The notes under the pieces were generated by a model. That model was not told the origin of the DNA. It saw only the letters and a program-made list of their open reading frames with translations, and made no database searches. Positions 1-64,000 of a DNA stretch of 64,000 bases are shown in pieces (position 1 is the stretch's first letter; the number at the start of each line of letters is the position of its first letter). This DNA is from Saccharicrinis fermentans DSM 9555 = JCM 21142. GTDB lineage: Bacteria; Bacteroidota; Bacteroidia; Bacteroidales; Marinilabiliaceae. Location of the stretch: contig NZ_KI912107.1 in assembly GCF_000517085.1 (NCBI RefSeq), positions 3,717,980 to 3,781,979 of the forward strand, written 5' to 3'. The position numbers and the translations under genes were made by a program.

Positions 1-1
1 T

Positions 2-124
2 TACGACCCCGTAGGACAATCCTATGTACTCAACATTACCAAAATGGCAGGAATACTCATTATTGTAATTGCCGGACTGGTATTTTTAGTACTAACCATA
101 AAACCCAAAAAAAGAATCACTTAA
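2..124 (+). CDS. C-terminal fragment of an unidentified membrane protein (5' end outside window)
   Basis: An open frame runs in from the window edge and gives 40 residues ending at TAA (122-124). It holds one strongly hydrophobic segment of about 20 residues followed by a short basic tail ending in KPKKRIT, so it looks like the last transmembrane helix of a membrane protein with a cytoplasmic C-terminus. It ends 12 bases before the oxidase subunit I gene on the same strand and is probably the preceding gene of the respiratory operon. Too little is visible to name the family. Confidence 0.6.
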   Translation, partial: YDPVGQSYVLNITKMAGILIIVIAGLVFLVLTIKPKKRIT

Positions 125-136
125 TCTACACCAAAT

Positions 137-1747
137 ATGGCACAAGAAGAAGTAACCCAAAGTCACGTTAGCTTTAGGGATGTAAAAGGGAAGTACACAG
201 GACTTTTTGCCTGGATATTTTCCACCGATCACAAGCGAGTAGGACTTTTGTATCTATATTCCATTATCACCTTTTTTCTCACCGGGGTTGTGCTTGGTAT
301 TTTCATGAAGCTGGAGTTAATGGCTCCTGGAAGAACCGTGATGGATGCAGCCACCTACAATGCCATCTTTACACTGCATGGTGTAATCATGATATTTTTG
401 GTTGTTGTTCCGGGCTTGCCTGCCATCTTCGGCAACTTCATGTTACCTATAATGATAGGCGCTAAAGATGTAGCCTTTCCAAAGCTCAACCTCCTATCAT
501 GGTGGGTGTATGCTTTGGGAGCCATTGTTGCCCTTTCATCTTTGTTTATGGCAGGCGGTCCTCCAGATACAGGTTGGACATTTTACGCACCCTATAGTTT
601 TAAAACCAACACCAACATGCTTCCGGCTGTGATAGGAGCATTTATTTTAGGCTTTTCATCCATACTAACTGGCATCAACTTTATTGTTACCATTCACCGA
701 ATGCGGGCACCAGGTATGACATGGTTTAAAATGCCTTTATTTCCATGGACTCTATATGGTACTGCATGGATTCAGATTTTGGCCACCCCCATTGTTGGCA
801 TCACGCTACTAATGATTGTTGGAGAGCGGATACTAAACATTGGTTTTTTCGATCCTGCTTTGGGAGGAGATCCTATTCTATACCAGCACTTATTTTGGAT
901 CTACTCACACCCAGCGGTTTATATTATGATACTCCCTGCCATGGGCGCCATTTCTGAAATCATACCAACCTTTGCCAATAAAACAATATTCGGCTACAAG
1001 GCCATTGTAATTTCTACCTTAGCCATTGCCTTTGTAGGTTATTTCGTATGGGGTCACCATATGTTCACCGCAGGTATGAGTGGAACGGCTCTATATGTAT
1101 TTTCCCTCTTAACCTTTTTAGTTGCCATCCCTAGTGCCATCAAAGTTTTTAACTGGGTTAGCACCTTACACAAAGCCTCCATTCAGTTGGAGCCACCCTT
1201 TTTCTGGGCGGCATCCTTCTTATTTGTGTTTATGGTTGGTGGCTTATCCGGTCTTGCCTTAGGAGCTTTGGCTACCAATGTACACCTGCACGACACAGCA
1301 TTTGTGGTTGCCCACTTCCACTATATCGTTTTTGGAGGTGTTGGCTTTGCCTTTATGGGGGCTATTCACTATTGGTTCCCTAAAATGTGGGGAAGAATGT
1401 ACAACACCAGAGTAGCGACAGTAGGTTGGATGGCTTTTTTTACCGGATTTTGTTTTCTATATACCCCTATGTTCCTATTGGGAATACAAGGTATGCCACG
1501 CAGATATTACGATTATGTGGACCGTTTTCATGGACTCAATGTAGTTTCTACTGTTGGTTCCTGGGTTCTCTTTATAGGACTTGCTATTATCATCATCAAC
1601 CTTGTTAGAGGAGCCAGGAAAGGCCCTATCGCACCTAAAGATCCATGGGGAGGCAAAACATTAGAATGGACTATCGATTCTCCTCCAACACTGGAAAACT
1701 TTGAAGAAATACCAGTAATAACCAAGGGACCTTACGATTACAGTTAA
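137..1747 (+). CDS. ctaD: Cytochrome c oxidase subunit I (heme-copper oxidase, A2-like)
   Basis: Catalytic subunit of a proton-pumping terminal oxidase that reduces oxygen to water in the inner membrane; 536 aa, about 12 transmembrane helices. Visible ligands: His81 and His395 for the low-spin heme, His393 for the high-spin heme, and His258, His307 and His308 for CuB, with the cross-link Tyr262 in YSHPAVY. The usual glutamate of the A1 GHPEVY motif is replaced by the Tyr-Ser pair, which marks the A2 subtype. Asp111 (D-channel entry) and Lys336 (K-channel) are present, so proton pumping is expected. First recognised oxidase gene of the operon; subunit III follows after 10 bases. Confidence 0.97.
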   Translation: MAQEEVTQSHVSFRDVKGKYTGLFAWIFSTDHKRVGLLYLYSIITFFLTGVVLGIFMKLELMAPGRTVMDAATYNAIFTLHGVIMIFLVVVPGLPAIFGNFMLPIMIGAKDVAFPKLNLLSWWVYALGAIVALSSLFMAGGPPDTGWTFYAPYSFKTNTNMLPAVIGAFILGFSSILTGINFIVTIHRMRAPGMTWFKMPLFPWTLYGTAWIQILATPIVGITLLMIVGERILNIGFFDPALGGDPILYQHLFWIYSHPAVYIMILPAMGAISEIIPTFANKTIFGYKAIVISTLAIAFVGYFVWGHHMFTAGMSGTALYVFSLLTFLVAIPSAIKVFNWVSTLHKASIQLEPPFFWAASFLFVFMVGGLSGLALGALATNVHLHDTAFVVAHFHYIVFGGVGFAFMGAIHYWFPKMWGRMYNTRVATVGWMAFFTGFCFLYTPMFLLGIQGMPRRYYDYVDRFHGLNVVSTVGSWVLFIGLAIIIINLVRGARKGPIAPKDPWGGKTLEWTIDSPPTLENFEEIPVITKGPYDYS

Positions 1748-1757
1748 TATTTATAAT

Positions 1758-2375
1758 ATGGACACAAGCGTAACAATTGAACATGTGCACAGAGACGACG
1801 AAGGCTCTAAGCTAGGTATGTGGTTATTTATATTTACCGAGTTGTTATTATTTGCAGGTTTATTTATCGTATATGGAGTATACAGATACCTGAACCCAGA
1901 AGCTTTTCATTTAGCCGCACAACAACTAAGTGTAACTGTAGGTACAATCAACACGGTTATATTATTAATAAGCAGCGCCACCATAGCAATGGCCAGCTCT
2001 GCCATTCGTTTAAAAAATAAAGCCCTCACTTTAATACTTTTAGCCACCACTATAATCATGGCTGTTATATTTATGGTGAACAAATATTTTGAGTGGAGTG
2101 CAAAACTGGAGCATGGTTTCTTCCCCAGTAGTGATATCTTACATAAACTAGGAAATGGTGATACCCTGTTTTTTGGACTCTACTTTTTTATGACAGGATT
2201 GCATGCCCTCCACATAGTAGTTGGAATGGTTCTTATTTCTATTGTAATCATAAGGGTAAACAAGAACAGCTTGACTCATGAAAACCCAGTATTACTTGAT
2301 AATTCAGGACTTTACTGGCATTTGGTTGATATCATCTGGATATTCCTGTTTCCATTATTATATCTCATTACTTAA
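1758..2375 (+). CDS. ctaE: Cytochrome c oxidase subunit III
   Basis: Membrane subunit III of the heme-copper oxidase, 205 aa, with about five transmembrane helices, the usual size for the short bacterial form. The N-terminus (GSKLGMWLFIFTELLLFAG) and the C-terminal LYWHLVDIIWIFLFPLLY segment are typical of the family. It supports subunit I and its proton uptake rather than carrying redox centres. It lies 10 bases after subunit I and 10 bases before subunit IV in a tight operon, so co-expression is expected. Confidence 0.95.
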   Translation: MDTSVTIEHVHRDDEGSKLGMWLFIFTELLLFAGLFIVYGVYRYLNPEAFHLAAQQLSVTVGTINTVILLISSATIAMASSAIRLKNKALTLILLATTIIMAVIFMVNKYFEWSAKLEHGFFPSSDILHKLGNGDTLFFGLYFFMTGLHALHIVVGMVLISIVIIRVNKNSLTHENPVLLDNSGLYWHLVDIIWIFLFPLLYLIT

Positions 2376-2385
2376 ACTTTGCATT

Positions 2386-2673
2386 ATGGATAATCACTCA
2401 GAATCACATATTGTTCCGTATAAAACATACCTATACATACTAGCTATTCTACTTGCACTCACAGGAATAACAGTTGGGGCAGCCTATGTAGAATTTGGCC
2501 AACTTACGATTTTTGTCACTTTGCTTTTGGCATCGATCAAATCAACACTGGTACTGATCTATTTCATGCACTTGAAGTTTGATAATCGAATCATACAGAT
2601 CATCGTACCTACCATATTTATACTGGTAACCCTTGTGTTAATTGTTACATTCCTAGATTATAATTTCCGATAG
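2386..2673 (+). CDS. Cytochrome c oxidase subunit IV, prokaryotic type
   Basis: Small membrane protein of 95 aa with three hydrophobic segments, typical of the prokaryotic subunit IV family found in caa3-type operons (conserved core SIKSTLVLIYFMHLKF). It probably helps stabilise the CuB site or assembly of subunit I. I chose the ATG at 2386; an in-frame ATG at 2278 would overlap the subunit III gene by about 100 bases and give a non-homologous N-terminus. The stop is 2 bases before the subunit II start. Confidence 0.92.
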   Translation: MDNHSESHIVPYKTYLYILAILLALTGITVGAAYVEFGQLTIFVTLLLASIKSTLVLIYFMHLKFDNRIIQIIVPTIFILVTLVLIVTFLDYNFR

Positions 2674-2675
2674 CT

Positions 2676-3629
2676 ATGATAGAAGAAACTACAAGAAACG
2701 CCTCTACTTTTGTATCCGAGGTAGACAGTGCTTTTGTTTTTATATTTGGTATTTCGTTGTTTTTTCTTTTTGCCATTACGGTTTTTATGGTTTACTATAT
2801 CATTCGCTACCGTAAAAGCAAAAACCCCAAAGCAACACAGATAGAAGGAAACAACACACTGGAAATCGTTTGGACAGTCATACCCACCATCCTGGTTATT
2901 ATCATGTTTTCCTATGGATGGGCAGGTTGGAGAAGTCAGAAGGAGATACCTGAAGATGCCATGCCCATAAAGGCTGTTGCTCGAATGTGGAGTTTTTCTT
3001 TCCAGTATCAAAACGGAAAAATTACCGATACGCTCATTGTCCCCATCAACACAGCCGTTAATCTGGATCTAATTGCACAGGATGTCATCCACAGCATGTA
3101 CATACCAGCATTTAGAGTAAAGCAAGATATGGTTCCGGGTAAACAAGCCAATATCTGGTTTGAATCAGAAAAACTGGGTGAATACGAAATTTTCTGTGCC
3201 GAATATTGCGGTTTGCGGCACTCCTATATGAAATCGGTTGTTAAGGTGATTCCTGAGAAAGAATTTGAAGAATGGAACAAGGTAGATTCCTCTGCCATAG
3301 CTTCCGATAATCCTGAAGTAGCCATCAGACTAGCTGCCAACGGAATATTCAGAAAATACGGATGTAACGCCTGCCATACCTCCGATGGCTCCAAACTAGT
3401 AGGACCTTCATACAAGAACATCATGAGCAGAACCCGAACCGTTATCAAGGATGGACAGGAAATGGAGATGAAAGCAGATGCAGAATACATTCGACGGTCT
3501 ATCTACGACCCCAATGCAGAAGTCGTAAAAGGCTTTGCTGAAGGACTGATGATCTCGTACAAAGACCAGGTTTCTGAAGATGAAATACAGCAACTTCTGG
3601 AATACTTCGAAATAATATCCGGCGACTAG
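2676..3629 (+). CDS. ctaC: Cytochrome c oxidase subunit II with fused cytochrome c domain (caa3 type)
   Basis: Electron-entry subunit of the oxidase, 317 aa. Two N-terminal transmembrane helices (about 18-45 and 64-84) are followed by a periplasmic cupredoxin domain with CuA ligands His139, Cys174, Glu176, Cys178, His182 and Met185, then a C-terminal cytochrome c domain with the heme motif CNACH (230-234) and likely distal Met292. The fusion delivers electrons directly to CuA, as in caa3 oxidases. No lipobox is visible. The gene order I-III-IV-II differs from the more usual II-I-III. Confidence 0.96.
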   Translation: MIEETTRNASTFVSEVDSAFVFIFGISLFFLFAITVFMVYYIIRYRKSKNPKATQIEGNNTLEIVWTVIPTILVIIMFSYGWAGWRSQKEIPEDAMPIKAVARMWSFSFQYQNGKITDTLIVPINTAVNLDLIAQDVIHSMYIPAFRVKQDMVPGKQANIWFESEKLGEYEIFCAEYCGLRHSYMKSVVKVIPEKEFEEWNKVDSSAIASDNPEVAIRLAANGIFRKYGCNACHTSDGSKLVGPSYKNIMSRTRTVIKDGQEMEMKADAEYIRRSIYDPNAEVVKGFAEGLMISYKDQVSEDEIQQLLEYFEIISGD

Positions 3630-3787
3630 CACTGCATCCATTTGAACCACTGGGTATTCAGCAAGAGAATTCATATAAGCGACTGTAAAATAGGTCAGAG
3701 ACAGGCAGCATTTACGCTTTGCTGCTCACACCGCTGCCCACAATCAAAAATAAAACTAAACAAAAACGCACCAATACAATTGTTTAC

Positions 3788-4648
3788 ATGATAGCCCTCA
3801 AAGAAATACAAACATTCGGTAAATTCTCCATCTCCATTCCCATCGCCTTAACGGCTTACGCTGGGTATGTAGTATTCGACGAAAGGCTATCATGGGAAGG
3901 CCTAGTAGCTTCTCTGGGCATATTTTTTCTTTCTGCAGGAGCATCTGCCATTAACCAACTTCAGGAAATAAAGTTAGATGCCCAGATGGATCGCACCCGC
4001 AAGCGCCCTCTGCCTACCGGTATCATTTCAAAATCAACGGGTATCGCTATTATACTTAGTTTTGTACTCGCAGGCACCCTCTGCCTTTACTCATTTGGAT
4101 GGCCTGCCGTTATATGGGGCTTCATTGGACTATTTTGGTATAATATCATTTACACCCCCATGAAAACACGTAGTGCATTTTCGGTATTCCCAGGAGCTAT
4201 TGTTGGCGCCATACCACCCATAGCAGGATGGGTAGCAGCTGGAGGTTCTATCTTAGATGCACGAATACATTTTCTGGCATTTTTCTTTTTCCTCGGGCAG
4301 ATGCCACACTTTTGGCTATTGGTACTCAAATACAAAGACCAATACAAAAAAGCAGGATTTCCTGTTATCACCGATGTATTAACAAAAAAGCAAGTTATTA
4401 GAATCAACCTAATTTGGTTTCTGGCCACATATATTTCTGCATTATTTCTTCCTGCATTTCATTTAGTAGGACATCGGGGTATCATCTGGCCACTCACCAT
4501 CTCCAGTGTTATTATGATGGCCTGGTCACTATACATCACTATAAAAGCCAACAAAGACGGTCATTCCTCTCACCTTAGAAAGATGTTTATCTATTTTAAT
4601 TCCTTTTACTTGTGGGTAATGATATTAATTTATGTGGATAATATATAA
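3788..4648 (+). CDS. ctaB: UbiA-family prenyltransferase, protoheme IX farnesyltransferase (heme O synthase)
   Basis: Membrane prenyltransferase of 286 aa with about eight or nine hydrophobic segments. The first diphosphate-binding region reads NQLQEIKLDAQMDRTRKRP, as in bacterial heme O synthases where a glutamate replaces the first aspartate. It should farnesylate protoheme to heme O, the precursor of heme A, for the oxidase encoded just upstream. I chose ATG 3788 because upstream TTG 3719 adds a basic, non-homologous extension. It follows subunit II by 158 bases. No heme A synthase gene is visible in the window. Confidence 0.88.
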   Translation: MIALKEIQTFGKFSISIPIALTAYAGYVVFDERLSWEGLVASLGIFFLSAGASAINQLQEIKLDAQMDRTRKRPLPTGIISKSTGIAIILSFVLAGTLCLYSFGWPAVIWGFIGLFWYNIIYTPMKTRSAFSVFPGAIVGAIPPIAGWVAAGGSILDARIHFLAFFFFLGQMPHFWLLVLKYKDQYKKAGFPVITDVLTKKQVIRINLIWFLATYISALFLPAFHLVGHRGIIWPLTISSVIMMAWSLYITIKANKDGHSSHLRKMFIYFNSFYLWVMILIYVDNI

Positions 4649-4756
4649 GCACAAACATCCCTTTGTAAGCTGAACCCTTCATGAACTAACTATTACGACA
4701 ACTCACAAATAAATCTGGTTGGCCCAGAAAATAAAATTTGTTTTACGGAACGTTTT

Positions 4757-4785
4757 TTGTTTTATCCATTTTCGCAATATCTTTA
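4757..4785 (+). promoter_or_regulatory. Candidate Bacteroidota promoter for the transglutaminase-like gene
   Basis: TTG at 4757-4759, an 18-base spacer, then TATCTTTA at 4778-4785, one base off the TAnnTTTG consensus. A start of transcription near 4792 would leave a leader of about 37 bases before ATG 4829. This also argues against the upstream in-frame start at 4757, which lies inside the promoter. Confidence 0.5.
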
Positions 4786-4828
4786 TACGAAGATTTCAAC
4801 GAAAATTTTTAAGAAAAAAAAATACACC

Positions 4829-7477
4829 ATGAAGCATCTTTTAATTTTTAGCATACTAATATTTTGTGCCGAAACATGGAGCCTTGCTCAAATTTCAGAA
4901 AAAGATCCTTTTGAGCGCATGAACAAAGCGTACGAAGCAAAAATGCAACGTATGGAGCAAGACTATGCGCAAAAAACAGAACGCATGCAAAAGGAGTATG
5001 AGTCAAGGATGAAAAAAATGAATGCGGCATTTGAAAATTATTTAAAAAAAGGATTTTCAGAGGTGGAACAGAATGAAGAAACGGTAAAAAAAGTCGAAGT
5101 TCCCAAACCAATAGACCAACCGGTATTTGTACCAACGCCTATCGACAAAGCGAATCTACCAAGCAAATCGCTAAAAACCAGCCAAACACAAGCGCCTAAA
5201 ATACTTTTAGAAGAAGCACCAGCCTACTCCATCTCCCCCATTATAGCCAGTCCACAAGGCATGAGCACCTATAAACAAGCACTGACTGTTGATTTCTTTG
5301 GCAGTAAAGCCAAACTCTATATAGACCATAGAACAAGTCAACTACAACTATCAGAAGTAAAACCCAAGGCCTTTGCTAATTATTGGAACGAATTTACAGC
5401 TACTTACTTTCAAATATACCTGGAGTCCATGCTTCACTACGCCCAGGAAACCAACCTAAACGACTGGGGCATCTATCAGCTGATGGATCAAACATCCAAA
5501 CAACTATTTTCTTCTGACAACGACCGCGACATGTGGAAATGGGCCATGCTCAACCAAGCAGGATACCAGGCTAAAATTGGCTACAGCGGTAACACAGTAT
5601 GCCTCATGTTACCCTTTATGCAACAAGTATTTGAAAAGCCTTACTATAGCATTTCAGGAAATAATTACTATCTAATTGACGATCAAATCAACACCCGTCT
5701 TTATACCTACGAAGACAATTTTGGCGGGGCCTCTAAAAAAATTGACCTGAACTTACCATATAGTCTAAACCTCACCAGCGAATCAAATTCTGTTACCAAA
5801 AGCACCCGATTACCCAACGAAAAAGATGCACTCCAACTCCATATGGATCAAACAATCATGGCTTTTTTAGCTAGCTATCCACAAACAGATAACACTGTTT
5901 ATTTAAACGCAGCCATGTCGGGCTCTATAAAAGATGATTTATATGAATATATTAAACCCCGAATCGATGGTATGTCAGAAAAAGATGCTGTCACATATTT
6001 ACTCAACTACCTACACCATTCATTCGAATACAAAACCGACCGGGATCAGTTTGGAAAAGAAAAAATGTTTTTCCCGGATGAGATATTCTATTATCCTTAT
6101 TCTGATTGCGAAGACAGAACTGTTTTGTTTACTCGTTTAGTGAATGACTTATTGGGGCTAGACGTGGTAGCATTGACTTACTTTAGTCATATGGCCGCAG
6201 CCGTTTCATTTACGCAGCCCATTGATGGTTACAACTTTGACGTTGCTGGTAAAACATATACCATATGCGACCCTACTTACATCAATGCGCCCATAGGAGC
6301 TGTAATGCCTGAATATGAAGGATACAAACCTTTAGCTATTAAAATTAACAACCATAACCAACTGGGAAACATTTGGCAGATGATAGCCAAGTCCATCGAT
6401 AAAAACAATGAAGGCCGTATATTTATTAACGACCGACAAATGTCAGAAAATGGCAAATACATTGTCTCCGGATGGTTTTCAGACCAGGTAACCATTGGAG
6501 ACAAAAGCTACCAAGCAGCTTCAGAAACCCGTGATTTGTGGTTTGCTTCCTTTGGAGAAAATGGCAGTATGGAATGGTTTCTACCTGTTCAATCCTCTGA
6601 TTACAGCTATACCCAAGCTTTTAATGTAGGCAAGCAGGGCAACATATATGCACTCATAAACTATGCAGGTTCACTTCACATTAACCAACGGAAATTATGC
6701 CAAAGCGAAACACCAGCTCACCTGATTCTTGGCCTATCGAACCAAGCACAGCCCATCATAACAGAAAACATTGACTTTGAAGTACCTGACGGAAAAAAAC
6801 TGGCCTTCTATGGTAAATATCGTCCTGACGGAACCAAGGTGGACCTACTCTCCTTCCCCATCGATCAGGTTCGTTTTGCATCTCAAATAACGGTAGACTC
6901 AAAAAATGAAGTGGTAGTTCGAGGTGTTGTTGGTGAAATTGAAGGACTCACCAAGGATGTCCCTATCACACTGTCAAGCGCCCAATATAGTGCCGAAGAC
7001 CAACTGGAATCATACCTTAAAAATTACAGAAATAGCTCTACCAACCAACACATGGCCAGCCTCTTTGCTGCCATTAAACTACTCTCTCAGAATGGAGGAA
7101 GCATGACGGGCTTAACTATACGTAATTTACTGATGAAAAACAACCCTGGCTTTAGAAAGAAAAATCCCGATGTATATAAGGGACTACTAAGCATGCAGTT
7201 TGTAGCCAACAAAGGAGGCATCGTACAAGTACAAACGTACAAAGGTCAGAATGTTTCTTTATTTTCCATGCGCATAAAAAACAACAGCAATATGCAAATA
7301 AAAGAAACCGGAAGAGATGAGTTTCAGCTTCAGTTCTTAAACGGGGTAGAAGTGGGTAAAGCAATTGTTTGGTATCCCCTAAACTCCGTAACCCTTAGCA
7401 ATAATGGCGATATGCTATTTGACTACGATGACGACCACGCCAAAAGAAAAGTAAATATTAATGAGATTGTTGATTAG
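4829..7477 (+). CDS. Exported protein with transglutaminase-like domain and N-terminal coiled coil
   Basis: An 882-aa protein with an N-terminal signal peptide (MKHLLIFSILIFCAETWSLA). Residues about 25-70 are charged, with a repeated Met-Glu-Lys heptad-like pattern, probably a coiled coil, followed by a Pro-rich linker. The middle part contains a transglutaminase-like core: Cys in YSDCEDRTVLF, His in YFSHMAAAV and Asp in YTICDPTYINA, in the right order for a Cys-His-Asp triad. It could act as a periplasmic protease, peptide ligase or scaffold; the true substrate is unknown. The C-terminal third has no family I recognise. It stands alone on its own promoter and ends before a strong terminator. 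Confidence 0.8.
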   Translation: MKHLLIFSILIFCAETWSLAQISEKDPFERMNKAYEAKMQRMEQDYAQKTERMQKEYESRMKKMNAAFENYLKKGFSEVEQNEETVKKVEVPKPIDQPVFVPTPIDKANLPSKSLKTSQTQAPKILLEEAPAYSISPIIASPQGMSTYKQALTVDFFGSKAKLYIDHRTSQLQLSEVKPKAFANYWNEFTATYFQIYLESMLHYAQETNLNDWGIYQLMDQTSKQLFSSDNDRDMWKWAMLNQAGYQAKIGYSGNTVCLMLPFMQQVFEKPYYSISGNNYYLIDDQINTRLYTYEDNFGGASKKIDLNLPYSLNLTSESNSVTKSTRLPNEKDALQLHMDQTIMAFLASYPQTDNTVYLNAAMSGSIKDDLYEYIKPRIDGMSEKDAVTYLLNYLHHSFEYKTDRDQFGKEKMFFPDEIFYYPYSDCEDRTVLFTRLVNDLLGLDVVALTYFSHMAAAVSFTQPIDGYNFDVAGKTYTICDPTYINAPIGAVMPEYEGYKPLAIKINNHNQLGNIWQMIAKSIDKNNEGRIFINDRQMSENGKYIVSGWFSDQVTIGDKSYQAASETRDLWFASFGENGSMEWFLPVQSSDYSYTQAFNVGKQGNIYALINYAGSLHINQRKLCQSETPAHLILGLSNQAQPIITENIDFEVPDGKKLAFYGKYRPDGTKVDLLSFPIDQVRFASQITVDSKNEVVVRGVVGEIEGLTKDVPITLSSAQYSAEDQLESYLKNYRNSSTNQHMASLFAAIKLLSQNGGSMTGLTIRNLLMKNNPGFRKKNPDVYKGLLSMQFVANKGGIVQVQTYKGQNVSLFSMRIKNNSNMQIKETGRDEFQLQFLNGVEVGKAIVWYPLNSVTLSNNGDMLFDYDDDHAKRKVNINEIVD

Positions 7478-7503
7478 AGGAATCTCCAAGGCACTTATCA
7501 TAT

Positions 7504-7546
7504 AAAGAAAAACCGAGAGTACAGATATACGCTCGGTTTTTTCTTT
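7504..7546. terminator. Bidirectional intrinsic terminator
   Basis: Near-perfect inverted repeat: AAAGAAAAACCGAG (7504-7517) pairs with CTCGGTTTTTTCTTT (7532-7546) across a 14-base loop. A-rich and T-rich flanks on the two arms let it end transcription from both the transglutaminase-like gene (plus) and fabD (minus). Confidence 0.9.
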
Positions 7547-7571
7547 ATGACAAACGATTTATTTGCGTCTT

Positions 7572-8456
7572 TTATAAACTGCTTACTCCAGCTACTTCCA
7601 TCTTACGATCTACCTTTTTCACCAAGCCTTGCAATACTTTTCCAGGCCCCACTTCAGTAAATGAAGTAGCTCCATCGGCTATCATATTCTGAACCGTTTG
7701 CGTCCATTTTACCGGTGCTGTTAACTGAGCCACCAAATTTTCTTTTATTTGAGCCGGATCAGTAAAAGGAGCTGCGCTCACATTTTGATACACCGGACAA
7801 ATGGGTGCTTTAAATTCGGTTGCTTCAATAGCTGCTGCTAATTCGGCACGTGCCGGCTCCATCAATGGCGAGTGAAAGGCTCCTCCCACAGGAAGCTTGA
7901 TCGCTCTTTTAGCACCTTTTTCTGTCAACTCTTCACAAGCTTTGTCAATACCGGCAAAAGAGCCCGAAATAACCAATTGTCCAGGACAATTATAGTTAGC
8001 AGCTACCACTACCTCTTCAATACGTTCGCACACTTCCTCCACAACAGCATCTTCCAGGCCTACAATAGCTGCCATTGTAGAAGGCTCTGCTTCACAAGCT
8101 TTCTGCATGGCTAATGCACGTTGAGAAACCAATTTCAAACCATCTTCAAAAGACATAGCACCAGCTGAAACCAAAGCACTAAACTCACCCAAAGAGTGAC
8201 CGGCTGTCATTTCCGGTTTAAAATTCTCACCCATTGATTTTGCCAACAAAACAGAGTGTAAAAATATAGCAGGCTGTGTTACCTTCGTTTGTTTAAGATC
8301 CTCATCAGTGCCTTCAAACATCAAATCGGTAATTCTAAAACCTAAAATTTCGTTCGCTTTTTCAAAAAGCGCCTTAGCTTCTTCTGAATTTTCGTACAGG
8401 TCTTTTCCCATACCTACAAATTGGGCACCTTGCCCAGGAAATACAAATGCTTTCAT
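7572..8456 (-). CDS. fabD: Malonyl-CoA:acyl carrier protein transacylase
   Basis: Cytosolic fatty-acid synthesis enzyme that moves malonyl from CoA to ACP; 294 aa, the usual length. Visible: GQGAQ loop (9-13 region), nucleophile Ser88 in GHSLG, Arg113 that binds the malonyl carboxylate and catalytic His195 in GAFHSPLM. I chose ATG 8456, which starts with the family-typical MKAFVFPGQG; the longer frame from 8492 adds 12 unrelated residues. It is monocistronic here, with no fabH or acpP beside it. Confidence 0.97.
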   Translation of the reverse strand: MKAFVFPGQGAQFVGMGKDLYENSEEAKALFEKANEILGFRITDLMFEGTDEDLKQTKVTQPAIFLHSVLLAKSMGENFKPEMTAGHSLGEFSALVSAGAMSFEDGLKLVSQRALAMQKACEAEPSTMAAIVGLEDAVVEEVCERIEEVVVAANYNCPGQLVISGSFAGIDKACEELTEKGAKRAIKLPVGGAFHSPLMEPARAELAAAIEATEFKAPICPVYQNVSAAPFTDPAQIKENLVAQLTAPVKWTQTVQNMIADGATSFTEVGPGKVLQGLVKKVDRKMEVAGVSSL

Positions 8457-8794
8457 ACAAATTAAGTTAGTTCCATGCATAAAAAAACACATGGTTGCAT
8501 TTAATTTTTAATTGCGTTTAGACTAAAAAATAATTACTTGCAACCCTTTTCTTCCATAGAAGCAAGGGGAATTAAATTTCAGTTCATTCATCATTTCATG
8601 CTTAAAATGACTGCGCAAATATAGTAAAAAAGGACTATTCAAGAACTGTTGCCCAAACAGCCTTTTTCAATGCCCATTAAAAAAGTTTAACCTGATCTGT
8701 ATACTACATTCACAACCACAAACATCCTCTGCAGATACCCAGATATCAGTCGCCCTTGTTTGAAGCGCATTACATACCTTCCATAAAAGAGATG
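8457..8794. other. Intergenic stretch with candidate fabD promoter
   Basis: 338 bases with no convincing gene. On the minus strand TATATTTG (plus 8616-8623) fits the -7 consensus; a TTG lies 16 bases further upstream (8640-8642), a short spacer. It would give fabD a leader of about 150 bases. The remainder is AT-rich with no strong hairpin and no clear terminator for the downstream-ending GH63-like gene. Confidence 0.4.
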
Positions 8795-11479
8795 CTATTC
8801 TTCTTTTTTTATTCGGGTATCTTTATCCCAATGCGCTTTTTCCATCAGCATATCAAAGTTGGTTGTTCTGAACATCACCATCAAATAAGCGATCATACCA
8901 GACCAGCCAGTCTGATGGCTCGCACCAATTCCTGCGCCATTATCACCATGAAAATACTCATAAAAAAGCAGGTTATTCTCCCAATACTTATCTTCTTGAA
9001 AATCCTTATACCAACCATAAACAGGTCTATATCCCTTTTCATCCTTTAAAAAGATATTTTCCAGACGTCTAATAATTTCCTTCGCCACTTCTATCAGTGT
9101 CATCATATTACCAGAACCTGTGGGGCACTCAATTTTAAAATCGTCACCATAAAAGGCATATTGCTGAAACAAAGCACGAATAATGACGGTATTAGCAGGA
9201 AACCAGATGGGGCCACGCCAATTTGAATTACCTCCAAACATGGTGCTATCGGACTCTCCAGGCACATACTTCACTGTAAACTCCTCATTATTCCAGCTAA
9301 ACACATAAGGATTTTCTTCGTGATACTTAGATAAGGAACGTATTCCAAAATCGCTTAAGAACTCTTTCTCATCCAGCATCACTTTCAGGATACTCCTCAA
9401 CTTATCCTCATTGACCACACTAAGCAGTCTACGGTTATTTTTTCCCTTCTGGAGGGGATTGGCAATATTTTTTGATAACCTTTTCGTTCTTGTGATCATA
9501 TACTTATGCTCTTTCGCAATAGAAGGCATCAGTTCCAGGTGCTCTGGTTCCAGGACGGTTGCAGCACACAAAGGCAGTAAACCTACTAAGGAACGCACTT
9601 TTAACCGCGTAGCACTCCCATCAGGAAAACGTAGCACATCATAAAAAAATTGATCTTCCTCATCCCACATTTCATCCTGATTATCTCCAATACGATCCAT
9701 TGCAGAAGCAATCTCCAGGAAGTGGTTATAATAATCCACCACCTTATCTCTATACTCATCATACCCCAGATGCACCAGTTCAAGACATATCTCAAGCATA
9801 TTCTGAGAATACAAAGCCATCCATGCATTACCATCCGACTGTTCTATATGACCTCCGGTAGGTAAAGTGTGGCTTCGGTCAAAGACCCCAATATTATCCA
9901 GGCCTAAAAAGCCACCCTGAAAAGCATTGGTTGACCTTGGGTCTTTATGGGTGATCCACCAATGAAAATTACGATCGAGACCGTCAAAGGACGTTTTTAA
10001 AAACTCCTTATCGACAAAACCGTCCATTTGCTTACTATTTTTATAAAGTGTAATAACAGCAAATGCATGAACAGGCGGATTTACATCATTAAAGCTCCAT
10101 TCATAAGCAGGTATTTGCCCATTGGGATGCTGATAATTGTTCTGCAAAAACAAGGTGAGTTGCTTCTTGGCAAAATGCGGATCCACCATGGTCAGAGGTA
10201 GTGTATGAAAAGCCAAATCCCACACTGCATACCACGGATACTCCCACTTATCGGGCATGCTTATAATATCACTATTTTTAAGATGCTCCCAATCATTATT
10301 TCTCAATTGCCTGCGCGGCCCGCCCCTATATTCATTCAACCACTCAGAAACATCAAACTCATAATACTGTTTAGACCATAACATTCCAGCCAAAGCCTGT
10401 CTAATGATCCTCTTTTCATCTTCACTCACCCTGGCTGGATATATACTTTCGTAAAACGTCTCGTTTTCCTGCTTCCTGAGTTCTAATTTTTTATCAAAGT
10501 TATCAAAGTTATATTTGGGTGCCTTTCCTGCCTTGAGACTCATTCTAATGACCACACTTTCACCTGCCGGAATATTGACATCAAACATAGCTCCAGCTTT
10601 CGTTCCTTTATGTTCAGGATTGATGGCTTCGTTATCGTTATTTATAATAAACGCATTAAACGCATCCTTTACATAAGGCGATTGATTCGGTGTATTATAA
10701 AGACGCTCATTATTATCTTCGTTATTTGTAAACAACCAAAGAGGAGACAATTCGGTGCTTAATACATAAGGACCCAGGAGATCATTTTTGGCAATTACAG
10801 AGTTATCATCCAACAATGAAATCATTGGCTCCGTTGTCTTATAATTCCACCAAGTATTCCGAAACCACAAGGTAGGTAATAATACAACGTTGGCATCTTC
10901 TTTACTGCGGTTATGCGCACTTATCTTAATCAATATATTATCCGGCGATTTTTTTGCATACTCAACAAAAACATCCAAATAATCGCTATCCTTAAAAACA
11001 TCCGTATCCAGCAGCTCATATTCAAAATCCTTATTGGTACGTGCAGCATTGGTATCCACCAAATCCAAATAAGGAAATTCTTTTAATGGATACTTATACA
11101 AATATTTCATGTAAGCGTGCGTTGGAGAAGAATCCAGATAGAAATAATACTCTTTTACATCTTCTCCATGATTGCCCTTAGGACCTGACAATCCAAAAAG
11201 TCGCTCTTTTAAGATAGGATCTTTCTTATTCCACAGGGTCAACGCAAAACACAAATGCTGTTTATCATCGCTTATACCCGCTATTCCGTCTTCTCCATAG
11301 CGGTAAACACGCGAACGCGATTGATCATGCGTGAATGAAACCCATGGATTATCGTGTCTTCCGTCATCCTCTCTAACAGTACCCCATTGTCTTTCACTTA
11401 GATAGGGCCCCCACTTCTTCCATGCGACCTGCTTATTTGCACAATCTTCTAGCCGCTCTTTTTCGCTCTGGGTCTTCAT
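8795..11479 (-). CDS. GH63-like / MGH1-like glycoside hydrolase (glucosidase family)
   Basis: An 894-aa protein without a signal peptide, so probably cytoplasmic. The C-terminal half looks like the (alpha/alpha)6 barrel of clan GH-G enzymes: WEYPWYAVWDLAFH holds the likely general acid Asp421, and the conserved end region YFHGDNGAGIGASHQTGWSG follows. The N-terminal half is a beta-rich domain typical of these bacterial enzymes. Family members act on alpha-glucosides, mannosylglycerate or related solutes. The precise substrate cannot be read from sequence. It is separate from the PUL and flanked by housekeeping genes. Confidence 0.82.
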   Translation of the reverse strand: MKTQSEKERLEDCANKQVAWKKWGPYLSERQWGTVREDDGRHDNPWVSFTHDQSRSRVYRYGEDGIAGISDDKQHLCFALTLWNKKDPILKERLFGLSGPKGNHGEDVKEYYFYLDSSPTHAYMKYLYKYPLKEFPYLDLVDTNAARTNKDFEYELLDTDVFKDSDYLDVFVEYAKKSPDNILIKISAHNRSKEDANVVLLPTLWFRNTWWNYKTTEPMISLLDDNSVIAKNDLLGPYVLSTELSPLWLFTNNEDNNERLYNTPNQSPYVKDAFNAFIINNDNEAINPEHKGTKAGAMFDVNIPAGESVVIRMSLKAGKAPKYNFDNFDKKLELRKQENETFYESIYPARVSEDEKRIIRQALAGMLWSKQYYEFDVSEWLNEYRGGPRRQLRNNDWEHLKNSDIISMPDKWEYPWYAVWDLAFHTLPLTMVDPHFAKKQLTLFLQNNYQHPNGQIPAYEWSFNDVNPPVHAFAVITLYKNSKQMDGFVDKEFLKTSFDGLDRNFHWWITHKDPRSTNAFQGGFLGLDNIGVFDRSHTLPTGGHIEQSDGNAWMALYSQNMLEICLELVHLGYDEYRDKVVDYYNHFLEIASAMDRIGDNQDEMWDEEDQFFYDVLRFPDGSATRLKVRSLVGLLPLCAATVLEPEHLELMPSIAKEHKYMITRTKRLSKNIANPLQKGKNNRRLLSVVNEDKLRSILKVMLDEKEFLSDFGIRSLSKYHEENPYVFSWNNEEFTVKYVPGESDSTMFGGNSNWRGPIWFPANTVIIRALFQQYAFYGDDFKIECPTGSGNMMTLIEVAKEIIRRLENIFLKDEKGYRPVYGWYKDFQEDKYWENNLLFYEYFHGDNGAGIGASHQTGWSGMIAYLMVMFRTTNFDMLMEKAHWDKDTRIKKEE

Positions 11480-11640
11480 TATTACACTTAAAATTAAGTT
11501 CTATATTTGCCTTCTGATAAATGTCAAAATACAACAATAAATCAAAAAAACATTTCGACACAAAAACTCCCTAACACAACACTAAAAAACACATCCCCAT
11601 CGATTTCACAATAGCAATATTAACTTATGAAACGATGGTT

Positions 11641-12972
11641 TTACTTTCTTTTCTGACCTCTGGTTTTTGGTTTCTTATACTTAGCAGCAAGCTTTCTTCT
11701 ATAGGAACCTCCTTCATTGATCTTTTTATTTTTTTCTTTCTTTTCATGGAAAGCTGTCCCTCTGGTTGCAGCTATTTTAGGAGTCTTAACCACTGTTTTA
11801 CCGGGTATTTCCGGTATTTCACTATCCAACTGCAGCTCCGACACCTCCACATTCTGAGGCAGAGAATCCAGATCCACATGAACATCCATCATTTTTTGGA
11901 TTTTACTCCAGATACTCACATCATCTTCTTCCACAAAAGAAATAGCACTACCTTCGGCCTCTGCACGTCCGGTACGACCTATACGATGCATGTATGCTTC
12001 AGGTTCTTCCGGCATATCAAAATTCACAACATGACTTACGTTTGAGATATCCAATCCACGAGCAATAATATCCGTAGCAATGAGTAATCGTAACTTTCCG
12101 CTTGTAAACTCTTGTACCATCCTAAATCTGAAGTTCTGTGATTTATTGGAATGAATAACCCCTACCTCACCTTCAAAAATTTCTTCCATTTGAGCAAACA
12201 ACAAATCGGCCATAGCTCTACTCTTAACAAATACCAACACTTTATCCATATCGCTATGAATATCCAAGAGATACAATAACAAGTTAATCTTGGTATAAAA
12301 ATTAGGCACTTCGTAAGCCGACTGAAAAATCTTATCCAATGGTTTTCCGGTGGCAGCCACTTCTACCTTAATCGGGTCATAGAAAAAGTCATTGATAATT
12401 GTCTCCACATCAAAAGTCAAGGTAGCAGAAAACATGAGATTTTGTCTTCTCTCAGGCAGCAAATCAATAATCCTTTCCAACTGAGGTCTAAAACCCAGGT
12501 TTAGCATCTCATCCACCTCATCGATCACCAATTTTTGAATGGATTTTAAACGCAATGTTCCAGTCAAGGCTAAATCAATCAATCGCCCGGGAGTAGCTAC
12601 CAACACATCCAGTCCGGCATACACCAGCTGCTTCTGAGTATTGATATTGGTACCGCCATATACACCTACGATTCGCACATTCATATATTCGGTCAGTTTT
12701 TGAAACTCACCAGCCACCTGTTCCACCAATTCACGGGTAGGCACAAGCACCAATACTCTGGGATGCTTTTGCTTACTAAATTTCAGATTACGCAACAAGG
12801 GCAAAACATAAGAAATAGTTTTTCCTGTTCCTGTTTGTGCGATGCCAACCACATCTCTGCCCGACATAGCCACAGGAAACACCTTCTCTTGAATAGGGGT
12901 TGCTTCCTCAAGCCCCATTTCTCCAAGAGCGTTTAGCAATACTGTATTTAAATTAAATTCAGAAAACTTCAA
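11641..12972 (-). CDS. DEAD-box-type RNA helicase with motif II DEVD
   Basis: ATP-dependent RNA helicase of 443 aa: Q motif (ATPIQEK, 24-30), motif I AQTGTGKT (45-52), Ia PTRELVEQ, Ib TPGR (127-130), motif II DEVD at 151-154 in place of DEAD, SAT (182-184), ATDIIARGLDI and HRIGRTGR. The C-terminal tail is basic, ending KPKTRGQKRK, suited to RNA binding. The only usable start is TTG at 12972: the upstream in-frame codons reach a stop within five codons, and the conserved aromatic before the Q motif begins right after it. It probably works in ribosome assembly or RNA turnover. Confidence 0.93.
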   Translation of the reverse strand: MKFSEFNLNTVLLNALGEMGLEEATPIQEKVFPVAMSGRDVVGIAQTGTGKTISYVLPLLRNLKFSKQKHPRVLVLVPTRELVEQVAGEFQKLTEYMNVRIVGVYGGTNINTQKQLVYAGLDVLVATPGRLIDLALTGTLRLKSIQKLVIDEVDEMLNLGFRPQLERIIDLLPERRQNLMFSATLTFDVETIINDFFYDPIKVEVAATGKPLDKIFQSAYEVPNFYTKINLLLYLLDIHSDMDKVLVFVKSRAMADLLFAQMEEIFEGEVGVIHSNKSQNFRFRMVQEFTSGKLRLLIATDIIARGLDISNVSHVVNFDMPEEPEAYMHRIGRTGRAEAEGSAISFVEEDDVSIWSKIQKMMDVHVDLDSLPQNVEVSELQLDSEIPEIPGKTVVKTPKIAATRGTAFHEKKEKNKKINEGGSYRRKLAAKYKKPKTRGQKRK

Positions 12973-12997
12973 AATATGATGGTTTTAATATTTGAGC

Positions 12998-13005
12998 CAA
13001 AGATA
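12998..13005 (-). promoter_or_regulatory. Candidate -7 element for the helicase gene
   Basis: On the minus strand these bases read TATCTTTG, an exact TAnnTTTG match, about 26 bases before the TTG start. No TTG at the expected -33 distance is visible, so only half of the promoter is supported. Confidence 0.4.
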
Positions 13006-13156
13006 AGAATGATATTTATAATTGTTTTATATACTGTACATATAAAAAAAGGCCGATTGTAAGAACAACCAGCCGAAAGCAATTGATACATGAGCTATTC
13101 ATAAATTACCTAATCCAACAATGCATAAATACATCAGATTAGGAAAGATAATAAGG

Positions 13157-13843
13157 TTATTTTCTAGCCCATACTTTATTTACATACTCCTCTATGACCA
13201 ATGTCTTGCAGGTGGCCTCCCCATGATCAATATCCACAGGACCTATCACCGAGGCCGCTTGAAGCACTTTTTCACGTAAAGCTTCCGTTCTGCCTCCAAT
13301 GGAAATCAGACAAGTATTCATACCTTCTTTAGCTCTATTGGGAGAGGTTTGTAACTCATTTTTAATTTTTTGAATAAAGCCAGTAAAAAACAAATCACTT
13401 TTCGACTGATCATTTTTTGCAAAATAATTTAATATTGAAAACCCCACTCTTTTAATGTATTCATCGGGAGACTGAATCCAAAGATACATAATATCTAAAC
13501 CAAAGCTTGATCTGGCGATTAATTCAGCAAAATAATCGGCCAGTACATAATACCGCACATTGGCTACCCATCGGTTCGCTTCATTGTGCGTAATTATTTT
13601 AGGGTCGGCAATCATACAGGCCAGGATACGAGCATCTATATTTCTCGTATTCCATAATTCCCTTGCTATATGATGATTCACTCCTTTTCTTCCATCAGGA
13701 GCAACCACTTCATCCTTCAGTTTCCGCATGTCGGCAAAACTAACCCCAAACAATTCCCCTTTAGCACCGTGCCGCCTGAAGACTTTTCTGTTTTCTTCGG
13801 CACCACATTTTTCCAATTCGGTATAAATATCTTTGAAATCCAT
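13157..13843 (-). CDS. DNA alkylation repair protein, AlkD-like HEAT-repeat glycosylase
   Basis: A 228-aa all-helical protein of the DNA alkylation repair family, whose characterised members remove N3- and N7-alkylated purines without base flipping. The N-terminal FGVSFADMRKL segment and the middle WIQSPDEYIKRVGFSILNY segment are typical. No signal peptide, so cytosolic. It lies 38 bases upstream of, and on the same strand as, the end of tadA, so the two could share a transcript with tadA first. Activity on particular lesions cannot be inferred. Confidence 0.85.
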   Translation of the reverse strand: MDFKDIYTELEKCGAEENRKVFRRHGAKGELFGVSFADMRKLKDEVVAPDGRKGVNHHIARELWNTRNIDARILACMIADPKIITHNEANRWVANVRYYVLADYFAELIARSSFGLDIMYLWIQSPDEYIKRVGFSILNYFAKNDQSKSDLFFTGFIQKIKNELQTSPNRAKEGMNTCLISIGGRTEALREKVLQAASVIGPVDIDHGEATCKTLVIEEYVNKVWARK

Positions 13844-13881
13844 ATCAACAAAACTACAAAAAAATAGAATTGTTTAAAAAT

Positions 13882-14328
13882 TTATCTTTTATTTTTGAAG
13901 AAATCAACCACCATTTCAGAACACTTATCTGCTAGAATTCCACCTTGTATTTGTGCCTTGGTATGAAAAATTGGGGGTGTATGCTTCATAAAACCTCTTT
14001 TTTCATCACTCGCTCCAAATACTACTTTTTTAATCTGAGCCCAATTTAAAGCACCGGCACACATGACACATGGCTCCAGGGTTACATAGAGCGTACACTC
14101 ATTTAAATACTTACCCCCCAGATATTCTGCCGCCCCCGTTATGGCCAGCATTTCAGCGTGAGCAGTCACGTCATGAAGGGTTTCAGTCAGGTTATGTGCT
14201 CTTGCAATAATCTGATCATTACACACCACAACAGCCCCAACCGGTATTTCATCTTTTTGAGCAGCCATCTGAGCCTCTCTTAAGGCTTGCTTCATAAAAT
14301 ATTCATCTGAGAAATTGATTTTAGTCAT
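13882..14328 (-). CDS. tadA: tRNA-specific adenosine deaminase
   Basis: Zinc enzyme that converts the wobble adenosine of tRNA-Arg(ACG) to inosine; 148 aa. The cytidine-deaminase fold signature is complete: His57-Ala-Glu59 (zinc ligand and proton shuttle) and PCVMC with Cys87 and Cys90. The N-terminal FMKQALREAQ helix is typical of TadA rather than of guanine deaminases. It is divergent from aspS across about 150 bases and probably co-transcribed with the alkylation repair gene. Confidence 0.93.
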   Translation of the reverse strand: MTKINFSDEYFMKQALREAQMAAQKDEIPVGAVVVCNDQIIARAHNLTETLHDVTAHAEMLAITGAAEYLGGKYLNECTLYVTLEPCVMCAGALNWAQIKKVVFGASDEKRGFMKHTPPIFHTKAQIQGGILADKCSEMVVDFFKNKR

Positions 14329-14476
14329 CTTTTTACTTTAAATGTGTCAATACCTGTACTTTTATTTAATTTCTTTATATTTTCGCATGTTAATAAAGTA
14401 GGTTCCGATATGGAAACGAAAGTAATAAAATATCGGTACAGCGTATATATCCATAGAATTATAATAGATTAAGAGA

Positions 14477-16234
14477 ATGTACAGATCACATACTTGCGGC
14501 GAGCTCAGGCTTGCAAATTTAAATCAAAGTGTTACACTGAGCGGATGGGTACAAAAAATCCGCAACCTGGGAGGAATGACCTTTATCGACCTGAGAGACA
14601 GGTACGGGATTACACAATTAGTGCTGGATGTCGAATCAAGAAAAGATTTAAGTGAGGAAGCACGCAAACTTGGCCGCGAATATGTTATTCAGGTAAAAGG
14701 TAAAGTAGAGGAGCGCAGTAACAAAAATGGCAAACTTCCTACCGGAGACATTGAGATACTAGTAGATGAGTTTAAATTATTAAACCCATCAGAACTACCT
14801 CCTTTCACCATCGAAGATGAAACGGACGGCGGCGACGAGTTAAGAATGAAGTATCGTTACCTGGATCTTCGACGCAATCCTGTTCGTAAAAATTTAGAGT
14901 TACGCCACAAACTGGGATTCGAAGTCCGCAACTACCTAAACCAACAAAACTTTATTGAAACAGAAACACCAGTTTTAATAAAATCGACACCAGAAGGAGC
15001 CCGCGACTTTATTGTTCCTTCACGCATGAACCAAGGAGAGTTTTACGCCCTACCTCAATCGCCACAAGTATTTAAACAACTACTGATGGTGGCTGGCTTC
15101 GACAGGTACTTTCAAATAGTAAAGTGCTTTCGTGATGAAGATTTAAGAGCTGACCGCCAGCCTGAATTCACACAGATTGACTGTGAAATGGCCTTTGTTG
15201 AGCAACAAGACATCCTTGAAGTATTTGAAGGAATGACCAAACATCTATTTAAGGTCACTAAAAATGTAGATTTTGACTTTCAATTCCCTCAGATGTCATA
15301 CGAAGAAGCAATGAAAAACTACGGTTCTGACAAACCAGACATCCGCTTTGAAATGAAGTTTGTGGAGATGAAAGACATGGTAGCCAATTGCGGATTCAAA
15401 GTCTTTGAAGATGCTCCATACGTAGGTGGCATTTGCGCCGAAGGCTGTGCTGGATACAGTCGCAAAGAACTGGATAAACTAACCGACTTCGTTCGTAAAC
15501 CTCAAATCGGTGCTCAAGGATTGGTTTACGTAAAATATAATACGGACGGATCATTTAAGTCATCAGTCGACAAATTTTTCGACGAAGCCACATTCAACCA
15601 ATGGGCAGAAGCCTTTGGCGCTAAACCGGGTGACCTAATTCTTATTTTAGCCGGACAAAAGAGCAAGACTCAAAGTGCGCTATGCGAGCTTCGTTTAGAG
15701 ATGGGTGAACGCCTAGGCCTACGAGATAAAAACAAATTTTCTCCACTATGGGTGGTAGATTTTCCACTCTTGGAATGGGACGAGGAATCCAACAGATTCC
15801 ATGCCATGCACCATCCTTTTACCTCTCCTAAAAATGAAGATTTAGCACTTTTAGATACCGACCCCGCTAAAGTAAGAGCAAATGCATACGACTTGGTAAT
15901 CAACGGTGTTGAAATAGGCGGAGGCTCCATCAGAATACATAACGACGAGCTTCAGCACAAAATGTTCCAACTTCTGGGCTTTACTGAAGAAGAAGCAGAA
16001 AACCAGTTTGGCTTCCTGATGAATGCCTTTAAATACGGAGCGCCCCCGCACGGTGGTGTTGCATTTGGCTTCGACAGACTAGTATCATTATTCGCCGGTA
16101 TCGATTCCATCCGAGACGTAATTGCTTTTCCTAAAAACAACTCTGGTCGTGATGTAATGATAGACTCTCCTTCTCCTGTGGCAGAAAGTCAATTGGACGA
16201 ACTAAACATTAAAATGAAACAAAGCAAGCAATAA
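14477..16234 (+). CDS. aspS: Aspartyl-tRNA synthetase
   Basis: Class II aminoacyl-tRNA synthetase of 585 aa, the full bacterial size. Visible: N-terminal OB-fold anticodon-binding domain, class II motif 2 ([18 protein letters not shown]), the bacterial GAD insertion domain in the middle and motif 3 (GVAFGFDRL). It charges tRNA-Asp; whether it also charges tRNA-Asn is not decidable here. Followed by two hairpins that probably end its message. Confidence 0.98.
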
Positions 16235-16238
16235 GAAC

Positions 16239-16320
16239 ATTTTCCATTTTTTGGAAAATATGCAAAAGTTCAAAAAAGACACTAAAAAAACGGATTAAAA
16301 ATATTGAATCCGTTTTTTTT
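16239..16320 (+). terminator. Tandem hairpins, terminator after aspS
   Basis: A small hairpin (ATTTTCCA 16239-16246 with TGGAAAAT 16252-16259) is followed by a strong one: AAAAAAACGGATT (16284-16296) with AATCCGTTTTTTT (16307-16319) and a T-run. The second is symmetric enough to also serve the convergent acyltransferase gene. Confidence 0.85.
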
Positions 16321-16353
16321 ACTATATATCACAGCTTACACCGCAATAAAAGA

Positions 16354-17487
16354 CTAACCATTATAAAAATTCTTAACCGGGTTGGCATACATTTCCATCA
16401 AGCAAGCATGAATAAATTCCTTATCCGCATTCAATCTAGAGATATGCTCATTAATATAAGCATTAAATACATCCGCATCCTCCTTTGTATACTTAGATGC
16501 AAAAAGCTTGTTACCATTTACAAAGTCAGCGGCAATAAAATTACCTGGCCATAATTTATAATTACTATGTATATGATTATCTATTATTTCGGCCAACTTA
16601 TTTAGGCGCTCATGCTTATCTAATTCATTCAGTCCTACCAACTCTTCATTCAAAGGAGCTGCAGCTTTAAAGTGAACCCTTCCTTTACGTCCTTTTATAC
16701 CAGAACCCATGTGCTTTAAATCATCAGCCTGGGTCTTTTTATAATCAGGATTATCTCTTTTCAACAAAAACTCATGCGCCTTCAGATAATCACAAGGATC
16801 ATACTCATACGAAATGGACAAAGGCACAATTTGGACCTCTTTAAAGTTTTGTTCAAAATCGCCATTCCCACTCATATTGATCATCTTCAAGAGACTGGTC
16901 TGTGTACGATCATCTCCATCCTTCGATCTCCCTTCACGTTGTGCAATCCAAACACTCTGATTTCGTTCTGTTATATTATATCTGATATATTTAGACATCA
17001 GATTTGAGCTTTGCAGCATTTGCCTTGCTGGCAAATTACGACGAACCACAAATGACTTATTTAACTTAACCAATTGCGTAATCCATGGATAAATGAGCAG
17101 ATTATCACCAATGGCTATTTCTGAAGTTTCGTGACCATGCTCATGCAGGAGAATATTTAAAAAAGCTGAATCCAGCACGATGTCTCTATGATTCGAAATA
17201 AAGATATAACTTTTATTGGGGTCCAACTTATCTAAACCCTCAGCGGTCACACCCTTTGTAGTATCCTTAATAATCTCTTTAATAAAAGGATAAACCACAC
17301 CTATTTGAAATTCCTTGATGGTATTAATAGATAACAGTTGGTTAACGAAATCGTTTATCGGAACATGAGGAAACAAGTATTTTAGCAATTCAATAAATGA
17401 CTCTTCTTTTAATAACTGCTGAAAAACCTGATGTATTTCGTGATCGCGATATGGACGTAATTCGTTAAATTCTTGATCCGTTGCCAT
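16354..17487 (-). CDS. PlsC-like glycerolipid acyltransferase
   Basis: A 377-aa lysophospholipid acyltransferase-family protein. The catalytic block reads SNHRDIVLDSAF: His and Asp are five residues apart instead of the four of the classical HX4D motif. The substrate block reads WIAQREGRSKDG, in place of PEGTRS. No signal peptide or clear transmembrane helix, so it probably sits on the inner face of the membrane. It may acylate a glycerolipid or an amino-acid lipid head; the donor is unknown. ATG 17487 is preferred over the frame start at 17535 because a TACTTTTG -7 element (17515-17522, minus strand) lies inside the longer version. Confidence 0.78.
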   Translation of the reverse strand: MATDQEFNELRPYRDHEIHQVFQQLLKEESFIELLKYLFPHVPINDFVNQLLSINTIKEFQIGVVYPFIKEIIKDTTKGVTAEGLDKLDPNKSYIFISNHRDIVLDSAFLNILLHEHGHETSEIAIGDNLLIYPWITQLVKLNKSFVVRRNLPARQMLQSSNLMSKYIRYNITERNQSVWIAQREGRSKDGDDRTQTSLLKMINMSGNGDFEQNFKEVQIVPLSISYEYDPCDYLKAHEFLLKRDNPDYKKTQADDLKHMGSGIKGRKGRVHFKAAAPLNEELVGLNELDKHERLNKLAEIIDNHIHSNYKLWPGNFIAADFVNGNKLFASKYTKEDADVFNAYINEHISRLNADKEFIHACLMEMYANPVKNFYNG

Positions 17488-17716
17488 ATTTGCATATATA
17501 AATTTAGTTCTCTGCAAAAGTATTACAATCGGCAAAAAAAAGAAACTTTTAACTCTATTTTAGTAAAAAGTACCATATTCAATTCCAATATTTGGAATAC
17601 TTTCCAAATATTGACAAATAAACAAATGAGCAATAAGCTACACCATTGATTATCAGACCTCTTTATTTTTTGGCACACCAATTGAAGAATGCTTTCCAGA
17701 CACAAACACGCAAGTT

Positions 17717-18061
17717 ATGATTAAAATCAGAACATATAGCAACACCATTTTGGTATCATTTGCAAAAAACATTCAGTTGAATCGGAAAAATTCAGCCTTA
17801 TTCAGAGATCAACTCATCTCTAAGTTGACCTTTCCCTATTCAAATATCATCGTAGACTTTAACGAAGTAAAAGAAATAAACAGAGAAATGATAGACGCAT
17901 TGGTAGCAGGACAGCGATTATCCAAGATAAACCGGGGCCAGGTAAGTCTATTCAATGTTAACGCCCAAATATATAAAGCATTAAGGTTAGCAAAAGTGGA
18001 TCACTTATTCTTCTTTTGTGATGAACCTAAGCCATTTTCGCAAGGACTATTAATGGCATAA
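17717..18061 (+). CDS. Small STAS-domain-like protein
   Basis: A 114-aa protein with the alternating strand/helix pattern of STAS domains (anti-sigma-factor antagonist fold): a hydrophobic strand IIVDFNEVKEI, then a helix REMIDALVAGQRLSK, then strand GQVSLFNV and helix IYKALRLAKVDHLF. The position where classical antagonists carry a phosphorylatable Ser (DSSG) reads NREM, so control by phosphorylation is unlikely. It may be a partner in a signalling complex. No kinase or sigma factor is beside it. It ends 3 bases before the first of three repeated hairpin units. Confidence 0.6.
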   Translation: MIKIRTYSNTILVSFAKNIQLNRKNSALFRDQLISKLTFPYSNIIVDFNEVKEINREMIDALVAGQRLSKINRGQVSLFNVNAQIYKALRLAKVDHLFFFCDEPKPFSQGLLMA

Positions 18062-18064
18062 AGA

Positions 18065-18128
18065 TTGTGTTGTGTTGATCAATGCCGGGAGCTACAATTC
18101 TTGTCCCCACTTGAGTATCTCCCGGCAT
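18065..18128 (+). repeat. Tandem leader-hairpin unit 1
   Basis: Begins with the shared block TGTGTTGTGTTGAT (18066-18079), then a perfect 10-bp stem ATGCCGGGAG (18082-18091) / CTCCCGGCAT (18119-18128). It follows the STAS stop by 3 bases and could act as its terminator. The start of the micro-ORF is TTG here, and the stop seen in units 2 and 3 is changed to CAA, so the micro-ORF is not preserved in this copy. Confidence 0.7.
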
Positions 18129-18155
18129 ACTTTTCAACTTCAATTTAGACGTATT

Positions 18156-18185
18156 TTGACCATTGGTTATTATATACTACCTTTG
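18156..18185 (+). promoter_or_regulatory. Consensus promoter before unit 2
   Basis: TTG at 18156-18158, exactly 19 bases, then TACCTTTG at 18178-18185, a full match to the Bacteroidota -33/-7 consensus. Transcription would begin near 18192, a few bases before the ATG of the second unit, so unit 2 probably starts its own short RNA. Confidence 0.7.
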
Positions 18186-18196
18186 TAAAACTTAAA

Positions 18197-18264
18197 ATGT
18201 GTTGTGTTGATTGATGCCGGGGGTTGCAATTGGATTTGTCCCCAAACTAAGTAACTCTCGGTAA
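18197..18264 (+). repeat. Tandem leader-hairpin unit 2 with micro-ORF MCCVD
   Basis: ATG TGT TGT GTT GAT TGA (18197-18214) encodes Met-Cys-Cys-Val-Asp after an A-rich start context. Then follows a 10-bp stem, 18216-18225 with 18253-18262, which needs G-U pairs. The stop overlaps a second ATG (18214) that opens a 16-codon frame ending at 18264. It is about 132 bases after unit 1. Confidence 0.65.
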
Positions 18265-18320
18265 TTTATCAAAAAATATAGATGCTGTATACCAATAGAT
18301 ACAGCCTAAAAACACTAAAG

Positions 18321-18383
18321 ATGTGTTGTGTTGATTGATACCGAGAATGTTTGAACTGTTGTAATTCAAGCATTTCTCGGTAT
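18321..18383 (+). repeat. Tandem leader-hairpin unit 3 with micro-ORF MCCVD and T-rich tail
   Basis: ATG TGT TGT GTT GAT TGA (18321-18338) again, then stem ATACCGAGAATG (18338-18349) with CATTTCTCGGTAT (18371-18383, one bulged T), extended inward by a TTGAA/TTCAA pair. The tail TTTTCTTTTC makes it look like an intrinsic terminator. About 124 bases after unit 2. Confidence 0.65.
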
Positions 18384-18390
18384 TTTCTTT

Positions 18391-18671
18391 TCACAAAAAT
18401 CACACACGCCCCATTTCATATAACCATTTCCGTATTTTTACGTATTAACTAATAATTTTTAAGATAATTATATATTAACGTATAAAAACCATTCAACCTG
18501 AAAGATTCATCAATGGATGAATCAATAGAGTATATTAGATTCGGTTATACACAATAGCCGTATCAACCAACATAGATGAAGTCCATTCCATCCAACAGCA
18601 TCACTGTTAAAGAAAGAAATACTTCAGCCATTGTTGAAAACAGGGTTGTGTTTTGACAAAACAATATTTTT
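18391..18671 (+). other. Leader region of the Usp gene with a 20-bp palindrome
   Basis: 281 bases with no recognisable gene. It contains GATTCATC (18504-18511), a 4-base spacer and GATGAATC (18516-18523), a perfect inverted repeat that could bind a dimeric regulator. No clear TAnnTTTG promoter was found, though the region is very AT-rich. Confidence 0.4.
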
Positions 18672-19532
18672 ATGAGGCGGATATTAGTTCCTATTGATTT
18701 TTCCGAAAATTCTTTCAATGCATTGAATTATGGAATTCAAATTGCAAATAAGTTAAATGCAGAACTGCGTATTATTCATGTCAGAACCCAAAAACAGACG
18801 CAGAAATATTTGCGTAAGAACATAGACTCTTTGCTAACCGAAGACTTGGAAGGCTGGTTAGATGAAATCATTATCAAACACAAACCCAGCTATTTAGTAC
18901 CTGGCGGAAGCATTGACTATAAAATCAGAGAAGGCAATGTATTTAAAGAGGTATCGAACCAAGCCAAGTATGACGACACCACTATAATAGTAATGGGGAC
19001 ACATGGAGCCTCAGGTTTTGAAGACAAATACATTGGTAGCAATGCGTACCGATTGGTTAGTGCTTCGGAAGTTCCGGTACTAGCCATAAGGCCGGAAAGA
19101 ACATGGCGAGGCATCAACAAAATTGTACTTCCCATCAGCCAACGTAAATCCAGCAGACAAAAAGTACCGGCTGTAGTAGGACTGGCCAAGCTTTTTGATG
19201 CCCAAATATATGTGGTAGGCGTAAAAGAAAAAGGTTATAGTCTGGCCAACAGTCGAGTTAAAGTCTTTGTAAAGCAAACGGTGAAATTCATTGAGAAAAA
19301 TACAGATATTAAAGTTGATTCACAATTGATTACCGAAGGAAAACGAGCTGACGTCTTATTAAAATATGCAAGCACCATAGATGCCGATATTTTAGCAACC
19401 GGCATGCACCACTCAGGTAATCCATTTGAAAACATCATAAAGCCCTTTGTAAATCAATTAATTAACGAATCAGACTGTCCTGTCCTTGCTGTTCCAACAA
19501 AAGAAATGCTATCTTTGAGCTCAAACTATTAA
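18672..19532 (+). CDS. Tandem-domain universal stress protein
   Basis: A 286-aa cytosolic protein made of two Usp domains. The first (about 1-143) keeps the ATP-binding signature G-x2-G-x9-GS in GTHGASGFEDKYIGS, followed by VPVLAIRP. The second (about 148-280) ends with CPVLAVPT but its loop GMHHSGNPFENIIKP lacks the glycine signature, so probably only one domain binds nucleotide. Role: stress or growth-arrest signalling; the target is unknown. A SPOR protein gene follows after 8 bases and is probably co-transcribed. Confidence 0.92.
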   Translation: MRRILVPIDFSENSFNALNYGIQIANKLNAELRIIHVRTQKQTQKYLRKNIDSLLTEDLEGWLDEIIIKHKPSYLVPGGSIDYKIREGNVFKEVSNQAKYDDTTIIVMGTHGASGFEDKYIGSNAYRLVSASEVPVLAIRPERTWRGINKIVLPISQRKSSRQKVPAVVGLAKLFDAQIYVVGVKEKGYSLANSRVKVFVKQTVKFIEKNTDIKVDSQLITEGKRADVLLKYASTIDADILATGMHHSGNPFENIIKPFVNQLINESDCPVLAVPTKEMLSLSSNY

Positions 19533-19540
19533 TATTAGAT

Positions 19541-19996
19541 ATGCTCAAAATAACGTTTGCTTTTATTTTTTGTTTGTTTGTTACAAACCTTAAGTCACAG
19601 GAAAATACAGGCACACAATTTTTTAGGAACATTTGTGATGCGCAGACAGATTCAGGAAGCTTAATTATTTTTCAAGAACCTGGATTAGAAAATATTGTAG
19701 GCATCCATATAGATGCCAATAAAAAAAGCCGAGGTATTGATGGATTTCGGATTCAACTATACCTGGGCTCCAATAAAAATGCCAAGAAAGAGGCTACCCA
19801 AATAAAAGGAAAACTCTTATCTCTATTCCCGGAAGAGAAGCCATACATTATGTATGAAGCCCCATTCTGGAGAGTTCAGGTGGGCGACTTCAGGAGTAAA
19901 AACGAAGCATTGTCGCTATACCGCAAACTAAAAATAGAGTTCCCCAGCTGTTATCCGGTACCTGTTGACAATGTATCTATTGGCAATTTAAAATAA
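19541..19996 (+). CDS. Small exported SPOR-domain-like protein
   Basis: A 151-aa protein with a signal peptide (cut likely after LKSQ). The remainder fits a SPOR domain: GFRIQLYLGSN, a helix with AKKEATQIKGKLL, then APFWRVQVGDFRSKNEALSLYRKLKIEFP. SPOR domains bind peptidoglycan lacking stem peptides, so a periplasmic cell-wall role is likely. It sits in a probable operon with the Usp gene, an association common in Bacteroidota but of unknown meaning. Confidence 0.8.
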   Translation: MLKITFAFIFCLFVTNLKSQENTGTQFFRNICDAQTDSGSLIIFQEPGLENIVGIHIDANKKSRGIDGFRIQLYLGSNKNAKKEATQIKGKLLSLFPEEKPYIMYEAPFWRVQVGDFRSKNEALSLYRKLKIEFPSCYPVPVDNVSIGNLK

Positions 19997-20135
19997 TTAC
20001 GCTGATACTATTGTCTAAGCCCACCCATTCATAAATGAGTATAAATAGTTTTTCAAACTAACGACCATACCCCCTATTGCAGTCAAGAATTCTCATATAG
20101 AAAATAGCTTAACATTTATTAATGGGTACTTCTTG

Positions 20136-20166
20136 TTGGGTATACCGAAAAAATAGAATAAATTTG
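20136..20166 (+). promoter_or_regulatory. Promoter of the PurF-like gene
   Basis: TTG at 20136-20138, a 20-base spacer and TAAATTTG at 20159-20166. Transcription would start near 20173, giving a leader of about 30 bases that includes a short upstream frame (ATG 20180, five codons) before the gene's ATG at 20202. Confidence 0.65.
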
Positions 20167-20201
20167 CGCTTTCTTAAAAATGAAGTTAGTCACTTAATGT
20201 T

Positions 20202-22103
20202 ATGAGCGATCAAATTAAGCATGAATGCGGTTTCGTATTAATAAGATTACGTAAACCACTGGAGTATTACAAAGAAAAGTACGGGACTTGGATGTATGGA
20301 CTCCATAAGCTGTATTTACTAATGGAAAAACAGCACAACAGAGGGCAAGATGGCGCGGGAGTGGTAAGCTTAAAACTTGATCAAAAATCCGGAACAAAAT
20401 ATTTATCCAGACAACGTTCCAATAAGCAAAACCCTATCCAGGAGGTTTTTAAACGAATCAACATGGCCATGGGTAAAATTGATGGCAGCTCCACTGAATT
20501 AATGAAAGATCCAGAATGGGCAAAACAAAATCTACCCTTCTGTGGAGAACTATACCTGGGACATCTTCGCTATGGTACTTTTGGAAGAAGCAGCATTGAT
20601 TACGTTCATCCGGTGATGCGTGAAAATAACTGGCGATCAAGAAACTTAGTATTAGCTGGCAACTTTAACCTAACGAATGTGGATGAAATTTTTGAAAACC
20701 TGGAAGACCTAGGTCAACACCCCAAAGATTTTACCGATACAGTGACCATGCTCGAAAATGTGGGTCATTTTTTAGACGAAGAGAACCAACTACTATTCAG
20801 ACAATATAAAAACGAAGGTTATACCAACCGTGAAATCTCCCACAAAATAGAAACCGATCTTGATGTGCGAAAAATACTGGAACGCTCCAGTCGCAGATGG
20901 GATGGTGGTTATGTGATCGCTGGTATGTTTGGGCACGGCGACTCTTTTGTTGCACGTGATCCATGGGGCATCCGTCCTGCATCCTATTATCTCGATGATG
21001 AAGTGGTGGTGGTGGCCTCTGAGAGAGCTGTCATTCAAACAGCCATGAATGTTGCCATACGCGACGTTCAGGAATTAAAACCCGGTCATGCCCTCATCGT
21101 TAAAAAGAATGGAGAAGTATCAGAAGAGTTAGTGCGCGTTCCTCAGGAACGTAGATCCTGCTCCTTCGAAAGAATTTATTTTTCAAGAGGAAGTGACAAA
21201 TACATCTACCAGGAAAGAAAGAAATTAGGAAAGTTACTCGCACCTACCTTATTAAAAATGGTAGACTACGATCTTGAAAAAACGGTATTCTCTTATATCC
21301 CAAACACAGCCGAAACCGCATTTTACGGTATGATTGAAGGCGTAAGAGATGCCTGTGATAAAATAAAAATTGAAAAGATAAAGAAGCTGGGCAGTGATAT
21401 CACCGACGAAAAACTCGAGAAGATCATGCAAGTAGAACCCCGCTTTGAAAAGATGGCTATCAAAGACGTCAAAATGAGGACCTTTATTGCCGATGACGAA
21501 AGTCGCGACGACTTGGTGGCTCACGTCTACGATGTCACCTACGGAATCGTTAAAAACCAAGAAGACACCTTGGTAGTCATTGACGACTCTATTGTCAGAG
21601 GAACCACTCTGAAAAAAAGTATCCTCAAAATATTAGACAGGTTACATCCCAAAAAGATCATCATTGTATCATCGGCTCCTCAAATCAGATATCCGGACTG
21701 CTATGGAATAGACATGGCCAAACTAGGAGATTTCTGTGCATTCCGTGCAGCCATCGAGCTGCTTAAGGATAGAGGCATGAAAAACATTATTGATGATGTT
21801 TATAAAAAATGCAAGGAACAACAAAACCTTCCCAAAGAAGAAATTGTAAATTACGTTTGTGAGATCTACAAACCTTTTAGCCCTCAAGAAGTATCTGACA
21901 AAATAGCCGAGATGCTCAAACCGCACGACATAGATGCTGAAGTAAGTATCGTTTACCAATCGGTGGAGAACCTTCACAAGGCATGTCCAAACGACAAAGG
22001 AGACTGGTATTTCACAGGTAACTATCCAACACCTGGTGGCAACAAAGTGGTCAACACTTCGTTCATCAACTTTATGGAAGGACGAAACGCCAGGGCCTAC
22101 TAA
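20202..22103 (+). CDS. Amidophosphoribosyltransferase-family protein (long Bacteroidota form)
   Basis: A 633-aa class II glutamine amidotransferase fused to a phosphoribosyltransferase domain. The nucleophile is probably Cys9 (HECGF), exposed after removal of an eight-residue propeptide. NRGQDGAG and the GHLRYGT segment belong to the glutaminase domain. VVIDDSIVRGTTLKKS is the PRPP-binding loop. It should make phosphoribosylamine, the first step of purine synthesis. It is longer than typical PurF (about 470-510 aa), with insertions in the C-terminal half, so it may be a paralogue with a different role. No purine genes are adjacent. Confidence 0.87.
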   Translation: MSDQIKHECGFVLIRLRKPLEYYKEKYGTWMYGLHKLYLLMEKQHNRGQDGAGVVSLKLDQKSGTKYLSRQRSNKQNPIQEVFKRINMAMGKIDGSSTELMKDPEWAKQNLPFCGELYLGHLRYGTFGRSSIDYVHPVMRENNWRSRNLVLAGNFNLTNVDEIFENLEDLGQHPKDFTDTVTMLENVGHFLDEENQLLFRQYKNEGYTNREISHKIETDLDVRKILERSSRRWDGGYVIAGMFGHGDSFVARDPWGIRPASYYLDDEVVVVASERAVIQTAMNVAIRDVQELKPGHALIVKKNGEVSEELVRVPQERRSCSFERIYFSRGSDKYIYQERKKLGKLLAPTLLKMVDYDLEKTVFSYIPNTAETAFYGMIEGVRDACDKIKIEKIKKLGSDITDEKLEKIMQVEPRFEKMAIKDVKMRTFIADDESRDDLVAHVYDVTYGIVKNQEDTLVVIDDSIVRGTTLKKSILKILDRLHPKKIIIVSSAPQIRYPDCYGIDMAKLGDFCAFRAAIELLKDRGMKNIIDDVYKKCKEQQNLPKEEIVNYVCEIYKPFSPQEVSDKIAEMLKPHDIDAEVSIVYQSVENLHKACPNDKGDWYFTGNYPTPGGNKVVNTSFINFMEGRNARAY

Positions 22104-22120
22104 TAAAATATTCTGAACAC

Positions 22121-22155
22121 AAAAGGCTGCCATGGTTAATGCATGGCAGCCTTTT
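22121..22155. terminator. Bidirectional intrinsic terminator
   Basis: AAAAGGCTGCCATG (22121-22134) pairs perfectly with CATGGCAGCCTTTT (22142-22155) around a 7-base loop. It lies between the convergent PurF-like and serine hydrolase genes, and both strands end in T-runs. Confidence 0.93.
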
Positions 22156-22156
22156 G

Positions 22157-23317
22157 TTATTTTTTAAGATGATTTCTTTCGTGTAATATCCGTTTTGCGG
22201 TTAAAACATAGGCATACAGATCGCTCGGATGATGATGTATCTTAACCTTGCTGCGCTTATGTCCCAGGCGAACTACAATGGCATTTTCATTTTTAAGAAC
22301 AATAATATACTGTCCATAAATACCTCTGGCATATGGTATCTGTTCTCCTTCAAGATTCAACAACCACCACTGATAACCATAAAAATCCACTTCTTCTTTA
22401 TCTTCATGATCCACTAAATAACTGGCAGGGGTGATGGATTCTGTCATATACTTTTCTGTTATTAGCTGCTGACCATTAATATTTCCTTTATGAAGCACCA
22501 CTTTACCAATACGGGCAAAGTCGCGGGCATTGCTATTAAAACAACAATAGGCTTTTTCATCACCTTTGGATTGATCCATACTCCAAAGTGCATCATTTTC
22601 TGCGCCCAACGGCACCCATAATTTTTCTGAAGCATAGTCCGACAAACTTTTACCCACTGCATTTTTCAGTATTAAAGCCAGCAGCTGCGTATTTCCGCTT
22701 TTATAATTAAACGCTACACCGGGCTTTTCAACCACCTTTAAATCCCTCACCAGTTGATTTACATGTTTACCATAATAAGCCTGCGTAGTAATGGAGAAAG
22801 GGCTCGTATAGCTCTCCTGCCAGTTCAAGCCGGAGCTCATGGTCAGCAAATCTTTTATTTTCAACTGATCATTGGGTTTCTCTTTGTACTCGGGTATAAA
22901 ATCGCCCACATATTGGTTCACATTATCAATATACCCATCCATAATGGCTGCCCCAATCAGTAAACTCACTATACTTTTTGCTGCTGAAAATGAATTTGAC
23001 AATGACTGCTCATTATATTCATCCCAGTACTCTTCATACACAATTGAGTCATCTTGTATGATCAGATAAGCAACCGACTCATAATGTTCTAAGCTATCTC
23101 TCTCATGCGGCAGCAAAGTAAACTGCATATAATCTTGTGAAAAGCCCCAAGGATTAGGCCTTGCGGCCCTTACTGTTCTATTATCAAATATGTGATAGTC
23201 ATCAATTCCGGGAAACAGGTTGACCAATGCGTTTTGTGCATAATATGGCAAGAAGGCATAAGTTATCCCCAGTATACCAACCAATACACAACATCCAATG
23301 ACAAATTTTCGCATCAT
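22157..23317 (-). CDS. Serine hydrolase of the beta-lactamase / penicillin-binding family
   Basis: 386 aa, anchored or exported by an N-terminal hydrophobic segment (about 5-25). Active-site motifs: SAAK (SxxK, about 111-114 from this start) and YKSGN (YxN). The third motif near the C-terminus (ARGIYGQ) replaces KTG, as in class C-like esterases and peptidases. Substrate unknown; antibiotic resistance is not implied. ATG 23317 is used rather than GTG 23323. It starts 20 bases after the end of the Lpd-like gene on the same strand, so the two are probably one operon. Confidence 0.85.
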   Translation of the reverse strand: MMRKFVIGCCVLVGILGITYAFLPYYAQNALVNLFPGIDDYHIFDNRTVRAARPNPWGFSQDYMQFTLLPHERDSLEHYESVAYLIIQDDSIVYEEYWDEYNEQSLSNSFSAAKSIVSLLIGAAIMDGYIDNVNQYVGDFIPEYKEKPNDQLKIKDLLTMSSGLNWQESYTSPFSITTQAYYGKHVNQLVRDLKVVEKPGVAFNYKSGNTQLLALILKNAVGKSLSDYASEKLWVPLGAENDALWSMDQSKGDEKAYCCFNSNARDFARIGKVVLHKGNINGQQLITEKYMTESITPASYLVDHEDKEEVDFYGYQWWLLNLEGEQIPYARGIYGQYIIVLKNENAIVVRLGHKRSKVKIHHHPSDLYAYVLTAKRILHERNHLKK

Positions 23318-23337
23318 ATACACCCTTTATTTAAAAA

Positions 23338-24831
23338 TTAAACAAGCTCATCCTCCGGCACCCACTCTTTAAATTTGATATATTCGGGGAAAGCCTCAGG
23401 CTTATAGATAGATTTTCCACTCAAGGCTCTTAAACATTCCTGAATACCCTCCGCAAGGCTGGGGTGAGGATAAAAAATCTTAAGCACCTCCTGCAGGCTA
23501 TTGCCTTGATTAATCAGGTGAGCCACAGAAACAATATAAGCCGAAGCTTGAGGTCCTCCAGCACGCATTCCTAATATTCGAGGCTGCTCCTCATTACTCA
23601 CAATAATTTTTATAAACCCATTGGTACTCCTCATGGCAATAGCCCTGTTTACCAACTTATTAGAATAATAAGCCACTTTATGCGCTATCTTTTTCTCTCG
23701 TAATTGTTTTTCATTGAGTCCCACAGATGCAAGCTCTGGTTTAAAAAACATCAAAGTCGACATATGAGAATAATCCAATGGATAACTGGGCGTATCTGCT
23801 ATTTGCTCGGCCGCCAGTCGGCCTTGAAATTCAGCCACACTATACAATTGCGTATGTCCTGATATATCACCGGCCGCATAAATATGACAGATATTATTGC
23901 CATCCCTTAACACACAATGATCAGCTATTTCAATTGTTCCTCTCTCGGTGGCTTGAACACCAATGTTACTTAACCCAAGCTTTTCGGTATTGGCCACCCT
24001 TCCGATGGCCACCAATGCCACATCCACCTCTATCACCTTACTATTACCCGCATCATAATCCAAAATAACCTCCAAATGATCAGGATACTTATTAATGGTT
24101 CTAAGGTGAGCCGTATGATGAATAATCACTCCATTATCCTCCAAGTTTTTGGAAACAAACTGACTTACATCATCATCTTCATAGGGTAAAACACGATTGG
24201 CACGATCTAACAGGTGCACCTCGGTTTGTTTAAAATTGCTAAAAATAGTGGCTATTTCGCAACCAATAATACCCGACCCGATGATCAGCATGCGTTCAGG
24301 AAATTTCTTCAAACTCAGCAGGTCATCCGAATTAATGATTCGTTCATGATCAATCTCTAAGCCCGGCGCTTTTCGAGGCTTAGCACCTGTTGCGATGACA
24401 AAATTTTTGGCTTTCAGTGTTTCAGTTGCATCATGTCCGGTCACTGTTATGGTATAAGGGTCTACAAACTTAGCCCAACCTTTCTTCAGACAAAGAGAAC
24501 CGGAACTCGACTTCTCTTCAGAGAAGGTTTCTATTTGACTAAGCATCTGATATTGCTTTTCCTTGGCAGCATGAATCACCGTTTTAATGACCATTTCAAA
24601 ATCAACACTTAAACTCCCCGAGCGGTAGCCCCGGTCTGTCCTGGCTGCAACGGCATAATCCATACTCAGCTCATACATCGTTTTAGAAGTCAGGGCACCA
24701 TTCATAATACCGGCACCCCCCAAGTGAGCTCCCTCCACAATACATATCTTCAGTCCAAAATCCAATGCACGCATAGCCGCCGAAAAACCAGCTGGCCCGG
24801 AGCCAATAACAATCAAATCATATTCCTTCAT
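23338..24831 (-). CDS. Lpd-like pyridine nucleotide-disulfide oxidoreductase lacking the redox cysteines
   Basis: A 497-aa FAD/NAD(P)-binding flavoprotein of the dihydrolipoamide dehydrogenase superfamily. FAD motif GSGPAG (10-15), NAD motif GSGIIGCEIA, AAGDISG and the C-terminal dimer interface with His-Pro-Ser-Leu-Ala-Glu are present. In the active-site helix, however, GGAGIMNGALTSK replaces GGTCxNxGCxPSK, so both redox cysteines are lost (Gly41 and Ala46). It cannot do disulfide chemistry; a transhydrogenase-like (compare SthA, which also lacks one cysteine) or quinone reductase role is possible. A TAAGTTTG -7 element lies at 24875-24882 (minus). Confidence 0.85.
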   Translation of the reverse strand: MKEYDLIVIGSGPAGFSAAMRALDFGLKICIVEGAHLGGAGIMNGALTSKTMYELSMDYAVAARTDRGYRSGSLSVDFEMVIKTVIHAAKEKQYQMLSQIETFSEEKSSSGSLCLKKGWAKFVDPYTITVTGHDATETLKAKNFVIATGAKPRKAPGLEIDHERIINSDDLLSLKKFPERMLIIGSGIIGCEIATIFSNFKQTEVHLLDRANRVLPYEDDDVSQFVSKNLEDNGVIIHHTAHLRTINKYPDHLEVILDYDAGNSKVIEVDVALVAIGRVANTEKLGLSNIGVQATERGTIEIADHCVLRDGNNICHIYAAGDISGHTQLYSVAEFQGRLAAEQIADTPSYPLDYSHMSTLMFFKPELASVGLNEKQLREKKIAHKVAYYSNKLVNRAIAMRSTNGFIKIIVSNEEQPRILGMRAGGPQASAYIVSVAHLINQGNSLQEVLKIFYPHPSLAEGIQECLRALSGKSIYKPEAFPEYIKFKEWVPEDELV

Positions 24832-24960
24832 CACAACATTTGAGGTTTATCAAAAAAAACTAGTAGGATAATAACAAACTTAAAATATTGTTCAATCCCA
24901 ACTAAAAAAATTCGTTTTAAAATACGACGTTTTTGCGAAATATTTCAACGAAAAGATGAC

Positions 24961-25557
24961 TTATTTAGACGTATTCAACAACCAGACCGGAAGCTTATGT
25001 CGTTCTTTTTTCAATAATGAATAAGATTCCAAATCAATATACTTATCATTCACCCATTCACCTTCCCTGATAATCCCCTCATAGGTAAAGCCCAAACGCT
25101 GCGGAACCTTTTTACTGGACATATTTCCCTTACCACAACGAATTTGAATTCTATTCATATTGAGCTGATCAAAAGCATAATTACACAAGGATACAACAGC
25201 ACTACTAATCACCCCTTTCTTTTGAAAATGCTCTGAAAGCCAATAACCTATATCCACTATCCGGTTAGCACTACTCAGCACTCTAATATTGATTACACCA
25301 ACAAACTCCCCATTCAATTCAACAACATATACAAATTCATCTCCTTTTTGTGCAGCCTCCATCACAGTATGTACAAAGTTCACCGTATCCTGAGGATCAA
25401 GAGTCAAACGCACAAAAGGCAACCACTCTGACAAGTAAGCCCTTTGTGTATCAATTGTATTAAAAATAATAGGGGCATCACTCAACTCAATAGCTCGTAA
25501 ACAGATATTATTATTCACCCAAATTCTTTTCGAAATAACACCTTCAGTACTTTCCAT
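24961..25557 (-). CDS. GNAT acetyltransferase, RimJ/RimL-like
   Basis: A 198-aa protein with a complete GNAT fold: ICLRAIELSDA at the first strand, VVELNGEFVGVINIR, DIGYWLSEHFQKKGVISSAV (acetyl-CoA pyrophosphate loop in a degenerate Q/RxxGxG form, QKKGV) and GFTYEGIIREGEW at the C-terminus. Members acetylate protein N-termini or small amines; the substrate here is unknown. It stands alone, with a 25-base gap to a small membrane-protein gene on the same strand that precedes it. Confidence 0.88.
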   Translation of the reverse strand: MESTEGVISKRIWVNNNICLRAIELSDAPIIFNTIDTQRAYLSEWLPFVRLTLDPQDTVNFVHTVMEAAQKGDEFVYVVELNGEFVGVINIRVLSSANRIVDIGYWLSEHFQKKGVISSAVVSLCNYAFDQLNMNRIQIRCGKGNMSSKKVPQRLGFTYEGIIREGEWVNDKYIDLESYSLLKKERHKLPVWLLNTSK

Positions 25558-25582
25558 TTATTGAAATATTAATAAGTATAAC

Positions 25583-25837
25583 TTATGACTTTTTTCTTTT
25601 TCTAAAATAAGGCCCGACAACGAGTTGCTTTACCACCCTCAACAACAACCAATACATAAGAACTAGAAATATGATATCGAACCAAATGATAAATTCGCGT
25701 TCTGACATGGAGTTCCCATCAAAGGAATGGTAAATGGTATAAGGTATAAGATGTAATGAATCTGGCCTTAGCATAAACAATGCCAGAGGAACCAAAACCA
25801 CAAGTGGAGAACAATAATATAAAACGTTGTATTTCAT
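25583..25837 (-). CDS. Small two-helix membrane protein, unknown function
   Basis: 84 aa with two hydrophobic segments (about 9-23 and 47-66), a polar loop between them and a strongly basic tail (FRKRKKS), which puts both ends in the cytoplasm. No family recognised. A TATATTTG -7 element lies on the minus strand at 25935-25942, about 100 bases before the ATG. Probably co-transcribed with the GNAT gene behind it. Confidence 0.6.
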   Translation of the reverse strand: MKYNVLYYCSPLVVLVPLALFMLRPDSLHLIPYTIYHSFDGNSMSEREFIIWFDIIFLVLMYWLLLRVVKQLVVGPYFRKRKKS

Positions 25838-26058
25838 ATTTAAAAATTAGCGAAAACTTGCCTCCATCGCCATAATCCTGTGCAAGAAAAGCGTTTTTTT
25901 GACATGTTTCATTATTTTTATCGATTATCAAACCCAAATATAAGAATCTTTAGCCCGTAAAATAAGTCCTATGCGCACCAAGTTAAGTCAACACTCTAAA
26001 CTATCAGCTATTTTTGAAACAGTTTTACTAAATTTATTTTTACATTGAGCGTTTAGCA

Positions 26059-28914
26059 ATGAAAATAACATATTACATAACGATCGTTACGCTTATTCTT
26101 TCTTATTCCGGGTCTTTTGGTCGGAACACATCGCTGGAACCATTTGTCATCAATTACAATCGTTCGGAATACAAGGCCATGAGTCAAAATTGGGCTGTAG
26201 CCTTCGACGATATTGGCAGGGCTTACTTTGGCAATTCCGGAGGTGTGCTGGAGTTCGATGGAAACAATTGGCTACTACACCAACACAAGTCAAAATCGGC
26301 CATAAGATCTCTCTTTTTTGACAAAGACAGTAAACGCTTATACTCTGGCTGTTACGAAGACTTTGGTTACTGGAAGAGGGATAGTCTAGGCGTTTTATCC
26401 TATACATCACTAGCCGATCAGCTTCCTTCCTTCTCATTTTCGGGCGAGCGCATTTGGAGTATCGTAAAATACAAGCATGAAATTCTTTTTCAATCATTTC
26501 GATCGATATTCACGTACAACACTTTAAACAAAGAAGTCAAGTTCATTGATCCGGCAGGTGAAATATTATTTCTGAACCTGGTGCACAACAAAGTATATAC
26601 CTGGGTGAGCGGCAGGGGAATCGTAAGCTATGACCAGGGTAAATTTACCACCATCAATGATTCTAAAATCACCTTACAATCAAGCATTAGATTTTTCCTC
26701 CCCAACCCAAGAGGTATCATTGTAGGGGAAGGAAAAACAGGCTTACACATATTAAAAGATGGTATACTAAAACCTTGGCATTGCGAAGCCAACCACGTAC
26801 TCAAATCGCTGGATGTAAACTCTGCATTGGTCATCGACAGTAGCACTTACGCCATCGGAACCCTCAAAGGTGGTTTATATTTGATCAATGATGACGGCAT
26901 TATATTAAAGCATCTGGATCGCCAATCAAAACTAGAAAACAACACTGTATTAGGCATGAACACAGACCCCAGTGGAGATTTATGGTTAGCAATGGACAAT
27001 GGCATCTCTCATATAGACCTCAATTCACCCGTACATTATAACATCGATCTGGACTATGCGCCTTCCGCCATTTACTCTGTTATTGAACACCACGACTACG
27101 TATATGTGGGTACAAATAACGGCGTTTTCTACGCACGCTTCCAGCATAACCTTGCGCAACTCAACTTTCAAGATCTTAAACCATTGACAGGCATTTACGG
27201 TCACATTTGGAAGCTGGATATATTAAATAACGAACTACTGTGTGGCAATAACGACGGTATATATAAAATTAACAAAGGTACAGCCAAGGCTTTATCCATC
27301 AGCTCAGGGGGAACGGATTTCAAGACCTTTCATCACGGGGGAGAAGAATGGCTGATGGAATCAACTTATTATAAAATCCGACTTCACAAACGAGAGAACC
27401 AGCAATGGGTATTTTCGCACTTTGTAGATGGCTTTCAAGGCTCTTGCCGTTTTATAGAGATGGATCACGCCGGTTATATATGGATCAGCCACGAAATCAA
27501 AGGCTTGTACAGAATACAACTCTCTGACGACCTAAGATCAGCGGTTTCCATCGATTCGTTTGGCATAAAAAACGGACTACCTACAGATTATGGATTGAAT
27601 GTTTTTAAGATCAACAACAGAGTCGTTGTAACCACTGGAGAAGAAATTTACACATACGACGACCTGAATGACAAGATGTTGCCATACAACAAATTAAATA
27701 AAGCATTGGGCAGGTTTAAGCAAGCTGTTAGAATAATCAATGCCGACAGAAATCTTTTTTGGGTCATCACCGCCAATGAAGCAGCACTCGTGCAAAACAA
27801 TGCAGACAGCACGATAATCAAGCAAACGCTAACCCTGAACAGACCTTATTCTTTTCCAGACAAATATCAGAACATTTCAATCAACGACAAAGCAAGTGTA
27901 CTTTGTCTTGAAAATGGAATTGCGGTTCTTCCAATCAACAATATTGATTCCTCCATGCACCTACCACTGGTCATCTCCGCCATTAACAATCCAGAAAGAG
28001 GGCGCAACACAAAGAAGTTACTTACATTAAAAAGCGATACCCCCATTCAATTAAAAAACAAAAACAATTCACTTGAATTTAGCTTAACAGCAGTAAACTT
28101 TGGTCCCAATAAAGTTAATTACCAATACCGAGTTGTGAACCTCTTGGATGCATGGATCGATAACAGGACCGAAAACGCCATCACCATCAATGACATTCCC
28201 GCAGGCAAATATACCTTTCAGGCAATGGCTGTTTATTCTGACGGAAAATCATCCAAGATAGTAGAATATCCTTTCGAAGTGTTACAGCCATGGTATGCAT
28301 CCAGGACGGGAATACTTTCAATGATCGCAATAATGATCGGTTCCATTGTATTTCTATTACTGTTCAACCACCGTTTGATAAAATTACGCACCTCCGAAAT
28401 TGAGCAAAAACACGAAGACCAGCACAAACAAAATAAATCTACCATTGCACAGTTACGCGAAGATGTACTAAAGAAAGAATTAGAGAACCTGCAAGGCAAA
28501 CTTACAGTATCAGCCAATGCATTGGTGGAGAAGGACAAATCAATCAAGACCATCAAAAATGAACTCCATCAAATCTATAAGAAGCTTGAAGGCCGATTTC
28601 CACAACGCGACTATCATAAAATTGTTAAGGTGATTGACAGTCAGATGACCCAAAAAAGAGATATGCTGAATTTCGAACAACACTTTGCTGCATCACAAAG
28701 TGGCTTCTACGATAAGCTCAAACAAAAGCACCCCGGATTATCACCGGCTGATTTACGCTTATGTTCGCTTCTTAAGATGAACATGAACTCCAAAGAAATA
28801 GCTGTTTTATTGGGAATAACAGTCAGAAGTGTAGAAGTAAGCAGATATAGATTACGAAAAAAAATGGGACTAAAAGCCGAAGAAAACTTAACCTCTAAAA
28901 TAATGGAATTTTAA
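26059..28914 (+). CDS. SusR-like membrane regulator: periplasmic propeller sensor with LuxR-type DNA-binding domain
   Basis: A 951-aa one-component regulator. Signal peptide (about 1-21), then two-component-regulator-type beta-propeller blades to about residue 670, a Y_Y_Y domain (about 680-743), one transmembrane helix (about 749-770), a coiled coil (about 775-850), and a C-terminal HTH of the LuxR type (LSPADLRLCSLLKMNMNSKEIA...), residues about 894-951. No histidine kinase is present, so it should sense a glycan in the periplasm and act directly on DNA. It faces the PUL operon and is its likely regulator. Confidence 0.88.
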   Translation: MKITYYITIVTLILSYSGSFGRNTSLEPFVINYNRSEYKAMSQNWAVAFDDIGRAYFGNSGGVLEFDGNNWLLHQHKSKSAIRSLFFDKDSKRLYSGCYEDFGYWKRDSLGVLSYTSLADQLPSFSFSGERIWSIVKYKHEILFQSFRSIFTYNTLNKEVKFIDPAGEILFLNLVHNKVYTWVSGRGIVSYDQGKFTTINDSKITLQSSIRFFLPNPRGIIVGEGKTGLHILKDGILKPWHCEANHVLKSLDVNSALVIDSSTYAIGTLKGGLYLINDDGIILKHLDRQSKLENNTVLGMNTDPSGDLWLAMDNGISHIDLNSPVHYNIDLDYAPSAIYSVIEHHDYVYVGTNNGVFYARFQHNLAQLNFQDLKPLTGIYGHIWKLDILNNELLCGNNDGIYKINKGTAKALSISSGGTDFKTFHHGGEEWLMESTYYKIRLHKRENQQWVFSHFVDGFQGSCRFIEMDHAGYIWISHEIKGLYRIQLSDDLRSAVSIDSFGIKNGLPTDYGLNVFKINNRVVVTTGEEIYTYDDLNDKMLPYNKLNKALGRFKQAVRIINADRNLFWVITANEAALVQNNADSTIIKQTLTLNRPYSFPDKYQNISINDKASVLCLENGIAVLPINNIDSSMHLPLVISAINNPERGRNTKKLLTLKSDTPIQLKNKNNSLEFSLTAVNFGPNKVNYQYRVVNLLDAWIDNRTENAITINDIPAGKYTFQAMAVYSDGKSSKIVEYPFEVLQPWYASRTGILSMIAIMIGSIVFLLLFNHRLIKLRTSEIEQKHEDQHKQNKSTIAQLREDVLKKELENLQGKLTVSANALVEKDKSIKTIKNELHQIYKKLEGRFPQRDYHKIVKVIDSQMTQKRDMLNFEQHFAASQSGFYDKLKQKHPGLSPADLRLCSLLKMNMNSKEIAVLLGITVRSVEVSRYRLRKKMGLKAEENLTSKIMEF

Positions 28915-29111
28915 CCCACACTTAATAGCAGAATAAAAGACAGCACAGAAACCCGACAAAGGGGCATTATGCGATATTCAAACAAAGAAAAAACTTCTTG
29001 ATCTGAAACACTTTAAAGACTTAACAAGTCATCTCATACATGCAACAGACCAAGCACAAGTTTTCCCTCTGAAAAAAGGGCATTACAACCAGTTACATCT
29101 GGTCAAAATCC

Positions 29112-29302
29112 CTATGGCACAAAGCGAAATTTCAGTTCATTGGATTCATCATCAGAACTAGTACCAACCCACGCTTTAAAATCACCTTCTTCCACCACTA
29201 AATCCATGTTAATATCATAAAACTTCAACGCATCCTCCGAAATTTCAAAGACAATTTTTTTGCTTTCACCGGCCTTCAGTGCTACCTTTTCAAACCCTTT
29301 AA
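29112..29302 (-). pseudogene. 3' fragment of the interrupted GH3 gene
   Basis: On the minus strand the frame from 29300 to the stop at 29112 encodes 62 residues starting KGFEKVALKAGESKK and ending KFRFVP: the C-terminal end of the GH3 fibronectin-III-like domain. Joined to the other part at the TTAA target, the frame continues exactly (RPLKEL then KGFEKV). This proves the split by the IS. The stretch from 28915 to 29111 holds nothing else that I can support. Confidence 0.93.
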
Positions 29303-31441
29303 CCCATTTTGAGCGTTTTTAACGAATTTCAGCTTTTTTTCAGGCAAAATCGGTCGTTTTAGGGCAGTTTAATTTTGCAAGTAGCTGGTTATCAGTTGTA
29401 GCTTTTTCAAAAATCCATTTGTAGTACACAGGGGGGTATTGATTTTGAATAAATTAGATAGTTTCTTTGGGGCATGTATTTCAAAGTATCCATGCGCAAA
29501 AATCCAGAAACTGGAGTTTACTCTGGTTATTATCGATTGGTTGAGAGCTACCGCAACGAAGACGGTAGGGTATGCCACCGCACCATGGTCAATGCCGGAT
29601 ACTTAGATGATTTGAATGCAGATCAATTAGTTATAATACAAAAGCTTATCACAGAAAAGGCCGAAAACTGCAATAACCCTTTGTTCACTTATCAAGAAAG
29701 TGACGATAGCCTCGTAAATAAGTATGTTGATGAGTTTTACGATATTCTGGTAGCTAAGAAAAAAATTGACATTGTTTCAAAAACAAACAAAAAACAACAG
29801 GCAAACAAAGGCAAGGATATTCAAAATATTGATGTCAATAGCATCAAAAATAAAGATGTCCGCGAAATTGGTTCAGAGTGGATGTGCCACCAGGCATTGG
29901 AACAACTCCAGTTTGGAGGCTTTCTTGAAAAACAAGGATGGAGCGACCACGATATAAATCTGGCAAAAACACATCTTATTAGCCGAGCCGTATATCCTGC
30001 ATCCGAACTTAAAACAAGTAAATGGATAAAAGAAAACTCATCGGTATGCGAAATTACGGGAACCGACATAGGAAAAGTTACTAAAGATAAGCTGTATCGG
30101 ATTTCCAATAAATTATATGAAGTAAAAGAAGCTTTGGAAAACCACCTTTCTGTCAGAACCAACGAACTATTCGACATTAAGGACAAAATCGTATTGTACG
30201 ATCTTACCAATACTTATTTTGAAGGACGAAAAGAACACAGCAGTATAGCGAAATTTGGCCGGAGCAAGGAGAAACGGAGCGATGCAAAGTTGGTGGTGCT
30301 TGCCTTGGTGATAAATGTAGAAGGGTTTATAAAATATTCATCCATACTTGAAGGTAATATGGCCGATTCAAAAACACTTGAAGGCATGATCAACAATCTT
30401 CGGGTAAAAACATCCACATCATCAAAAAAAGCATTGGTGGTAATCGATGCGGGGATAGCCACGGATGACAACCTGAAAATGATTGCCTCAAAAGGATATG
30501 ATTATTTGTGCGTAAGCCGTGTACACCTTACTAAATACACTATTGATGCAAATGCAAAAACGGTATCAGTTTACGATAATAAAAAACGTAAAATTGAATT
30601 GTGCCGGGTTAAATCAGAAAGAAACAATGATTATTACCTCAAAGTAAAAAGCGAAGCAAAAAAGCTGAAGGAGCGTTCGATGAACGAGCAGTTCCAAGCT
30701 AGGTTCGAAGAAGGACTTCGAAAAATTAACGAAAGCCTGAGCAAAAAAGGAGGCGTAAAACGCTTGGATAAAGTTCATGAACGCATAGGTCGGTTAAAGC
30801 AGAAATACCCATCGATACAAAGATATTATAATATTGAAGTCAATGCCCTTGCGGAAGAAAAAGGTACAAGGGGCAAGAAGACACAAAAGCATCCACTTGC
30901 CTCGTCAATAGAATGGTCTGTAAAAGAAAACATTGAAATCAATGCTCGTAGTGGAATATATTTTCTGCGCACTTCACTTGAAAACTATGATGAAGATGTT
31001 TTATGGAGTTTTTACAATACCATCCGGGAGATTGAAGCTTCTTTTCGAGTTTTAAAAACCGATCTTGATTTACGCCCAATTTATCACAAAACCGATTCAA
31101 GTACAATGGCTCATCTGCACCTTGGGTTGTTGGCATATTGGGTAGTGAATACAATCAGGTATCAACTAAAAAGTAAAGGGATAAACCATGGATGGAAAGA
31201 AATCGTCCGCATAATGAATACACAAAAGGCGGTTACAACAACTGCTCAAAACGTAGAGGATCAAACTATTTCAATAAGACGTTGCTCTGAGCCTAACGAA
31301 AAAGTAAAACAATTATATGATGCTCTGAAATACAAATATGCTCCCTTTACCCGAAAAAAATCTGTAGTACACAAAATGAAAATAAAAAAATCGCAAGTGG
31401 CTACAAAACAAGAATCTCCGCCAATTTAGCTGCAATGTGGG
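29303..31441 (+). mobile_element. IS1634-family insertion sequence
   Basis: A 2139-bp element with one transposase gene, flanked by a TTAA direct repeat (29299-29302 and 31442-31445). The ends start CCCATTTTG and, on the other strand, CCCACATTG: short imperfect inverted repeats (7 of the first 9 bases match). Removing the element and one TTAA restores the GH3 reading frame, which fixes both borders. The base-level edge could shift by a base or two if the duplication differs. Confidence 0.9.
29474..31429 (+). CDS. IS1634-family transposase (DDE type)
   Basis: 651 aa, full length and uninterrupted, so the element may still be active. The catalytic core is visible: Asp in VLYDLTNTYFEG (about 242), Asp in VVIDAGIATDDN (about 325) and Glu in the REIEASFRVLKTD segment (about 521), with the large beta-strand insertion between the second Asp and Glu seen in this IS4-superfamily branch. 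It is read opposite to the GH3 gene. The stop lies 12 bases inside the right end of the element. Confidence 0.95.
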   Translation: MYFKVSMRKNPETGVYSGYYRLVESYRNEDGRVCHRTMVNAGYLDDLNADQLVIIQKLITEKAENCNNPLFTYQESDDSLVNKYVDEFYDILVAKKKIDIVSKTNKKQQANKGKDIQNIDVNSIKNKDVREIGSEWMCHQALEQLQFGGFLEKQGWSDHDINLAKTHLISRAVYPASELKTSKWIKENSSVCEITGTDIGKVTKDKLYRISNKLYEVKEALENHLSVRTNELFDIKDKIVLYDLTNTYFEGRKEHSSIAKFGRSKEKRSDAKLVVLALVINVEGFIKYSSILEGNMADSKTLEGMINNLRVKTSTSSKKALVVIDAGIATDDNLKMIASKGYDYLCVSRVHLTKYTIDANAKTVSVYDNKKRKIELCRVKSERNNDYYLKVKSEAKKLKERSMNEQFQARFEEGLRKINESLSKKGGVKRLDKVHERIGRLKQKYPSIQRYYNIEVNALAEEKGTRGKKTQKHPLASSIEWSVKENIEINARSGIYFLRTSLENYDEDVLWSFYNTIREIEASFRVLKTDLDLRPIYHKTDSSTMAHLHLGLLAYWVVNTIRYQLKSKGINHGWKEIVRIMNTQKAVTTTAQNVEDQTISIRRCSEPNEKVKQLYDALKYKYAPFTRKKSVVHKMKIKKSQVATKQESPPI

Positions 31442-33597
31442 TTAAGTTCCTTCAAAGGTCGTGTTACACTTGCATACACATCCCTCAGGTACAATTGCAC
31501 CACCTCTTCTCCAAAAACACTTCCACTATTTGTAACGGTAGCTGAAATCGTTAAGGATTCCCCTGAATTCAACACATCCTTATCAAGCTTAACATCTGAA
31601 ATATCAAACCGTGTATAACTCAACCCATATCCAAAAGGATATAAAGGTGAGTTTGATACATCTATATAAGATGATGTATAATCGCTGGGCACCGCCTCAT
31701 TAAACGGACGCCCGGTACTTTTGGTACTATAATAAACCGGTATTTGACCTACATTACGAGGAAAAGACATCACTAATTTAGCCGAAGGATTATAATCGCC
31801 AGAAAGGACATCGGCAACAGCATGCCCAGCCATCATACCCGGGTACCACGCTTCCACAATAGCATCCATATTTTCGGCTTCCCATGACAAATCCAATGGC
31901 CTTCCATTAAAGAGAACCAACACCATGGGTTTCCCTATTTTTTTAAGCTCCTTCAATAAACTACGTTGTTCGCCAGGCAGTGTAATATTCGTTCTAGAAG
32001 CAGCTTCACCCGACCAATTATACTCTTCACCCATAGCCACCAAAATAACATCACTCTTTTGGGCTATCTTTATAGCCTCTGAAAAACCACTTCTATCCGT
32101 CTCTTTGGCAGCATAAACCTGTCTGGTATTTGGATTTATCTCAGGCAAGGAGACACCCTTCGCATATAAAAACGAGACAGGGCTATTGGAATACTTTTCG
32201 TCCAAACCTTCTTTCAGAGTAATGGAACGCTCTCTATTTCCTTTAATAGCCCACTCTCCATTCAAGCTATTTCGCTCATGAACAAAAGGTCCGATAAGAG
32301 CCACTTTTTTGGCAACATCCTTTTTCAATGGTAAAATATGGTGTTCATTTTTCAGAAGAACAATAGAACGCTGGGCCGCTTTCTGTGCCACTTGAAGATA
32401 AGCGTCATTTAGCAACACCTGCTTCTCTCTTTCTTCATCGAAATAAAGATAAGGATCATCAAATAATCCCAGTAAAAATTTCATTTCCAAAATACGAGAC
32501 ACTGCCAAATCGATCTGCTTCTCGTCCACTTTCCCTTCTTCCACGAGCTCCTTCAGGTGAGAAACAAAAGCCTCACTTATCATGTCCATATCGATACCTG
32601 CATCAATGGCCAACTCAGCTCCTTCCTTTAGGTCTTTAGCTACACCATGATTAATCAGCTCCTTGATGGCTGTATAATCGGTCACCACGATACCACCAAA
32701 ATTCCACTTATGACGCAGTATATCAGAATACAGGTATTTATTGGCAGTACATGGTACACCATTCAAATCGTTAAAGGCAGTCATAAAAGACCCCACTCCC
32801 TGATCAACAGCGGCCTCAAAAGGAGGAAAATATACTTCCTGGAGACTACGTAGAGAAACATCCACAGAATGATAATCTCTACCTGCTTGAGCCGCTCCAT
32901 AGGCAACAAAATGCTTCGCACAAGCAATCATGGTATTGGGCTTCGACAGATCAGAGTAATCGTCTATACCCTGAAACCCTTTGACCCTAGCACGAGCTAC
33001 CAGCGAACCATAATAAGGATCTTCACCTGCTCCTTCCATCACACGTCCCCACCGGGGATCTCTACTAACATCTATCATGGGAGCAAAGTTCCAGGCCACA
33101 CCAGAAGCCGTAGCCTCTTCGGCAGCTATGCGTGCTGTTTGCTCCATTAAACCCAGATCCCACGAACAAGCCTCTGCCAAAGGAATCGGGAAGGTGGTTT
33201 CAAGTCCATGAATCACATCAGCGGCAAAAAGCATTGGTATTTTCAATCGCGAATATTTCATATTCTGTTCCTGCAACATCCTCAAATGCTTTGCCCCAAA
33301 AACATTGAACGTACTTCCTATCATTCCTTTTTTTAGATATTCACCCGATTTATTGTCATTCACTACTCCGGTAGCTGCAAAATTTCCTGAATATTGATTC
33401 ATCTGCCCAATCTTCTCATCCAAGGTCATCAGACGCAATAACGAATCCACCTTTGCCTCTATCAATCTATCCCCGCTATAGCTTTTAAACGTAGGAGCTT
33501 GATCCTGGCACGAACATAAGGTCACACTAATCAACATCACCATGGCCAGAACAACAACAAGCCTCTGTGCCTTAAAAATATGCATTATACTCTTCAT
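31442..33597 (-). pseudogene. GH3 beta-glucosidase, 5' part, interrupted by the IS
   Basis: Encodes the first 718 residues or so of a roughly 780-aa BglX-like GH3 lipoprotein (hydrophobic signal ending TLCSC). Nucleophile Asp307 sits in GGIVVTDYTAI; the (alpha/beta)6 sandwich and most of the FnIII-like domain follow. The IS cuts after RPLKEL and the frame then runs into it, adding NPHCS and a stop at 31426. Both catalytic domains are intact, so a truncated but unstable or partly active protein is possible. It would split glucose from oligosaccharides, possibly sophorose-type ones. Its ATG overlaps the esterase stop (ATGA), which implies translational coupling. Confidence 0.93.
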
Positions 33598-34373
33598 TTT
33601 TTCTTTATTTTAAACATCCACTTTAAAAAATCCGGTTCTGCAAAAGCAACATCCCAACTATTATGGTTCACTCCCGAGTAAAGTGTATACCTTGTTTTAC
33701 CATTCAATTGTCGAAGCACTTCGTACACTCCATAAGAATATTTGTATGGGACCACCTCATCTCTATCTCCATGAAAAAATCGGATAGGTATCTCCCCATA
33801 TTTTTTCGCCAAGGCAGGATCATGACCTCCACAAATAACATTAGCAGCAGCATATTTTTGGGGCCATCGAGCTAAAAACTCAAGCGTTCCTATTCCTCCC
33901 ATAGACAATCCCATGACATACACCCTTTGTTTATCCACTTTACCAGACAACAATAAACTCTCCACCAATTGATTCACAAGAAAGGCCGGTTTAGTAGGCT
34001 GATTCTCCAGAGGAAAATTAAATACCCAGTCTCCACCCTTCGTTTTTTCTTTCATCCTATGGGTCCACATTATTCCTTTGGGGCATTGTGGAAATAATAC
34101 AATCGCCGGATACTTACTCCTGTTCTTTTCTTCTAAAAAAAGCTCAGAACCATGGGTCAGTTGTTTTTCATTATCATCACCCCGTTCTCCTGATCCATGC
34201 AGAAACAGAACCAAAGGATACGTTTTCCCGTCCTTCATTTTTTGCGGGTACAAGATCTGATACTTCAAAGTATCTCCCTTAAACACCCATTCTTTTTTCT
34301 CAAAACTCTTTTGTCCTGACAAAAAAGTAAATGACAAAAACAAAAACAGATAAATCACATTTCTCTTCTTCAT
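33594..34373 (-). CDS. Exported alpha/beta-hydrolase, esterase/dienelactone-hydrolase-like
   Basis: 259 aa with a signal peptide. The fold is an alpha/beta-hydrolase with oxyanion motif LFLHGSGERG, nucleophile in GLSMGG, acid Asp in FFHGDRDEVVP and His in GVNHNSWD. Members of this group in PULs remove acetyl or feruloyl groups from glycans or split ester-linked oligomers; the substrate is not known. It begins 4 bases after the end of the upstream GH144-like gene and overlaps the GH3 start, deep in the PUL operon. Confidence 0.83.
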   Translation of the reverse strand: MKKRNVIYLFLFLSFTFLSGQKSFEKKEWVFKGDTLKYQILYPQKMKDGKTYPLVLFLHGSGERGDDNEKQLTHGSELFLEEKNRSKYPAIVLFPQCPKGIMWTHRMKEKTKGGDWVFNFPLENQPTKPAFLVNQLVESLLLSGKVDKQRVYVMGLSMGGIGTLEFLARWPQKYAAANVICGGHDPALAKKYGEIPIRFFHGDRDEVVPYKYSYGVYEVLRQLNGKTRYTLYSGVNHNSWDVAFAEPDFLKWMFKIKKK

Positions 34374-34377
34374 TTTT

Positions 34378-35814
34378 TCAATGGCTGATATTAAACTCCA
34401 ATAGACTTAATCCTTGTTTTATTTCATTATTTCCCATGAACAAATCCCATAAAAACCCGGTACGATAATTCTCTATCATACAAACAATAGGACCTTGATC
34501 AATGGCCAGATACGTTTCCGGGAACCAATCTTCCTCTACACTAAAAGCATCATAGGGACCATATTTCCCAAAAGCTTTTTCCCCAAGCTTGAAATAGATA
34601 TTTTTAGCCACCTTCATACAGGCTTCCGGCGCATAAGGGAAAGAAGACAATGCAGCTGTGGGTGCTATGATTCCATAATCCCGGTCGGGCGAATGTGCCG
34701 CATATCCCATATACAACGCGTCCGCCTCTAAATCATGATGTCCACGTCCGCCATTATCCAACCATCGTTGATAACCTTTAATGGAATAACAGGCTGTCAG
34801 TCCCCAGAGATCTTCACCATACCCTTTATATCCTTTCGGATTCTGCACACAATAGCCCCTATTCATCAAGGTATGAGCCACATTAATATCCCAGTAATTA
34901 GCATAACGATCGCTACTTATTTTGGGATTAAAGCCCAGATAAGAATAATGAGCCCAAAACAGAGGACCCCCGGCCGAGGGATCTCCATTATGTTTTATCT
35001 TTAAAGCTTGCCCATATCCGGATACCCTTCCCTTTATATCGCCACTACGCGCCCATCCTTTATGGTAAGAAGCAGGATTAATGGCATAATCAGGAGAGGC
35101 AGCACCAATAATATAGGTCACCAAACACTCATTATAGCCTTGCAAGGGAAAATTCATTTCCCAACCATTATTGGGAGACCAATGCCAGAATAACACTTCG
35201 CTATTACTCTTCTCATACCAATTAAACTCGATTCCTTGCCACAGAGCCTTCATTCGCTTACTCAGTAATATTTCTCTATCTGAACCGTTTTTAAAATACT
35301 CTTGCGCACATATTAAACCTTGTGCTAAAAAGGCGGTTTCGACCAGATCTCCACCGTCGTCTTTTTGTCCAAACGGCACCATCTTACCAGTTCTACCATC
35401 TATCCAGTGTGGCCAAGCCCCATGAAAACGCTCAGTTTTCTCCAAGAAATCAGCTATTCTCTCAAATCTTTCGACACCTTCCTCTCTGCCTATAAAAGAC
35501 CGTTCAATACCCACCAATAAAGCCATGATTCCAAACCCCGATCCTCCAGTGGTCACCACATGGGCATCCTTATTGGGATAAATACCCGATAGATGAATCC
35601 GCTCTCTTCCTAAACCTGAATTAGGCTCTGCTCCATCCCAGAAATACTGAAAAGTATAATACTGTATCGTATCCAGCAATTGCTGATCGGTCAGTCCTTG
35701 ATAAATAGTAGGTTTATCCATAGACTTACGATCATTACGATTACCATTTGAATGATTATTACAAGCTATCAATGAAATAACAGCCCACATCAAAACCCAT
35801 TTACATATATTCAT
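34378..35814 (-). CDS. GH144-like (glycoamylase-fold) lipoprotein, copy 2
   Basis: 478 aa, lipoprotein signal with cysteine in LIACNN. The rest is one (alpha/alpha)6 toroid domain of the glycoamylase/GH144 family: FQYFWDGAEPNSGLGRER, GGSGFGIMALLVGIER, HGAWPHWIDG, QKDDGGDLVETAF, FWHWSPN and AIDQGP. Characterised relatives such as the Chitinophaga enzyme are endo-beta-1,2-glucanases. It is paralogous to the gene at 37722 but lacks that protein's N-terminal Ig-like domain. It directly abuts the GH43-like stop. Confidence 0.86.
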   Translation of the reverse strand: MNICKWVLMWAVISLIACNNHSNGNRNDRKSMDKPTIYQGLTDQQLLDTIQYYTFQYFWDGAEPNSGLGRERIHLSGIYPNKDAHVVTTGGSGFGIMALLVGIERSFIGREEGVERFERIADFLEKTERFHGAWPHWIDGRTGKMVPFGQKDDGGDLVETAFLAQGLICAQEYFKNGSDREILLSKRMKALWQGIEFNWYEKSNSEVLFWHWSPNNGWEMNFPLQGYNECLVTYIIGAASPDYAINPASYHKGWARSGDIKGRVSGYGQALKIKHNGDPSAGGPLFWAHYSYLGFNPKISSDRYANYWDINVAHTLMNRGYCVQNPKGYKGYGEDLWGLTACYSIKGYQRWLDNGGRGHHDLEADALYMGYAAHSPDRDYGIIAPTAALSSFPYAPEACMKVAKNIYFKLGEKAFGKYGPYDAFSVEEDWFPETYLAIDQGPIVCMIENYRTGFLWDLFMGNNEIKQGLSLLEFNISH

Positions 35815-37680
35815 CTAATTAATTTTTATCGCTTTAATTTGTTTAGACACCCCATTCTCGTTAAAGGCCTCAATACTAAAAAAATAAGTCTTATCCACAT
35901 CCAATGACTTCATAAGATGCTCATTTTTACCATATATCATCCATGAGTTATACAATTTATCTGGCGCAATACCCCAGCATATATTATAACCCTGTGCGCC
36001 CTTAACAGCACTCCATGTAATAAAGGCATCTCTCCTGTCCTTGTATCTATTAACTTGAAAATTTTCAACTCTTGAAGGTCTCTTTCCATTACCATTACCA
36101 AACACTCTAAAGTCCGAAATTGCCAAATAAGGCGTTGGCACCTCTATATTTGTATATCGTACATACCTGGCATTGTGCGCTGTAGGAAGCTCCACATAAT
36201 CATTAGGACTATCCTTATAGGAATTGGATTTATCTACCAACATTTCCCAATGAACCCCGTCTAATGATGCCTCCATCGTATAACGATGTCTTAGATTCGG
36301 ATACCTACCATACATATTTGATTGATAGTCGTGAAAATTCACCTGCAGCGCATTAATATCCATTGGTCTTTCCAAATCTATTGTGAGCCACTCTCCTCCA
36401 CTATTGCTTTCTGAAAGCCAAAATGTTTTAACATTTTCATCAATGATGTTCGCCTTGTCTTTTTCGGTGGAAGAAGAAACAGGTTTACCGTAGGACAGAA
36501 GCATCCATCCTCGAAACATTCCTGCATTTTCCTTAGCATGAGGTGCATAATGTGGATAATCACCAAAGCGTGTATTGCTGTACATCAGTCCATCCTCATC
36601 ATAATAGAGGGGATGCATGCAAAGCCGGCGTTCCCAACGTTCGTTGATAGATACTGAGACAGAGCCAAAATGCCAGTACGATCCTGTCGTAGCCTGAACA
36701 ACACTACCATGCCCTGCTCCATTCATAAAACCTCCCGGTTTATACACCACCGGATTATGTGGCTGATAGGTATAAGGCCCCATGGGATCACTGGCCGTAT
36801 AAACACCATCGGCATACACATTGAATTCTGTACCTGGCGCAGCATACATCATGTAATAAGTACCCTTATGCTTTGTTAACCAAGCTCCTTCCATATAACC
36901 GGGGATAACAGTATCTGTATGATTTTCACCAAAACGCTCCCACCCATGCATATCTCCATGTAAGCCAAACAGTTCTGTGGTCTCTTCTTCGGCAATAAAA
37001 CGATGGTTTTTCTGAAGCCTTTTTCCCCTAATGGGAAATGTATTGGAAGAGCCCCAAAAGATATAAGCCTTATCATCATCGTCTATAAAGAAATCTGGGT
37101 CTTGCAATCCACTTAAGATGGCCGGAACAATTTTCCAATCCCCTTTTTGTGGATCATCGGTATACAACAGACTCATTTGTCCTGAAGGGTCACCTGTGAC
37201 ATAGAGTACCGAATCTTTATAATTGTGTGCTGCCGGGGCATTACATCCCTGAAAATACCACCGTTGAGGAGTTATAAAATGCCAATTCTGTAGATCACTA
37301 GAATGCCAATATCCCAGAGAGCGGGTCACAAACATATAATATTCTCCCTTAAACTCGACCACCGCAGGATCTGCTCCTGATCGGTATGATTTATCTTTGT
37401 GGGAATCATAAATCATATAAGTATAATCGACATTTATAGGATTACAATAAGTATCTGCCTGGTATTGTGCGGATACCGCAAAACTGATGAGCGATATAAA
37501 TAGTGGCTGCAAGAAAATTACTGCTTTTCCTGTCTTGGATAAGAAAGCTTCAAAGACAAGGCCATCGATATTTTTGAAACCAAGGAGTTTACTGATTGTA
37601 AATGACTGTTTCAAAAATGAGAATAACGCAGTATTTGGAGTTTTCTTGCAAAGACTAAATATTGTTATAAGTTTGTTCAT
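35815..37680 (-). CDS. GH43-like glycosidase with F5/8C and FN3 domains; signal region carries a MITE
   Basis: 621 aa. After an unusual N-terminus, a GH43-type five-bladed propeller shows its triad region: Asp in SGADPAVVEF, Asp in GLQDPDFFID and Glu in YMEGAWLTKH. It is followed by a discoidin (F5/8C) carbohydrate-binding domain (about 415-530) and an FN3-like domain to the end. Residues 8-62 are translated from an inserted 165-bp element; the former signal peptide would read MNKLITISLISFAVSAQ. A new hydrophobic stretch (AVIFLQPLFISLISFAVSAQ) remains, so export may still work, with a long N-region. ATG 37680 is used because it starts the old signal peptide. Confidence 0.85.
   Translation of the reverse strand: MNKLITIFSLCKKTPNTALFSFLKQSFTISKLLGFKNIDGLVFEAFLSKTGKAVIFLQPLFISLISFAVSAQYQADTYCNPINVDYTYMIYDSHKDKSYRSGADPAVVEFKGEYYMFVTRSLGYWHSSDLQNWHFITPQRWYFQGCNAPAAHNYKDSVLYVTGDPSGQMSLLYTDDPQKGDWKIVPAILSGLQDPDFFIDDDDKAYIFWGSSNTFPIRGKRLQKNHRFIAEEETTELFGLHGDMHGWERFGENHTDTVIPGYMEGAWLTKHKGTYYMMYAAPGTEFNVYADGVYTASDPMGPYTYQPHNPVVYKPGGFMNGAGHGSVVQATTGSYWHFGSVSVSINERWERRLCMHPLYYDEDGLMYSNTRFGDYPHYAPHAKENAGMFRGWMLLSYGKPVSSSTEKDKANIIDENVKTFWLSESNSGGEWLTIDLERPMDINALQVNFHDYQSNMYGRYPNLRHRYTMEASLDGVHWEMLVDKSNSYKDSPNDYVELPTAHNARYVRYTNIEVPTPYLAISDFRVFGNGNGKRPSRVENFQVNRYKDRRDAFITWSAVKGAQGYNICWGIAPDKLYNSWMIYGKNEHLMKSLDVDKTYFFSIEAFNENGVSKQIKAIKIN
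37495..37659 (-). mobile_element. MITE-like element, copy 1, in frame inside the GH43-like gene
   Basis: 165 bp with imperfect terminal inverted repeats whose inner core is TGCAAGAAAA / TTTTCTTGCA. ATAT or TA flanks suggest a short target duplication. It adds exactly 55 sense codons and no stop, so the host frame survives. By hand alignment it differs from copy 2 at about eight positions. It carries no transposase and its ends do not match the IS1634 element of this window. Confidence 0.85.
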
Positions 37681-37721
37681 ATTAAAAGTATCTATGATTA
37701 TTACCTTGGTCATTTATTCTA

Positions 37722-39695
37722 TCAATAGGAGAATCCCAGTTTTGTTAAGCCCTCCTGTACTTCAGGACACGACATAAAAAGATCCCACAGTAATCCTGTT
37801 CGATAATTCTCAATCATGATGATCATAGGGCCTTGATCGATGGCCAAATAAGAGTCTGCAACCCAATCCTCTGTTACATTAAACGCATCATAAAAACCAT
37901 ATGCTCCCCAAAGTTGATCCCCCATCATATAATAGAAGAAACGGATGGCTTGCATGGATTCTTCAGGTGTATAAGGCAAGGAGGAAATCGCTGCTGTGGG
38001 CGAAATAACACCCCTATCGTTGGTTGGTGAATGGGCCGAGTATCCCGATTGATTATCACTTGCTGTGATTCCCCAACAATCTTGACTATAACTCACATAA
38101 CCTTGGGGGTTTTCTAAACAATATGCTCGATTGATCAATGTATGACTTCTATTTTGATCCCAGTAGTTGGCGTATGTATCAGATAAATTACGAGGATCGA
38201 GACCCAAGAACGAATAATGTGCCAAAAACAATGGCCCCCCCATTGCTGTGCCAAGTGGTAACTGCATGTCATAATAGCTTTCTCCATTTACAATAGCTCC
38301 ATTATTGGCCCATCCTTGATGATATACCTCAGCAGCTATAGAATGCGTTTGAGACGATGCCGCCATCACATAACTTAGCAACGCTTCGTTATAACCCTTT
38401 ATCTGCATATTCATATCCCAGTTGTAGTTCGGCGACCAATGCCAATACAACACGTTCTGACCTCCTCGTGTATACCAATCCCACTGAATACCATCCATTA
38501 AATCATTGATCTTAGCAATCAGACTATTCTCATTGGTTACGGTCGAATCCAGATATTGACGAACAGTCAATAAACCAGCTGCCACAAAAGACGTTTCCAC
38601 TAAATCACCTCCATCATCTTTCTGACTAAAAGGGATGACCTTGCCCGTTGTCCCATTCAACCAATGTGGCCATGCACCATGAAAACGATCTGCCTCCCCT
38701 AAAAAATCAATGATAGTATGTAACTGTTCAACACCCTCAGAGCGACTAATAAAACCACGCTCCATACCTACCACCATAGCCATAAGACCAAAGCCAGAAC
38801 CACCTGAAGTCACGGTCTCTCCTGAAGAGTTCCGCTCCCTTATCAATCCGCTCACAGGATGCGCAAAATCCCAAAAATATTTAAATGTCTGAGCCTGTAT
38901 TTTCGTTAAGAGCTCGTCATCGCTTATCTCTGGAAATTTATAGGTAGAATCAAGCGCGGTATAAAAACTAAAATCCAAGCCTTCATATGATTTACCAATC
39001 CGGCTTTCTATATCCGAAGCAATACGCAACTGATACTTTTTATACCCCATCAGCTTTTGATTTGCAGAAAAAGAAACTGTTTTATCATCTACCTGTGTCA
39101 AATGATAACCAACAGGTAAATTATTTGTAGAAAAAGATAAATAATCCGCCAAATCATTTGCAGCAATGGAACTATTAAACTTAAACACAATAGATGGATC
39201 CCGAGACACATCCTTAATAACATGCAACGGATTTAACTTCACACTATCCATCTCCATTGCTTTCATTATCAAGGGCGAAGAAAAAGTTAAAAAAGAAAAT
39301 TCCAGGCCTCCAAAAAATGCACCATCAAAACTTTGCAGTTCATCTGAGAGCACGAGACGATAGTAGGCATTCTCATGCAATGTTTCATGATGAACTTTAA
39401 GCAGCTTGTTCTCATTCAAAAAAGAGTATTCAAGATAAAGGTCTTGACCGGTAGCATCCATCAATCGAATATTCCCTTCAACAGAAACCACATCCACCGA
39501 TTTATCAAAACGAATCTCTATTACCTGATCCGTTTTAACATCCTTATTATCGAGGGATGTACTTAATTCCACATCGCCTATATAAACATAAGTAAGTCCT
39601 AGTTCTTTCGAATTATTTTCCGAAATAGAATCATCGCTGTTACATGAGGCCACAGCAATACCCAAAGACAATATAACCAATAGAATACGATCCAT
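37722..39695 (-). CDS. GH144-like (glycoamylase-fold) lipoprotein with N-terminal Ig-like domains, copy 1
   Basis: 657 aa, lipoprotein signal with cysteine in AVASCNSDD. Residues about 30-250 form two bacterial Ig-like (Big_5-type) domains; the catalytic glycoamylase-fold domain (about 258-655) has FKYFWDFAHPVSGLIRER, GGSGFGLMAMVVGMER, HGAWPHWLNG, QKDDGGDLVETSF, YWHWSPN and AIDQGP. It is probably a surface endo-glucanase of the PUL, with the Ig domains acting as spacers. It differs from copy 2 in the added domains and lacks that copy's loop around residue 330. Confidence 0.87.
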   Translation of the reverse strand: MDRILLVILSLGIAVASCNSDDSISENNSKELGLTYVYIGDVELSTSLDNKDVKTDQVIEIRFDKSVDVVSVEGNIRLMDATGQDLYLEYSFLNENKLLKVHHETLHENAYYRLVLSDELQSFDGAFFGGLEFSFLTFSSPLIMKAMEMDSVKLNPLHVIKDVSRDPSIVFKFNSSIAANDLADYLSFSTNNLPVGYHLTQVDDKTVSFSANQKLMGYKKYQLRIASDIESRIGKSYEGLDFSFYTALDSTYKFPEISDDELLTKIQAQTFKYFWDFAHPVSGLIRERNSSGETVTSGGSGFGLMAMVVGMERGFISRSEGVEQLHTIIDFLGEADRFHGAWPHWLNGTTGKVIPFSQKDDGGDLVETSFVAAGLLTVRQYLDSTVTNENSLIAKINDLMDGIQWDWYTRGGQNVLYWHWSPNYNWDMNMQIKGYNEALLSYVMAASSQTHSIAAEVYHQGWANNGAIVNGESYYDMQLPLGTAMGGPLFLAHYSFLGLDPRNLSDTYANYWDQNRSHTLINRAYCLENPQGYVSYSQDCWGITASDNQSGYSAHSPTNDRGVISPTAAISSLPYTPEESMQAIRFFYYMMGDQLWGAYGFYDAFNVTEDWVADSYLAIDQGPMIIMIENYRTGLLWDLFMSCPEVQEGLTKLGFSY

Positions 39696-39775
39696 TAATG
39701 TTGATTAATAAATGAAAAAACATTGTTCGTTACAAACGAAAAGAAAAACATCTCCTCTTCGCAAGCATATATCAG

Positions 39776-39806
39776 TTTTTCTCCGACATTAAAGCCGGAG
39801 AAAAAA
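39776..39806 (-). other. Intercistronic hairpin between the LamG protein and GH144-like genes
   Basis: TTTTTCTCCG (39776-39785) pairs with CGGAGAAAAA (39796-39805) across 10 bases. On the transcribed minus strand it has no T-run after it, so it is more likely an RNA-processing or stability element than a terminator. Confidence 0.45.
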
Positions 39807-39876
39807 TTTTAATTTAACAAGAGATAATCCCCCAAAGACCAGCGTAGATCATCGGAACTCAGTACACAGTCATACA

Positions 39877-41616
39877 CTACAACCCATCATTCCTCAATAA
39901 CCTAACCTCCTCAGGCGTAAGTGCTTTATTAAACAGATATAAATCATCCATTTGACCCTTGTCTGTTTTGTGCTCCCATCCCGAAAAATTTGGCTCGCCA
40001 GACATGATAGAAAGATCACCTACATCGGACCAGTTAAAGCCAGTAAGTGCCCCCTGACTAACCTGCTCTCCATCCATATAAAAAGCAGCTTCTGTAGGCG
40101 AAATTGAAATGGCAAAATGAATCCAGTCTGTTTCCGTGGTTGGATCAATGGTTGCAGGCAAGCCAGGATTAAACCATGTGGCATTTACTCCATTTCCTAC
40201 TAAAAGCAGAAACTTCTGACTGGTTTCGTCACCTTCCCTCAGAAAACCAAAACCGCTCGCTTTATCAGACGGACTAAGTGGATTCGCTGGCGCAATAGAA
40301 AGAATACTTGCCCGCGTATCTGAAGCATCTATTTTCAACCAGAAACTAGCCCCAAATTCATCTCCAGAAATCAGTTCAGCAGACGGAAAAGTAAGGTAGG
40401 AATCAGCAGCACCCAGGTAAGCATCACCATGAATACCCCCTCCATAGTTAAAACTTGGATTACCAATAACAGTAGCTTCATCTCCACTCAAGGCTTCCTT
40501 ATAATCACCGTTAAAGTCCATGTAAAAACCAGCCTGTTCTTTCAACATAATAGTTCGAACTTCATCCGGCGTAAGAGCCTTATTAAAAAGTCTCAGCTCA
40601 TCCATTCCACCCTTTTCCACCTTGTGATCCCAACCTGAAAAATTAGGCTCACCAGACATGATGGAAAGCGCTCCCACATCAGTCCAGTTGAATCCAGACA
40701 AGGCTCCCTGACTAACCTGAACCCCATTCATGTAGAAGGCTGCCTCAGATGCAGAAATAGAGATGGCAAAATGAATCCATCCATTATCCACAGCTGGGTC
40801 AATAGTAGCTGCAGCACCTGGATTAAACCAGGTAGCATTGCTTCCGTTTCCAACCAACAGCACAAACTTCTGACTATCGGCACTTCCCTCTCTAAAAAAT
40901 CCAAAACCACTCGCTTTGTCCGATGGACTATCAGGCGAAGCCGGAGCCATAGACAAAATACCTGCCCGGGTATCTTGCGCGTCAATCTTCAGCCAGAAAC
41001 TGGCACTGAACTCATCTCCCGCGGCAAGCCCATCAGAAGGAAAAGTCAAGTAAGAATCTGCAGCACCCATATAGGCACTACCTCCCTGAATCCCTGTTCC
41101 AAAACCGGGATTTCCCACTATTGTTGCATCAGAAAGGCTAAGCATATCTTTAAATTCATTATTAAACGGCATGTAAAACATCTCTCCTTCGTATTGTGGC
41201 ACATAGGGAGGTGCTTTGGCAAAATTCACATCCAAAGTACTTGTTTGCCCTTCGGCATCCGTGGCAAGCACCGACAAAACATGCATACCTGTAGTTACCT
41301 TATTATAGAGATAGTTTTCAAATACGATCCGATAATCCTTAAAATCAACATAGCTTTTTATTTCAGCCCCATCCACTTTTAAAGAAATGGAAGAGATCTC
41401 AATATCGTCGCGTACTTCAAAATCAAAATTAATACTTCCCACCGCATCATTTGTTTGCAACTCATAACCTTCGGGTGGAAAATGAACAGTGATTTGTGGG
41501 GCGGATTCATCAGATCCTAGATTCACTTTCGATATTCCGTCTATGTAATCCTGATCGCAAGCACTGAGTAAAAACATGCTCAGTACAAATAATATTAAAT
41601 TATAGTATATCTTCAT
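39877..41616 (-). CDS. Lipoprotein with two tandem LamG/concanavalin-like domains (surface glycan-binding protein)
   Basis: 579 aa, lipoprotein signal (LLSACDQD). After an Ig-like region (about 40-135) come two LamG-like domains, about 147-358 and 363-575, that are close copies: both carry AADSYLTFPS, SDKASGFGF, NATWFNPG, IHFAISIS and SIMSGEPNFSGW. The duplication is recent by appearance. The position directly after SusD is that of SusE/SusF-type surface glycan-binding proteins, so it probably holds the target polysaccharide at the outer membrane. Confidence 0.85.
   Translation of the reverse strand: MKIYYNLILFVLSMFLLSACDQDYIDGISKVNLGSDESAPQITVHFPPEGYELQTNDAVGSINFDFEVRDDIEISSISLKVDGAEIKSYVDFKDYRIVFENYLYNKVTTGMHVLSVLATDAEGQTSTLDVNFAKAPPYVPQYEGEMFYMPFNNEFKDMLSLSDATIVGNPGFGTGIQGGSAYMGAADSYLTFPSDGLAAGDEFSASFWLKIDAQDTRAGILSMAPASPDSPSDKASGFGFFREGSADSQKFVLLVGNGSNATWFNPGAAATIDPAVDNGWIHFAISISASEAAFYMNGVQVSQGALSGFNWTDVGALSIMSGEPNFSGWDHKVEKGGMDELRLFNKALTPDEVRTIMLKEQAGFYMDFNGDYKEALSGDEATVIGNPSFNYGGGIHGDAYLGAADSYLTFPSAELISGDEFGASFWLKIDASDTRASILSIAPANPLSPSDKASGFGFLREGDETSQKFLLLVGNGVNATWFNPGLPATIDPTTETDWIHFAISISPTEAAFYMDGEQVSQGALTGFNWSDVGDLSIMSGEPNFSGWEHKTDKGQMDDLYLFNKALTPEEVRLLRNDGL
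39892..40530 (-). repeat. Internal gene duplication, second LamG module (pairs with 40543-41178)
   Basis: The coding DNA for the second LamG domain is a diverged copy of the module at 40543-41178. It is a coding repeat, not a mobile element. Long runs of identical codons suggest a fairly recent duplication or ongoing gene conversion. Confidence 0.8.
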
Positions 41617-41628
41617 TTTCTGTAGCTT

Positions 41629-43155
41629 TTAATTGATTCCTTCAGCCAGTTGAGGCAATTCTGATACCTGATCCGCCGGGAATGGCAAATAGGCTTTATC
41701 CATTGAAAACACTTTACCTTCGTGAGTCAGCTCTGCGGTATTTTCTGTTCGCACCATGTCATAGTATCTTTTCCCCCACTCCATGGCCAATTCAGCAAAT
41801 TTTTCATCCAACACATCTTCTGTTGTCACGTTATTCAACTCAGTCAAACCAGCACGGTTTCGCACCATATTAACAGCCTCCTCAGCAGTCATGGAAATAT
41901 CACTGGTAGCTCCTCTGGTTAGGGCCTCTGCATACATCAACAACATTTCCGCATATCTGATAACAATCAAATTCTTATTACTCCCCAGTGTTGTTCTTCC
42001 GTCCACCAACTCCGTGGAAGGTTGAATATGCTTTCCACTGGCAAAAAGAAGACGCACATTGTTATTAAACACATCCCCCTCTCTATTGGTATTAGATACC
42101 CAGGCAGGAAGAGTCAGTCCTTCAGTCTCCAGTTCCGAGATACCATCCGGAGTAAACACCACACTGGTCTCTAAGCGAACTGTTTCACCTCTATCAAGCA
42201 TAAATTTGATATACTTGGTTGTGGGCTCATAAAAACCCCATCCTCCACCTGCACCAGCAACCACAGGCGTCCATCCGCCAATTCCAAAGGGCTCAAAATT
42301 ATGTATGAACTGATCTCCTTCTCCTTGATTAAAGTCGGAATATTGAAACTCAAGTATTATCTCATCATCAAGCTTACCCGCCTTTTTAAATAACTGATAA
42401 AAGTCGGAGGCCAATTCATATTCTCCCGAACTAATAATCGCTGAGGTAGCTGTAACCACTCCCTGATAGTCCTTTAGTTCCTGAAAAGCAATCGCTTGTA
42501 ATGCATAAGCTGTAAATCGTGTTACCCCTCCTTTAATATCACTACGTTTATTGGGATTAACATCAGGCAATAAAGGAATAACTTGGTTCATTTCCTCCAC
42601 TACATATTGCATCATCTCTGCCTTGCTGCTCACCGGGATATTCTGAATATTATCCAATTGATCGATAACGATACCTCCTCCAAAACTTCGCGCAATATTC
42701 AAGTACAAATAAGCTCTGATCACGCGACATTCTGCGATATATTGATCGGCCAGCACATCATCGGCCCCTGCTAACCTATATTTCTCTATCTCATCCATGG
42801 CTGAAAAAACATTAATTACATCACTATAATGTCCTTGCCATAAAGTATTTAAATTCCAATGACTCGCCAGATAATTAAAATTATCCTGTTCCTGAAGAGG
42901 AGGTTGATCTCCACCGGCATTTACATCATCTCCACGCACACCCAAGGTTAAGGGTTCCTCCCAGCCTCGCGTATATAAACCATAATAGGCACCCAACAGG
43001 GGTAGTATCATATTCTCACCAATTGCATAGTTTACATCACTGGTAAACGACGTATTCTCAAAAGGATCATCGAACTTATCGGTGCAACTACTCATAGCGA
43101 GCAGCATAAAACTTCCAATAAGTACAGGTATACAGTATGTGAATATCTTTTTCAT
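41629..43155 (-). CDS. SusD/RagB-family outer-membrane lipoprotein
   Basis: 508 aa. Lipoprotein signal (LLAMSSCTDKFDD), TPR-rich N-terminal half (YIAECRVIRAYLYLNIARSFGG is the typical core helix) and C-terminal RagB/SusD domain ending with the usual LPFPADQVSELPQL segment. It caps the SusC channel and binds oligosaccharide at the surface. It lies 12 bases upstream of the LamG lipoprotein gene and 173 bases after susC. Confidence 0.96.
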   Translation of the reverse strand: MKKIFTYCIPVLIGSFMLLAMSSCTDKFDDPFENTSFTSDVNYAIGENMILPLLGAYYGLYTRGWEEPLTLGVRGDDVNAGGDQPPLQEQDNFNYLASHWNLNTLWQGHYSDVINVFSAMDEIEKYRLAGADDVLADQYIAECRVIRAYLYLNIARSFGGGIVIDQLDNIQNIPVSSKAEMMQYVVEEMNQVIPLLPDVNPNKRSDIKGGVTRFTAYALQAIAFQELKDYQGVVTATSAIISSGEYELASDFYQLFKKAGKLDDEIILEFQYSDFNQGEGDQFIHNFEPFGIGGWTPVVAGAGGGWGFYEPTTKYIKFMLDRGETVRLETSVVFTPDGISELETEGLTLPAWVSNTNREGDVFNNNVRLLFASGKHIQPSTELVDGRTTLGSNKNLIVIRYAEMLLMYAEALTRGATSDISMTAEEAVNMVRNRAGLTELNNVTTEDVLDEKFAELAMEWGKRYYDMVRTENTAELTHEGKVFSMDKAYLPFPADQVSELPQLAEGIN

Positions 43156-43168
43156 ATCTTAAAATTTG

Positions 43169-43281
43169 TCTTTCAATGGCCATATGGAACTCGCCAGAAT
43201 TAGTCATCCTTCTGAGTGTGAAATAATTTCCATGGCTCGTTTCATATGCTTATAATTTTCTTTCAATGGTCATATGGCACT
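43169..43281 (-). repeat. Intercistronic direct repeat between susC and susD
   Basis: The block TCTTTCAATGG-Y-CATATGG occurs at 43169-43186 and again at 43259-43276 (plus-strand reading), 90 bases apart and each with the palindrome CCATATGG or CATATG. It lies in the susC-susD mRNA. Possible roles: a stability or translation element, or a leftover of local duplication. Confidence 0.55.
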
Positions 43282-43328
43282 GTCAAATAAGCTGCCTGAG
43301 CTGCCCATATACCATAGATCAATTCACT

Positions 43329-46300
43329 TTAAAATTTAATATTAAGACCTAACGTATACACAGAGGCCACAGGATAAAATTGTCGATCAATACCATCAGA
43401 CACTTCAGGATTAAAACCGTTATAACTAAAAACAGTGAGCGGTCGTTCAGCGGTAAAATAAATGCGTGCATTAGGCATATTTTCACCCAACCATTTTTTC
43501 CCATCGATGTTATAGGCCAGTTGAATATTTTGAATTCTAAAGAAGGATCCATCTTCTAACAACAGGTCACTAAATTCCTGGTTCCAACCTCGTCTCAAAC
43601 CAGCAGCCGAAGGATATTTATTAGAAGTACCTTCTCCATTCCACAAATTACTAGCATAATTCGCATCAATATTCGTGTCATTGGTCCATTTAATTTCTCC
43701 TCTCTTACGATTTAGTATTTTATTTCCGCCCTGACCGCTAATGCTCATAGAGAACTCAAGCTTTTTATAAAACAATCCAAGGCTACCTCCATAAGTGAGT
43801 TTAGGAAGATAAGACCCAAGAAACACTTTATCATCATCATCTAGGACTTCACTTCCATCCTGGTCTTTAAATTTCAGATCACCAGGTACTAAGCCATTGG
43901 CTACTGCAATAGGATCAGCATCTATCTCAGCCTGGTTCTGATATACACCTGCTATCTCATAGCCATAAAATGACAAGAGCGGTTCTCCCACTTGCGAACG
44001 CTGCCTAAACTCGGCAGAGCCACCATTCAAATAGGTCTGTCCAAAGAGATCACGCACCTCATTTTTAAGGGTAGCCACGTTTGCTCCTATCGTATATTTC
44101 AGGTCTTCACCGATGGTTCCTCTCCAATTGGCAGCCACTTCAAATCCAGAATTTCTGATCACTCCCACATTTCTGGTAACACTTCCACCTTGAAGAAGAA
44201 GACTAACTGGTATGGCAGCATTTTCGGTATCTCGGACATAATAATCTGCCTCAATACCCAGTCGCATATTAAACAGCTGGGTACTGATTCCCACATTGGT
44301 TCCTTTCACAGTTTCCCAACCCAAATAACCAAATGTACTGGTTGTTACTGTTCCGTTTACTTTCTGATCATCTATTGCCAAAAACTGTGGCGAAGTTGTA
44401 TTGGCACCTGCTTGGCTGGGTATCTTGTCATTACCTAGCTTACCCCAACCAGCTCTTAACTTAAAATAATTGACAAAACCTATATTTTCCTTGAAGAAAC
44501 TTTCCTCGGAGATAACCCATCCTGCACCTATGGCCGGGAACGTACCCCATTTCTCTTGATATTTAGAAGTCCCTTCACGTCGAAGCGTTGCATAAGCTAT
44601 ATATTTACTATTGTAATTATATGCTAAACGGCCAAAATAAGAAAAGCCATAATACCTGCTTGCTCCATCTGCTATACTTTTAGAGTCTTGAGAAAGAGAC
44701 TGTCCAATATACCATGCATTCTCCTCCAAAGGAATATCTTCAGCCGATCCGCTCAATGTATCATAGAACTCATCCCTATAGGCAGTACCCACCATGGCAG
44801 AAATATGATGCCCACCAAAAGTATCGTTATAGGTTAAAGTATTGTCCCAAAATTGATTAAAATACAGAGAACGATACTTACTGATAGTTGACAGCTCCCT
44901 ATTTACGTCTTCGGATGCAGACAAATAATAAGGCAGACCAACATTTCTATCACTCAAATGTATGAGTGAAATATTATAACTCGTCTTAAATTTTAACTTC
45001 TCAGGCAATAAACTCATTTCAGCATATAATCCAGTCAATACTTTCCGTATATCCATGCGGTGATCACGGTATTCAAGGTCCAAAAATGGATTTTGTGTAT
45101 CACGATAACCTAGCAGCTTAGCATTGGAGTAGGCACTGGGGAAATTAGTTCCTGCGGCCACAAGTGCATCGTAATTTTCCTGGTCATAAACTGGTAAAAT
45201 AGGCACGGCATGATAAGCCTTAAACCAAGCGGCATCATCAGCGATGTATTTAGTAGCATTACTCACATTCACATTCACCCCGGCTTTTAACCACTTATTC
45301 ACATTCTGATCTAACTTTCCTCTGATATTTAAGCGCTCAAACGAATTCTTGCCTTTCAGTAAACCATCCTGTTCAAAATAACTCAGCCCCATGGCATAGG
45401 CAGTTTTTTCGCTACCACCGGTAACAGAAAGCGCATGATTTTGTTGTGTAGCAGAGGTGTTCATGATCTCCTTATACCAATCGGTATTCACATCCGGCAC
45501 ATTGGGATTTATCCGGCTTCTTCCAAAGCGTTGCATGGCATTTTCCACAAATTGCAAATCTGCCGGGTCACCCACCTGATTTACATATTCCACAAACTGC
45601 TCTGCATTGGCCATTTGCAAAACATTTTGGGCCACCTGCACGCCCACATAACCATCATAGCTTATGGAAGCTTTAGACTTAAGGCTTCCAGATTTAGTGG
45701 TGATTAACACCACTCCATTGGCTGCCCTCACCCCATAAATAGAAGATGCCGACGCATCTTTTAGCACCGATAAACTTTCTATATCGGAGGGATTTAGAAA
45801 ATCAATATCATCAAAGTACATCCCATCCACAACATACAATGGAGTTGAACCTCCAATGCCAGGATATGAACCCAAGCCTCTGATTCGCACTGTAGGCTCA
45901 CTACCCGGTGCTCCTGCACTTACAATCTGCACACCTGCCACTTTACCCTGAAGAGCTTGCATCGTTTGTCCTGATGCCGATTTTGTTATTTCATCCGCCT
46001 TTACTGTTACAATAGACGAAGTGAGGTCCTTAACTTTTTGGGTACCATAACCCACCACTACCACTTCGTCGAGCCCTGTCATAGACTCCACCAAAGAAAC
46101 AGAAATAATACTTCGATTATTAACCTGTACCTCCTGAGTATCGAAACCAATAAAACTAAATACAAGAATAGCATCCGATGGTACACTTATATGATAGTTA
46201 CCATCCATATCGGTAATAGTACCTTCACTCGTTCCTTTTATAGATATGGAAACACCTATAATTGACTCTCCTGTTTGATCTGTTACCTGACCGGAAACAT

Positions 46301-46370
46301 TAACAATGTTCTGGGCTGACACAGTAACAGCAAACAGCACAAGCATTAGATTTAAAATTAGTAATCTCAT
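43329..46370 (-). CDS. SusC/RagA-family TonB-dependent outer-membrane transporter
   Basis: 1013 aa. Signal peptide (ends VSAQ), carboxypeptidase D regulatory-like domain (about 22-100), the signature DEVVVVGYGTQK, a plug domain with SLSVLKDASASSIYGVRAANGVVLITTK and a large beta-barrel to the C-terminal aromatic strand ending NIKF. There is no STN domain, so it does not signal through an anti-sigma factor, in line with the SusR-like regulator. It imports glycan oligosaccharides with SusD and is the first gene of the PUL operon. Confidence 0.97.
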   Translation of the reverse strand: MRLLILNLMLVLFAVTVSAQNIVNVSGQVTDQTGESIIGVSISIKGTSEGTITDMDGNYHISVPSDAILVFSFIGFDTQEVQVNNRSIISVSLVESMTGLDEVVVVGYGTQKVKDLTSSIVTVKADEITKSASGQTMQALQGKVAGVQIVSAGAPGSEPTVRIRGLGSYPGIGGSTPLYVVDGMYFDDIDFLNPSDIESLSVLKDASASSIYGVRAANGVVLITTKSGSLKSKASISYDGYVGVQVAQNVLQMANAEQFVEYVNQVGDPADLQFVENAMQRFGRSRINPNVPDVNTDWYKEIMNTSATQQNHALSVTGGSEKTAYAMGLSYFEQDGLLKGKNSFERLNIRGKLDQNVNKWLKAGVNVNVSNATKYIADDAAWFKAYHAVPILPVYDQENYDALVAAGTNFPSAYSNAKLLGYRDTQNPFLDLEYRDHRMDIRKVLTGLYAEMSLLPEKLKFKTSYNISLIHLSDRNVGLPYYLSASEDVNRELSTISKYRSLYFNQFWDNTLTYNDTFGGHHISAMVGTAYRDEFYDTLSGSAEDIPLEENAWYIGQSLSQDSKSIADGASRYYGFSYFGRLAYNYNSKYIAYATLRREGTSKYQEKWGTFPAIGAGWVISEESFFKENIGFVNYFKLRAGWGKLGNDKIPSQAGANTTSPQFLAIDDQKVNGTVTTSTFGYLGWETVKGTNVGISTQLFNMRLGIEADYYVRDTENAAIPVSLLLQGGSVTRNVGVIRNSGFEVAANWRGTIGEDLKYTIGANVATLKNEVRDLFGQTYLNGGSAEFRQRSQVGEPLLSFYGYEIAGVYQNQAEIDADPIAVANGLVPGDLKFKDQDGSEVLDDDDKVFLGSYLPKLTYGGSLGLFYKKLEFSMSISGQGGNKILNRKRGEIKWTNDTNIDANYASNLWNGEGTSNKYPSAAGLRRGWNQEFSDLLLEDGSFFRIQNIQLAYNIDGKKWLGENMPNARIYFTAERPLTVFSYNGFNPEVSDGIDRQFYPVASVYTLGLNIKF

Positions 46371-46825
46371 TCGATCATATTTTAGATTGTTAATAGCGCA
46401 AATATCGGTACATATAGATGGTGATACCTAACAAATAACACTCATTAAACCACAACAGACAAAATCACACCTCAATATTACCCATACTAAAGAACATATA
46501 CTACTATAATATAGGCAATTACATCTGTTAATTTATATACAAATTTCACATACTTCGTTAAATTAATACATTGATTCAACGCCAACAATATCCGCATACT
46601 TTAAAAAGATAAGCTTAACTAGGCATGAATAAGTCAATTTCACAAACCCAAAGGCTTAAAGATGTACCCTTAAAAAATAAAGCACAAACCCATAAAATAA
46701 GGTACAGCTATCTTCCTTCATTCGTTCTCACAAAAAATAATTAGTAGCCATTATCCACTAATAACCTGACCATACACATACTTTTATTCCCTATCATTTT
46801 ATATCTTGCCGTAAAATAATACATC
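46371..46825. other. Divergent intergenic region, susC and aminopeptidase P
   Basis: 455 AT-rich bases with no gene I can support. The best susC -7 candidate is GATATTTG on the minus strand (plus 46399-46406), one mismatch to TAnnTTTG, with no good -33. The regulator's binding site, if it is here, could not be recognised. The plus-strand side lacks a clear consensus promoter too. Confidence 0.4.
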
Positions 46826-48220
46826 ATGTTTACGAAAGAAACCTATATAAACCGTCGTAAGCGGTTAAAAAGCAAATTAGATAAGGGAATTGCCCTTATC
46901 ATGGGCAACGTAGATGCCAGCATGAATTACCCACAAAACACTTATCATTTCAGACAAGACAGCACCTTTCTATACTTCTTTGGATTAGACCATGCAGGAT
47001 TGGCTGGACTAATCGATTTTGAGAGTGGTGAAGAGATGCTTTTTGGAGATGACTTTACGATGGATGATATTATCTGGATGGGTCCCCAACCCAAACTAAA
47101 AGAAAATGCTGAAAAAGTAGGCATCAACCAAAGTTATCCTCTTTCAAACTTAAACAAGGTCATCCAAAAAGCCCTTTCACAAGGTCGAACGATACACTTC
47201 ACACCTCCATACCGAGGTAAAAACATGATAGCAATGGGTGCGCTATTAAACCTTCATCCTGCCAAGGTGAAAGACCAAGCATCCACAGAACTAATCAAAG
47301 CCTGTGTAGCATTACGCTCCGTAAAAGAACCCTGCGAAATAGAGGAGATGGAAAGACATATGGCTACCGCTTATGCCATGCACACCACAGCAATGAAGAT
47401 GGCACACCCCGGAAAAACCGAACAAGAAATCACAGGAGCCTTGGAAGGAATATCAATGTCCGGAGGAGGAATAGTCTCATTCCCAATCATCTGCTCTATT
47501 CATGGAGAGACATTACACAATCACTATCATGGCAACACCCTACAACAAGGCGACCTATTATTGGTTGATGCAGGCAGCGAATCACCTCTTCACTATGCCA
47601 CGGACAACACCCGTACATCACCTGTTGGGGGCCAGTTTACTCAAAAGCAAAAAGAAATCTATCAAATAGTCGTCAACACCAATAACAAGGCACTGGCAGC
47701 CACAAAACCAGGCATCACCTATAAAGAAGTGCATTTACTAGCCTGTAAAACAATGGCAGCAGGTCTTAAGGACTTAGGTTTGATGAAAGGTGACATGGAC
47801 GAAGCCGTTGCCCAAGGAGCCCACGCCTTGTTTATGCCACATGGACTTGGACATATGATAGGCTTGGATGTACACGATATGGAAGACTACGACCAACAAC
47901 TGGTAGGTTACGACGATGAAGTTCGGCCAAGCAGTCAATTTGGCCTCTCCGCACTTAGAATGGGACGCAAACTAGAAACTCATTTTGTGGTAACCAACGA
48001 ACCAGGAATATATTTTATTCCTGCCCTGATAGATCAATGGAAAAAAACAGGAAAATTCGCCGACTTTATCAATTACCCACAAGTAGAATCTTACAAAAAC
48101 TTTGGCGGAATTCGCCTGGAAGATGATATATTAGTTACTGAAACAGGAAGTAGAATACTGGGAAAAAGAATTCCTATCAACCCTGAAGATGTAGAACAAA
48201 TGGTAAAATCAGGTTGTTAA
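46826..48220 (+). CDS. pepP: Aminopeptidase P family metallopeptidase (Xaa-Pro aminopeptidase)
   Basis: 464 aa with an N-terminal creatinase-like domain and a C-terminal pita-bread metallopeptidase domain. Metal ligands are visible: Asp in LLVDAGSES, Asp in ATDNTRT, His in GLGHMIGLDVHD, Glu in TNEPGIYF and Glu in GGIRLEDD. It removes N-terminal residues preceding proline, in the cytosol (no signal peptide). Not linked in function to its neighbours, and it ends at a terminator shared with the PBP gene. Confidence 0.95.
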   Translation: MFTKETYINRRKRLKSKLDKGIALIMGNVDASMNYPQNTYHFRQDSTFLYFFGLDHAGLAGLIDFESGEEMLFGDDFTMDDIIWMGPQPKLKENAEKVGINQSYPLSNLNKVIQKALSQGRTIHFTPPYRGKNMIAMGALLNLHPAKVKDQASTELIKACVALRSVKEPCEIEEMERHMATAYAMHTTAMKMAHPGKTEQEITGALEGISMSGGGIVSFPIICSIHGETLHNHYHGNTLQQGDLLLVDAGSESPLHYATDNTRTSPVGGQFTQKQKEIYQIVVNTNNKALAATKPGITYKEVHLLACKTMAAGLKDLGLMKGDMDEAVAQGAHALFMPHGLGHMIGLDVHDMEDYDQQLVGYDDEVRPSSQFGLSALRMGRKLETHFVVTNEPGIYFIPALIDQWKKTGKFADFINYPQVESYKNFGGIRLEDDILVTETGSRILGKRIPINPEDVEQMVKSGC

Positions 48221-48232
48221 TTCAGCCCCATC

Positions 48233-48277
48233 AGACTATTCTTAAAAGTAAAAACATTTTTATTTTTAAGATAGTCT
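48233..48277. terminator. Bidirectional terminator between pepP and PBP1A genes
   Basis: AGACTATTCTTAAAAGT (48233-48249 and on to 48254) pairs with TTTTTAAGATAGTCT (48263-48277) with one bulge and A/T-rich extensions. Both convergent genes end here; the last base overlaps the PBP stop. Confidence 0.85.
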
Positions 48278-50667
48278 TAATCTTTTTTTCTAAACAAATC
48301 CTTCATTCTATTAAGTAATCCTTTTCGCTGATCTTTTCTTTGTTCTCTTTCTTCCTTCTGGATACCTCTCCAGTCTTTCAAGCTAAGAGAATCGGGTCGC
48401 TCCTTACCACTTCTGAAAATATCAAAGAAAGAACGATCCGGATCATTCTCGGAATAGTCAGCACAATCAACCATCGCTAACAAGTCACTCTCTAAAGTGG
48501 GGAAGCGACGATTGGTATACTTATCATATGCAGGATTCCGTTCCACTTTTTTCATAAACAGGCCATAAATAGGCAAGGCCATATGTGCTCCCTGTCCCAG
48601 CGCTGTTGAACGAAAGTGCACCACAGGACTTTCGGCCCCTACCCATGCACCCGCCAACAGATTAGGCGTATACCCAATAAACCATCCATCGGCATTGTCT
48701 TGTGTAGTGCCAGTCTTCCCCGCAATCTGACTATTTAGTCCATAGGTAGTTTTCAATCCCCTTCCCGTGCCATTCTCCACCACACCCCTCAACATATAAT
48801 TCATCAAATCAGCCGTTTGGCTATCCAATACAGGAAAGCCTTTTACAGCAGGTGTATGCTCATACAATACCTTTCCTGTCTTATCTTCTATACGAAGCAA
48901 GCCAAAGGGCACCACTTTAGATCCTCTATTGGCAAAACAGGTATATACAGTCAGCATCTCTTGCAAAGATATTTCACCAGCGCCCAGACTTAAAGAAGGA
49001 ACCGCCGGAAGCTTTGATTGCACCCCCATCCTTTCGGCAAGATTTAATACTTTATCCACTCCGGTGCGCATCATTACCTCAGCAGTTATGGTATTTACAG
49101 AATGGGTCAATCCACCTTTCATAGAGTAGTATCCCAGATGCATCCCATCAGAGTTGGTCGGTGACCAATTATCATAATCTTCATAAACCCTACGTTCATT
49201 GGAGATATATTCACAAGGTTTCATGCCATCCAATAGCGCTGCCGTATAAACAATAGGTTTAAAAGTAGAACCAACCTGGCGACGTGACGTAACATGGTCG
49301 TACTGAAAATATTTATGATTGACACCCCCCACCCACGAAAGTACTTTGCCCGAATGAGGATCCATCACCATAAAACCGGTATTGAGAATTTTTAGATAAT
49401 GCTTCACCGAATCCAAAGGAGATAAGTTAACATCTTTCTCTTCAGGATAGGCAAATATACGCATGCGGGTAAGCTCCTTCATTTTGGCAAGAATCTCATC
49501 CTCCGTTTTCCCGGCTGCTTTTAAACTTTTATAACGTTGAGAGGCATGCAAAGCCTGGCTAAACACGGATGGTTGCATCTTCCAAGGGTCACGATTTTTC
49601 CAATGGTTTTTAAACTCCCTTTGTAACACAGCCATATGTTGCTGCACTGCTTCTTCGGCATACTCTTGCAAAGTAGGATCTATAGTAGTATAGATTTTCA
49701 AGCCGTCTTTATACAAATCATAGTGCTCCCCGTATTCATCCTCTAATATTCGTAAGGCCTCTTTTCGGATCATTTCTCTAAAATAAGGAGCAATACCAGT
49801 ATTGTGATCTATTTTATGATAAGCAAGCCCCAAGTCCGATTGTTTTAACTCCGCAGACTCCTTTTCATTTAAAAAACCAAACTCAGTCATCCGGTCCAAC
49901 ACAATATTTCGACGCTTGGTGGAGCGCTTGGGATTTAAACGAGGGTTATAAGCTGTGTTAGCAGCCAACATACCCACCAATACAGCTGCCTCCTTAGCTT
50001 CCAAATCAGACGAGTGCTTACTAAAAAAACGTAGTGATGCTGCCTCGATACCATAAACATCTTCCCCAAAAGGAACTGTATTCAGGTACAAACTAAGGAT
50101 TTCCTCCTTACTATACACCTCTTCAATTCTCGAGGCCACAAATATCTCTCTGGATTTATTAACCAACATGGTAAAAGGACCATATTGTTTCCTGGGATAC
50201 AGATTTTTAGCCAATTGCTGACTGATGGTACTTCCCCCACCTTGCGCTTTATCCCTAAAAAGTATCGTTTTCACCACTACTCTCCCCAGGCTCAGCAGAT
50301 CAAGCCCCTTATGTTGGAAGAAACGCTTATCTTCGGTAGCTACCAAAGCATTTTTGGCATGTTGAGAAATGACCTTATTCTCAATACTCATTCGGTTCTG
50401 ATAGTAGTATTTACCCATGAGCACCCCATCCTCGGTATATACCTCCGAAGCAATATCATTATTTATCTGGGACAAATCATCCTTGCTAGGCAAGCGACCA
50501 AAGACACCCAGATAAACAAACAAAAGAAAAACAAAGGCTACTCCAATAGAAAGGCCTACAGCCTTTAAAACAAAAGGAATTATATATTTTCGAAATGAAG
50601 ACTGCCGATTACTTCTGACAGATGATTTTTTCGCAGTTCTTTTATGCGTGGTTCTTTTTTTGGTCAT
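48277..50667 (-). CDS. Class A penicillin-binding protein (PBP1A type)
   Basis: 796 aa bifunctional peptidoglycan synthase. Basic cytoplasmic N-terminus, one transmembrane helix (about 30-50), a GT51 transglycosylase domain (EDKRFFQHKG, GGSTISQQLAKNLYP) and a transpeptidase domain with GSTFK (SxxK), SVN and KTGTT. The C-terminal tail is charged (KEEREQRKDQRKG). ATG 50667 is used because the upstream in-frame start adds seven residues with no match. It polymerises and cross-links the cell wall in the periplasm. Confidence 0.95.
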   Translation of the reverse strand: MTKKRTTHKRTAKKSSVRSNRQSSFRKYIIPFVLKAVGLSIGVAFVFLLFVYLGVFGRLPSKDDLSQINNDIASEVYTEDGVLMGKYYYQNRMSIENKVISQHAKNALVATEDKRFFQHKGLDLLSLGRVVVKTILFRDKAQGGGSTISQQLAKNLYPRKQYGPFTMLVNKSREIFVASRIEEVYSKEEILSLYLNTVPFGEDVYGIEAASLRFFSKHSSDLEAKEAAVLVGMLAANTAYNPRLNPKRSTKRRNIVLDRMTEFGFLNEKESAELKQSDLGLAYHKIDHNTGIAPYFREMIRKEALRILEDEYGEHYDLYKDGLKIYTTIDPTLQEYAEEAVQQHMAVLQREFKNHWKNRDPWKMQPSVFSQALHASQRYKSLKAAGKTEDEILAKMKELTRMRIFAYPEEKDVNLSPLDSVKHYLKILNTGFMVMDPHSGKVLSWVGGVNHKYFQYDHVTSRRQVGSTFKPIVYTAALLDGMKPCEYISNERRVYEDYDNWSPTNSDGMHLGYYSMKGGLTHSVNTITAEVMMRTGVDKVLNLAERMGVQSKLPAVPSLSLGAGEISLQEMLTVYTCFANRGSKVVPFGLLRIEDKTGKVLYEHTPAVKGFPVLDSQTADLMNYMLRGVVENGTGRGLKTTYGLNSQIAGKTGTTQDNADGWFIGYTPNLLAGAWVGAESPVVHFRSTALGQGAHMALPIYGLFMKKVERNPAYDKYTNRRFPTLESDLLAMVDCADYSENDPDRSFFDIFRSGKERPDSLSLKDWRGIQKEEREQRKDQRKGLLNRMKDLFRKKD

Positions 50668-50721
50668 TTGATGTGTGTTGAAAATCAAAACTTAAATGCA
50701 TTAAACAAACGGCGCAATGCT

Positions 50722-51396
50722 TTAGTTATATCCGTCCAAAGCAAAACCTTCTTCATCTATTTCCCGATAAAATTGTTTTAGAAAGCCCAACATATAATTA
50801 TGTCTCTCCACAGCCATACGTCTACCACTTGGGGTCTCCATCTTATCTTTCAACAACAATAATTTTTCATAAAAATGATGAATGGTCGGTGAGGTATTGT
50901 TACGGTAATCCTCGCTTGTTTGATATGTTTGAGGAGGGTATGCATCATTAAACATCTCCCTATTCTTTCTTCCTCCGTAGTGAAATGTCCGCGCGATACC
51001 AATGGCTCCGATGGCATCCAAACGATCCGCATCACGTACTATCTTTTGTTCCAGCGACAATGTTTCAACCCCCTCTATCCCGGCACCAAAAGAAACCGCA
51101 TTTATAATATTAAGCAAAGATACGCCCGTTTCTATGGGCAAGCCTATGCGCTCAAAAAAATCCATAAGTTGATTTTCAGCCCCCCTCTTATCAAACAATT
51201 TCTCGTCACATATATCATGCAGTAATGCCCCTGCTTCAATCAAAAACACATCCCCATGTTCTTCCTCATTAATCCTTCGCGCATTCTTAAGCACCCTACA
51301 AATATGGCTCATATCATGACTCGCATCCACCCCCTTCATTTTTTCTGAGACATATCCTTCTATTTGCTCCAAAATTGACGCTTGCAAGTCATCCAT
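50722..51396 (-). CDS. HD-domain phosphohydrolase
   Basis: 224 aa of the HD superfamily, YedJ-like. The metal site is complete: His31, His60-Asp61 in GALLHDICDE and Asp in VRDADRLDAIGAIG. It is likely a cytosolic nucleotide or phosphate-ester hydrolase; the substrate is unknown. Its stop lies 54 bases before the PBP start on the same strand, so read-through from this gene into the PBP gene is possible. Confidence 0.88.
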   Translation of the reverse strand: MDDLQASILEQIEGYVSEKMKGVDASHDMSHICRVLKNARRINEEEHGDVFLIEAGALLHDICDEKLFDKRGAENQLMDFFERIGLPIETGVSLLNIINAVSFGAGIEGVETLSLEQKIVRDADRLDAIGAIGIARTFHYGGRKNREMFNDAYPPQTYQTSEDYRNNTSPTIHHFYEKLLLLKDKMETPSGRRMAVERHNYMLGFLKQFYREIDEEGFALDGYN

Positions 51397-51410
51397 AAGT
51401 AAAGAAATAT

Positions 51411-52520
51411 TTATTTAAAGAGTTTCTTATACAGCTCTTTGCTCAAGGTTTGTTTATGTAACATAATAGCAACAGTATTCATTCTGACATACTGTTCTGA
51501 CATATATAAGTAACCCTCGTAAGGATTTTTCTGGGTACCCCAGCTATTCTTCGTTTTAAAATAAACCGTTCCATTTTCATCTTTAACCAGCCCCACAATA
51601 TGCATCAAATGATCATCCGTTGCCTTCCAGCTATAAAAAGCCTTTTGTCTATCCTCTTGCGACACAGACTTTTCTGCTTGAGGAACAAAACCCTTTGAAT
51701 CATCCATGGGAACAATGGCTAACCCTTCCTTGTGTGAAAAAAAATCGTCAGAAACATCTCCATCCCACACAATAGAAAAGCCCTGCTCCAAGGCATGCTT
51801 CATGGTAGCTACCAACTCATCGATGGGTACATTATAATACCTATCATGCGACCAGTTATCAGGCACCTCTAAATCAAAGCTCTTATAAAACGGATGATGC
51901 GTATAAGAGGATAATTCCACATAATTATTTCTTTCAATACCTAAGCCCTTTGCAAATTGGACAGGAGAATAGGTTCTTTTATTAAATTGCACCTGTGTAG
52001 GAACCTCTCCCATATAATTTGTAAGTACCGAATTAATATTATCAAACCACAGCTTAGAAGGTGCCGCATCTTTTTGATGAATATACCCATCCAATAAGGT
52101 TTTTAATGCGGCCTCCATCTCACCATGATTATGCACTCGTGAAGTATCATGAGTGCCCCAGAAGTCACTTTCTCGCACAAAACCATGCGCCTCAACCACA
52201 TTCATCACATCATGTGCCTGTCCTCCCTGACTAAAATTGCCCTTACCATGAAGCAAAACATATTGCTGTGCCTTATCCTGGTATGCATGCTTAACAATAT
52301 ACATTTCAGACAAATCTAAAGCGGGGCCCCCCATACGTATTATTTCCGATTCAATAAATGAAACAGTGCTATAAGCCCAGCAAGTACCTGTTCTTCCCTG
52401 GCTTTTAACGGGGGTTGTTTCAACCTCTGCAATAGATTCAAAATGAATTTTTTGTTGTGCCGTAACAATAGACGATGACAAACAAATAGCCGCTAACAAT
52501 AGATTACTTACTAACTTCAT
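51411..52520 (-). CDS. Exported C1-family cysteine peptidase (bleomycin hydrolase/PepC-like)
   Basis: 369 aa with a signal peptide (cut likely after SIVTA). Catalytic set: Gln41 (oxyanion), Cys47 in GRTGTCWAYS, His in DDHLMHIVGLV and Asn in KTKNSWGT. It is shorter than cytosolic PepC (about 440 aa) but has the same order of motifs. It should degrade peptides in the periplasm or outside. A TATTTTTG -7 element (52567-52574, minus) lies about 45 bases before the ATG. It sits 14 bases before the HD gene, so they probably form one operon. Confidence 0.9.
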   Translation of the reverse strand: MKLVSNLLLAAICLSSSIVTAQQKIHFESIAEVETTPVKSQGRTGTCWAYSTVSFIESEIIRMGGPALDLSEMYIVKHAYQDKAQQYVLLHGKGNFSQGGQAHDVMNVVEAHGFVRESDFWGTHDTSRVHNHGEMEAALKTLLDGYIHQKDAAPSKLWFDNINSVLTNYMGEVPTQVQFNKRTYSPVQFAKGLGIERNNYVELSSYTHHPFYKSFDLEVPDNWSHDRYYNVPIDELVATMKHALEQGFSIVWDGDVSDDFFSHKEGLAIVPMDDSKGFVPQAEKSVSQEDRQKAFYSWKATDDHLMHIVGLVKDENGTVYFKTKNSWGTQKNPYEGYLYMSEQYVRMNTVAIMLHKQTLSKELYKKLFK

Positions 52521-52631
52521 AAAATTTTAACTTAAAAACGGTTTGTAAAATACTAAAAAGTTAACACAAAAATAAAGCCATTAAGAAACAAATCTTAACG
52601 GCTCCATTGGCATGCTGCTCATTTAGCCTGA

Positions 52632-52651
52632 CCTATTTAGTAGCTGCAAGA
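52632..52651 (+). repeat. Solo terminal inverted repeat next to MITE copy 2
   Basis: CTATTTAGTAGCTGCAAGA is an imperfect second copy of the adjacent MITE end (CTATTTAGTCTTTGCAAGA, 52652-52670). A lone end like this fits a nested insertion, an excision scar or a tandem end duplication. Confidence 0.6.
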
Positions 52652-52654
52652 CTA

Positions 52655-52819
52655 TTTAGTCTTTGCAAGAAAACTCCAAATACTGCGTTATTCTCATTTT
52701 TGAAACAGTCATTTACAATCAGTAAACTCCTTGGTTTCAAAAATATCGAAAGCCTTGTCTTTGAAGCTTTCTTATCAAAGACTGAAAAAACAGTCCTTTT
52801 CTTGCAGCCACTATTTATA
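52655..52819 (+). mobile_element. MITE-like element, copy 2, at the 3' end of carB
   Basis: 165 bp and about 95% identical to copy 1 but in opposite orientation. The terminal repeats pair (TGCAAGAAAA at the left, TTTTCTTGCA at the right). Its right end supplies the carB stop codon (TAG at 52811-52813 on the minus strand), so the last residue or two of CarB come from the element. Confidence 0.85.
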
Positions 52820-55800
52820 TTCTTGCCAGCTCTTGATACTTATTTCATCCTGTCCCATTTTACAAAATGCTTGAATAAAAGCACTGGCCAAACGGGCATT
52901 GGTAATCAAAGGTATATTAAAGTCGATGGCATTACGACGGATCTTATACCCATTTTTTAGTTCATTCGTACTTAGGTTCTTAGGTATATTGATTACCAGA
53001 TCGATTTCCTTTTCCCGAATCATTTCCAGTGAGTTTGGACGTTTATCCGGCTCACTTGGCCAATAAATCAATGTTGTATCCACACCGTTTTCCGCAAAGA
53101 ATTTATGAGTACCACCGGTAGCAAAAATATTAAATCCTTTTTCCTTCAATAAGCGGGCACTCTCCAGCAGTTCCATTTTAGATCTCAATGGACCCGAAGA
53201 AATCAATATATTTTTTTTAGGAATTGTATAACCTACCGAGAGCATTGAAGTAAGTATGGCCTCATCAAAATTATCTCCAATACAACCTACCTCACCTGTT
53301 GATGACATATCCACACCCAATACAGGATCGGCCTTGGCCAAACGCGCAAAAGAGAACTGAGGCGCTTTAATACCTACACAATCCAAGTCGAACAAATTTT
53401 TATTGGGTTTTTGCACATCCAGTCCCAACATCACCTGTGTGGCCAGATCAATCAGATTCACTTTCAATATCTTAGACACAAAGGGAAAACTACGCGAAGC
53501 CCTTAAATTACATTCAATAACCTTCAGCTCGTTATTTTTACCCAGCAACTGCATATTAAAGGGTCCTGAAATATGTAAGGCTTTGGCAATCTCCCTGGCG
53601 ATTTTCTTCACCCTTCGCATCGTTTCTATGTACAATTTCTGTGGAGGGAAAACGATGGTTGCATCACCAGAATGCACCCCTGCAAACTCAACATGCTCAG
53701 AGATTGCATAGGCCACTAATTCACCGTCTTTAGCCACGGCATCCACCTCAATTTCTTTGGCTTCCTCAATAAATTCAGAAACCACCACAGGATATTCCTT
53801 AGATACATTGGCTGCCAAGGTCAAGAAATGCTCCAGCTCATCCTTATTACTAACCACATTCATGGCTGCACCGGAAAGCACATAACTAGGACGAACCAAA
53901 ACCGGGAAACCTACTTCCTCAGAAAAGGCAATAATATCATCCACAGAAGTCAGCTCACTCCAACGTGGCTGGTCAATATTTAACTCATCCAACATGGCCG
54001 AGAACTTCTGACGGTTTTCAGCCCTGTCAATATTTTCGGGAGAAGTACCCAATATAGGCACTTGCTGACCATTCAGCTTCATAGCCAGGTTATTCGGTAT
54101 CTGTCCTCCCACCGAAACAATCACACCCTTAGGAGCCTCCAGGTCTATAACATCCAGTACACGCTCAAAGGAAAGCTCATCAAAATATAAGCGATCACAA
54201 ATATCGTAGTCGGTACTCACCGTTTCAGGATTGTAATTAATCATTACCGAACGGTATTTCTGCTCACGAATGGTATTAAGCGCATTCACACTACACCAGT
54301 CAAACTCCACCGAACTACCAATACGATAAGCCCCACTACCTAAAACAACAACCGACTTACCATCCTTCTCATAATCAATATCATGCTCACTACCGCTATA
54401 GGTCATATACAGGTAATTGATTTGCGCAGGGAACTCACCCGCCATGGTATCAATTTGTTTCACAACCGGAAGTATATTACGTTTTTTACGTTCGGCCCTC
54501 ACTTTTATCAAGTCATTTCCAATCACTTCGCTGGTACTCTTAAAGACACAACGAGCTATTTGAAAATCGGAATATCCCATACGTTTTGCATTACGTAGCA
54601 AATCATCGGGGAGATCCTCCAACTTCGAATACTTTTTAAGTTCTATCTCTAGATTACTTATATTCTTCAGTTTTTCCAGGAACCAATGATCAATCTTACT
54701 CAAGTCATGAATTTCATCCACACTCATTCCCAGAGAAAAAGCCTCTGCAATGGCATATATACGCTGATCCGTTGGTTCGGCCAGCTCTGTTTTAACATCA
54801 ATTCCTTTCAAGGGTTGGTTGGCCACAAAACCATGCATCCCTTGTCCAATCATACGCAACCCTTTTTGAATTGCCTCCTCAAAAGTACGACCGATAGACA
54901 TGATCTCACCCACCGATTTCATACTACTACCAATCTGCTTACTAACGCCGTTAAACTTATTCAAATCCCAGCGCGGAATCTTACATACCACATAATCTAA
55001 GGCAGGCTCAAAAAAGGTGGTGGTGGTTTTGGTAACAGAGTTTTTCAGTTCATGCAAACCATATCCCAAACCAAGTTTTGCTGCCACAAACGCCAATGGA
55101 TATCCGGTAGCCTTTGAAGCCAAAGCACTGGAGCGTGACAAGCGGGCATTTACCTCGATAACACGATAATCTTCCGATTCGGGATCCAAAGCATACTGCA
55201 CATTACACTCTCCCACCACGCCAATATGACGTATAATTTTTATGGCCAACTCACGCAGCTTATGATATTCGGAGTTGGATAAAGTTTGTGATGGTGCAAC
55301 CACAATACTTTCTCCCGTATGAATCCCCAATGGGTCAAAATTTTCCATATTACAGACCGTAATACAGTTATTATACTTATCACGAACCACCTCGTATTCA
55401 ACCTCTTTCCAACCTTTCAACGATTCCTCAACCAATATTTGATCCGAATAAGAAAATGCATTTTCTGCTCGCGAAATTAACTCCTCCTTGTTGTAGCAAA
55501 ATCCGCTACCCATACCTCCAAGCGTATAAGCCGCCCTAACAATGATAGGAAAACCAATTTCATCAGAAGCCTTCACTGCCTCTTCCACAGAGGTTACAGC
55601 CAAACTAATGGGTGTTTTTACATCAATCTCTCTCAGCTTGTTCGCAAAAATCTCACGGTCTTCGGTATTAATAATCGACTGCACCGGCGTTCCCAGCACT
55701 TCCAGATTATATTTTTCTAATACGCCCGACAAATAAAGCTTGGTTCCACAATTTAAGGCTGTTTGTCCTCCAAAAGCCAATAATATACCCTGGGGTCTTT

Positions 55801-56035
55801 CTTTCTTAATGACCTCTTCCACAAAATATGGAGTCACGGGTAAAAAATAAATTTTATCGGCAATCTTGTCAGAAGTTTGAACAGTTGCAATATTTGGATT
55901 AACCAAAACCGTTTCAATACCTTCTTCTTTTAATGCTTTAAGGGCTTGCGAACCTGAATAGTCAAACTCTCCCGCTTCGCCGATTTTTAGCGCACCCGAA
56001 CCAAGTATTACTACTTTTTTAATGTCTTTCCTCAT
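52811..56035 (-). CDS. carB: Carbamoyl phosphate synthase, large subunit
   Basis: 1074 aa, full length. Two ATP-grasp halves (N-terminal EFDYSGSQALKALKEEG; second half VLGSGAYRIGSSVEFDWCS), oligomerisation region and a C-terminal MGS-type allosteric domain with VINIPKNLS. It makes carbamoyl phosphate for pyrimidines and arginine with a CarA partner that is not in this window. It diverges from argR. The last codons and stop lie in a MITE. A TATTTTTG -7 element on the minus strand (56233-56240) would give a leader near 190 bases with a GAAATTCAG-type hairpin at 56107-56129. Confidence 0.97.
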   Translation of the reverse strand: MRKDIKKVVILGSGALKIGEAGEFDYSGSQALKALKEEGIETVLVNPNIATVQTSDKIADKIYFLPVTPYFVEEVIKKERPQGILLAFGGQTALNCGTKLYLSGVLEKYNLEVLGTPVQSIINTEDREIFANKLREIDVKTPISLAVTSVEEAVKASDEIGFPIIVRAAYTLGGMGSGFCYNKEELISRAENAFSYSDQILVEESLKGWKEVEYEVVRDKYNNCITVCNMENFDPLGIHTGESIVVAPSQTLSNSEYHKLRELAIKIIRHIGVVGECNVQYALDPESEDYRVIEVNARLSRSSALASKATGYPLAFVAAKLGLGYGLHELKNSVTKTTTTFFEPALDYVVCKIPRWDLNKFNGVSKQIGSSMKSVGEIMSIGRTFEEAIQKGLRMIGQGMHGFVANQPLKGIDVKTELAEPTDQRIYAIAEAFSLGMSVDEIHDLSKIDHWFLEKLKNISNLEIELKKYSKLEDLPDDLLRNAKRMGYSDFQIARCVFKSTSEVIGNDLIKVRAERKKRNILPVVKQIDTMAGEFPAQINYLYMTYSGSEHDIDYEKDGKSVVVLGSGAYRIGSSVEFDWCSVNALNTIREQKYRSVMINYNPETVSTDYDICDRLYFDELSFERVLDVIDLEAPKGVIVSVGGQIPNNLAMKLNGQQVPILGTSPENIDRAENRQKFSAMLDELNIDQPRWSELTSVDDIIAFSEEVGFPVLVRPSYVLSGAAMNVVSNKDELEHFLTLAANVSKEYPVVVSEFIEEAKEIEVDAVAKDGELVAYAISEHVEFAGVHSGDATIVFPPQKLYIETMRRVKKIAREIAKALHISGPFNMQLLGKNNELKVIECNLRASRSFPFVSKILKVNLIDLATQVMLGLDVQKPNKNLFDLDCVGIKAPQFSFARLAKADPVLGVDMSSTGEVGCIGDNFDEAILTSMLSVGYTIPKKNILISSGPLRSKMELLESARLLKEKGFNIFATGGTHKFFAENGVDTTLIYWPSEPDKRPNSLEMIREKEIDLVINIPKNLSTNELKNGYKIRRNAIDFNIPLITNARLASAFIQAFCKMGQDEISIKSWQEYK

Positions 56036-56260
56036 TTGTTATTGGCTATTATAAAATTGATGTAATCGTATTCTTATGCATTTTTTTTCAATAAAATAGC
56101 TATTCAGAAATTTCAGATTACTGAATTTCCACAGCACATCCTCAACAAACCACCAAAACCAACCCCCGTTCAAACAGCTCTATCTACTGTATATGAATCA
56201 ATAACACACACTTTGGCAATATATATTGTCTGCAAAAATACAAATATTTTGCAAAAACCT

Positions 56261-56278
56261 TTTGAATATTTTCAAAAA
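56261..56278 (+). promoter_or_regulatory. ARG-box-like operator over the argR promoter
   Basis: TTTTGAATATTTTCAAAA is a perfect 7+7 inverted repeat with a 4-base centre, close to the E. coli ARG box (TnTGAATwwwwATTCAnA). It covers the -33 element, so ArgR bound with arginine should block its own operon. The site is inferred from symmetry and position. Confidence 0.6.
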
Positions 56279-56291
56279 GTGTATATTTTTG
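56262..56291 (+). promoter_or_regulatory. argR promoter
   Basis: TTG at 56262-56264, 19 bases, then TATTTTTG at 56284-56291, a full match to the consensus. Transcription from about 56298 supports ATG 56315 as the argR start. Confidence 0.75.
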
Positions 56292-56314
56292 CAATGTAAT
56301 TGAATATTTATACA

Positions 56315-56791
56315 ATGAAGATTAAAGCGCAAAGGCTAACCACTATTCAAAACATCATTAGCAAGCAAAAGGTAAGTAGTCAGGAGGAGCTACTCATGCT
56401 TTTGGAGAAGGAAGGCTTTATGACCACACAAGCCACCCTGTCACGCGATTTAAAGTTTTTAAAAGTAGCCAAAGTACCACATCTTGACAAAGGCTATGTA
56501 TACGAACTACCCTCCGGGGTTAATAAAACGACTGATGAGACGCAGGATGACTTTCCCATTAGTGGCGTAGAATCCATTGATTTCACCGGTAATTTGGCGG
56601 TGATAAAAACGCGACCAGGTTTTGCAGGCGGCATAGCATCAATCATAGACAGCCACGACCCCTACGAAATTTTAGGAACCATTGCCGGGGATGACACCAT
56701 ACTTTTAATCAACAGAGAAGGTGTCTCCAAGGGACATATGCTAGAAGTATTAGCCATGTTCATTCCCGGATTAAAAAACAAAACGTTGTAG
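56315..56791 (+). CDS. argR: Arginine repressor
   Basis: 158 aa. N-terminal winged helix (about 1-65) with recognition helix TTQATLSRDLKFLKVAK; C-terminal oligomerisation and arginine-binding domain with GTIAGDDTILLINRE. A hexameric repressor sensing arginine. First gene of the arginine/proline operon, with an operator-like palindrome at its promoter. The upstream TTG (56300) is not used because the transcript starts beside it. Confidence 0.93.
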   Translation: MKIKAQRLTTIQNIISKQKVSSQEELLMLLEKEGFMTTQATLSRDLKFLKVAKVPHLDKGYVYELPSGVNKTTDETQDDFPISGVESIDFTGNLAVIKTRPGFAGGIASIIDSHDPYEILGTIAGDDTILLINREGVSKGHMLEVLAMFIPGLKNKTL

Positions 56792-56816
56792 TTGATATGT
56801 AGGAGTATAAAAATAA

Positions 56817-57497
56817 ATGAATAACGATTTTAACATAGAGGTTGCCAACGAGTCTCATTTAAAATATGTAGATGAGATACTCAACACCATTGCCGATGCG
56901 GCAAAAGTGAGAGGCACTGGTATCGCCAAGAGAAGTCCTGGTTACATTATACAAAAGATAAACGAAGGGAAGGCCATTATTGCTCTTCTCGATAAATCAT
57001 TTGCAGGCTTTTGTTACATAGAGTCGTGGGGACACGACAGGTTTGTGGCCAATTCGGGCTTAATAGTAGTAGATCAATATAGGGGACAGGGCTTGGCCAA
57101 AGCCATTAAATCAAAGGCCTTTGAGCTATCCCGTAAGAAATTTCCCAATTCAAAGCTATTCGGACTCACAACGGGTCTGGCAGTAATGAAGATCAACTCA
57201 GAGCTAGGATACAAACCAGTCACATTTTCAGAGTTGACCGATGATGAATTGTTTTGGAAAGGATGTCAGAGCTGTGTGAACTACGACATACTGGTAAGAA
57301 CAAACCGCAGACATTGCTTATGCACCGGAATGCTTTATGATCCTGCCAAGGCACAAGGACAAGAAAAGGAAAAGAGCTTTGGTGTATACGGAAGGTGGTT
57401 AAGGTTCAAGCAATCAGTTTTCCTCAAGGGAAACAAAAAGAAAGACAACAACAAAGTGTCCTATTTTAAGAGATTGCAAACAAAATTAATATCGTAA
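56817..57497 (+). CDS. GNAT acyltransferase of the arginine operon (candidate glutamate N-acyltransferase)
   Basis: 226 aa. GNAT domain in the first 150 residues: IIALLDKSFAGFCYIESWG, then SGLIVVDQYRGQGLAKAIKSKAF with the RGQGLA acetyl-CoA loop. The C-terminal part has a Cys-rich segment (CQSCVNYDIL, RRHCLCTGM) that could hold a metal. No canonical argA or argJ is in the window, and its place between argR and argG suggests it makes the acylated glutamate that argC and argD act on. Bacteroides can use N-succinyl intermediates, so acetyl or succinyl donor is open. Confidence 0.72.
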   Translation: MNNDFNIEVANESHLKYVDEILNTIADAAKVRGTGIAKRSPGYIIQKINEGKAIIALLDKSFAGFCYIESWGHDRFVANSGLIVVDQYRGQGLAKAIKSKAFELSRKKFPNSKLFGLTTGLAVMKINSELGYKPVTFSELTDDELFWKGCQSCVNYDILVRTNRRHCLCTGMLYDPAKAQGQEKEKSFGVYGRWLRFKQSVFLKGNKKKDNNKVSYFKRLQTKLIS

Positions 57498-57548
57498 ACA
57501 AAGATGCGAAGAGATGAAAGTTGATTCGCACAAAAAAATAAGAATAAA

Positions 57549-58751
57549 ATGGAAAAAGTAGTTTTAGCATTTAGTGGCGGATTAGACACTTCGTTTTGCG
57601 TTAAATATTTAAAGCACGAAAAAAATCTGGATATATATTCTGCCATTGCTAACACGGGAGGCTTCTCTGATGACGAATTAAAAAACATTGAAGAGGGAGC
57701 CTACAAGCTAGGAGTAACGAAGCATGCAACACTCGACGTTACAGACGTTTATTACCGCAACTGCATCCGCTATATGATTTACGGTAACATCCTTAAAAAC
57801 AATACTTATCCATTATCTGTAAGCTCCGAAAGGATTTTTCAGGCCTATGCCATTGTTGATTATGCCCGTAAAATAGGTGCCAAATACATTGCGCATGGAA
57901 GTACAGGTGCGGGCAACGATCAGATACGCTTTGACCTAACATTTCAGATCATTGCGCCTGAAATAGAGATCATTACTCCCATCCGAGACTTAACCCTGTC
58001 ACGTGAGGCAGAGATAGAATATCTGAAAAAACATGGCGTTGAAAGAGACTGGAAAAAGATGGAATACTCCATTAACAAAGGTCTTTGGGGCACCAGTGTT
58101 GGAGGAAAGGAAACCTTAACATCCAACAAAAACCTACCTGAAGCAGCTTACCCAAGTCAACTAGAAAAAAAAGAACCCACTGAGTTGGTCATTGAATTCA
58201 AGAAAGGAGAAATAGCATCGGTAAACGACGAAACATTCGCCGTTCCTGTAGACGCCATTCGAAAAATTGAAGCCATCGGTTCTGCTTATGCCATTGGCAG
58301 AGACACCCACATTGGTGACACGATCATTGGCATCAAAGGAAGAGTAGGCTTTGAAGCCGCAGCTCCTATGCTAATTATTAAGGCACACCACCTATTGGAA
58401 AAACACACGCTCACAAAATGGCAGATGTACTGGAAAGAACAACTAAGCAACTGGTACGGAATGCTATTACACGAGGCACAATATGTGGAGCCGGTAATGA
58501 GAGATATCGAGAAATTTCTGGATAACTCACAAAAGAATGTAAACGGAAAAGTTAAACTTAAATTATGGCCCTACCGTTTCGAGTTGGTGGGAATTGAATC
58601 CGACAACGATTTGATGAACTCCGGTTTTGGCGACTACGGCGAGGTAAACAAAGGTTGGAGCGGTGATGATGTTAAAGGATTTACATCCATAATAGGCAAC
58701 CAGCTTAAGATCTTTAACAATGTCAATAAAGGCCAGTTAGACATTGAATAA
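57549..58751 (+). CDS. argG: Argininosuccinate synthase
   Basis: 400 aa. ATP-binding P-loop FSGGLDTSF at the N-terminus, STGAGNDQIRFD and the C-terminal segments of the family are present. It condenses citrulline and aspartate with ATP to argininosuccinate, in the cytosol. It follows the GNAT by 51 bases. A 10-bp hairpin separates it from argC. Confidence 0.96.
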   Translation: MEKVVLAFSGGLDTSFCVKYLKHEKNLDIYSAIANTGGFSDDELKNIEEGAYKLGVTKHATLDVTDVYYRNCIRYMIYGNILKNNTYPLSVSSERIFQAYAIVDYARKIGAKYIAHGSTGAGNDQIRFDLTFQIIAPEIEIITPIRDLTLSREAEIEYLKKHGVERDWKKMEYSINKGLWGTSVGGKETLTSNKNLPEAAYPSQLEKKEPTELVIEFKKGEIASVNDETFAVPVDAIRKIEAIGSAYAIGRDTHIGDTIIGIKGRVGFEAAAPMLIIKAHHLLEKHTLTKWQMYWKEQLSNWYGMLLHEAQYVEPVMRDIEKFLDNSQKNVNGKVKLKLWPYRFELVGIESDNDLMNSGFGDYGEVNKGWSGDDVKGFTSIIGNQLKIFNNVNKGQLDIE

Positions 58752-58776
58752 GGCAAGCACTGCAAAAAAAAATCAA

Positions 58777-58812
58777 AATAAGGGACAAGCCCCCAAAAGC
58801 AAGTCCCTTATT
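58777..58812 (+). other. Hairpin between argG and argC
   Basis: AATAAGGGAC (58777-58786) pairs perfectly with GTCCCTTATT (58803-58812) across a 16-base loop. There is no T-run, so it is probably an mRNA-processing or stability element within the operon rather than a full terminator. Confidence 0.65.
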
Positions 58813-58834
58813 AACAATCTATTATTCAGAAAAT

Positions 58835-59800
58835 ATGATTAAAGTAGGAATCGTTGGTGGAGCAGGATATACAGCAGGAGAATTACTCAGAATATTACTG
58901 AACCATCCCCATGCAGAAATAACCTGCGTGCAAAGCACCAGTAATGCAGGAAACCCTATAACGGCGGTACACACCGATTTACTGGGAGATACAGAACTGA
59001 GCTTTGCTCCGAAACTAGACACAGCAAAAGTAGATGTCATATTTTTATGTATGGGTCACGGAAAATCCAAAGAATTCTTGACTGAAAATAGGATTCCGGA
59101 ATCTATTAAAATCATCGACCTAAGTCATGACTACCGCATAGAAACTCCGGGAAACGATTTTGTATATGGTCTGCCAGAGCTGAATATGGAAGCCATAAAA
59201 ACAGCCAATAAAATTGCCAATCCAGGTTGCTTTGCCACAGCAATTCAATTAGCTCTTTTACCATTGGCTGCAGCCAAGCAATTAAACGAAGTACATGTGA
59301 ATGCTGTCACAGGCTCCACTGGAGCAGGACAAAAACCTACATCTACCTCGCACTTTAGCTGGCGCAACAACAACCTTTCTGTTTATAAAGTATTTTCGCA
59401 CCAACATCTGGGTGAAATCAGGCAATCACTCAAACAGCTACAGCAAGATTTTAACAAGCCTGTTAACTTTGTACCGGTACGTGGAAATTTCACACGTGGT
59501 ATTATGGCCACAGCATATACCGACAGCGACCTTAGTCAGGAAGAAGCAATTCAATTATATAAGCGTTACTATCAAGATCATCCTTTTGTAACTGTTACAG
59601 ACACCAATCCCAACCTAAAACAGGTAGTCAACACCAATAAAGCAATTGTATTTATTGAAAAACATGAAGGCAAGATTTTCATCGTCAGCATGATCGACAA
59701 CCTTGTGAAGGGAGCATCAGGACAAGCCGTACACAATATGAATTTGATGTTCGGAGTAGATGAAAAAGCAGGTCTTCGACTTAAATCCGTGGCCTTTTAA
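58835..59800 (+). CDS. argC: N-acyl-gamma-glutamyl-phosphate reductase
   Basis: 321 aa. NADP-binding GGAGYTAGELLRILLNHP at the N-terminus and active-site Cys in ANPGCFATAIQLALLPL. It reduces the acylglutamyl phosphate to the semialdehyde, the third step of arginine synthesis. The size is close to the usual 310-345 aa. Followed by a 15-bp hairpin before argD. Confidence 0.96.
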   Translation: MIKVGIVGGAGYTAGELLRILLNHPHAEITCVQSTSNAGNPITAVHTDLLGDTELSFAPKLDTAKVDVIFLCMGHGKSKEFLTENRIPESIKIIDLSHDYRIETPGNDFVYGLPELNMEAIKTANKIANPGCFATAIQLALLPLAAAKQLNEVHVNAVTGSTGAGQKPTSTSHFSWRNNNLSVYKVFSHQHLGEIRQSLKQLQQDFNKPVNFVPVRGNFTRGIMATAYTDSDLSQEEAIQLYKRYYQDHPFVTVTDTNPNLKQVVNTNKAIVFIEKHEGKIFIVSMIDNLVKGASGQAVHNMNLMFGVDEKAGLRLKSVAF

Positions 59801-59915
59801 CCGAAACACAACCAATAAATGATACCCTTCGGTACCGAAAGAACCACCCATCTGATTAAAAAAGACAATGCATAAAAAGGTTTAATTCAGATGTGGATGC
59901 AATGAAGACATGTAG

Positions 59916-59953
59916 ATATTCCTGCAGGGTATTTCAAAACCCTGTAGGAATAT
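59916..59953 (+). other. Strong hairpin between argC and argD
   Basis: ATATTCCTGCAGGGT (59916-59930) pairs with ACCCTGTAGGAATAT (59939-59953), 15 bp with one G-U, around an 8-base loop. Downstream is A/T-rich but without a clear U-run. It may attenuate or protect the message in the operon. Confidence 0.7.
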
Positions 59954-60011
59954 TATTTAAAAGGACCCTCAATAAGGTCTGTTATCTTTTATCGAAAAAA
60001 CACAAAAAAGA

Positions 60012-61136
60012 ATGAAACTATTTGATGTATATCCCCTCTTTGACATTGAGCCAGTAAAAGCTCAGGGATGTTATATTTGGGATAAAAACGATCATAAATA
60101 CCTGGATTTATACGGAGGTCATGCAGTTATAAGCATTGGTCATACGCACCCCCATTATGTAGAACGAATTACGCAACAATTAAATCAAATTGGTTTCTAT
60201 TCCAACTCGGTTCAGAACCAGCTCCAAAAGGATTTAGCCCGGAAGCTGGGCGAGATATCAGGACTGGATGACTACAATTTATTTCTATGTAATTCTGGAG
60301 CCGAAGCCAATGAAAATGCATTAAAACTAGCCTCCTTTGCCACTGGTAAAAAGAAAGTTATCTCTTTCAAAAAAGGATTCCATGGTCGCACCTCGGCTGC
60401 TGTTGCTGTTACCGACAATCCTAAAATAATAGCACCCATCAACAGTAAACACGAAAGTGTTATTCTCGAACTTAACAACCTGGACACTGTTGAAGAAGCA
60501 TTAAAGAACAATGACATTTGCGCCGTAATCATCGAAGGCATCCAAGGCATTGGTGGCATCATCGTACCCGATGCAGAATTTCTAGAAGGACTAGAACAAC
60601 TATGTAATCAATACAATACCGTGCTCATCCTGGACGAAATACAATCAGGCTACGGACGTTCAGGAAAATTCTTTGCATTTCAATACAGCAAGGTAAAACC
60701 ACATCTGGTAACCATGGCCAAAGGAATGGGCAATGGCTTTCCCATTGGAGGCGTATTAATATCTAACAAGTTTGAACCATGGTACGGCATGCTAGGCACT
60801 ACCTTTGGGGGAAATTACCTGGCATGTGCCGCTGCATTGGCAGTTTTGGAAGTAATAGAAAAGGAAGACCTAATACAAAATGCCCAGAAAGTAGGCAGTC
60901 ACTTACTGGCCAAAGCTAAAAAAATGTTAAAAGGATGCAAGGTACGTGGGTATGGACTAATGATTGGCTTAGAATTTGATGAGGAAATTGTAGCGTTAAG
61001 AAAGAAACTTCTTTTTGAAGAAAAAATATTTACCGGAGTATCAGGCACTAAAACCATAAGAATTTTACCTCCATTAAATCTTAGTATTGAGGAAGCAGAT
61101 TTATTTATTGATAAATTGGTAAAATGCGTTCAATAA
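60012..61136 (+). CDS. argD: Acetylornithine/succinylornithine aminotransferase family
   Basis: 374 aa PLP enzyme, class III aminotransferase. Markers: GHTHPHYVERITQQ, NSGAEANENALKLA, LDEIQSGYGRSGKFFAFQ and PLP-lysine in MAKGMGNGFPIGG. It converts the acyl-glutamate semialdehyde to acylornithine. The family name is certain; acetyl- or succinyl-specificity is not. Its start is 58 bases after the argC/argD hairpin. Confidence 0.94.
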   Translation: MKLFDVYPLFDIEPVKAQGCYIWDKNDHKYLDLYGGHAVISIGHTHPHYVERITQQLNQIGFYSNSVQNQLQKDLARKLGEISGLDDYNLFLCNSGAEANENALKLASFATGKKKVISFKKGFHGRTSAAVAVTDNPKIIAPINSKHESVILELNNLDTVEEALKNNDICAVIIEGIQGIGGIIVPDAEFLEGLEQLCNQYNTVLILDEIQSGYGRSGKFFAFQYSKVKPHLVTMAKGMGNGFPIGGVLISNKFEPWYGMLGTTFGGNYLACAAALAVLEVIEKEDLIQNAQKVGSHLLAKAKKMLKGCKVRGYGLMIGLEFDEEIVALRKKLLFEEKIFTGVSGTKTIRILPPLNLSIEEADLFIDKLVKCVQ

Positions 61137-61183
61137 TTTAGGAGCCTGATGCGTTATTAAATGAACATCAACATACACAGGCT

Positions 61184-61771
61184 ATGATTAAATTTTTCTG
61201 GAACGAAGAGTGGAAAGACATTGATTTTGAAGAAGGTGCTCTGAAAAAAAAGTACGCCATATCCAATTACGGGAGAGTAATCAGTTACATCGACAAATTG
61301 GAAGAAGGAGATCTCATTAAAGGAGGTAGACTAAGAGGCTATGCCACATTGCCGGTTCGGCCGTTTGGAAAGTCTAAAACTTTTTACATTCATAAATTAG
61401 TTGCTCAGTATTTTATTGAAAACGACAGGGAAGATGCTAAATTTGTGATTCATGTAGATTACAACAAAAACAACAACTACATCCAGAATCTTAAATGGAG
61501 TACCAAGGAAGAAGTTTTTAAACATCAGCAGCACAACCCGTCGGTATTAGAGGCAAGAGAAAAACAAAAAGGACGAAAAACGGTTCAAGGACACAAACTG
61601 TCGTCGACCGAGGTAATTCGTTTGAAGCGAAAAATATTTGACCCCAAGCGCAAATCACGCTTAAAGATTATTGCCAAACAGTTTGGCATTAGTGAGATGC
61701 AACTATACCGAATAAAATCGGGAGAAAATTGGGGACACGTTAAAGTAGAAATTAATGGTGTAGAGTATTAG
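61184..61771 (+). CDS. NUMOD4/HNH endonuclease-like protein within the arginine-proline operon
   Basis: 195 aa. NUMOD4-type N-terminus (KKKYAISNYGRVISYI), then an HNH-like core FYIHKLVAQYF and FVIHVDYNKNNNYIQNLKW, in which the residue before the general-base His is Ile instead of the usual Asn, so catalysis is uncertain. The C-terminus has an HTH typical of homing endonucleases (KIIAKQFGISEMQLYRIKSG). It sits between argD and proC on the same strand with 47- and 64-base gaps. A nine-codon frame (61161-61187) ends by overlap with its ATG. Either a parasitic homing gene or a domesticated DNA-binding protein. Confidence 0.75.
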   Translation: MIKFFWNEEWKDIDFEEGALKKKYAISNYGRVISYIDKLEEGDLIKGGRLRGYATLPVRPFGKSKTFYIHKLVAQYFIENDREDAKFVIHVDYNKNNNYIQNLKWSTKEEVFKHQQHNPSVLEAREKQKGRKTVQGHKLSSTEVIRLKRKIFDPKRKSRLKIIAKQFGISEMQLYRIKSGENWGHVKVEINGVEY

Positions 61772-61835
61772 TTCATGAAATGACCATCTGCTTGTTATTC
61801 GTGAATGAAACTCGAATATCAAACAGAGTCATATT

Positions 61836-62636
61836 ATGAAAAACAAAAAAATAGCAATTATAGGTGGCGGTAACTTAGGACAAGCCATAGCCAAAGGTAT
61901 TGTTAACTCAAACATCGTTGCTGCGTCCAACATCACCGTCACCCGACGCAGAACCCATCTTATACAAACACTAAAAGAGCTTGACATCCGCATTAGCTCC
62001 AACAACATAGAAGCTGCCACAGATGCCAACATCATTTTCTTAGCTGTTAAGCCCTATCAGATTCAACAGGTAATAGAAGAAATTAGTCCTTACGTTCAAA
62101 AAGGTACCATCATTATCTCCTTGGCCACTGGCATAGACGCCTTGTCCATTGAAAAATATTTCAAAAAAGAACTCCCTATATTCAGAGCCATGCCCAACAC
62201 GGCTATTGCCATTGGGGAGTCAATGACCTGTATTTCGGCACACCATGCCAACCAAGAGCAGGAACAAATTGTACTTACCCTTTTTGAGCAAGTTGGACAA
62301 GCACTGATTATTCCCGAAGAACTGATGTCTTCTGCCACTGTTCTGGCTGCTTGCGGAATAGCCTATGCCTTACGCTTTATTCGTGCTGCTACACAAGGAG
62401 GGATAGAAATTGGTTTTGGCTCAAACCTGGCATTGCAGGTGGCTGCGCAAACTGTAAAAGGAGCCGCTGAGCTTCTGATCAAAGCAGGCACACACCCCGA
62501 AGAAGAAATAGACAAGGTGACAACACCACGTGGTGTTACCATCTCCGGATTAAACGAGATGGAACACCAGGGCTTTAGCTCTGCCCTCATCAAAGGAGTA
62601 TTAACATCATTTAATAAAATTGAGAACGGTAAGTAA
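61836..62636 (+). CDS. proC: Pyrroline-5-carboxylate reductase
   Basis: 266 aa. Nucleotide-binding GGGNLGQAI at the N-terminus, IIFLAVKPYQIQQVI and the C-terminal TTPRGVTISGLNEME region of the family. Last step of proline synthesis. It is placed in the same operon as argR through argD, so proline and arginine pathways are transcribed together. Confidence 0.95.
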   Translation: MKNKKIAIIGGGNLGQAIAKGIVNSNIVAASNITVTRRRTHLIQTLKELDIRISSNNIEAATDANIIFLAVKPYQIQQVIEEISPYVQKGTIIISLATGIDALSIEKYFKKELPIFRAMPNTAIAIGESMTCISAHHANQEQEQIVLTLFEQVGQALIIPEELMSSATVLAACGIAYALRFIRAATQGGIEIGFGSNLALQVAAQTVKGAAELLIKAGTHPEEEIDKVTTPRGVTISGLNEMEHQGFSSALIKGVLTSFNKIENGK

Positions 62637-62671
62637 GTTCAAGAAACCCATAGCTCACAATCTTAGAAAAA

Positions 62672-63745
62672 GTGTATAAATCCATTATAATAAAAATAGG
62701 CTCCAATGTGCTCACTAAAGACGACGGCACTCTTCATGATCAAAGAGTATCACACTTGGTGGACCAAATAGCCCAGCTGCACGACCGAAACAAAAAAATC
62801 ATTTTAGTTTCTTCCGGAGCCGTTGCGGCAGGCAGGTCAATGGTGCAGGTACACAAAAAAACAGACACCGTTTCTTCTCGTCAACTACTATCTTCGGTTG
62901 GCCAGGTAAAATTACTCAACACCTATTCAACACAGTTCGAGAAACATCATATCCAATGCGCACAGGTTTTAGTGACCAAACAAGACTTCAGATCCAGAGA
63001 GCACTACCTGAATATGAAAAATTGCCTTTCAACTTTATGGGACAATGATATCGTTCCCATCATCAACGAAAACGATGCAGTATCTGTCACAGCCCTTATG
63101 TTTACCGACAACGATGAACTGGCAGGACTCTTAGCAACCATGATGAACTCCGAGGCACTTTTTATCTTGAGCAATATCAATGGCATCTACAACGGAAACC
63201 CCGATAAAAAGGACACACAAGTGATCAGAACCATCGACAGCGCTCACACCGATTTATCAGCATATATCTCCACCACCAAATCTAATTTCGGCCGTGGAGG
63301 GATGTTAACCAAATGTAAGATAGCGCAAAAGACGGCAGCATCAGGCATATCGGTCCACATCGCCAATGGCACCATCAAGAACATATTGATTGACTTAAAT
63401 AACGCCCCCAAAAAGGTAGAACACACTCATTTTACAAAGGGAGAAAAATACCCCGCTGTAAAAAAATGGATGGCCTACTCTGAAGCATTTGCCAATGCTC
63501 AGGTTTATATTAACCAGGGTGCTATGGAAGCTTTAAATTCAGAAAAAGCTACCAGTTTATTATTGGCCGGTGTGACACATATGCAGGGTAACTTTAAAAA
63601 GGGCGACTTGCTAAAAATTATGTCTGAAGATGGGAAAGCAATAGGGATAGGAAGGGCCAAGTACGACCGATCGAAGGCCGATGAACATCTGCACGATAAT
63701 AAATATCAGCCGCTAATCCATTATGATTATTTGTATTTATTTTAA
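62672..63745 (+). CDS. proB: Glutamate 5-kinase
   Basis: 357 aa. Amino-acid kinase domain from KIGSNVLTKDDG through PIINENDAVSV, then a C-terminal PUA-like domain (KATSLLLAGV onward). It phosphorylates glutamate for proline. Start codon is GTG (62672): no in-frame ATG upstream gives a better N-terminus. It follows proC by 35 bases. Confidence 0.94.
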   Translation: MYKSIIIKIGSNVLTKDDGTLHDQRVSHLVDQIAQLHDRNKKIILVSSGAVAAGRSMVQVHKKTDTVSSRQLLSSVGQVKLLNTYSTQFEKHHIQCAQVLVTKQDFRSREHYLNMKNCLSTLWDNDIVPIINENDAVSVTALMFTDNDELAGLLATMMNSEALFILSNINGIYNGNPDKKDTQVIRTIDSAHTDLSAYISTTKSNFGRGGMLTKCKIAQKTAASGISVHIANGTIKNILIDLNNAPKKVEHTHFTKGEKYPAVKKWMAYSEAFANAQVYINQGAMEALNSEKATSLLLAGVTHMQGNFKKGDLLKIMSEDGKAIGIGRAKYDRSKADEHLHDNKYQPLIHYDYLYLF

Positions 63746-63776
63746 TTATACGTTCAAATTCTAAATCACTCATAGC

Positions 63777-64000
63777 ATGCAATGTTTACAACAGTTCGAA
63801 AAAGTTAAAGAAGCCGCACGCGGGTTGTCCAGAATATGTAAGGATGACATTACAGCCTTATTGAACCAATTGGCAGACGAAGCGGAGAAAAACATCCCTG
63901 CACTCCTACTGGCCAACCAAAAGGATTTGGAGCGTATGGACAAGGAAGACCCCAGATACGACCGTCTGATGCTAAGTAAGGAACGAATAGAAGCCATCGC
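63777..64000 (+). CDS. proA: Gamma-glutamyl phosphate reductase, N-terminal part (cut by window end)
   Basis: 74 residues from ATG 63777 read into the right edge. LLANQKDLERMDKEDPRYDR followed by LMLSKERIEAIA is the characteristic N-terminal segment of ProA. It reduces gamma-glutamyl phosphate to the semialdehyde, completing proB-proA-proC. 31 bases after proB. Confidence 0.92.
   Translation, partial: MQCLQQFEKVKEAARGLSRICKDDITALLNQLADEAEKNIPALLLANQKDLERMDKEDPRYDRLMLSKERIEAI

Follow-up and report, generated by a model that had tools for sequence, protein, structure and literature searches.

An in-frame MITE copy in the signal peptide of a GH43 enzyme of Saccharicrinis fermentans, and relatives of the element in other signal peptides

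We detected a MITE copy inserted in frame in the signal peptide of a GH43 enzyme gene of Saccharicrinis fermentans, in a 64,000-nucleotide stretch of the genome (referred to below as the window). In three other genomes, a relative of the element likewise occupies an N-terminal signal peptide in frame; the host proteins are an LptE lipoprotein, a GH30 lipoprotein and a TPR protein. Taken as a whole, we regard it as probable that a MITE mobilised in trans entered the GH43 signal peptide, that the resulting leader still works, that the insert is cleaved off together with it, and that the signal peptide is the segment of the protein that tolerates such an insert.

Results

The insertion in the GH43 leader

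The gene carrying the insertion (35815..37680, minus strand) encodes a protein with GH43 and F5/8 type C domains (Pfam), and its neighbours are SusC- and SusD-like genes, two PF10091 enzymes, a GH3 gene and an esterase-like gene. The likely start is MNKLIT at 37680, from which 621 codons are open; the frame is also open farther upstream, from an ATG at 37713. At window 29474-33597, the end of a DDE transposase gene (PF01609) overlaps the final bases of a GH3 gene, the C-terminus of which looks truncated, and the same transposase recurs as a fragment in locus L036.

The MITE core of 153 bp (37503..37655; the GTGG end is the left end) is read by the GH43 gene in the opposite sense. It is bounded by imperfect 15-bp terminal repeats, GTGGCTGCAAGAAAA on the left (37503..37517) and TTTTCTTGCAAAGAC on the right (37641..37655), and flanked by perfect 6-bp target duplications TAAATA (37497..37502 and 37656..37661), the target being TATTTA in the sense of the gene. 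If one TAAATA is taken as the original target, the core and the other TAAATA together add 159 bp or 53 codons to the GH43 frame (37503..37661, minus strand); the added stretch is open in the phase used, and the gene remains one frame. An earlier note on this DNA had described an in-frame MITE with terminal inverted repeats and no stop at the coding start, which we confirmed, and had put its size at 165 bp and 55 codons, which is replaced by the values above. It had also proposed that a short signal peptide was split; the split is at MNKLITIF|ISLISFAVSAQ, and the leader without the insert would read MNKLITIFISLISFAVSAQ, not MNKLITISLISFAVSAQ as suggested there. The hydrophobic codons that the note ascribed to the element are indeed supplied by it, AVIFLQPLF adjoining the native ISLISFAVSA. 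The composite leader comprises 71 codons (37468..37680, minus strand) and should be cut at AVSA|QYQ, a site placed by homology with the leaders of homologues.

The GH43 copy has seven private differences from the consensus, compared with at most four in most of the 51 copies compared, and is thus not among the newest; these differences also argue against collapse of the assembly onto another copy, and an assembly artefact at this place was judged unlikely. The comparison covered 51 of the 52 copies of 153 bp, since copy 3223632 is cut by the end of its locus, which also makes its ORF test unreliable. A recent near-neutral or crippling accident, with the frame open by luck, the enzyme poorly exported and the gene decaying, would fit the perfect duplications and the fact that five of the seven private substitutions alter an amino acid, about what neutral drift would give. 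The intact frame of 621 codons and the number of private differences speak against it, and we consider such an accident unlikely.

All seven private substitutions fall in core positions 13-66 (0-based), whereas 82 of the 162 substitutions do so in 47 other copies that differ at no more than 15 places (Fisher p 0.015). The comparison leaves out three more divergent copies, the result is weak, and we base no claim on it. The private changes include E to G and T to A, beside the new hydrophobic core, which would suit a signal peptide, if weakly. The E of the consensus is variable elsewhere too (E in 42 of 51 copies, K in six; in this residue comparison, alignment or orientation is poor for a few copies, among them 404160, 3143849 and 986746).

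GH43 homologues without the element

The GH43 homologue loci from other genomes numbered 81 (52 in named genomes and 29 in further relatives), with 34-76% identity after the leader. The element was absent from all 81 (blastn E<0.01, tblastn E<0.1), and the 80 with a readable N-terminus have a short leader without inserted residues, locus L157 being unreadable there. The nearest homologues, from Labilibaculum, are about 75% identical and have leaders such as MLRLLTILLTFVSVSAFAQ. A search for element DNA in nine named genomes gave weak or partial matches in three, each of them a Labilibaculum. The orthologue comparison therefore bears out the view of the earlier note that the insertion is foreign to the protein, and the reading of the 53 residues as a native part of GH43 is rejected.

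The MITE family in the genome

The S. fermentans genome holds the MITE family in roughly 90 places. A DNA search gave at least 40 strong matches to the element, and two profile searches found 93 and 94 places, a few copies being counted as two. The right-end pattern (at most 3 mismatches) had 193 matches, compared with 5 for a reversed control, and a second end-pattern scan had 183 compared with 2; both ends are alike in these counts and one copy may count twice. Among 110 own-genome loci we found 85 convergent end pairs, 52 of them with a core of exactly 153 bp, and identical 6-bp flanks were present in 64 of the 85 pairs and in 37 of the 52 cores of 153 bp. The repeat matches, the excess of end patterns over reversed controls and the paired ends with identical flanks show that the family is not a product of chance. 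It has the features of a MITE: short length, no transposase gene, terminal inverted repeats, target duplication and multiple dispersed copies. The remaining end pairs are length variants (e.g. 54, 68-69, 254-255 and 344-345 bp) or IS copies; pairs of 1327 and 42 bp were set aside as chance or unclear.

The longer variants (L040, L041 and L043 of 254-255 bp, L039 and L094 of 344-345 bp) contain, inside the MITE hairpin, one insert or two, each about 90-100 bp long, whose ends are similar (...GAGTTCCATATGACCATT...CATATG); the inserts look like another family of small repeats that is nested within the MITE. At C3:3222041-3225387, three MITE copies with like flanks at a spacing of 1591 bp are a tandem triplication that carried the MITE along.

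Six of the paired copies belong to the IS: five measure 1841-1842 bp and the sixth is a deletion form of 1122 bp, and five of the six have identical flanks. The intact IS (1.84 kb) encodes a 513-aa transposase (NCBIfam ISNCY_1, E 4.7e-120). Its ends, GTCCTTGCAAGAAAA and GTCTCGGCAAGAAAA, are similar to the MITE ends, and the TANNTA target is common to both; otherwise the IS and MITE sequences share only short matches, the best of 12 bp, at the ends. From these sequence features we infer that the ISNCY-type transposase would move the MITE in trans.

Position of the copies relative to genes

Of the 77 own-genome copies tested, 55 are outside any ORF of 100 codons, and 10 of the other 22 coincide with the final codon of a frame. 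An ORF of at least 100 codons is kept open by 7 of the 77, and GH43 is the sole intact recognisable gene among them to be interrupted inside. Copies 129852 and 4738127 interrupt frames that look broken, which indicates that genes are also struck outside signal peptides. Coding sites account for 247 of the 320 TANNTA sites in the window, and few copies are found inside genes despite this; the pattern points to loss of in-gene copies elsewhere and tolerance in signal peptides, although the numbers are small (at least four cases). Of the 247 coding sites, only 5 (about 2%) are within the opening 25 codons of the 12 window genes with a signal peptide (judged by eye), a share that speaks against chance as the source of the signal-peptide cases. 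An insertion preference for signal peptides is not favoured: the TANNTA density there is 5.6/kb, based on these 5 sites, compared with 4.5/kb in the coding DNA of the window.

Several observations concern the sites themselves. In the ten copies on a last codon, the TANNTA target covers part of the stop codon or borders it, and a second MITE copy of the window (52653-52817) lies at the end of a carB-like gene (52811-56035). Four of the 77 own copies sit in the loop of a palindrome with flanking arms of at least 9 bp, compared with none of 313 other TANNTA sites of the window: L005 (4989462), L010 (138344), L020 and L028 (3225223, 3222041), two of which are tandem duplicates of one site. The palindromes around these four copies resemble terminators. 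At L023 (own 129852), the copy lies at the junction of two pieces of an apparent sodium/solute symporter (by eye) with the middle missing, as if insertion and deletion were combined.

The element in other genomes, its hairpin and its reading frame

With the genome of the window included in each count, element DNA matched 28 of 100 relatives, a minus-frame peptide profile matched 31 of 393 genomes of the order, and two peptide profiles matched 19 and 20 of 71 genomes of the family. Identical 6-bp flanks were found in 16 of 31 copies from relatives. In an alignment of 33 copies, two of them from the own genome, a hairpin of 38 pairs has 96.2% of cells paired, compared with 41-51% when slid, and changes on both sides were detected at 18 of the 38 pairs. 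None of 500 shuffles reached the observed hairpin values, although related sequences can exceed shuffles in this test. The covarying hairpin is the clearest constraint that these sequences suggest for the family.

The reading frame gives another picture. We considered whether the element is a protein-coding module selected for its peptide, like a small mobile translated domain. Third positions of the minus-frame codons vary more than the others (0.138 vs 0.061 and 0.088; permutation p 0.0038, for the 19 of 33 sequences of exactly 153 nt and with a permutation that ignores pairing and relatedness), and the own-genome consensus is open on both strands, as only 2% of its dinucleotide shuffles are; both would be expected of such a module. 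The minus frame is open in only 17 of the 33 aligned rows (two of them own copies), 13 rows have a length not divisible by three, the 254-bp length variants (6 pairs) break the frame, and the covarying hairpin constrains the same sites. Selection for the peptide is thus highly improbable. Open frames are not rare in themselves, since 6 and 23% of dinucleotide shuffles of the element stay open on one given strand, which counts against our main reading of the GH43 insertion.

Of the two strands of the element, the one present in the GH43 mRNA forms the weaker hairpin (-39.2 vs -44.6 kcal/mol). The conserved hairpin (A1 columns 43-167, 50-160, 52-158 and 53-157) has many G-U pairs on the plus strand of the element, which hints that RNA or a single strand of the plus sense is what selection sees. 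A known RNA family was rejected as an explanation: Rfam 15 gave two matches below the gathering score in nine loci, neither of them over the element.

Recurrence in other signal peptides

The LptE lipoprotein in genome G091 (PF04390, E 1.9e-19) begins MIF[SLCKKTPNTALRSFLKQSFTSSKLLVFKNFASLVFDAFLSKTGKKVVFAFF]LVTLSSCGIYSF, where the bracketed part is the element. It is the sole match to the element-bearing LptE at E<=1e-8 in this 95% complete genome, and in G213, the one other genome searched in the G091 family, LptE is 65% identical and lacks the element. The lipobox LVTLSSC stands directly behind the element, and the hydrophobic run before it must therefore come from element codons. The TPR protein, found in a genome of the same genus as the window (G008), begins METLKIIHF[CRKMPNTSLFLFLKQSFTKSKLLDFKNFKSLVFDDFLSKSRFVII]LFLISITLSTNAQD, again with the element in brackets. 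The GH30 lipoprotein of G048 (PF02055, E 2.3e-44) begins MIN, continues with the element in the other sense and then reads NKIFYVTFFSLMFMSCGSC. Its orthologue in the congeneric genome G043, 86% identical, begins ATGATAAATAAAGTG and preserves the empty site with one TAAATA, and the insert is absent from all 11 GH30 homologues examined, this orthologue and ten more (12 loci of the 33 places listed, one being the gene itself).

Terminal repeats and duplication have decayed in the LptE and TPR copies, which makes the insertion history of these two less clear; their frames are still open, and this persistence with decayed ends also counts against a mere recent accident.

The LptE case bears as well on the possibility that translation of GH43 starts inside or after the element, so that the element would merely be a new 5' leader. 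In-frame TTG codons within the element (FSF-TTG-AAA, TTC-TTG-CAG) could serve such a start, while the element part of the GH43 frame has no in-frame ATG or GTG, and in LptE the lipobox depends on the hydrophobic run encoded by the element. We consider an internal start quite improbable and prefer translation through the element from MNKLIT.

Counting own and related genomes, at least 19 loci have an open frame of at least 150 codons that contains the element. Four of these have an internal stop or an assembly gap (G005:C250, G424:C207, G038:C7, G043:C96). The remaining 15 listed loci include the four signal-peptide cases, three that lead into genes for which a start downstream of the element is plausible (own 665886, G048:C216, G411:C4), two that precede gene-like frames with an unclear start (own 2015169 and 440388), one C-terminal extension (own 3143849) and five that are decayed or unclassified (own 129852, 2696777, 3223632, 3225223 and 4738127). 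Among the loci listed, the assignable in-frame fusions to recognisable genes are four to a signal peptide and one to a C-terminus (TonB-receptor-like, by eye); GH43, LptE, GH30 and TPR were recognised by Pfam and the others by eye.

Discussion

The structure of the element suggests how the composite leader could work. Both open frames of the element exit via VFLQ-type residues of the terminal repeat (VVFLQPL or GVFLQRL, depending on the sense). In GH43 the MITE exits with SKTGKAVIFLQPLF, basic and then hydrophobic, which together with the native ISLISFAVSA would rebuild the n- and h-regions. The best 11-residue hydropathy window of the composite leader, LFISLISFAVS, scores 2.35, compared with 2.63 in the empty leader; it is preceded by SKTGKAVIFLQP, with a net charge of +2 in the 12 residues before it. 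A basic n-region and a hydrophobic core before the cut site are thus present as judged by hydropathy, and the element-bearing n-region, about 55 residues long, is unusual for a signal peptide. The leader would still work because both regions are rebuilt; signal peptidase I would then remove element and leader together, and the mature GH43 enzyme would be unchanged. Export and cleavage of the enzyme with this leader are predictions from its sequence. In the lipoproteins, signal peptidase II would remove the insert. Copies inside genes would mostly be lost, and an in-frame copy may survive in a signal peptide (four cases in four genomes) because this segment is flexible in sequence and discarded.

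MITEs fused in frame to proteins are known, as described for Rickettsia palindromic elements, ERIC, QMITEs and YPAL/RU-2 (PMC10969869, PMC2229807, PMC5896051). The Rickettsia palindromic elements are about 100-150 bp long, palindromic, with an open frame, and fused in frame to conserved genes (PMC10969869, PMC2229807). The present MITE resembles them in forming a hairpin, in its size class of about 100-150 bp, in its open frame and in its in-frame fusion. It differs in that most own-genome copies are intergenic or coincide with a stop codon. In-frame fusion within conserved proteins, taken as typical of a large part of the Rickettsia copies, is rare here: 7 of 77 own copies keep an ORF of at least 100 codons open, and one of the seven interrupts the interior of an intact recognisable gene. 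Its intact in-frame cases are found mainly in signal peptides, whereas the Rickettsia elements are described as inserted inside enzymes and retained in the protein. We also count as a difference that the genome holds an IS with similar ends and target.

YPAL/RU-2 of Yersinia (YPO1552) forms part of the predicted signal peptide of a putative exported protein (PMC2229807). Like the present MITE it codes for part of a signal peptide; in the Yersinia case a putative new protein was proposed, whereas the present element interrupts signal peptides that already existed, in conserved exported proteins with homologues free of the element. A MITE-coded signal peptide as such therefore has a precedent in that report (PMC2229807), and the recurrence in conserved exported proteins appears to be the new part. 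The QMITEs of Coxiella are inserted in frame in coding sequences as here, e.g. at the 3' end, and the terms 'signal peptide' and 'signal sequence' have no occurrence in the main text of PMC5896051. In the open-licence literature, we found neither a description of the present hairpin MITE family nor one of repeated insertion into signal peptides that belong to conserved exported proteins.

The IS1202 family, formerly placed in ISNCY, is described as having a DDE transposase and short duplications, its Acinetobacter members having 5'-TGT...ACA-3' ends, 5-bp duplications and dif-like targets (PMC10132070). As the family is defined there, the present IS differs in its ends (GTC...GAC) and in its 6-bp TANNTA duplications.

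A broader proposal, which we put forward tentatively and hold as possible rather than probable, is that signal peptides repeatedly serve as a refuge for translated mobile DNA, with the element acting as a ready-made spacer and signal peptidase erasing the insert, and that in one lineage a copy supplies the hydrophobic core of the LptE leader. LptE is essential in other bacteria and expected to be so here; it takes part in outer-membrane biogenesis, and in this lineage some of its targeting signal appears to come from the element. With their element-free homologues, these genes would be natural experiments on how long and how odd bacterial signal peptides may be. If the proposal is true, it would give a rule for the survival of translated transposons, namely that they persist in a segment that is removed from the precursor and discarded.
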